This document shows positions 1-37,597 of a DNA stretch of 37,597 nucleotides, piece by piece. The notes under the pieces were generated by a model. It did no database searches and was not told the DNA's origin. It saw only the letters and a list, made by a program, of their open reading frames with translations. The translations under genes and the position numbers were made by a program. How positions within the stretch are numbered: position 1 is the stretch's first letter; each line of letters starts with the position of its first letter. Origin of the DNA: Myxococcales bacterium (lineage in GTDB: Bacteria; Myxococcota_A; Polyangia; GCA-2747355); the NCBI GenBank assembly GCA_020431405.1, contig JAGQIK010000339.1:1-37597 (forward strand), read 5' to 3'.

Positions 1-2523
1 CAACGCGGCGGCGCCGGCGATGACGGCGCCGAGCGCCGGCGGCGTCGAGCCTTTGGCCAGCGGCGGCAAGATGTCGCCGGCGGCCAGCTTGAGCGACATC
101 AGCGCGCGCAGGTGATGGCGCGTGGGACGATAGATGTCGCGCACGGCGCGATACTCGAGCACCGGTCGATCGTCGGTCATCACCGCGTCGCCGAGACGCG
201 CGGCGACGCGCGCGAGCGACTTTTCACCGAGCAGGTAGCAGCCGAAGAACGCGTCGGGCGTACGCCCGGGGCCGTAGGCCGCCATCAGGCGCGCCAGCTC
301 GGGTGCCTGCCGATAGGCCGTCGCGATGCGATCGCGCGAGGGGCGGATCGGCGAGTCCGAGGCGACGAGCATCACGTCGAAGGGATCGCTCAGCCAAAGC
401 TGCACGTGGCGAAACGCTTGTCGCACCGTACGCAGCACCAGCGCCACCGCGCGCGCGTCGACGCGATAGAGCTGCAGCCACTGGCCGAAGATCCCGCCCG
501 GCTTGAGGCGACGTTTGGCCAGCGCGTAGAAGTCGGCCGAAAAGAGGCCGCTGACACCGACCATCCAGGGGTTGGACGGCTCCGAGATGATCACGTCGTA
601 GCGACGCTCGTTGGTCAGATAGAAGCTGCGCGCGTCGTCGTAGTAGACCTTGACGCGCTTGTCGCGCTCGATGGCGCCGTTGACCGGATGGAAGTAGCGC
701 GAGGCGGCGAGCACGGCGCGCTCGATCTCGATCACGTCGAGCCGCCGCACCTCGGGCAACAGCGAGACCGTGCGCGCGGTGACACCCGAGCCCCAGCCGA
801 CGATGTTGACGTCGCGCGGCGCGGGGTGGATCAGCGCCGCGAGGCCGCCGAGCACGACCTGCGTGGCCATGTCGGTCGATGTCGACGCGTCGGGCTTGCC
901 GTTGACCAGCAGGGTGATGCCCTCTTCGAACTGCCGCACCGAGATGGTGGCGTTGACGCCCTCGCTGCGAAAGAGCAGCTTGTTGGGCAGACGGCGCAGG
1001 CGCTTTTCCAGCTCGAGGTTCGACTTGGCGTTGACCTCGTGCAGCCGATAGGCGAGGCCTGAATCGAAGAGCACCGCCGGCCACGGCGCCTGCGCCACGG
1101 CCATCATGCCGATCAGCGCGGCGATGGCGCCGCCGAAGGCGCGCAAAAGCGGCCTGCGCGCGAAGGCGCCGAAGCCGACGCCCACCAAGATGACGTTGGC
1201 CACCAGGCCGGCGACGAGCGTGCGCTGGCAACCGAGCCACGGCACGAGCAGAAAGCCGGTCAGCACGCTGCCGGCGATGGCGCCGAGGGTGTTGGCGAGG
1301 TAGATGCCGCCCACGTCGCGGCCGATCTGGCCCAGCGCGCGAGAGACGATGCCCATCGCCATCGGCAGCGCGGCGCCGAGCAGCAGCGTGGGCACCAACA
1401 GCAGCGCGGTGGCAAAGACGATCTCGAACAGCAGCACGCGCGAGAAGCTCAGCCCTGGAAGCTGCGCCAACGCCATCAACATGCGCGGCAGCGATGGGAT
1501 GAAGGCCAGCGTCAGCGCGACCCAGATCGCGAGCGCGCACAAAAGCTGCGCCAGGCCGAGCGCGCTCGGCTCCCGCCCGCGCGCGATGCGCGAGTAGAGC
1601 AGCGCGCCGGAGGCGATGCCGACGAGGAAGATGCCGAGCACGATGGTGAAGGCGTAGGTCGAGCTGCCCATCACCAGGCCCAAAAGGCGCGTCCAGACCA
1701 CCTCGTAGGACATCGACAGCACGCCGGTGAGCACCACCGCCAGCGCGCAGAACAGCACGTCGGGCCGCCGCAAGTGATAGCGCAGGCCGACGGCCGGCAC
1801 CGGCGGCGCCGCGCGCTCGCGCTCCTCGAGCGCTTCTTCGCGCTCGGGAGGGCCTTCGCGATGGCGCGCCGCCTCTTTGACGGCCCGCTCGGCGGCGCGC
1901 AGCCGCGAGAGCACCAGGATCCCGATGCCCGCGTTGACGGTGGCTGACAACAGCACCGTGCGCCACAGGCCGAGAAGCTCGATCAGCAGCATGCCGGTGA
2001 GCAGCGTGCCGACGGCGGCGCCGATGGTGTTGACGCCGTAGAGTCGCCCCACCGCGCGATGAAGCCCCTGGCGGCGGCGCACCGTGGCGCGCACCAGCGC
2101 CGGCAGCGTCCCGCCCATCATGCCGGCGGGCAGCGCCAGCACCGGGAACGCCAGCGCGAGCTTGAGCAGCGCCGCGCCGCTCGGCGACAGCTCGAGCGAG
2201 CGCTGCATCACGCCGTAGAGCCACTCCACGCCGGAGATCAGCGGCAGCGAGATCGCCGCGTAGATCGCCACGCCGATCTCGAGATAGGCGTAGATACGCG
2301 CGCCCTGCTCCGGCGAGCGGTCGACGCGGCGACCGATGAGGTAACTGCCGATGCCGAGCCCGGCCATGAACGCCGCCAGCACCGTGGTCACCGAGTAGGT
2401 CGTCGAGCCGAAGACGAGCTGCAGGCGCCGCGTCCAGACCAGCTCGTAAACGAGCCCCGTCAGCCCCGAGCCAAAGAAGCAGAGGGTCAGCAGGCGCAGC
2501 GGCAGATCGATGGGACGGCCCAC
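1..2523 (-). CDS. Fused MFS-type membrane / spermidine-synthase-like protein (3' end outside window)
   Basis: The reading frame opens at GTG 2523 and stays open to the window edge, giving 841 codons without a stop. The first half is a multi-spanning membrane region with two similar halves: a segment near the start containing YELVWTRRL recurs as YEVVWTRLL near residue 280, as expected of an internally duplicated transporter-like core. The second half resembles a spermidine synthase/SAM-methyltransferase fold: a glycine-rich loop VGWGSG near residue 574, an acidic loop IEIER near 597, DDARSFY near 630 and SEPSNPW near 646. Polyamine synthases usually have a TDP-type catalytic motif where SEP stands here, so true aminopropyl transfer is doubtful. 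This fusion architecture is known in bacteria but its role is unsettled. GTG 2523 is the only good start after an in-frame TGA just upstream. It is divergent from the TRAP operon. Confidence 0.85.
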   Translation of the reverse strand, partial: MGRPIDLPLRLLTLCFFGSGLTGLVYELVWTRRLQLVFGSTTYSVTTVLAAFMAGLGIGSYLIGRRVDRSPEQGARIYAYLEIGVAIYAAISLPLISGVEWLYGVMQRSLELSPSGAALLKLALAFPVLALPAGMMGGTLPALVRATVRRRQGLHRAVGRLYGVNTIGAAVGTLLTGMLLIELLGLWRTVLLSATVNAGIGILVLSRLRAAERAVKEAARHREGPPEREEALEERERAAPPVPAVGLRYHLRRPDVLFCALAVVLTGVLSMSYEVVWTRLLGLVMGSSTYAFTIVLGIFLVGIASGALLYSRIARGREPSALGLAQLLCALAIWVALTLAFIPSLPRMLMALAQLPGLSFSRVLLFEIVFATALLLVPTLLLGAALPMAMGIVSRALGQIGRDVGGIYLANTLGAIAGSVLTGFLLVPWLGCQRTLVAGLVANVILVGVGFGAFARRPLLRAFGGAIAALIGMMAVAQAPWPAVLFDSGLAYRLHEVNAKSNLELEKRLRRLPNKLLFRSEGVNATISVRQFEEGITLLVNGKPDASTSTDMATQVVLGGLAALIHPAPRDVNIVGWGSGVTARTVSLLPEVRRLDVIEIERAVLAASRYFHPVNGAIERDKRVKVYYDDARSFYLTNERRYDVIISEPSNPWMVGVSGLFSADFYALAKRRLKPGGIFGQWLQLYRVDARAVALVLRTVRQAFRHVQLWLSDPFDVMLVASDSPIRPSRDRIATAYRQAPELARLMAAYGPGRTPDAFFGCYLLGEKSLARVAARLGDAVMTDDRPVLEYRAVRDIYRPTRHHLRALMSLKLAAGDILPPLAKGSTPPALGAVIAGAAAL

Positions 2524-2573
2524 GTTGTGTTCATACCGTCACCGGCCGCGCAACGGCAATGTTTTCAGCGTGG

Positions 2574-2603
2574 TTGACTGTCCCTAGCCCGCGAGCCGAT
2601 TAT
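2574..2603 (+). promoter_or_regulatory. Candidate sigma70-type promoter of the TRAP operon
   Basis: TTGACT at 2574-2579 and GATTAT at 2598-2603 are separated by 18 bases. They lie in the divergent gap (2524-2643) about 40 bases upstream of the first TRAP gene start. The -35 matches 5 of 6 consensus bases and the -10 matches 4 of 6. The stretch is notably less GC-rich than its surroundings. Confidence 0.45.
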
Positions 2604-2643
2604 CCGTAGTCTTCGCCCCGCACAAGCCACAGGACTTTTCGCC

Positions 2644-3591
2644 GTGCTCGCTTTCCACGCTCGCCTTCGCTCTCGTCTGCCGCTGGCCTTGCTCGTGCTG
2701 TCCTTGTCGGGGCTGTCCCTGTCTGGGCTGGGCTGCAACCTGAAACGCATGGCGGTCAACCAGACCGCAAAGGTGCTCAAGGCCGGCGCCCCCGCGCTCG
2801 AGCGCGAGTGGGACTACGACCTCGCCGCCGTGGCGATCCCGGCCAACGTCAAGGTCATCGAGAGCTTTCTGCTCTCGGCCGACAACAACCGCGACCTGCT
2901 CGAGCTCGCCGCCAAGGTCTACACGAGCTTCGGGCTGATCGTGCTCGAAGACCGGCTCGAGCGCATGAAGGACGAGGAGTCCGAGCGGGCGCTCAAGACG
3001 CGCGCTCGCGCTCGCGAGATGTATCTGCGCGGACACCGCTACGGGCTGCGCCTGATGGACACCTATGTCGACCACTTCAGCGACGCCTTCAAGAAGGGCC
3101 GCGAGGCGCTCAAGAAGAAGCTCGCCGAGGTGACCAAAGAGCAGGTGCACGGGCTGATCTGGACCGCGATGCCGCTGGCCAGCGCGATCAACCTCGGCCG
3201 CGACGACGTCGGCCTGATCGCGCTTCTGCCCAAGGTGCGAGCGGTCATCGATCGCGCGCTCGAGCTCGACGGCAGCTACTACAACGCGGCGCCGCACATG
3301 ATGATCGGCGCGATGCTCGGCGGCGTGGGCAAGATGTTTGGCGGCGACGCCAAGAAGGCGCGCGAGCACTTCGAGAAGGCGCTCTCGATGACACAGCGCA
3401 AGTTCATGCTGATCCACGTGATGTACGCCAAGACGCTCGCCGTGCAGACGCAGGACCGCAAGCTGTTCGAGACGCTGCTGCGCGAGGTGATCAAGACGCC
3501 GCTGTCGATCTACCCCGAGCAGAAGCTCGCCAACGTAACGGCCAAACGCAAGGCCAAGCGGCTGCTCGCGCGCGTCGAAGAGCTCTTCTAG
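2644..3591 (+). CDS. TRAP transporter T-component (TatT-like) lipoprotein
   Basis: A 315-residue exported protein starting at GTG 2644. An N-terminal hydrophobic stretch ends in LGC at Cys31, a plausible though non-canonical lipobox (Gly at -3). The rest is alpha-helical and TPR-like, with conserved-looking stretches such as YLRGHRYGLRLMD, LIWTAMPLASAINLGRDDV and DGSYYNAAPHMMIGA. These fit the TatT family, the periplasmic TPR lipoprotein that in Treponema assembles with a DctP-type binding protein. The gene is immediately followed by DctP, DctQ and DctM genes, which is the hallmark order of TPR-protein-associated TRAP (TPAT) transporters. Family membership is inferred from sequence pattern plus context. 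The substrate is unknown; known TatP proteins have been proposed to bind hydrophobic ligands. Confidence 0.87.
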   Translation: MLAFHARLRSRLPLALLVLSLSGLSLSGLGCNLKRMAVNQTAKVLKAGAPALEREWDYDLAAVAIPANVKVIESFLLSADNNRDLLELAAKVYTSFGLIVLEDRLERMKDEESERALKTRARAREMYLRGHRYGLRLMDTYVDHFSDAFKKGREALKKKLAEVTKEQVHGLIWTAMPLASAINLGRDDVGLIALLPKVRAVIDRALELDGSYYNAAPHMMIGAMLGGVGKMFGGDAKKAREHFEKALSMTQRKFMLIHVMYAKTLAVQTQDRKLFETLLREVIKTPLSIYPEQKLANVTAKRKAKRLLARVEELF

Positions 3592-3611
3592 AACAACGCC
3601 CTTAATCCCTT

Positions 3612-3616
3612 GGAGG
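3612..3616 (+). promoter_or_regulatory. Ribosome binding site deciding the dctP start
   Basis: GGAGG lies 5 bases before ATG 3622. A TTG at 3610 in the same frame would overlap this site and put four extra residues before a clean signal peptide, so ATG 3622 is preferred. Confidence 0.7.
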
Positions 3617-3621
3617 CGACC

Positions 3622-4605
3622 ATGCGCTACTCCCTCGCCCTCGCCCTCGCGTCGTTGTTGCTCGTGTCAGCGCCGATGGCGGCGCAAGCACGTGTCGAGA
3701 TCAAGATCGCAACCGTCGCGCCGCGCGGCTCGATGTGGATGCGCCTGTTCAACAAGATGAAGGCGCGCATCCTCAAGGCGACCAAAGGCGAGGTCAAGAT
3801 CCGCTACTACCCGGGGCAGGTGCAGGGCGACGAGCGCGACGTGGTGCGCAAGATGCGCACGGGACAGCTTCACGGCGGCGCCTTCACCGCCATCGGTCTG
3901 GGCTTGATCAACCCCAAGGTGCTGATCCTGCAGATGCCGATGATGTTCAAGGACACGGCACAGCTCGATCGCGTGCGCGACAAGCTCGCCGCCGACTTCG
4001 AAAAGACGTTCAACGACAAGGGCTACATCCTGCTCGGCTGGGGTGAGGTCGGTCCGGTGTACTTCTTTTCGAAGGTCAAGGTGACGAGCCTCGCGGGGCT
4101 GCGCGAGCGCAAGGTCTGGGCCTGGAGCGACGACCCGGTGGCCAAGACGACGCTGCGCAAGCTCGGCGTCAAGCCGCGCCTGCTCGGCCTGCCGCAGGTG
4201 CTGCCCTCGCTCAACACCGGCATCGTCGACACCGTCTACAACTCGCCGCTCGGCCTGCTCGCGCTGCAGTGGCACAGCAAGGTCAAGTACATGGGCGCCG
4301 AGCCGTATGCCATCGGCATCGGCGCGACCGTGGTCACCAAGAAGGCGTGGTCCAAGCTGAGCGCCGAGCAGCAGAAGGTCGTGATGAAGATCTCGCGCCG
4401 TTATCACCGCGCGATGATCAAGCGCGTGCGCCGCGACAACGAGCGCGCGCTCAAGGCGCTGCTCGGGAACTTCGGCATCAAGAAGGTGCCGCTGCCTGCC
4501 GGCGACATGAAGGTCTTTCGCAAGGCGGCCAAGAAGGTGCGCAAGGCGTTCGTGCCGCGTTACTACTCCAAAGGCCTGCTCGACAAGGTGCTGAGCACGC
4601 TCTAG
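3622..4605 (+). CDS. dctP: TRAP transporter substrate-binding protein, DctP/TatP family
   Basis: A 327-residue periplasmic solute-binding protein. Residues 1-20 form a signal peptide ending around AAQA. The mature part begins with EIKIATVAPRGSMWMRLFNKM, a typical DctP opening. It continues with GEVKIRYYPGQVQGDERDVVRKMRTGQLHGG and the central hinge-region motif LRERKVWAW, then LLGLPQVLPSLNTGIVDTVYNSP, all characteristic of the family. The protein would capture the substrate and deliver it to DctQM. Because it sits behind a T-component lipoprotein it most likely belongs to the TPAT subtype, where the binding protein also contacts TatT. It is 30 bases downstream of the T-component gene and 23 bases upstream of dctQ. 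The C-terminus is strongly basic. The substrate cannot be read from the sequence. Confidence 0.93.
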   Translation: MRYSLALALASLLLVSAPMAAQARVEIKIATVAPRGSMWMRLFNKMKARILKATKGEVKIRYYPGQVQGDERDVVRKMRTGQLHGGAFTAIGLGLINPKVLILQMPMMFKDTAQLDRVRDKLAADFEKTFNDKGYILLGWGEVGPVYFFSKVKVTSLAGLRERKVWAWSDDPVAKTTLRKLGVKPRLLGLPQVLPSLNTGIVDTVYNSPLGLLALQWHSKVKYMGAEPYAIGIGATVVTKKAWSKLSAEQQKVVMKISRRYHRAMIKRVRRDNERALKALLGNFGIKKVPLPAGDMKVFRKAAKKVRKAFVPRYYSKGLLDKVLSTL

Positions 4606-4628
4606 GCGGCACAGGCGGGAGACCGAAG

Positions 4629-5345
4629 TTGGAGCTCATCGGCAAGATCGACCGCGCGCTGGCGAAGGTCGAGGAGATCGTGCTGGCGCTGCTTTTGGTC
4701 GGCATGGTCGTGCTCGCCGCCACGCAGGTGCTGCTGCGCAACATCTGGAACACCGCCATCGACTGGGCGGACATCTCGTTGCAGAACGTGACGGTCATCG
4801 TCGGCCTGCTCGGCGCGGCGATCGCCACCAGCGAGGGGCGCCACCTCAACATCGACATCTTCTCGCGCCGGCTCAGCGGCCGCGGGCGGCTGACGCTGCG
4901 CTGCGTGATCGGCGTGTTCGCCGTGATCGTCTGTTGGTATCTGACCAAGGGCGGCTGGGCGACCTACAAGGCCAACTACGGCCCGTGGCTGGCGAAGGTC
5001 CCCGAGGGCTGGACGGCTGGCAAGCTGCTGCGCCAGGAGCTCGCCGAGGGCAGCTTCCCGCAGTGGCTCACACAGCTGCCGCTGGCCTTCGGCTTCGGGC
5101 TGATCGGGCTGCACTTCGCGCTGCGGCTGATCCGCGACATCGGCTCGCTGGCGACGGGCAAGGAGTGGGAGCCCGACGCGCAGAAGGGGCCCACCGGCGA
5201 CGCAGTGCTCGACGAGATGCAGGCCAAGGCGAGCCTCGAAGAAGATCAGGGCAAGCAGACAGAGACGCCCGCTGAGGAGAAAGAAGAGAAGGCAGAGAAG
5301 GTAGAGAAAGAGACGGACGACGACGACAAAGAGGAGGACAAATAG
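4629..5345 (+). CDS. dctQ: TRAP transporter small permease, DctQ family, with acidic tail
   Basis: A 238-residue inner-membrane protein with four predicted membrane spans near residues 17-35, 50-64, 88-105 and 150-168. The loop motif GRHLNIDIF after span 2 is the usual DctQ signature. I chose TTG 4629, preceded by a GGCGGGAGA-type ribosome site, because it yields the normal DctQ N-terminus; there is no nearby ATG or GTG in frame. DctQ is the small subunit that scaffolds DctM. The last 70 or so residues after the final span are hydrophilic and end in a run of about 40 mostly Glu, Lys and Asp residues, making it longer than typical DctQ proteins. The stop codon shares its final G with the GTG start of dctM (TAGTG), so translation is probably coupled. 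Confidence 0.9.
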   Translation: MELIGKIDRALAKVEEIVLALLLVGMVVLAATQVLLRNIWNTAIDWADISLQNVTVIVGLLGAAIATSEGRHLNIDIFSRRLSGRGRLTLRCVIGVFAVIVCWYLTKGGWATYKANYGPWLAKVPEGWTAGKLLRQELAEGSFPQWLTQLPLAFGFGLIGLHFALRLIRDIGSLATGKEWEPDAQKGPTGDAVLDEMQAKASLEEDQGKQTETPAEEKEEKAEKVEKETDDDDKEEDK

Positions 5346-6922
5346 TGTTCTCTTCTTTGGGACTGCTCGCGCTGGCGGTCGTCGGCGCGCCGCTGTTCTT
5401 GATCATCGCGGCCTCGGCGCTGGTCGGCTTCGCGTCGATCGGGCGGCCGGCGGCCGACGTCACGGGCGAGATCAGCAAGCTCGTCCAGATGGACACGCTG
5501 ATCACGATCCCGCTCTTCACCTTCGCCGGCTACCTGCTCGCCGAGAGCGGCGCGCCGCGGCGTCTGGTCGCCGTCACGCGCGCGCTGTTCGGCTGGGCGC
5601 CGGGCGGCATGGCGGTGGTGACGCTGCTGACGTGCGCCTTCTTCACCACGTTCACCGGCGCGTCGGGCATCACCATCGTCGCGCTCGGCGGGCTGCTGCT
5701 GCCGATGCTGCTGCAGCAGGGATACGACCGCAACTTCACGCTAGGCCTGATCTCGACGTCGGGCAGCCGCGGGCTCGTCTTTCCGCCGAGCCTGCCGGTG
5801 ATCATCTACGGCTACGTCGCGGCGGTCGACATCACCAAGCTCTACATCGCGGGCATCGTGCCGGGGCTCATCGACGTCGGCATCGTCGCGATCTTCTGCG
5901 TGCGCGCCGGCATCCTCTCCAAGGTGCCGCGCACCAAGTTCAGCGCCGGCGAGGCAGGGCGCGCGATCTTCAAGGCGCTGCCCGAGGTGCTGCTGCCCGT
6001 GTGGCTGGTGGCGCTGATCCTCACCGGCGTGCTCAAGGTGCCCGAGGCGGCGGCGATGACGGCGCTCTACGTGCTGATCGTCGAGGTCGTGATCTACCGC
6101 GACGTGCACCCCTTCAAGGACCTGCCGCGCATCACCAAAGAGTCGATGGTGCTCTGCGGCGCGATCCTGATCATCCTCGGCGCGTCGCTGGGCATGACCA
6201 ACTACCTGGTCCAGAAGGGCATCCCGCAGGCGATCGTCACGACCATGAGCAAGGCGATCCCCAACAAGTGGATCTTCCTCGCCGCGCTCAACGTGTTCTT
6301 GCTGATCGTCGGCTGCATGATGGACATCTTCTCGGCCATCGTCGTCGTCGTGCCGCTGCTCACGCCGCTCGCCGCCGAGTTCGGCGTGCACCCGATCCAC
6401 CTCGCCATCATCTTCCTGATCAATCTGGAGCTCGGCTACAACACGCCGCCGGTCGGCATGAACCTCTTCATCGCCTCGTTCCGCTTCAGACAACCGATCA
6501 TGCGCCTCTACCGCGCCTCGATGCCCTTCGTGCTGCTGGCGCTGATCGCCCTCGGCACGATCACCTATATCGAATCGCTCTCGACCTTCACCGTCCCCAA
6601 AGGCCAGGCCACCGTGAAGGGCGGTTTGATCACGCAGCCGACCAAGAAGGCGTCGGCAGGCACGGCCGCCGGCACCGGCAGCGGCTCGGGTAAGAAGGCC
6701 AAGAAGCCGATGATGGACGGCATCTGCGATCCCAAGGTCAAGGGCGACCCCGACTGCGATGACATCGACGTCGACGACGACATCGATGGCAAGAAGAAGG
6801 GCACGGGCACGGGCACGGGCACGGGCACAGGGTCGGGCACGGGCACAGGCACAGGCACGGGGTCGGGCACGGGCACAGGCACGGGGTCGGGCACGGGCAC
6901 GGGGTCGGGCACCGCGAGCTGA
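5345..6922 (+). CDS. dctM: TRAP transporter large permease, DctM family, with Gly-Thr/Gly-Ser tail
   Basis: A 525-residue polytopic inner-membrane protein. About 420 residues form the DctM ion-transporter core, with typical segments such as FTGASGITIVALGGLLLPML, GLVFPPSLPVIIYG, GCMMDIFSAIVVVVPLLTPLA and LGYNTPPVGMNLFIASF. DctM carries out sodium- or proton-driven uptake together with DctQ and DctP. Known DctM proteins are about 430 residues; here roughly 100 extra residues follow the last span. The extension contains a short segment with two Cys and many Asp (near residues 458-480), then Lys-Lys-Lys and about 40 residues made almost only of Gly-Thr and Gly-Ser pairs. The start GTG 5345 overlaps the dctQ stop. 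It is the last gene of the transporter operon. Confidence 0.93.
   Translation: MFSSLGLLALAVVGAPLFLIIAASALVGFASIGRPAADVTGEISKLVQMDTLITIPLFTFAGYLLAESGAPRRLVAVTRALFGWAPGGMAVVTLLTCAFFTTFTGASGITIVALGGLLLPMLLQQGYDRNFTLGLISTSGSRGLVFPPSLPVIIYGYVAAVDITKLYIAGIVPGLIDVGIVAIFCVRAGILSKVPRTKFSAGEAGRAIFKALPEVLLPVWLVALILTGVLKVPEAAAMTALYVLIVEVVIYRDVHPFKDLPRITKESMVLCGAILIILGASLGMTNYLVQKGIPQAIVTTMSKAIPNKWIFLAALNVFLLIVGCMMDIFSAIVVVVPLLTPLAAEFGVHPIHLAIIFLINLELGYNTPPVGMNLFIASFRFRQPIMRLYRASMPFVLLALIALGTITYIESLSTFTVPKGQATVKGGLITQPTKKASAGTAAGTGSGSGKKAKKPMMDGICDPKVKGDPDCDDIDVDDDIDGKKKGTGTGTGTGTGSGTGTGTGTGSGTGTGTGSGTGTGSGTAS
6800..6919 (+). repeat. Hexanucleotide repeat coding the DctM tail, arranged 5-4-3-2-1
   Basis: Twenty six-base units fill this stretch. 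GGCACG, GGCACA or GGCACC code Gly-Thr and GGGTCG codes Gly-Ser. The order is five Gly-Thr then Gly-Ser, four then Gly-Ser, three then Gly-Ser, two then Gly-Ser, and one followed by Ala-Ser and the stop. Slippage by whole units would keep the reading frame, so the tail length could vary between strains. Confidence 0.95.
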
Positions 6923-7047
6923 GCTCGCGTTGATGACAGTGGTGGGCACTCGTCGAGGTGTCCCTCCCCACCAGCGCACACTGATCTCGCGCGCTTCGCG
7001 GCGTCGTGGCAGTGGACCGAGCGTTGCACTAGCGGTGAGCTCGCTCG

Positions 7048-8439
7048 ATGCACTGCTCGGCTATCACGCGCGCCACGTGGGTTGCGCTCCTGCTCCTGGG
7101 CGCCGCTGCCTGCGGCGAAGGTGCGCTGTTCCGTGGCGCCGCGCCACCCGACGATGCGGCAGCCGCGCCTGACGCGCGCGATGACTGGCGCACGACGCCG
7201 ACGCCGACGCCGCCGCCAACCCCTGACGCGACGCTGCCAACACCCGACGCGCTGCCGCGCGACAGCGCCGCGGTGCCGCGCGATAGCGCCGCGAAGAAGC
7301 AGGACAGCGCCGCCAAGAAGCAAGACAGCGCCCCACCGCCAGCACCGCCGCCGCCACCGCCGCCGCCACCGCCACCGCCGCCACCGCCGCCGCCGCCGCC
7401 ACCAACGACGGTGCACTCGGGGCCGAGCGCGGTGAGCCTCGCCAAGGCCGCTACGCCGTGGCCGGCGCCCAGCGGCAGCTTCTATCGCTACGCGCCGACC
7501 GCCATCGAAGAGGGCGGCTATCGCTACACCTACTGGTGCGCCAACACGCAGAGCGGCAACGTCACCGACTCGATCGTCGTGCGCCGCGACCAGCGGAACG
7601 GAAGCAGCTGGAGCGTGGGCAGCGAGAAGGTCGCGCTCGGCCCCGGCGCGGCTGGCCGCTGGGACCATCGCCATGTCTGTGATCCCGACGTCGTGCGCGG
7701 CCGCTTCGTGTTCGGCGGCGCGACGTACGCCTACGCGCTCTTTTACACCGGGCTCGACAAGGAGCAGAGCCAGGGCGGCGTCAATCGCGTCGGCTGGGCC
7801 GTGTCCAACAGCCTGCTCGGTCCCTTCACGCGCGTCAGCGTCAGTGCGGCGCTGGTCAGCTCGGGCCAGTGGTGGGGCGTGGGTCAACCATCGGTGACGT
7901 CCATCGACGGCGCGGGCAAGCTGCTGCTGTTCTACACGCGCGGCGATCAGAACGGCACGCGCACGCTGCGTCGGCAGGTCGACCTATCCAACGCCAGCAA
8001 GCCCGTGCTCGGCGCCGAGCTCGAGCTGCCCACGGCCGGCCTCGCGCGCATCGGCGGCGGCGCCGACGGCGCCAACCACGGCGGCGCGCTGATCTACGAT
8101 CCCACGCGCGACATCTTCTGGCTCGTGCGCGGCGCACATCCCTTCCCCAGCAGCTGCCCCGACTTCATCTCCAGCCAGCTGCAGATCGCCACCATCGCGG
8201 GCGCGTCGATCTGGAGCGGCAAGGGCAACTGGACCGTGCACGCCAACATCACGGGCGCGCTGATGAGCGGCGCCGCGCGCGTCTTCGACGGCGGCTTCGC
8301 CAAGGGGCCGTTCGGCAACCCACTCGCGAACAACCGCGTCGACGTCATCGCCTCGACCAGCACGGCCTGCGGCAGCGGCAACAACTTCGCCACCGCGCTG
8401 TGGAGCTACCGCACGCACGGCGTGACGGTCAGCTTCTAA
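7048..8439 (+). CDS. Proline-rich lipoprotein with glycosidase-like beta-propeller domain
   Basis: A 463-residue predicted lipoprotein. The signal peptide ends in LLLGAAAC with Cys22 as the likely lipidated residue. Residues 30-70 are rich in Ala, Pro and Asp. Residues 71-95 hold four copies of a DSAA-type repeat, and residues 100-119 are twenty consecutive prolines, forming a long spacer. The globular part (about 125-463) has repeated beta-strand signatures with aromatic and DPD motifs (HRHVCDPDV, YALFYTG, GQPSV, GALIYDP, DIFWLVRGA), reminiscent of five-bladed propellers of the GH43/GH32 group. I cannot assign catalytic residues, so it may be a carbohydrate-binding or degraded-enzyme protein. 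It lies 125 bases behind dctM and could be co-transcribed or independent. Fold assignment is tentative. Confidence 0.7.
   Translation: MHCSAITRATWVALLLLGAAACGEGALFRGAAPPDDAAAAPDARDDWRTTPTPTPPPTPDATLPTPDALPRDSAAVPRDSAAKKQDSAAKKQDSAPPPAPPPPPPPPPPPPPPPPPPPPTTVHSGPSAVSLAKAATPWPAPSGSFYRYAPTAIEEGGYRYTYWCANTQSGNVTDSIVVRRDQRNGSSWSVGSEKVALGPGAAGRWDHRHVCDPDVVRGRFVFGGATYAYALFYTGLDKEQSQGGVNRVGWAVSNSLLGPFTRVSVSAALVSSGQWWGVGQPSVTSIDGAGKLLLFYTRGDQNGTRTLRRQVDLSNASKPVLGAELELPTAGLARIGGGADGANHGGALIYDPTRDIFWLVRGAHPFPSSCPDFISSQLQIATIAGASIWSGKGNWTVHANITGALMSGAARVFDGGFAKGPFGNPLANNRVDVIASTSTACGSGNNFATALWSYRTHGVTVSF
7258..7404 (+). repeat. Tandem DSAA-coding repeats followed by CCG/CCA polyproline tract
   Basis: Roughly 21-base units coding xxxDSAA occur four times at about 7258-7332. 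They are followed by an almost pure CCG/CCA run coding 20 prolines at 7345-7404. Both lie within the lipoprotein gene and form the presumed cell-surface stalk. Confidence 0.85.
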
Positions 8440-8458
8440 CGCCCGCTAGCGCGTCAGC

Positions 8459-9451
8459 TCACCCGCGCCGCACCGACTCGGGCGTCGTGCCGGTCCAGCT
8501 GTTGAAGGCGCGAAAGAACGAGTTGGGGTCCTCGTATCCGAGCAAGAAGGAGATCTCGGCGCCGGAGAGCTCCGTCGACGTGAGGTAGTGCGTGGCGAGC
8601 CGCTCGCGCGTGTCGTCGAGGATCGCCTGAAAGCTCGAGCCTTCGCTCTTGAGCCGGCGCCGCAGCGTGCGCGCGCTGGTGCCGAGCCGGCCGGCGACGC
8701 TGTCGAGCGAGGCGCCGCCGCTGGGCAGCAGCTCGAGCAGCGCAGAGCCGACCTTGTCGCGGGTGCTCGCCTGCTCTGTCAGCTCGGCGAGGGTCTTCTT
8801 GAGCTGCGGCTCGAAGAGGTTCCACATCGCTTCGTTGGCGGTGAGAAACGGCCGTCGCGCGTCGACGCCGGAAAAGACCATGCTCGCGTACGCGCCTTGC
8901 GCGAGCGCCACGCCGAAGAACTTCTTGTACGTCGCGCGGCGCTTCGGCAGCGCCGGGCAGCGCACCTCGAGCGGCACCAGGCGCTCGCGCGTGCCGATAC
9001 GCGCCAGCTGCAGCAGATAGACGAGCTTGCACAGCGCCAGCGATGGCGGTGGATCGGGCTCGTCCGACGGCCAACGCACGCGCAGCGCCGTGCGCTCCTC
9101 GTCGATCTCGACGTCGAGCGTGAGCTCGGCGATGAGTCGCTTGTACTGCGCCACGCGGCGCAGCGCGACGTTGAGGTCCGGGCTGCACAGCGCCGCGAAC
9201 ACCGGAGGATCGAACGCCTCCACCGAGATAGCCGCGCCGATGCGCAGCGCTAGGTCTTCGTCGCCGGCGACCTCCTGCTCGAGGCTCGACCACAGACGAA
9301 AGAACTCGTCGGTGCTCAGCGCGGCGCGCTCGCGCGCGAACAGATCGCCCGGCAGCTCGGCGCGCCGCAGCACGTTGGACGGAAACACACCGAGGTCGGC
9401 GAGCAGCACCTTCCATGCGGGCGTTACGAAGTACGGCTTGTGCACGGCCAC
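8459..9451 (-). CDS. AraC-family transcriptional regulator (arabinose-binding-like N-domain)
   Basis: A 330-residue DNA-binding regulator. The N-terminal two-thirds resembles the ligand-binding domain of the OruR/ArgR-like AraC subgroup (LSTDEFFRLWSSLEQEVAGDEDLALRIG). The C-terminal 80 residues form the double helix-turn-helix, with LDSVAGRLGTSARTLRRRLK as the first helix-turn-helix and EISFLLGYEDPNSFFRAFNSW as the second. I chose GTG 9451 because a GAGGGGG ribosome site lies upstream and because a longer in-frame ATG at 9541 would place an 82-bp palindrome inside the coding region. The gene is divergent from a short-chain dehydrogenase, with about 200 bases between them. That layout usually means the regulator controls the neighbour, and often itself. 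The inducer is unknown. Confidence 0.92.
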   Translation of the reverse strand: MAVHKPYFVTPAWKVLLADLGVFPSNVLRRAELPGDLFARERAALSTDEFFRLWSSLEQEVAGDEDLALRIGAAISVEAFDPPVFAALCSPDLNVALRRVAQYKRLIAELTLDVEIDEERTALRVRWPSDEPDPPPSLALCKLVYLLQLARIGTRERLVPLEVRCPALPKRRATYKKFFGVALAQGAYASMVFSGVDARRPFLTANEAMWNLFEPQLKKTLAELTEQASTRDKVGSALLELLPSGGASLDSVAGRLGTSARTLRRRLKSEGSSFQAILDDTRERLATHYLTSTELSGAEISFLLGYEDPNSFFRAFNSWTGTTPESVRRG

Positions 9452-9498
9452 GCGGACACCCCCTCGTATCGTTGTAGCAGCTCGACCGTCGCCACAGA

Positions 9499-9580
9499 CT
9501 AGCCGATCCGGCCAAGTCGCCAACAGATCCGGCCACACCATTCTGGCCAGATCCGCATGCCGGTTGTCCTGATCGGCTAG
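9499..9580. promoter_or_regulatory. 82-bp imperfect palindrome, probable operator region between araC-type gene and SDR
   Basis: The segment is symmetric about position 9539.5. The ends are a perfect 10-base inverted repeat, CTAGCCGATC at 9499-9508 and GATCGGCTAG at 9571-9580. An inner pair is GATCCGGCCA at 9526-9535 and TGGCCAGATC at 9544-9553. GATCCGGCCA also occurs at 9505-9514, exactly 21 bases from the inner copy, and its mirror at 9565-9574 matches 8 of 10. There are therefore four half-sites, two per arm on the same helix face. This fits cooperative binding by the adjacent AraC-family dimer. Confidence 0.75.
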
Positions 9581-9650
9581 AGAACGGCGCTGGCCGAGCG
9601 ACTACCCTGTGCTAACAAACGCAAACACCGCCACGGAAGGAGGGCTCACC

Positions 9651-10466
9651 ATGTCGAAGACGATCCTGATCACCGGTGCCAGCAGCGGCATCGGAAAGGC
9701 CACGGCCAAGAGGTTTCAGCGCGAGGGCTGGAACGTCGTCGCGACCATGCGCTCGCCCGACAAGGAGAGCGATCTTCGCGAGCTCGACAACGTGCTCCTC
9801 ACGCGCCTCGACGTGCTCGACACGGCGTCGATCGAAGCGGCGGTGGAGGCAGGCATCTCCAAGTTCGGCCGCATCGACGTGCTGCTGAACAACGCCGGCT
9901 ACGGCGCCTACGGCGTGCTCGAGGCGACGTCCGCCGACAAGATCCGCCGCCAGTTCGACACCAACGTGCTCGGCCTGCTCGAGGTCAGCAAGGCGGTGAT
10001 CCCGCACTTTCGCGAGAACAAGCAGGGCATGATCATCAACGTCTCGTCGATGGGCGGCAAGATCACGCTGCCTCTCGGCACGCTCTATCACGGCACCAAG
10101 TTCGCTGTGGAAGGGCTCAGCGAGGCGCTCTCCTACGAGATGGCGAGCATCGGCGTGCGCGTCAAGCTCGTCGAGCCCGGCGGCGTGAAGACCGACTTCG
10201 GCGGCCGGTCCTTCGACTTCACCAACGACGAGTCGCTCGCCGAGTACCAGCCGCTGGTCGGCAAGGTCATGGCGGCGTTCGGGCCGTTGATGGCCAACTC
10301 GATCGAAGCCGACGTGGTCGCCGACACGATCCACCGCGCCGCCACCGACGAGAGCGCGCAGCTGCGCTACGTCGTCGGCGACGACGCCAAGAAGCTCATC
10401 GAGATGCGCAAGACGATGGACGACACCGCCTACAGAGCCAACGTCGCAGCCCTCTTCAAGCTCTAG
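9651..10466 (+). CDS. Short-chain dehydrogenase/reductase (classical SDR)
   Basis: A 271-residue NAD(P)-dependent oxidoreductase. The cofactor loop TGASSGIG is at 8-15, NNAG at 80-83, the catalytic Ser near 133, Tyr146 and Lys150 (YHGTK), and the PGGVKTDF segment follows, as in classical SDRs. ATG 9651 has an AGGAGGG ribosome site at the right distance and gives the canonical N-terminus MSKTILITGA. The substrate cannot be deduced. The gene is divergent from the AraC-type regulator across the palindromic region and is probably its target. It converges on the small secreted-protein gene to its right, with only ten bases between the two stops. Confidence 0.93.
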   Translation: MSKTILITGASSGIGKATAKRFQREGWNVVATMRSPDKESDLRELDNVLLTRLDVLDTASIEAAVEAGISKFGRIDVLLNNAGYGAYGVLEATSADKIRRQFDTNVLGLLEVSKAVIPHFRENKQGMIINVSSMGGKITLPLGTLYHGTKFAVEGLSEALSYEMASIGVRVKLVEPGGVKTDFGGRSFDFTNDESLAEYQPLVGKVMAAFGPLMANSIEADVVADTIHRAATDESAQLRYVVGDDAKKLIEMRKTMDDTAYRANVAALFKL

Positions 10467-10476
10467 CGAGCGCGAG

Positions 10477-10983
10477 CTAGCGCTTCTTGCCGTAGAGCGC
10501 CGCGCGCACCTTCTTCGCCGTGCGCAGGTGGCGGATCTTCTTTTCGCGCTTGGCCAGCCGCACGAAGCGGCCCCGCTTGGCGTCGTAGTCGAACAGGTAG
10601 TTGTACGGCTGCGGGATCGCGCCCTGCGGGCCGGCGCCGATCATGTACGTCGTCATCACGACGATCTCTTTGGCGCGGTCGCGGTCGACGTTGACGAAGG
10701 CCACCGCTTCGACCTTCCACTGCATGCTCGTCGCGATGTCCTTGTCGGGCATCGGCAGCCGGTAGCGCTTGTTGTTGGCCCAGACGTGGCCGAAGAAGCC
10801 GCGCTTGCCCGCGCGCGTGTAGAGCACGACGGCGGCGCGCTTGCTTGGGCCCAGCGCCGCGCGCAGCACCGCATGCGCCAGCTTCTCGCCGGGCTGCAAG
10901 CCGTCGACCAGCGCGACCGACCTGGCCTCGGCCGCCCCGCCGAGCGTCGCGAGCAACAGCGTCACCGCCGTCAGGATCTTCAT
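10477..10983 (-). CDS. Small exported protein of unknown function
   Basis: A 168-residue protein with a clear signal peptide (MKILTAVTLLLATLGGAAEA, cleavage near residue 20). The mature part is basic and contains AVAFVNVDRDRAKEIVVMTTYM, which resembles the Asp-rich strand-loop seen in FG-GAP/VCBS-type blades, but only one such unit is visible. It ends in a Lys/Arg-rich tail. I do not recognise a family. The start lies three bases after the stop of the carboxylase alpha-subunit gene, so it is very likely co-transcribed as the third gene of that operon, although a periplasmic protein has no obvious role in a cytoplasmic carboxylase. Confidence 0.75.
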   Translation of the reverse strand: MKILTAVTLLLATLGGAAEARSVALVDGLQPGEKLAHAVLRAALGPSKRAAVVLYTRAGKRGFFGHVWANNKRYRLPMPDKDIATSMQWKVEAVAFVNVDRDRAKEIVVMTTYMIGAGPQGAIPQPYNYLFDYDAKRGRFVRLAKREKKIRHLRTAKKVRAALYGKKR

Positions 10984-10986
10984 CGT

Positions 10987-13077
10987 TCACTCCGCGCTTT
11001 CGACGTCGAGCTGCACCAGCAGCGCGCCCTGGTCGACGCTGTCGCCGACCTGCACCGGCACCGACGCCACCGTGCCCGCCTCGGGCGCGGCGACGACGTG
11101 CTCCATCTTCATCGCTTCGAGGGTCACCAGCTTGGCCCCGGCCTCCACGCGCGCGCCGGCCTCGACGTGGATCGCCACCACCGTCCCCGGCGTGGGCGCC
11201 ACGCAGGAGCCCGGCTCGTCAGCGGCCGACGCGGGTGGCGCGAAGCGCGGCACCAGCTCGACGACCGACTCGACGTCACCGAAGTGCAGATACACGCGCT
11301 CTGCATCGTCGAGCGTCTCGCCCTCGCCGCTGCGCGCGTAGCGCACGCTGCGGTAGATGCCGTCGAGCTCGAAGCACACCAGCTCGTCGTCGACATACAG
11401 CCGCCGCGCGCGGTGCATGATGCCGTCGCTCGCCGCCTCGCCCTCGGCGTTCACCGCGTGCAACGTCATTACGAGCTCCGCGCTGTCGCCGCGCGCGCCG
11501 CGCTCGCGCGCGCCCTCGGCACGCCACGACACCTCGAACTCGCTGCCGAAGCTGTGCCAGCGATCGCGCGCCTCGGCGGCGCCTTCGATGCGAAAGCCGA
11601 GCGGCAGCGCGCGGTGAAACGGCGCGGCGTCGGCGCGCAGCAGCCACGCCAGCACTGTCGCCGCCAGCGCGCCGAGCTCGAGGTTGAGCGGCGGCGCTTT
11701 GGGCAAGCCGTGGCGGGCGAGAAAGTGCGTGTCGAGCTCACCTGCGGCGAAGCCTTCGTTGCGCAGCACCTGGCGCAGCAGCGGCAGGTTGGTGGTCACG
11801 CCGGGCACCCAGGCTTGCTCGAGCGCGCTCGCCAGCCGCCGCAACGCCAGGTCGCGCGACTCGCCCCAGGCGATGACCTTGGCCAGCATCGGGTCGTAGT
11901 TGACGCCCACCTTGTCGCCGCGCCCGTAGCCGGCGTCGACGCGCACGCCGCCGAGGCCCTCGCCGAGCTCGCAGCGCGCGAGCACCCCCGACGACGGCAG
12001 GTAGTCGCGCAGCGGATCTTCGGCGTAGATACGCGCCTCGATGGCGGCACCCTCGAACACCAGCTCCTCCTGCATGAAAGGCAGCTCTTGCCCCTCGGCC
12101 ACCGCCAGCTGCAGCGCCACCAGATCGACGTCGGTGATCATCTCGGTCACCGGGTGCTCGACCTGCAGCCGCGTGTTCATCTCGAGAAAGTAGAACTCCC
12201 CGCCGGCTGCGCCGCCCTGCAGCAGAAGCTCCACCGTGCCGGCGCCGACGTAGCCGACGCGCTTGGCCAGCGCCACCGCCGCCGCGCCCATGCGCTCGCG
12301 CAGCGCCTCGTCCACAGCCGGCGACGGCGCCTCCTCGATGATCTTCTGGTGGCGCCGCTGCACCGAGCACTCGCGCTCGAACAGGTGCACCACGTTTCCG
12401 TGCGCGTCGGCCATCAACTGGATCTCGACGTGACGCGGCTTTTCGACGTAGCGCTCGAGCAGCACGCGGTCGTCGCCGAAGGCCGCCGCCGCCTCGCGCT
12501 TGGCCGAGGCCAGCGCCGACTCGAGCTCGCCCTCGGCCTCCACGCGCCGCATGCCGCGCCCACCGCCGCCCGCCGACGCCTTGATCAACACCGGGTAGCC
12601 GATGCGCGCCGCTTCCTGGCGCAGCCGCTCGAGCGACGTGTCCTCGCCGTCGTAGCCGGGCACCGTCGGCACGTCGATCTCGGCGGCCAGCTTGCGCGCC
12701 GCCGCCTTGTCGCCCATCGCGCGGATCGCCGCCGGCGGCGGCCCGACCCAGCACAGCCCCGCCGCCTGCACCGCCTCGGCAAAGGCCGCGTTCTCGGCGA
12801 GAAAGCCGTAGCCCGGGTGCACCGCGTCGGCGCCGCTGCGCCGCGCCGCCTCGAGGATCGCCTCGACGTTCAAGTAGCTCGCGTCAGCCGGCGCCGCGCC
12901 GATGTGCAGCGCAAGGTCGGCCTCGCGCACGTGCGGCAGATCGGCGTCGGCGTTGGAGTAGACCGCCACGCTGCGCACGCCGAGGTCGCGGCAGCTGCGC
13001 GCGATGCGGCACGCGATCTCGGCGCGGTTGGCGATGAGCAGCGTCTGGATGCGTTTGATCTGGATCTTGGTGGTCAT
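10987..13077 (-). CDS. Acyl-CoA carboxylase alpha subunit (biotin carboxylase + biotin carrier)
   Basis: A 696-residue biotin-dependent subunit. Residues 1-450 form the biotin carboxylase domain: IANRAEIACRIARSCRDLG, an ATP-grasp glycine loop KASAGGGGRGM, and the catalytic segment FLEMNTRLQVEHPVTEMITDVDLV. A linker domain follows. The C-terminal biotin carrier domain has the biotinylation motif EAMKMEH with Lys657, 39 residues from the end, the normal distance. The subunit carboxylates its own biotin with ATP and bicarbonate and passes the carboxyl group to the beta subunit. ATG 13077 is chosen because it starts MTTKIQIKRIQTLLIANRAEI, two bases after the beta-subunit stop. The length suits methylcrotonyl- or propionyl-CoA carboxylases. 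The substrate is inferred from the partner gene. Confidence 0.93.
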   Translation of the reverse strand: MTTKIQIKRIQTLLIANRAEIACRIARSCRDLGVRSVAVYSNADADLPHVREADLALHIGAAPADASYLNVEAILEAARRSGADAVHPGYGFLAENAAFAEAVQAAGLCWVGPPPAAIRAMGDKAAARKLAAEIDVPTVPGYDGEDTSLERLRQEAARIGYPVLIKASAGGGGRGMRRVEAEGELESALASAKREAAAAFGDDRVLLERYVEKPRHVEIQLMADAHGNVVHLFERECSVQRRHQKIIEEAPSPAVDEALRERMGAAAVALAKRVGYVGAGTVELLLQGGAAGGEFYFLEMNTRLQVEHPVTEMITDVDLVALQLAVAEGQELPFMQEELVFEGAAIEARIYAEDPLRDYLPSSGVLARCELGEGLGGVRVDAGYGRGDKVGVNYDPMLAKVIAWGESRDLALRRLASALEQAWVPGVTTNLPLLRQVLRNEGFAAGELDTHFLARHGLPKAPPLNLELGALAATVLAWLLRADAAPFHRALPLGFRIEGAAEARDRWHSFGSEFEVSWRAEGARERGARGDSAELVMTLHAVNAEGEAASDGIMHRARRLYVDDELVCFELDGIYRSVRYARSGEGETLDDAERVYLHFGDVESVVELVPRFAPPASAADEPGSCVAPTPGTVVAIHVEAGARVEAGAKLVTLEAMKMEHVVAAPEAGTVASVPVQVGDSVDQGALLVQLDVESAE

Positions 13078-13079
13078 CG

Positions 13080-14681
<1,602 letters not shown>

Positions 14682-14751
14682 GGCCGGCAACGCTATCACG
14701 GAAGGTCTCGCGAGGACCCTCGTATACCGCGCCAAAGGAGGGCAGCGGGAC

Positions 14752-15489
14752 ATGACAGCCGGTACGCAGAACCCCTATCAAGCGCCTTCGGTGGCGATCG
14801 ATCCCCCGGCCGCGCAGCTCGGCGGCAACGTGCACAGCGGCGTGTGGGGCTATCAATCGGCGCGCGGCGCGGCCAGCGTGACCAAGGTCTTCCTCTACAT
14901 CAACGCCGGCATCGCCGCGCTGGGCCTCATCACCGCCGCCTGGGCAGCCGTCTCGATGGGCGGCTCGCCGCGCACCCTCGCCGGCGTCGGCAACGCAGCC
15001 ACCTCGCTGATGGCCTACGGCATGATCAGCATCGTCGAGATCATCGGCCGGCTCGCCTGCGCGATCCCGTTCTGCATCTGGTTCTACCGCGCCTACGCCA
15101 ACCTGCGCGGTCTCGGCAACGACTTCACGGCGTTCGCGCCGGGTTGGGCGCCGGGCAGCTTCTTCGTGCCGTTCCTCAACCTCGTGCGCCCGCAGCAGAT
15201 CGCCCGCGAGATCTGGACCAACAGCAGCACCGACGAGGCCTCCACCAACTGGGGCATCGTCAATCGCTGGTGGGGCTTCTGGATCGGCGGCAACATCATC
15301 GCCTACGTCGGCTCGCGCGTGATCGGCGCCGGCTCGTTCTCTGCCGGGCTGTGGATCGTCGCCGCCGCCAGCGGCCTGCTGTGCGCCGCCGCGATCACCG
15401 CCGCGTCGATGGTCGGCCGCGTCGAGCGCCGCCAGAGCGAGATGGCCGAGACGCTCGCGCAGCGCGCCCAGCAGCAAGCCGCGGCCTAG
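14752..15489 (+). CDS. DUF4328-type membrane protein
   Basis: A 245-residue protein starting at ATG 14752 with AAAGGAGGG ten bases upstream. After a short Pro/Ala-rich N-terminus there are about five membrane spans. The segments [40 protein letters not shown] and [10 protein letters not shown] match the DUF4328 pattern of spans joined by W- and P-rich loops. The function of this family is unknown. The C-terminus is a short charged and Gln/Ala-rich cytoplasmic-looking tail. It is divergent from the carboxylase operon across a 70-base gap containing CGAGG/CCTCG as a short inverted repeat, so the two could share control. Confidence 0.83.
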
Positions 15490-15600
15490 CGCCGATGCGC
15501 GCGCTCGGTGGGATTATCCCCACCAGCGCTGGGCAAAAGGGCGCTGACTGTCCCCAGCGCGCCCGCTCGCGCCAGATACACCTGAAGACATTTCAGTTAC

Positions 15601-15632
15601 TTGACCATGTAAGTGCGTGTGGCACCCACATT
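15601..15632 (+). promoter_or_regulatory. Possible promoter in the 180-base gap before the shell-like lipoprotein gene
   Basis: The gap 15490-15669 contains no gene. An AT-richer patch includes TTGACC at 15601-15606, a good -35 candidate. The matching -10 is poor (CACATT near 15627), so this is tentative. Confidence 0.25.
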
Positions 15633-15669
15633 GCTCTGTCTCCGCGCAGCAGCAAAGGGGTTTTCCAAC

Positions 15670-16914
15670 ATGCGCACGACCAGAGTCACCACCCGCCTCC
15701 TCGCAACACTCGCAGGCATCGCCCTCGTCGCCGTCGGCTGCGGCGGAGAGGTCATAGGCGACGGCAACGGCGGGGTGACCGGCCAGAACGGCAACAACGG
15801 CAACGGCAACAACGGCAGCAAGGCGCCGCCGGCCTCGTCCTACAACAACTACGCCTCCGACGATCCGGTCTGCCCGTCGTCCAAAGCCCCGGCGCTCTTT
15901 AACAACGCGCTCTGCGTCTGCAACGACCTGCACGACATCGGCGTGATCGTCGTGCGCCGCGGCGCCTACGACAACGTCGCGCCCTTCGCCGCCAACGGCA
16001 GCGTCAAGCTCGCCGCCCACTGCGAGGTCGAGGGCTCACTGATCGCCAAGCGCGGCCTGCACGCCGCCGCCAACGTCGAGGTCGGCGGCACGCTCTACTC
16101 CGAGGCCGACGTGCATTGGGCTGGCCGCATGGCCGTGCACCAGGACCTCACCACCAGCGGCAGCATCCACGGCGTGGGCTTTCTCGAGGTCGGCGGCGTG
16201 ATGCGCGTCGCTGGCGCCGCCAACGTGCTCGGCGTGCGCAAGGTCTCGAGCGAAGGCCCCTTCGCGCCGCGCAACGGCGACCCCTGCAACTGCAACGGCG
16301 TCGACGTCGCCGGCGAGGTCGCCAAGGCGCGCTCGAGCAACGTCAACGCGCAGAAGGGCCTCTCCACCGACGCGCGCCGCGTGCTGGGCGTCGACAAGGT
16401 CACGCTCACCAGCGGCAAGTACTACTTCGCCGGCGCCGCCTCCATCGGCTTTTCCAAGCTGACCATCGACGGCGTCGTCGCCATCTACGTCGAAGGCGAT
16501 CTGCAGAGCATCGGCGTCGAGAAGATCCAGCTCACGCCCGGCTCGAGCCTCGACCTCTACGTCTCGGGCAACGTGCGCACCGTCGGCCACACGGTGCTCG
16601 GCGCTGGCGCCGACCCCGCGGCGTTCCGTCTGTTCGTCGGCGGCAACGGCCCGCTCAATCTCTCGGTGGGCAACCAGGTCTTCAACGGCACGATCTACGC
16701 GCCGAAGGCGACGCTGCACTACATCGGCCGCACCGTGGTGCATGGCGCCGTGCTCGCCGGCTCGCTGAGCAGCATCGGCCTCTTCGAGGTGCACTACACG
16801 CGCCCGACGCTGGTGCCGCCGACCAAGTGCGAAAAGCCGAGCAAGCCCGCCCCGCAGACGCCGCCGCCGCCCGCGCCCGAAAACCCCGACAAAGACCTGC
16901 CGCGCGTGATGTAG
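15670..16914 (+). CDS. Surface lipoprotein with repetitive beta-structure (DUF7305-like)
   Basis: A 414-residue predicted lipoprotein. The signal peptide ends in LVAVGC with Cys24. An Asn/Gly-rich linker follows (residues 33-50). The middle has repeating short strands with Val-Gly-Gly and Gly-Gly turns (EVEGSLIAKRG, VEVGGTLYS, LEVGGVMRVAG, TIDGVVAIYVEGDL, LDLYVSGNVRT, NGTIYAPKATLHYIGRTVVHGAVLAG), as in right-handed beta-helix or polymer-forming, adhesin-like proteins. The last part resembles the DUF7305 region found in many surface proteins. The C-terminus is Pro/Lys-rich. ATG 15670 gives a clean signal peptide. The function is unknown; an outer-layer structural protein is a guess. It converges with the LamG gene. 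Confidence 0.75.
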   Translation: MRTTRVTTRLLATLAGIALVAVGCGGEVIGDGNGGVTGQNGNNGNGNNGSKAPPASSYNNYASDDPVCPSSKAPALFNNALCVCNDLHDIGVIVVRRGAYDNVAPFAANGSVKLAAHCEVEGSLIAKRGLHAAANVEVGGTLYSEADVHWAGRMAVHQDLTTSGSIHGVGFLEVGGVMRVAGAANVLGVRKVSSEGPFAPRNGDPCNCNGVDVAGEVAKARSSNVNAQKGLSTDARRVLGVDKVTLTSGKYYFAGAASIGFSKLTIDGVVAIYVEGDLQSIGVEKIQLTPGSSLDLYVSGNVRTVGHTVLGAGADPAAFRLFVGGNGPLNLSVGNQVFNGTIYAPKATLHYIGRTVVHGAVLAGSLSSIGLFEVHYTRPTLVPPTKCEKPSKPAPQTPPPPAPENPDKDLPRVM

Positions 16915-16933
16915 CGCGCGTGCGCCACGCGCG
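16915..16933. terminator. GC-rich hairpin between convergent genes
   Basis: CGCGCGTG, a three-base loop, then CACGCGCG form a perfect 8-bp stem in the 33-base gap between two converging genes, starting directly after the stop codon of the left one. There is no T-run, so bidirectional termination is plausible but not certain. Confidence 0.45.
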
Positions 16934-16947
16934 GTCGATCGATCACG

Positions 16948-19509
16948 TCAGGGCGAGAGCACTTCCTCGCCGCGCAGCGCCGGCAGCACCAACGAGCTGA
17001 CGTAGAGATTGGTCACGTCGCTCGGCGCCAGCGGCCCGGCGAAGAGCCGCACGTCGGCGATACGGCCGAGCAGCGGCTTGGTCCACCCTCGCCCGCCACC
17101 AACATGGATCTGATCGTCGATGCTCGTGGGCGCGAAGTTGGCTTGAGCTCCCGACACCGCGTTGTGATACAGCAGCGCCCGCCCCAGCGACCAGCTGGCG
17201 ACGATGTGTTGCCACACGCCGGCGCTCGCACCGGCGAGGCTGACGCTGGGGGCCGGCGTGGGATTGCCGGCAAAGATGTCGAGCTCGACGGCACCCTTGT
17301 TGAGCCACACGTGAAAGCCAGGCTTTCCGACATCTCTGTGCCCCATCTGCAGGAAGGTTGGCGTCACGGATGTCAGGCTGTTGACGTTCGCGTCGGGGCG
17401 CCACCAAAAGCTGATCGCGCCTTGCTGGTGCGAAAGGCGCGAGCCGCCGCTGTTGTCGAAGCTCAGCATCTGCGTATTGCCTCGACCCGTCGCGCCCTTC
17501 TGAATGCTGCAGCTCGCGTTGGCGTTGCCACCATCGGACGTGGTCGGATCACAGTCGGCGTCCCAGTAGTAGGTCGCCGCTGCCAGCGAGCCGTCGATGT
17601 AGGTCGGGGATTCACCGGTGGTGACCGTCACACCGTCGACGTCCACGCGGCTGTTGGGCCCGAAGGCGACGCCGAAGAAGTCCACGGCCCCAACGACACC
17701 CGGCGACGAGGTCACGCGCCACCAGCCATCGCCGGCATACGCGAAGCTGGCGTTCAGGTCCGGCGTGCCGCGCACGATCGGCCTGACGATCGCCGACGTC
17801 AACGCCGAGCCGTCGTCGGCGCGCGCGAAGAAGGCGACGCGCGGCTCGTTGATGTTCGCGATCCCCGTCGTCAGGGCTTCGGGCAGCGCGCCCGTGGTCA
17901 CGCGTATGGCGCTGGTGCCGAACAACACGCGCGCGGCCGCGACGGTCCCTACCGGCATGACCCAGCTGTTGTTCACCGGCGCTTCGAACGACGGATCGAC
18001 GACGCGGTTGACGCGCTCGGGCAGCAACCACACCCCGCCCTTGCTGGCGAAGGGTTGCCGCTGGTCGAGACTCCAGTCGGCCTGCCTGAACGGGTGCGTC
18101 GCCGCGCGGCTCGCGACGTAGCGTGGCTCGCCGCTGAGCTTGACCGTGAGCGCGAGCTCCGACGCGTCCACCGCCGATCCGCTGCGCCGCGGATCGCCAC
18201 CGCCCTCGTCGAAATGCAGCAGCAGCGCGGTGCGCGCGTCGGGCTGCAACGCGCGCGGCTCGCTGCCGACCACGGTGCCGCGAACACCCGACGAGAGCCT
18301 GACCTCGTCGATGAAGCCGCGAAAGTAGCCCTTGCTGTTGCGGCCGATGGTCAGCACGCCTGTCGCGCCGAAGCCGCCGCCCGAGTAGGCCTTGGTCTGC
18401 CTAGCGCTGCCGTCGAGCAGCAGGGAAATCTGCACGGCGTCCCAGCGCAGCGCCACGTGGTGCCATTCGTCAGCCTTGAGCGCCAGCGCGCCGGTCTCGA
18501 GCGTCAGCGCGCTGCCGACGCGAAAACGCAGCACCTGCCCTTCGAGTGAGAGCTGCGCGTCCGAGCTGCCCGCCATACCAGCGAGCCCCATCGTCGCGCC
18601 GCCAGCGCTGAGCGCCGCGGGCAAGCGGAACCACATCTCGAAGGTCCCCGTGTCGAGCGGCGGCAACGTGCTCGCGGCGGCGGCGAGATCGACCTCGACC
18701 GCGTCGCCGACCCCGTCAAGCTCCAGCGCGTAGCCGCCGCCGTAGTGCAGGATCGTCCCGGTGCTGCTCGCCGCGCCGCCAGCGCAGCGCAGCGATCCGC
18801 GAAAGGGACAGGCCAGCGTCGCCGACGAGCCGCTCGCCGCGGCCGCGAAGGCCGCCAGCGGGCTGTCGGGGCTCGCAGTGTTGTTGCCGTAGTAGATCGC
18901 GTAGCGAAGGTCGCGCTGCGCGCTCGGGAAGTCGTCTTGCAGCTGGAAGTAGATCTCCGTCGCCTTGGACGACGAGCAGGTCTTGGTCTCCGCGAGATCG
19001 ACATGGTGCGGCACGACCACGGGCCCGCTCGCGCCGTTGAACACGACGCGCAAGCCCTCGCAGTTGGTCGCCAGCAGACCGCGCGCGACGAGGGTCTCGG
19101 TCTCGAGCACGACGGCGACGGTGGCGCCGGCGGTCGGCGCCGTGCTGGCGCGATTGAACAGCGTCAGCAGGCGCCGCGCCGTCCACTTGGTGTTCCACCA
19201 ATCGGCGACACAGCTGCCCGAGACGCAGGCGCCGCCTGGACAGTCGGCCGTCGTCTGGCAGCCGGGGTCACTATCGGGAGGTGGGTTGCCGTCGACGTCG
19301 AGCGTCGCGTCGCCGATGGAAAGGTCACCGTCGGGCGCGCCGTCGGGCACCGAGGTCTCGGTGGCGGATCCGCCGTGGTAGCTGGCGATCGCCTGACAGC
19401 CGCACGGCGCGAGCGCGACGAGCGGCAGCAGCAGCAGCAGCAGCAGCGGCAGCGTCGAGCGGCAGGGCGCGGCAGCGGCAGCGGCAGCGGCGTCGCGATG
19501 CGTGATCAC
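16948..19509 (-). CDS. Large lipoprotein with DUF2341-like and two LamG-like domains
   Basis: An 853-residue exported protein starting at GTG 19509. The signal peptide is unusual: an Ala run (coded by GGCAGC repeats at 19471-19491) and a seven-Leu run (coded by GCA/CAG repeats at 19425-19447), ending at Cys36 or Cys38. An Asp/Gly/Pro-rich linker and a small Cys-containing segment (CQTTADCPGGACVSGSC, residues about 84-100) follow. Next is a DUF2341-like region (WWNTKWTARRLLTLFN to LRYAIYYGNNTA). The first LamG/concanavalin-like domain spans about 255-440 (WHHVALRWD, FRGFIDEVRLSSG) and the second about 680-840 (GAISFWWRPD, WQHIVASWSLGRALLYHN, LLGRIADVRLFAG). This architecture suits extracellular glycan or matrix binding. 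It has its own promoter or follows the gene at 19548-20390, 38 bases away on the same strand. Confidence 0.82.
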   Translation of the reverse strand: MITHRDAAAAAAAAPCRSTLPLLLLLLLPLVALAPCGCQAIASYHGGSATETSVPDGAPDGDLSIGDATLDVDGNPPPDSDPGCQTTADCPGGACVSGSCVADWWNTKWTARRLLTLFNRASTAPTAGATVAVVLETETLVARGLLATNCEGLRVVFNGASGPVVVPHHVDLAETKTCSSSKATEIYFQLQDDFPSAQRDLRYAIYYGNNTASPDSPLAAFAAAASGSSATLACPFRGSLRCAGGAASSTGTILHYGGGYALELDGVGDAVEVDLAAAASTLPPLDTGTFEMWFRLPAALSAGGATMGLAGMAGSSDAQLSLEGQVLRFRVGSALTLETGALALKADEWHHVALRWDAVQISLLLDGSARQTKAYSGGGFGATGVLTIGRNSKGYFRGFIDEVRLSSGVRGTVVGSEPRALQPDARTALLLHFDEGGGDPRRSGSAVDASELALTVKLSGEPRYVASRAATHPFRQADWSLDQRQPFASKGGVWLLPERVNRVVDPSFEAPVNNSWVMPVGTVAAARVLFGTSAIRVTTGALPEALTTGIANINEPRVAFFARADDGSALTSAIVRPIVRGTPDLNASFAYAGDGWWRVTSSPGVVGAVDFFGVAFGPNSRVDVDGVTVTTGESPTYIDGSLAAATYYWDADCDPTTSDGGNANASCSIQKGATGRGNTQMLSFDNSGGSRLSHQQGAISFWWRPDANVNSLTSVTPTFLQMGHRDVGKPGFHVWLNKGAVELDIFAGNPTPAPSVSLAGASAGVWQHIVASWSLGRALLYHNAVSGAQANFAPTSIDDQIHVGGGRGWTKPLLGRIADVRLFAGPLAPSDVTNLYVSSLVLPALRGEEVLSP

Positions 19510-19547
19510 TCACCGATCATAACATCGCGACCTCGTCGGCCTCGCGG

Positions 19548-20390
19548 CTAGCGGCGCGCGGCGCGCAGCGGACGCGGGCGCGTCAGGCGCTGCAGGCGGC
19601 GGATCTTCTGCATGTTGGTGCCGCGGCTGCTGAGCACCTTGGCCACCGGCTGCGTGGTCTTGGCGACCTCGGGATACCACTCGCCGTAGGCGATGAAGCT
19701 CTTGAGCAGCTTCTGATCGTGGCGGCTCGCCGAAGACGGCGTCTGGCGCGAGCTCTGATAGAGCAGCTTCGAGGTGGCGCTCAGCAGCAGCTGGCTCGAG
19801 CGCGCGAGCTGCTTGTTGGCCGCCGCTTGATCGCGCGTCTGCTCGGCGTGGTGATAGGCGATGTCATTGCTCAGCGCGGCGACCACCAGCTCGAGCGCCG
19901 GCGCCTTGACGACCTTCTGCAGGCGGCGCAGCTGGCGCCACGCGCTCGAGCGCTCGATATTGCCGACGTCTTGGTTGAGACGCATGCGCTTGTAGACGCC
20001 GTGCACCGAGAGGGCGAGCTGGCTGTTGACGCCGTCGCCGCCCTTGGCGAGCGCGCGCAGGCCCTTTTCGAACTGCCGATAGACGGCGCTCTCGTCGCGG
20101 GGATTGGTCATGTTGAAGGCCACCGAGTCCGCTACCTGCACGGTGGCGTAGACCTCGGCGAGCGTGGTGCTCTTGTTGCCGATGTGTGCGAGCGCCTTCT
20201 TGACGAAGGCCTTCGCCTGCTCGGGGCTCATGCCCTCGCCACGGTAGGCGCGGTAGGTCTTGCCGCCGATGCGCACCTCGGACAGACCGACGGAGGTCGG
20301 CCACGAGTCGGCGTGGGCGTCGCGGGTGTTGACGGTGGCGGCGGCGAGGATAAAAGCGGCGACGCCGAAGAGGCGTACGAGGCGTGACAT
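19548..20390 (-). CDS. Exported protein of unknown function
   Basis: A 280-residue protein starting at ATG 20390 with GGGAGA upstream. The signal peptide covers about residues 1-28 (MSRLVRLFGVAAFILAAAT to AHA). The mature protein is alpha-helical, basic and without obvious motifs. It contains RIGGKTYRAYRGEGMSPEQAKAFVKKALAHIGNKSTTLAEV near its start and ends in an Arg-rich tail. I do not recognise a family. It lies between the LamG lipoprotein gene and the Sel1 lipoprotein gene on the same strand. The intrinsic terminator about 80 bases upstream separates it from the Sel1 gene, so it needs its own promoter within 20391-20468. Confidence 0.72.
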   Translation of the reverse strand: MSRLVRLFGVAAFILAAATVNTRDAHADSWPTSVGLSEVRIGGKTYRAYRGEGMSPEQAKAFVKKALAHIGNKSTTLAEVYATVQVADSVAFNMTNPRDESAVYRQFEKGLRALAKGGDGVNSQLALSVHGVYKRMRLNQDVGNIERSSAWRQLRRLQKVVKAPALELVVAALSNDIAYHHAEQTRDQAAANKQLARSSQLLLSATSKLLYQSSRQTPSSASRHDQKLLKSFIAYGEWYPEVAKTTQPVAKVLSSRGTNMQKIRRLQRLTRPRPLRAARR

Positions 20391-20468
20391 GGCGGATCTC
20401 CCGGTGGCTGTGCTGCCGCCCCGTAGAGCAGCGTGCGTGCCAGCCGCGCCGCGCGCCGCCGCGTCCTC

Positions 20469-20490
20469 AAAAAGCACGGCCATGCCGTGC
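20469..20490 (-). terminator. Intrinsic terminator behind the Sel1 lipoprotein gene
   Basis: Read leftwards, GCACGGC-ATG-GCCGTGC forms a perfect 7-bp stem with a three-base loop and is followed directly by TTTTT. It lies about 105 bases past the stop at 20595, in the 204-base gap 20391-20594. It is the clearest Rho-independent terminator in the window. Confidence 0.8.
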
Positions 20491-20594
20491 GCTTGCGCGA
20501 CAACCGAGCTGGCGGGCGGATGGCGCACGGCTCGACGATTGTCGAACACACGCGCAAGCGCACGCGCCGGTCGCGCGGCCGACGCGCTCGCCGA

Positions 20595-21332
20595 TTACGG
20601 TTTGAGCTGGCCGGTAGGGCAGCTTCCTCGGTCGCCGAGCTTGCAGGCTCGCTCGCGCAGCGATCGCGCGCGCCGCTTGTCGGCGTCGACGCCACGGCCC
20701 GTGCGATAGGCCTCGGCGAGCTTGGCGCAGCCGCGACCGTAGCCGAGCAAGCACGCGCGCCGGAAGTATACGGTGGCCGCCGACAGATCGCCGACGCGCC
20801 CGCGCCCCTGGTAGAGCTCGCCGAGCGCTACGCAGCCGCCGACGTGGCGCGAGGTGCAGGCCTTGGTGAGCAGCCGCTGCGCCGCCTCGGGCTTGGGCAG
20901 CACCACGTCGCCGTCGCGATAGGCCATGCCGAGCAGCACGCACGCGGGAAGCGAGCCGCCATCGCAGCCGCGCTCGAAGAGCCCGAGGGCGACCTCGATC
21001 TTCGCGTGCTGCTTTTTGAGCATGCGGTGGTTCTGACAGAGCGATGCGTCGGGGCGCGCGCCGCAGGTGCTGACCAACACCGCGGCGAGGCGGTAGAGCT
21101 TCTTGCCGGCCTCGTAGCAGGCGTCGCCGTTGCCTTCGCGGCAAGCGGCGATGGTCGACGGCGGCGTCATCGCAGCGCGCGCGGCCGCCAGCGATCCGGG
21201 CGGCGGGGGTGGCAGCTGCGCGCGCGCCACACGCTGAGCGTGTACGTTGGCGTGGCGGGGAGGCGGGTCCTTGCAGCCGCCGAGAGCAGCGGTGGCGGCG
21301 ATTGCACAGCCTATGACCAACGCGAAGCGCAC
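20595..21332 (-). CDS. Cys-rich Sel1-repeat lipoprotein
   Basis: A 245-residue lipoprotein starting at GTG 21332. The lipobox is LGGC with Cys20. A Pro-rich linker (PPPPPG near 42) precedes Sel1-like repeats of about 36 residues: ACREGNGDACYEAGKKLY, FERGCDGGSLPACVLLGMAYRDG, LTKACTSRHVGGCVALGELYQGRG, FRRACLLGYGRGCAKLAEAYRTGRG and a final RERACKLGDRGSC. Each repeat carries a pair of cysteines spaced 7-8 residues apart, likely forming disulfides as in the Helicobacter Cys-rich (Hcp) proteins. Such proteins usually mediate protein-protein contacts in the periplasm. No partner is evident. An intrinsic terminator follows the gene. Confidence 0.88.
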   Translation of the reverse strand: MRFALVIGCAIAATAALGGCKDPPPRHANVHAQRVARAQLPPPPPGSLAAARAAMTPPSTIAACREGNGDACYEAGKKLYRLAAVLVSTCGARPDASLCQNHRMLKKQHAKIEVALGLFERGCDGGSLPACVLLGMAYRDGDVVLPKPEAAQRLLTKACTSRHVGGCVALGELYQGRGRVGDLSAATVYFRRACLLGYGRGCAKLAEAYRTGRGVDADKRRARSLRERACKLGDRGSCPTGQLKP

Positions 21333-21372
21333 CTGCGCACTAGCATAACAGGCGCTCGCGACGAAAAACGGC

Positions 21373-22029
21373 CTATCGGGCGTCGGGCTTCTCGGCGGCG
21401 AGCGCGGCGAGCAGCGTGTCGACCAGCCAGTGCACGTGCGCGCGCCGCTCGGCGAGCGCCGCGGCCGACAGCGCGTCGCCCTCCCACACGTCGTCGCCGA
21501 GCAGCGGCGCGTAGGTGAAGTAGTTGATCACCGCGGCCGAGAACGTCAGGTACAGCTGCCGCGCCGAGGCGCGCCCCGTCGCCGGCGCCATCTCCGCGAG
21601 CAACGACGAGGTCCAGTCGTAGAAGGCGCGCAAGTGCCGCTCGACGAGGTGAAGGTGCATGCCGCCGCCCGACACTTGCTGCTGCACGAGCCGCGCGTAA
21701 AGACGGTTGTGCTCGATGAAGTCGAGGTAGACGTCGATCAACCCGTGCAGCCGCTCGGCGAGCGGCACGTCATCGGGCGCGCGGCGAAAGCCCTCCAGCG
21801 CGCGCGCCAGCAGCTCGCCGTGCGCCGTGTAGTAGCGTTCGAGCACGCGCTCGAAGAGGTTCTCGACGCTGCCGTAATAGTAGAAGACCAGCGCCTTGTT
21901 GACGCCAGCACGCTCGGCGACGGCCCGCGCGCTGATGCCCTCGTAGCCAACCTCCGCCAGCAGGGCGTCAGCTGCGTCGAGGATCGCCGCGGCGCGCTCG
22001 CCTTCGACCTTCTTCTTGGGTCTTGCCAT
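21373..22029 (-). CDS. TetR-family transcriptional repressor
   Basis: A 218-residue regulator. The N-terminal helix-turn-helix is typical (ILDAADALLAEVGYEGISARAVAERAGVNKALVFYYYGSVENLF, residues about 16-59). The remaining helices form a ligand-binding domain with no recognisable specificity. It is divergent from the hydrolase-dehydrogenase-amidohydrolase operon. A perfect inverted repeat lies four bases upstream of its ATG, overlapping where its own ribosome site would be. No strong ribosome site is visible (only AAAGAAA). Repression of both itself and the operon, relieved by a pathway metabolite, is the natural reading. Confidence 0.93.
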   Translation of the reverse strand: MARPKKKVEGERAAAILDAADALLAEVGYEGISARAVAERAGVNKALVFYYYGSVENLFERVLERYYTAHGELLARALEGFRRAPDDVPLAERLHGLIDVYLDFIEHNRLYARLVQQQVSGGGMHLHLVERHLRAFYDWTSSLLAEMAPATGRASARQLYLTFSAAVINYFTYAPLLGDDVWEGDALSAAALAERRAHVHWLVDTLLAALAAEKPDAR

Positions 22030-22033
22030 TTTT

Positions 22034-22066
22034 CTTTAACCGATCGGTTTGACCACTCGGTTAAAG
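22034..22066. promoter_or_regulatory. TetR-type operator between regulator and catabolic operon
   Basis: CTTTAACCGA at 22034-22043 and TCGGTTAAAG at 22057-22066 are a perfect 10-base inverted repeat with a 13-base spacer. Nested in the left arm is a second perfect palindrome, AACCGATCGGTT at 22038-22049. A related but less perfect copy, GACCACTCGGTT, occupies 22051-22062. Overlapping palindromes of this kind are typical of TetR-family operators that bind two dimers. Confidence 0.8.
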
Positions 22067-22087
22067 CCTGCTACATCCTCGGGGGAG

Positions 22088-22987
22088 ATGCAAGTCGTAG
22101 CGCAAAATCCCGCCATGCTTACAGCCCCGTTTATCGACCCGCGCGCCGACGCGATCGTCACCAACGAGCGCCTCGCGCTCGAGGGCGGCGCGGTACAGCT
22201 GGCCTACGGCACCCACGGCGAGCGCGGCACGCCGGTGCTGTTTCTGATGGGCCTCGGCGTGGCCGGCCACGCCTGGCGCAACTTCATCGTCGGGCTCGGC
22301 GAGCGGCATCGCTGCGTGTGGCTCGACAACCGTGGCGCCGGCGCCACGCGCGCGCGCCCCGGCCTTTACACCATGGGCCTGCTCGCGCGCGACGCGCAGT
22401 CGCTGCTCGATCACCTCGGCATCGCCTCGGCGCACGTCATCGGCGTGTCCATGGGCGGCATGATCGCCCAGCGCTTCGCCCTCGACGCGCGCGCGCGCGT
22501 GCGCAGCCTGAGCCTGATCGTCACCACGCCGGGCGGCGTGCGCGGGCGGCTGCCGCAGCTTCGCGGCCTGTCGGCGCTGCTGCGGCGCCAGCGCGACGTC
22601 CCCGAGGCCAAGGCGCTGCACCGGCTGCTCTTTCCGCGCGACTATCTCGCCGAGGTCGACCTCGACGCGCTCGACGAGCTGATGCGGCGCGACTTCGTGC
22701 CGGCGCCGCTGAAATCGCGGCTCTCGCAGGCGGCCGCCGTGATGCGGCACAACACGCGCGCGCGCCTCGCCGAGCTCGGCGACGTGCCGACGCTGGTGGT
22801 CAAGGCGCCGCACGACGTGCTCGTCGACCCCGACCAGAGCGACGTGCTGGCGCGCGGCATTCCGGGCGCACGCCTGGTCGAGATGCCCGACGTTGGCCAT
22901 GGCCTGCTGCGCCAGCAGCCGCGCGAGCTGCTCGCTGTGCTGAGCGAGCACATCCTTCGTGTCGATCAAGGAGCACTCCGTGGATAG
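22088..22987 (+). CDS. Alpha/beta-fold hydrolase
   Basis: A 299-residue cytoplasmic hydrolase with a complete catalytic triad: nucleophile Ser121 in GVSMGG, Asp243 in APHDVLVDP and His271 in DVGHGLL. The oxyanion segment LFLMGLGVAGHAW precedes it. It belongs to the large epoxide-hydrolase/lactonase/esterase group; the substrate is unknown. The start is uncertain: ATG 22088 directly follows GGGGGAG, an unusually close ribosome site, and ATG 22115 is an alternative. Its last eight bases overlap the start of the dehydrogenase gene, so the two are translationally coupled. It is the first gene of the putative TetR-controlled operon. Confidence 0.88.
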   Translation: MQVVAQNPAMLTAPFIDPRADAIVTNERLALEGGAVQLAYGTHGERGTPVLFLMGLGVAGHAWRNFIVGLGERHRCVWLDNRGAGATRARPGLYTMGLLARDAQSLLDHLGIASAHVIGVSMGGMIAQRFALDARARVRSLSLIVTTPGGVRGRLPQLRGLSALLRRQRDVPEAKALHRLLFPRDYLAEVDLDALDELMRRDFVPAPLKSRLSQAAAVMRHNTRARLAELGDVPTLVVKAPHDVLVDPDQSDVLARGIPGARLVEMPDVGHGLLRQQPRELLAVLSEHILRVDQGALRG

Positions 22988-23822
22988 AGCCTTCATCGGA
23001 ACCGGCCTCATCGGCGGCGGCCTCGCCGAAGCCGCCCTCGCGCGCGGCGAGTCTGTCGCCGTCTATAACCGCACGCGCGAAAAGGCCGCGGCGTTGGCCG
23101 AGCGCGGCGCGACGCTGTGCGACTCGGCGGCCGACGCGGCGCGCGGCTCGAAGCGCATTCACCTCGCGCTGACCTCGGACGCGGCGGTCGACGCCGTGCT
23201 GCCCGACCTCGAGCGCGGGCTCGAGCCAGGCGCGATCATCATCGATCACAGCACCTGCCTGCCGCGCCAGACGCGCGCGCGCGCCGAAGCGCTCGCCGCG
23301 CGCGGCGTGAAGTACCTGCATACGCCGGTGTTCATGTCGCCCGACGCCTGCCGCAACGCGCAAGGCATCATGCTCTGCTGCGGCCCCGAGGCGCTCTTCG
23401 CGCAGATCGAGCCCGAGATCGCGCGCATGACCGGGCGCGTGATCTATCTCGGCAGCGCGCCCGATCTCGCGGCGACGATGAAGCTCGTCGGCAACGGCAT
23501 GCTCGTCGCCATGCTCGGCGGCCTCGCCGACGTGTTCGCGCTGGCCAAGCAAGCCGGCGTCGACGCGGCGCAAGTGATGCAGCTGCTCGATGGCTACGAC
23601 CTGATGATCCCCGTGCGCTGGCGCGGCGGTCTGATGGCGCGCAAAGACTTCGACACCCACTGGACGCTCGAGATGGCGCGCAAGGACGTGCGCCTGATGC
23701 TCGAGACGGCGGGTGACTCGCCGCTCGCCGTGCTGCCTGGCCTCGCCGCGCGCATGGACGCGCTGATCGAAGACGGCGAAGGTCAGAAGGACGTCGCGGT
23801 GCTCGGCCGCGACTCGGTCTAG
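22980..23822 (+). CDS. NAD(P)-dependent beta-hydroxyacid dehydrogenase (3-hydroxyisobutyrate dehydrogenase family)
   Basis: A 280-residue enzyme starting at GTG 22980, six bases after AAGGAG and overlapping the hydrolase stop. The Rossmann loop GTGLIGGG is at residues 7-14, the substrate-binding strand [10 protein letters not shown] at about 89-98, and the catalytic Lys168 with Asn172 lies in MKLVGNGM. This is the pattern of 3-hydroxyisobutyrate, tartronate semialdehyde and related imine reductases. The second-domain sequence does not tell me which beta-hydroxyacid is used. In the family the usual DGPVSGG-type signature near residue 115 is present; here it reads [16 protein letters not shown], so the substrate is probably not a standard one. 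Co-occurrence with a hydrolase and an N-acyl-amino-acid deacylase suggests a degradative pathway. Confidence 0.88.
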
Positions 23823-23873
23823 ACGATCACGACGATCACGACGTTCACGACAACCACCACGACAACCACACGC
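23823..23873 (+). repeat. Short imperfect tandem repeats in the 71-base intergenic gap
   Basis: Three 9-base units (ACGATCACG twice, then ACGTTCACG) are followed by two 12-base units beginning ACAACCAC. They begin right after the dehydrogenase stop and precede the amidohydrolase start. They may only be slippage products; no hairpin is obvious. Confidence 0.7.
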
Positions 23874-23893
23874 GCGAGCGGGGATCACTCGAG

Positions 23894-25651
<1,758 letters not shown>

Positions 25652-25663
25652 CGCTCAGCACGC

Positions 25664-26668
25664 TCAGCGCGCGAGCAGCTTCTCGAACAGCGGGAACGCG
25701 GCGGGCACGCTGACCAGCGCGCCGAGCGTGCTGTAGAACACCGCGCGCGCCGCCAGCGGCACGTCTCCGTCGAAGCGCTCGGCGAAGAGGCCGCCGCTTA
25801 TCGCCACCGGCATCGCCGAGATCAGCAGCCCGACGAGCGCCGCCGACGGCGAGAGCGCGAGGCCCGCGCGCAGCAGCAGCCACAGCACGAGCGCCGTCAT
25901 CGCCGGCGCGAGCAGAAGGCGCGTCAGCAGCACGCCGACCAGCGGGCGGTCGGGGCGCAGCACGCGCAGCTCGAGCGCGCCGAGCAGCGCGCCGGTGACG
26001 AAGATCGACAGCGGCACGGTCACGCCGCCGAACAGCGCCAGAGCCGATAGCGCCGTCGCCGCGACGAGCTGCAACCCACCGAGCTCACCCAGCGGCGCGA
26101 CCATCAAGGCGCGCACCGCCGGCGCGAAGGCCGCGACGGCGACGCCGAGCAGCGAAGCGAGCAGCCCCGGGTTGAGCGCCAGCTCGCGCAGCAGCGCGAG
26201 GTCGGGGCGTCGAGCGCGCAGCGTGCCGACGCCGAGCGTGAACAGCGCCAGCAAGGCGCCGGCGTTGTAGAGAAACACGGTACGCGTGCCCGCCGCGCCG
26301 TAGAGCGCCTCGGCGATCAGCAGCGGCAGGAAAACCCAGTTGGGCGTGGCGGCGAGAAAGACGTAGCTTCGCCGCCCGCCGGGCGCCGAGAACACGCGCA
26401 TAGTCAGCAGACCGCAAATCTGGGCGACGACGAAGATCAGCAGCGCGAGCAGCGGCAGCAGCCAACCCTCGCGCAGCGCCGGACCATCGATGGTGCGCAC
26501 CAGCTGGGCAAACGCCAGCGCCGGCAGCGCCATGTCGACCACCAGCCGGCTGAGCTGTCGCGCCGTCTCGTCGGTGAGCACGCCGCGGCGGCGCACCACG
26601 AAGCCACCGATGAGCAGCGCGAAGAGCACGCCGATCTTGCTGAGCACGATGCGATGGGCAGCGGTCAT
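25664..26668 (-). CDS. AEC-family membrane transporter (auxin efflux carrier-like)
   Basis: A 334-residue inner-membrane protein with about ten spans in two five-helix bundles. It opens with SKIGVLFALLIGGFVVRRRGVLTDETARQLSRLVVDMALPALAFAQL, a classic start for PF03547-type carriers. The second bundle closes with AISGGLFAERFDGDVPLAARAVFYSTLGALVSVPAAFPLFEKLL, also characteristic. Substrates in this family range from malate to amino acids, so none is assigned. ATG 26668 gives a canonical N-terminus; the in-frame upstream region belongs to the neighbouring gene. It converges on the amidohydrolase gene (12 bases apart) and could export or import metabolites of that pathway, though it is on the opposite strand. 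Confidence 0.9.
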   Translation of the reverse strand: MTAAHRIVLSKIGVLFALLIGGFVVRRRGVLTDETARQLSRLVVDMALPALAFAQLVRTIDGPALREGWLLPLLALLIFVVAQICGLLTMRVFSAPGGRRSYVFLAATPNWVFLPLLIAEALYGAAGTRTVFLYNAGALLALFTLGVGTLRARRPDLALLRELALNPGLLASLLGVAVAAFAPAVRALMVAPLGELGGLQLVAATALSALALFGGVTVPLSIFVTGALLGALELRVLRPDRPLVGVLLTRLLLAPAMTALVLWLLLRAGLALSPSAALVGLLISAMPVAISGGLFAERFDGDVPLAARAVFYSTLGALVSVPAAFPLFEKLLAR

Positions 26669-26703
26669 CGCGAGCAATCTACACGTCCGAGCGCTAGCAG
26701 CCT

Positions 26704-26733
26704 GTTGATAAAGTCGCTTCGCGACTTTCCAAC
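26704..26733. repeat. Hairpin/inverted repeat GTTGATAAAGTCGC...GCGACTTTCCAAC
   Basis: AAAGTCGC and GCGACTTT form a perfect 8-bp stem with loop TTC at 26710-26728. The stem extends through GTTG/CAAC with a small mismatch. It lies between the LRR-gene stop and the AEC-gene start on the leftward strand. It could end LRR transcription, although it lacks a T-run. It also resembles ends of small mobile repeats (GTTGATAAAGTC type). Confidence 0.6.
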
Positions 26734-26742
26734 GTCTGCTGA

Positions 26743-27621
26743 TTACCGCGCGTAGACGCGCGCCTTGGGCAACGCGCGGCGCAGCGCGGCGGCGTCGACG
26801 TGGGGGTTGCCACCTACGTCGAGCTGGCGCAGCGACTTGAGCTTGCCGAGCACCATCACATCGCGCGCCGGCACACCGTGGAGATCGAGGCGCTCGAGCT
26901 TGCCCAGGCGCAGCAAGGCGCTGATGCTGCGCACCTTGGTGCTGCCGGCGTCGAGCCGTTTCAGGCGTGTGAGCCTCGCCAGTGGCGCCAGCGAGCGCAC
27001 GCGCGTGTTGTTGATCGCGAGCGCCTCGAGCCGTCGCAGGCGCGCGAGCGGCGCGAGGCTGGTGATCGTCGAGCCGCTCAGCTGAAGGCGGCGCAACTTC
27101 GTCAGCTTGGCGAGCCAGCCATAGCGCTTGCACCGCGCACCGCCGATGGAGAGCGTCTCGAGCCGTCGCAGCTTGTCCAGCGGCGGCAGCACCACGCGAA
27201 GGTTGGCCAGCCGCAGACGACGAAGCGTCGTGAGTCTTCTCAGCACTTCGACGTGTACGAGCTTGGCGCCGTTGAGCAGCTCGAGGTCGCGCAGCTTGGG
27301 CAGCGCTGCGAGCGGGCTCAGATCGGCGCCGTCGTCGAGCGAGAGCCCTAGGCGCTCGAGCTGCGGCAGCTGGCGCAGCGCGCGCAGGTCCTTGCTCGGC
27401 CGCACGCCGCCCAGACTGACCACGTCTTTGCGGCGCGCGGCTGGGATCTTGGCAATCGCCGCGGCGACGGTGACGTGCGCGATCTTCGTGCACGCGCCGC
27501 CGCGATAGCAAAACAACGCGCCGAGGATCGGTGCGTGCGCCGCCGCGCTGCTGCTGGCGCAGCAGGCGATCACGAGCACGAGCCAGGCGGACAGCCGCGT
27601 CACGTCGCTACGTCGACGCAC
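26743..27621 (-). CDS. Exported leucine-rich-repeat protein
   Basis: A 292-residue protein with an N-terminal signal peptide (TRLSAWLVLVIACCASSSAAAHA) and at least eight leucine-rich repeats of about 22 residues, for example LPKLRDLELLNGAKL, LRRLETLSIGG, LTKLRRLQLSGSTITSLAPLARL, LRRLEALAINNTRVRSLAPLARL, LTRLKRLDAGSTKVRSISALLRL and LGKLERLDLHGV. They resemble the SDS22/internalin-like class. Such proteins bind other proteins; the partner is unknown. Start GTG 27621 overlaps the DUF2236 stop by 14 bases; GTG 27603 would give no overlap and is about equally likely. Neither has a strong ribosome site. The gene is probably co-transcribed with the DUF2236 gene. Confidence 0.88.
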   Translation of the reverse strand: MRRRSDVTRLSAWLVLVIACCASSSAAAHAPILGALFCYRGGACTKIAHVTVAAAIAKIPAARRKDVVSLGGVRPSKDLRALRQLPQLERLGLSLDDGADLSPLAALPKLRDLELLNGAKLVHVEVLRRLTTLRRLRLANLRVVLPPLDKLRRLETLSIGGARCKRYGWLAKLTKLRRLQLSGSTITSLAPLARLRRLEALAINNTRVRSLAPLARLTRLKRLDAGSTKVRSISALLRLGKLERLDLHGVPARDVMVLGKLKSLRQLDVGGNPHVDAAALRRALPKARVYAR

Positions 27622-28645
27622 GCTCGCGGCCGACGCCCTCCTTGCCCACCAGCGCCAGCGCCCGCTCGAGCAGCGCGATCACGGCGCCGCGGATGCGGCG
27701 ATGCCGCGCCGACAGCTCACCGCGCACGCCGAGGCGCTGCTCGGCCTCCAGCATCGCCGGCAGCACGCGCAGATCGGGCGACAGCCGCGCGTAGCTCCAG
27801 CGCAGCAGCCGCTGCGAGAGGCGCACCAACGACTGCGTGACGCGGCTCTTGCCTGGCAAGCCGAACGCCTCGCGCAGCGTCTCGGGCAGCATGGTGCCGG
27901 TCAGCGCGCGAAACCACAGCGCCGAGGGGCGCAGCGCGACGTGGCGCGGCCGCAAGAGGAAGCGTCCGATCTCGCGCCCCGGCTGGCTGACGACCACCGC
28001 GCCGCTGTTGACGGTCGCTTCGAAGTAGGCGCGGAAGGCGGCGAAGTCGGGCGGCAGCACGTCCTCGCCGAGGCCGAACAGCGCCGCGAAGCGAAACGAC
28101 TCGCGGTAGTACCGCTCGCGCATCTCGCTGCTGAGCTCCTCGACGAACATCTCGTAGGTCATCAGCGCCGTGTCGATCAGCGTGGCGTAGACCCACAGCA
28201 GCGCCTCGACCTCGTTGGCCCGATAGCGCTGGCCGCGCCGATAGATGCCGATGCGCTCGCCCAGATGCCCCGTGATGTGCGTGTGTACGGTGTGCACGCG
28301 CCGCGCCGAGCGCTTGGCCTTGGGCAGGTCGTCGAAGAACATCGCGAAGATGTTGTCGAAGGTGCGCCGAAAGCGCGCCAGCGGATCGGCGCGCGTGTTG
28401 GAGTGTTGGTCGATGGCGTAGGCGACGTAGGGGTGAGCGAGCTGCAGCAGCATCGCGCGGCCCGCGCCGAGAAACACGATCGACTCGCGGCTGACGTGCC
28501 AGACCGCCGTGTCGGGCCCGAAGATTCCAGCCTCGGGGCGCGCGATCTCGTCGTCGAGGCGCGCGAGCGCAGCCTCGAGCTCGTCGCGCGTGACGAGCCG
28601 CGCTGACGATGTGGATGACCGCGCCGCTGCCCCCGAGCCCATCAT
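27608..28645 (-). CDS. DUF2236 / oxygenase MpaB-family protein
   Basis: A 345-residue cytoplasmic protein. Recognisable family features are GAGRAMLLQLAHPYVAYAIDQHS with a conserved Arg and His, DPLARFRRTFDNI, VHTHITG, and ANEVEALLWVYATLIDTAL. The family includes latex-clearing (Lcp-like) and MpaB-like enzymes that use a b-type heme with His ligands to cleave C=C or oxidise hydrocarbons. Exact activity cannot be inferred; many members remain uncharacterised. It is 65 bases downstream of the BRCT-propeller gene and overlaps the LRR gene, so all three may share a transcript. No clear ribosome site precedes the ATG pair at 28645. Confidence 0.88.
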   Translation of the reverse strand: MMGSGAAARSSTSSARLVTRDELEAALARLDDEIARPEAGIFGPDTAVWHVSRESIVFLGAGRAMLLQLAHPYVAYAIDQHSNTRADPLARFRRTFDNIFAMFFDDLPKAKRSARRVHTVHTHITGHLGERIGIYRRGQRYRANEVEALLWVYATLIDTALMTYEMFVEELSSEMRERYYRESFRFAALFGLGEDVLPPDFAAFRAYFEATVNSGAVVVSQPGREIGRFLLRPRHVALRPSALWFRALTGTMLPETLREAFGLPGKSRVTQSLVRLSQRLLRWSYARLSPDLRVLPAMLEAEQRLGVRGELSARHRRIRGAVIALLERALALVGKEGVGRERAST

Positions 28646-28710
28646 TCAAGCGTAGCCTCACGGCGTAGCGCCGCGCTAGCGACAGTTCGTCGCGCCCACC
28701 GACCCGCTCG

Positions 28711-32587
<3,877 letters not shown>

Positions 32588-32617
32588 GTCGTTACGAGGC
32601 CGCGAGGCCCGCTCGCG

Positions 32618-32695
32618 CGCAGCGCTATCGTCACCGCCTTCGGCTCCACCCGCGGCCGCCGCCAAGCGACCAGCGGCGATGACGATAGCGCTGCG
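32618..32695. repeat. Long perfect inverted repeat (16 bp arms) in the 246-base gap
   Basis: CGCAGCGCTATCGTCA at 32618-32633 is exactly matched by its complement at 32680-32695. Four further pairs (CCGC/GCGG) extend the stem past a three-base bulge. The loop is about 40 bases. The gap 32588-32833 holds no gene. The repeat lies 30 bases after the hydrolase stop. No T-run follows either arm, so it could be a Rho-type or bidirectional stop, or an RNA structure or small repeat element. Confidence 0.75.
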
Positions 32696-32734
32696 GGCGA
32701 ACGATCTATATGTAGCCGGCGGCGCGCCGAACGT

Positions 32735-32799
32735 GCGCTTAAGCGCTCTTAAACCGCACCCCAGCGGCGCCCATTTCTGCTCGCGATGCGTGCTATATA
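32735..32799 (+). promoter_or_regulatory. Candidate promoter and palindrome upstream of the PEGA-kinase operon
   Basis: TGCTATATA at 32791-32799 looks like an extended -10 element in an AT-rich island. GCGCTTAAGCGC at 32735-32746 is a perfect 12-base palindrome and possible operator about 50 bases upstream. No strong -35 is visible, which is tolerable with an extended -10. Transcription would start near 32806, shortly before the TTG start at 32834. Confidence 0.45.
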
Positions 32800-32833
32800 T
32801 GAAACTCTTCAGCGCTTTTACGGAGTTTCTGAC

Positions 32834-33793
32834 TTGCTTCGACGACGCACTCGCGCCGCCCTGCTCACCTGCGCCCTAGTGCTTTGTTGCGGCCGCGCGC
32901 GCGCCCAGACGCCCCCGTCGCAGCCGACCTCCCAGCCCGAGCTCCCCGAGGGGATCCGCAAGCGCGCCGCCGCGCTCTTTCGCAACGGCAGTGCGCTGTT
33001 CAACGCGCACTCGTTCAAGCCAGCGCGCGCCGAGTTTCAGAAGGCCTACGACCTCACCAAGGCCTGGCAGGTGCTGTTCTATATCGGCATCTGCCTGAGC
33101 CGCGAGCACAAGCACCTCAAGGCCATCGCCACGCTCGAGAAGTACCTCGCCGCTGGCGGCAAGCGCATCGCGGCGCAAAAGCGCGTGCAGGCGCAGTTCG
33201 AGCTCAAGCTGCTGCGCGGGCAGCTCGCCCGGGCTGTGATCTCGGTCAACGTCGCGGGCGCCGAGGTTCGCGTCGATGGCCGGCTGGTGGGCCGCTCGCC
33301 GCTCGGCAAGCCCGTGGTGCTCGGCCCCGACGAGTACGAGATCTCCGCCAGCAAGCCCGGCTATCAGACGCAAGCGCGCAAGCTCGAGCTCAAGCCTAGC
33401 CAATCGATGAAGCTCGCTTTCACGCTCGAAAAGAAACGCACGCTGCTGTCGGTGGCGAGCGTGCCGGCAGGCGCCAGCGCGCGCATCGACGGCAAGAGCG
33501 CCGGCACGACGCCGCTCAAGACGCACCTGCCCGTCGGTGATCACGACCTCGAGCTGCGGCTCGACGGCTACAAGCCCTATCAGCGCAGGCTGACGCTCGA
33601 GCCCGACGCGCCTCTTCCACTGCTGCTACAGCTCGACAAGCTGCCACCGACGCCCTGGTACAAACGCTGGTGGCTTTGGACTGCGGTGGGTGCGGTGGTG
33701 GTCGGCGCGGTGGTGACGGCGGTGGCGCTGAGCTTGGCGGCGTGCCCGCAGGATCTGTGCACGGGCAACCTGCCGCTGGGAGGCGCCAAGTGA
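32834..33793 (+). CDS. TPR/PEGA-domain membrane protein
   Basis: A 319-residue protein. TTG 32834 has GGAG eight bases upstream and gives a normal signal peptide (LRRRTRAALLTCALVLCCGRARAQ). An in-frame ATG at 32786 would put the promoter-like TATATA inside the gene. Residues about 40-110 form TPR-like helices (RKRAAALFRNGSALFNAHSFKPARAEFQKAYDL). Two PEGA domains follow: a divergent one at about 134-199 (VDGRLVGRSPLGKPVVLGPDEYEISASKPGY) and a typical one at 203-259 (SVPAGASARIDGKSAGTTPLKTHLPVGDHDLELRLDGY). A Trp-rich membrane span lies at about 281-302, then a short tail with Cys. PEGA domains are carbohydrate-binding or surface-associated. It is the first gene of a GTGA-coupled operon with the kinase. 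Confidence 0.87.
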   Translation: MLRRRTRAALLTCALVLCCGRARAQTPPSQPTSQPELPEGIRKRAAALFRNGSALFNAHSFKPARAEFQKAYDLTKAWQVLFYIGICLSREHKHLKAIATLEKYLAAGGKRIAAQKRVQAQFELKLLRGQLARAVISVNVAGAEVRVDGRLVGRSPLGKPVVLGPDEYEISASKPGYQTQARKLELKPSQSMKLAFTLEKKRTLLSVASVPAGASARIDGKSAGTTPLKTHLPVGDHDLELRLDGYKPYQRRLTLEPDAPLPLLLQLDKLPPTPWYKRWWLWTAVGAVVVGAVVTAVALSLAACPQDLCTGNLPLGGAK

Positions 33794-34220
33794 CGCGCTC
33801 GCTGCTGCTCGCGGCGACGCTGGTGCTGGTCGGCTGCGATCACCACGTGGTCGCCAACCTGTCGCTCAGCGCGACCTCGGAGCCGATCGAGGTCGAGATG
33901 GAGCTGTGCAACGCGCTGTGCGCCAAGGATTGCACCAGCTGCGGCGAATGCTTGCCCGACAGGCAGCGCTTCACGACCGGCACCGCGCCGACGACCATCG
34001 CGCTGCGCTCGGAGCTCGATCGCCAGTTCACGGTCAGGCTCTCCGCCGTCGCGGAGGCGCTGGCTTGCGCGCCCCGGCTCGAGATAGACGTCGGCGAGGG
34101 CGAGCCCCTGCCCTTCGACATCAACGCCACGCTCGGCTGCAATCCGACCGCGCTGACTGTGGCGCCGCTCGACGTCAAGTCCAGCACCGTCGTCAGGGCG
34201 ATTCAGGACTGCGACACCCA

Positions 34221-34224
<4 letters not shown>
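33790..34224 (+). CDS. Small Cys-cluster lipoprotein
   Basis: A 144-residue protein starting at GTG 33790, whose last two bases fall in the TGA stop of the PEGA gene. The signal peptide ends in LVGC (Cys16). Five cysteines sit close together at residues 40, 44, 48, 51 and 54 (C-x3-C-x3-C-x2-C-x2-C), with four further Cys spread to the C-terminus. The rest is beta-strand-like and rich in Thr, Ser and Asp. I do not recognise a family. The cluster could form disulfides or bind metal, and context suggests a periplasmic sensor or partner of the kinase. It is coupled to the kinase gene by another GTGA overlap. Confidence 0.8.
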
Positions 34225-35740
<1,516 letters not shown>

Positions 35741-35744
<4 letters not shown>

Positions 35745-37597
35745 GACAGCCCATGAGACAGCCGCGACACGTCGCTCTGGTGCTCTTGCTCTGTGCTCTC
35801 CACGGCGCCTGCAGTGACGACGCGCCGAGCGGCGGCACGATCACACGCGCAGGCCGTGTGATCGGTCGCGTGGAGATCGGCGACGCCCTGCCGGCGTCAT
35901 CGTGTCTGGTCTCGATCCCTTCCGCGTCACGCGCCGCCCGCTGCGGGCCCGACGGCAGCTTCGACATCGAGGGCGTGCCCGCCGGCAAGCGCGAGCTGCA
36001 GATCATCCTCGATCCCGATGGCCCCGGCCGTATCGTGATCCGCCGCTTGGTTCCCGTCGCGGTCAACCCGGGCTTCATCTCCGATGCGGGCGGCCTGCGC
36101 GTGCTCGCGGCCGGCTCCATCGGCGGGCGCGTCACCGCTGGCGCCAACGCGCCGCCGTTTTCGATCATCTCCATACCGCACTATGGCGCCGTCACCGCGG
36201 CCACAGCGCAAGGCGGCTACCTGCTGCCCGTGGTGCCACCTGGCAAGCACACCGTCGTGCTGACCACCAGCGAAGGTGCGCAAGCGTCTATCGCCGATGT
36301 CGAGGTCAAGCCAGGCGACAACACCGCCGGCGTCGACTTCAACCTCGCCAACGCCGCGCAGGGCAACACCGACCTGCTCGGTCAGGCCCAGCGCGAAGGC
36401 AAGGCCGACGATCAACACGGCGGACTGACGGTCTCGGTGATCGAGCTGCGCGACGGCAAGATCATCAAGACGACCACCACCCAGAGCGACGGCGCCTTCG
36501 TCGTCAGCGTTCCGCGCGGAAACTACGCACTGCGCGTCACCGACAAGGGCAACCCGATCGAGCCCACGGTGCCGTTCCTGCTCGTGTACGGCAAGGACCC
36601 GGTGACCCTCGGCTACGTCGTGGTCGTGCCCGCACCCGATGGAGACCTCGACGGCGACGGCATCCCCAACGACAAGGACGACGACAAAGACGGCGACGGC
36701 ATCCCCGACGACAAGGACGCCTTCCCCTACGATCCGTTCGAGCACGCTGACCTCGACATGGATGGCCTCGGCGACCGCGCCGACCTGCGCAGCAAGGGCG
36801 GCGACCCCATCGACAATGTCGAGCCCACCCTCGACGCGGATGGCGACGGCAAGTTCGACTTCGAGGACAACTGCCCCGCGGTCAAGAACGACAAGCAAGA
36901 GGACCTCGACGGCGACAAGGTCGGCGACGCGTGCGACAACTGCCCCGGCGTCGCCAATCGTGACCAGCTCGACTCCGTAGGCGATGGCAAGGGAGACGCC
37001 TGTCGCTCCTGCGTCGATGGCACCGCCTGCACGCCGGCCAACGCGTGCCACCAAGGCCGGCTGCTGTGTCCGCAAGCGGGCGCCGTGTGCACCGACACCG
37101 GCGGCAACAAACCCAACGGCGCGACCTGCGGCCTCGGCCAGGTCTGCAACAACGGCGCGTGCGAGGTCTGTCGCGACGGCGAGGCGTGCATTCCCAGCGC
37201 CGCCAAGTGCAGCCTCGGCAAGCTCAGCTGCAGCAGCGGCTCGCCGGTGTGCAACGACACGCAGAGCCAAGCTCCCGACGGCACGCCCTGCGACACGGAC
37301 AAGGTCTGCTCCGCCGGAAGCTGTGTCGACTGCAAGTCGGGAGACAGCTGCGATCCGAGCACGCTCTGTCGCGAAGGCAAGCTCGAGTGCAGCAGCGGCA
37401 TGCCCGCCTGCGTCGCCTCCGCGCAGAACAAGCCCGACGGCACCTCGTGCGGCACGGATCTCGTCTGCAACACCGGCGCCTGCGTGCAGTGCAGGAGCGG
37501 CGCGAGCTGCCAGCCGAGCGGCAAGCCCTGCAACAACGGCGCGCTCGACTGCAGCACGGGCACGCCGACCTGCGTCGACGCGCAGACGCCGGCGCCC
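35741..37597 (+). CDS. Secreted protein with TSP3-like and Cys-rich repeats (3' end outside window)
   Basis: 619 codons are visible. GTG 35741 overlaps the kinase stop as GTGA; in-frame ATG 35753 is an alternative. The signal peptide ends near HGAC (Cys24), a probable lipoprotein. Residues about 40-300 are Ig-like or carboxypeptidase-regulatory-like strands (VPAGKRELQIIL, VVPPGKHTVVLTTSEG). Residues about 300-410 are Asp-rich repeats of thrombospondin-type-3 style (DGDLDGDGIPNDKDDD, DGDGIPDDKDAFP, FEDNCPAVKNDKQEDLDGDKVGDACDNCPGV), which bind calcium in that family. From 37010 on, 53- to 54-residue Cys-rich repeats with eight Cys each continue past the window edge. It is the fourth gene of the operon. 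A surface adhesin or signal receptor is possible; I make no firm claim. Confidence 0.86.
37010..37597 (+). repeat. Four tandem Cys-rich protein repeats of 159-162 bases
   Basis: Repeats start at 37010, 37169, 37331 and 37490, so the periods are 159, 162 and 159 bases. Each has eight cysteines spaced C-x5-C-x(5-6)-C-x6-C-x6-C-x12-C-x5-C-x4-C with small variations, and a conserved PDGT or PNGA before the sixth. The fourth is cut by the window edge; more may follow. Confidence 0.85.

Follow-up and report, generated by a model that had tools for sequence, protein, structure and literature searches.

Putative back-to-back operators of the AraC/XylS type between a divergent araC gene and a short-chain dehydrogenase gene in a Myxococcales bacterium

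The divergent locus and its repeats

The stretch of DNA analysed here, henceforth called the window, comprises 37,597 nucleotides of a Myxococcales bacterium (contig JAGQIK010000339.1 of the assembly GCA_020431405.1) and contains two divergently transcribed genes with a short intergenic region between them. The left gene (8459-9451, minus strand) starts with GTG, is preceded by GAGGGGG on the same strand (9459-9465), and encodes an AraC-family regulator of 330 amino acids, which combines an N-terminal Arabinose_bd domain (PF12625, E 1.8e-25) with a C-terminal HTH_18 domain (E 4.6e-17), both above the gathering scores. The nearest solved structure is that of VirS (8rcx). An equivalog identity with GliR, QhpR or CypR was considered and rejected, as the regulator does not reach the curated NCBIfam cut-offs of these models (104 of 570, 143 of 250 and 98 of 500 bits, respectively). 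The right gene (9651-10466, plus strand) starts with ATG, carries AAGGAGGG upstream of it (9637-9644, plus strand), and encodes a classical short-chain dehydrogenase/reductase (SDR) of 271 amino acids (PF00106, E 5e-49). Elsewhere in the window we noted a low-complexity C-terminus rich in Gly, Ser and Thr (6650-6922) in an open reading frame that resembles, by eye, a DctM-like transporter, as well as a long proline tract (7300-7420) in the open reading frame 7048-8439, which has no Pfam match.

Between the two genes lies an interrupted palindrome of 82 bp (9499-9580, centre at 9539.5), whose arms agree at 28 of 41 positions, with identity at all ten of the outermost ones. In the rest of the window no centre exceeds 25 arm matches, and the best among 2000 Markov shuffles of the 200-bp gap attains 23. 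The initial annotation had described such a palindrome with a 21-base spacing of half-sites, and it was right as to both its existence and its position. The element GATCCGGCCA is present exactly at 9505-9514 and at 9526-9535, i.e. with a period of 21 bp, while the right arm contains, on the opposite strand, GATCTGGCCA and GATCAGGACA, again 21 bp apart; two of the four copies are exact, and the other two show one and two differences. When the whole 11.2-Mb genome was searched for the paired pattern free of mismatches, only these two places in the window were found.

The half-sites were at one stage read inward (TAGC-N7-GCCA, similar to araI), and this reading was replaced by the outward one after the offset of the -10 elements described below had emerged. 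Read toward the gene, the half-site has the form TTGGC-N6-GGCTAG, reminiscent of that of XylS (TGCA-N6-GGNTA). According to the arm identity, the shuffles and the analysis of the half-sites, the arms appear to be two standard direct-repeat operators of the AraC/XylS type, placed back to back and reading outward, with a gap of only 6 bp (9537-9542) between them. Each of these putative operators consists of two half-sites of 17 bp with a period of 21 bp. On the minus strand, the araC-facing operator comprises the promoter-proximal half-site TTGGCCGGATCGGCTAG (9499-9515), whose motif and 21-bp spacing are kept in orthologues, and the distal half-site GTGGCCGGATCTGTTGG (9520-9536). On the plus strand, the half-site analysis assigns to the SDR-facing operator the distal half-site CTGGCCAGATCCGCATG (9543-9559) and the promoter-proximal half-site TTGTCCTGATCGGCTAG (9564-9580). 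The arms thereby exhibit the direct repeat of half-sites of about 17 bp with a 21-bp period that characterizes class II operators of the AraC/XylS family. It had been argued that AraC-family proteins usually bind shorter repeats and that an operator of this size would be unusual; this argument loses its ground, as each arm has the dimensions of a standard operator.

Conservation beside orthologues of the regulator

The comparison drew on public genomes and plasmids, from which orthologues sharing 40-57% identity with the regulator were gathered. They come from the phylum of the window itself, from the alpha-, beta- and gammaproteobacteria, and from Chloroflexota and Cyanobacteria. A matrix derived solely from the four half-sites of the window was run over the DNA upstream of 41 other orthologous genes, and the mean score of half-site pairs was maximal at a spacing of 21 bp. 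As this first set was used to refine the matrix, 26 further loci served as an independent test, and a pair with the spacing of 21 bp was found in 19 of them, while any other spacing between 15 and 30 bp occurred in at most one locus; in about one quarter of these independent loci no pair was found in the DNA examined. With the refined matrix, most orthologous loci contain a pair that scores above approximately 20, at exactly 21 bp, compared to shuffled loci, in which the pair score never exceeds 13.2. Most of the distant paralogues (25-37% identity) score 12.3 or less, and five of them share the motif.

The pair is located between -72 and -102 from araC in loci where araC is the first gene of the operon. 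Where araC is the second gene, the pair lies approximately 0.9-1.25 kb upstream (-900 to -1250), before the first gene of the operon. The pairs are nearly always oriented toward the gene behind them, which in nearly all loci is either araC itself or encodes an SDR or an epimerase-type oxidoreductase. The putative operators, their spacing and orientation, the placement of the -10 elements, the conservation and the association with particular genes can all be read directly from the nucleotide sequences. The adjacent AraC protein is most likely the one that binds them, judging from the way in which the motif tracks its orthologues. The proposal of the initial annotation that the region controls both divergent genes is backed by this comparative evidence.

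Several loci contain additional half-sites or pairs. L069 contains three 21-bp pairs (at -151, at -86 and at +987, counted from araC), one each for araC, a divergent gene resembling (by eye) DJ-1/PfpI, and a downstream SDR gene, whose product is 55% identical to the SDR of the window. Four loci from Rhodobacteraceae (L008, L009, L010 and L013) have two operators each, with pairs at approximately -100 and at +1014 from araC, one before araC and the other before the next downstream gene, and each is accompanied by a -10-like TTAG/TAA element where one would be expected. In L052, L054 and L057 a third tandem half-site extends the 21-bp array toward araC.

The prediction of the regulon in the genome of the window was based on pattern and profile searches. 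The profile was built from sequence only, from the pair and the -10 element of 31 operators, with those of the window left out. It recognizes the operators of the window weakly (10.5 and 9.2 bits), because TGGCCGG takes the place of the family's TGGCGCG in their half-sites, and partial matches elsewhere in the genome score up to 17 bits. Among the 57 matches with E <= 10 in the whole genome the two operators of the window are absent; they were found when the window alone was searched. This profile is too unspecific for the prediction of the regulon in this genome.

Promoter elements and the proposed mode of regulation

A hexamer of the form TAnnnT is located at offset +22 from the outer end of the pair in 29 of the 48 operators, and at +21 in six more, compared to approximately zero or one at other offsets; in the independent set it is found at +22 in 16 of 28 operators. 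In the window a -10-like hexamer is found at +22 on either side, and we regard as candidate -10 elements TACCCT of the SDR promoter (9603-9608, plus strand) and TACAAC of the araC promoter (9471-9476, minus strand), the latter with TA where expected and with C instead of T as its last base. With a spacer of 17 bp and the -10 element at +22, the -35 element would fall on the final base of the pair, which places poor -35 hexamers at 9580-9585 (GAGAAC, plus strand) for the SDR gene and at 9494-9499 (GTCTGT, minus strand) for araC. At the base position next to the half-site a weak TG is seen in about 80% of the loci; as TA at +22 was the criterion by which these loci had been selected, only the TG and a T at position +27 are informative. 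The proximal half-site thus abuts or overlaps the -35 element and the -10 element follows at a fixed distance, as in class II operators, and in lying next to weak -35 elements the predicted operators take the position typical of class II activators. The meaningful biological unit is wider than the palindrome, as it includes, in addition to the 17-bp half-sites, a -10-like hexamer 22 bp outside on each side.

We propose that the intergenic region is very probably a divergent control region, in which two activator operators of the AraC/XylS type stand back to back and serve class II activation of both promoters. The neighboring AraC protein of the PF12625 type would bind each direct-repeat pair as one dimer, contacting box A (TGGC) and, 6 bp further, box B (GGCT(A)) in half-sites that lie 21 bp apart on one face of the DNA. 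The promoter-proximal half-site would adjoin the weak -35 element, with an overlap of about one base, and the -10 element would follow another 22 bp outward. With its ligand, the regulator could recruit RNA polymerase to both promoters in class II fashion, which would switch on the SDR gene and result in positive autoregulation of araC. Activation rather than repression, the use of sigma-70 and a response to a substrate of the SDR are inferred features of this model. As for the suggestion that two dimers bind head to head and that the symmetry is the essence of the site, the two dimers are likely, while the central role of the symmetry finds no support: the pairs read outward, each to its own promoter, and the gap between them varies among loci.

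Back-to-back pairs occur in approximately 13 distinct loci and, with few exceptions, face a divergent SDR gene of varying subfamily; the gaps between the pairs measure 1, 1, 5, 6, 6, 15, 16, 17, 27, 27, 58-59, 69 and 105 bp, while many orthologues possess a single pair only. A single large symmetric operator was rejected on account of these gaps and of the loci with one pair. When the full 82-bp palindrome was sought in the orthologues, the best long dyads were insignificant in most loci, which indicates that the pair rather than the palindrome is conserved. Relatives with the same gene pair do possess the paired operators, but L023 (gap of 6 bp) is the only one that repeats the exact palindromic spacing, and L112 (gap of 5 bp) comes close to it. 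Thus, the conserved unit appears to be the 21-bp pair together with its 22-bp distance to the -10 element, and not the palindromic distance; the 82-bp palindrome of the window is an ordinary by-product of two operators set back to back.

The gaps are also relevant to a cooperative alternative, in which the four sites form one nucleoprotein unit, with the dimers touching across the centre or looping. In such a unit both symmetry and phasing would be important, and the two genes would be switched jointly. The gaps of 5, 6, 6, 15, 16, 17, 27, 27 and 69 bp tend to cluster modulo approximately 10.5-11 bp, against which stand the two gaps of 1 bp, and the Rayleigh test on the de-duplicated set (n = 13) yields p of about 0.03 for a period of 10.5 bp and 0.008 for 11 bp, in a small and partly related sample for which three periods were tried. 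However, two loci have a gap of 1 bp, others have gaps of up to 105 bp, and a single pair suffices for most orthologues, which makes such a unit unlikely. Its more specific form, in which two dimers in contact make up a tetrameric unit that couples both promoters, and in which the phasing of the gap (approximately 6 bp modulo the helical turn) has been selected in several lineages, we consider a speculative option with a modest chance of being correct.

A repressor operator, where the bound regulator would keep the polymerase from one promoter or from both (at the minimum by autorepression of araC) until the ligand releases it, we regard as quite improbable. At its end the araC-facing pair of the window has TAGTCT, which together with TTGGCG 16 bp upstream could constitute an alternative promoter beneath the bound protein, and in orthologues from Rhizobium, Burkholderia and Pantoea a TAnnnT hexamer lies one base beyond the araC-facing pair (TAAAAT, TAAACT or TAGACT at +1 in the plasmid-borne loci L122, L123, L128, L134, L135 and L139). 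The latter arrangement suggests autorepression in the Rhizobium/Burkholderia/Pantoea clade, and autoregulation may be positive in some members of the family and negative in others. On the other hand, the conserved offset of +22 leaves the -10 element free and places the protein on the -35 element, as in class II activators; moreover, the operators of the window are flanked on either side by a -10-like hexamer at +22, and the predicted -35 hexamers are poor. Finally, it is extremely improbable that the palindrome is the site of an unrelated regulator, a hairpin, a terminator or a remnant of a mobile element: the single-stranded DNA folds better than its shuffles (z -3.1), but so does any palindrome, the genome contains a single copy of the repeat, and neither a T-run nor a convergent gene end is present. 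In different phyla the motif accompanies orthologues of the neighboring AraC regulator, and it shifts to the start of the operon when araC is second. The readings as a hairpin, a terminator or a mobile repeat were abandoned.

The activator arrangement favored here amounts to a testable code of operator and promoter (17-bp half-sites, 21-bp period, -10 element at +22) for a widespread subfamily of regulators that is associated with short-chain dehydrogenases and with oxidoreductases of the epimerase type, and of which our literature search found no characterized member. The code permits prediction of regulons and construction of an inducible promoter in a laboratory strain.

Comparison with known systems

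The element in the window is real and well explained, and it represents a known type of operator arrangement. For VirS/mymA, ChnR, QhpR and CmrA our literature search yielded no operator comparison. The ara system of Escherichia coli also has divergent promoters of araC and of the target genes, with pairs of direct-repeat half-sites (araI1-I2 and araO1) of 21-bp period. There, the pair on the araC side (O1) is a repressor site for pC, and activation through the other pair is confined to pBAD, whereas both pairs in the window have the geometry of activator sites.

At the Pm promoter, the proximal repeat of XylS is said, in work by Gonzalez-Perez from 2002, to overlap the -35 element. The XylS repeats are direct repeats of TGCA-N6-GGTA (PMC5481539), and the XylS/Pm system of the Pseudomonas putida TOL plasmid resembles the window in that two direct repeats of TGNN, 6 bp and GGNT(A) are oriented toward the promoter (PMC5481539). 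The window differs from it in the PF12625 ligand domain of the regulator, in the box TGGC, and in the presence of two operators back to back.

The functional sites of AggR lie 21-22 bp upstream of the -10 element, where AggR is thought to contact domain 4 of sigma (PMC6392122). The AggR promoters of enteroaggregative E. coli thus share with the window an AraC-family site at this distance (PMC6392122), but they have a single A/T-rich site, in contrast to the direct-repeat pair described here.

A resemblance in the half-site itself exists to GliR (PA3027) of P. aeruginosa, an AraC-type activator encoded divergently to its target operon (PMC8151288). Its motif determined by ChIP-seq, YYGGCGHTDTYSGMC, with sites such as ATGGCGCGATCGGAC (PMC8151288), is almost identical to the family half-site of the window's regulator, TTGGCGCGATCGGC. 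The target promoter of GliR has one motif upstream and another overlapping the -35 element, and both are needed for full activation (PMC8151288). The two systems differ in that the protein encoded in the window scores below the threshold of the GliR model, and in that its predicted target is an SDR gene, as opposed to the glycerolipid operon of GliR.
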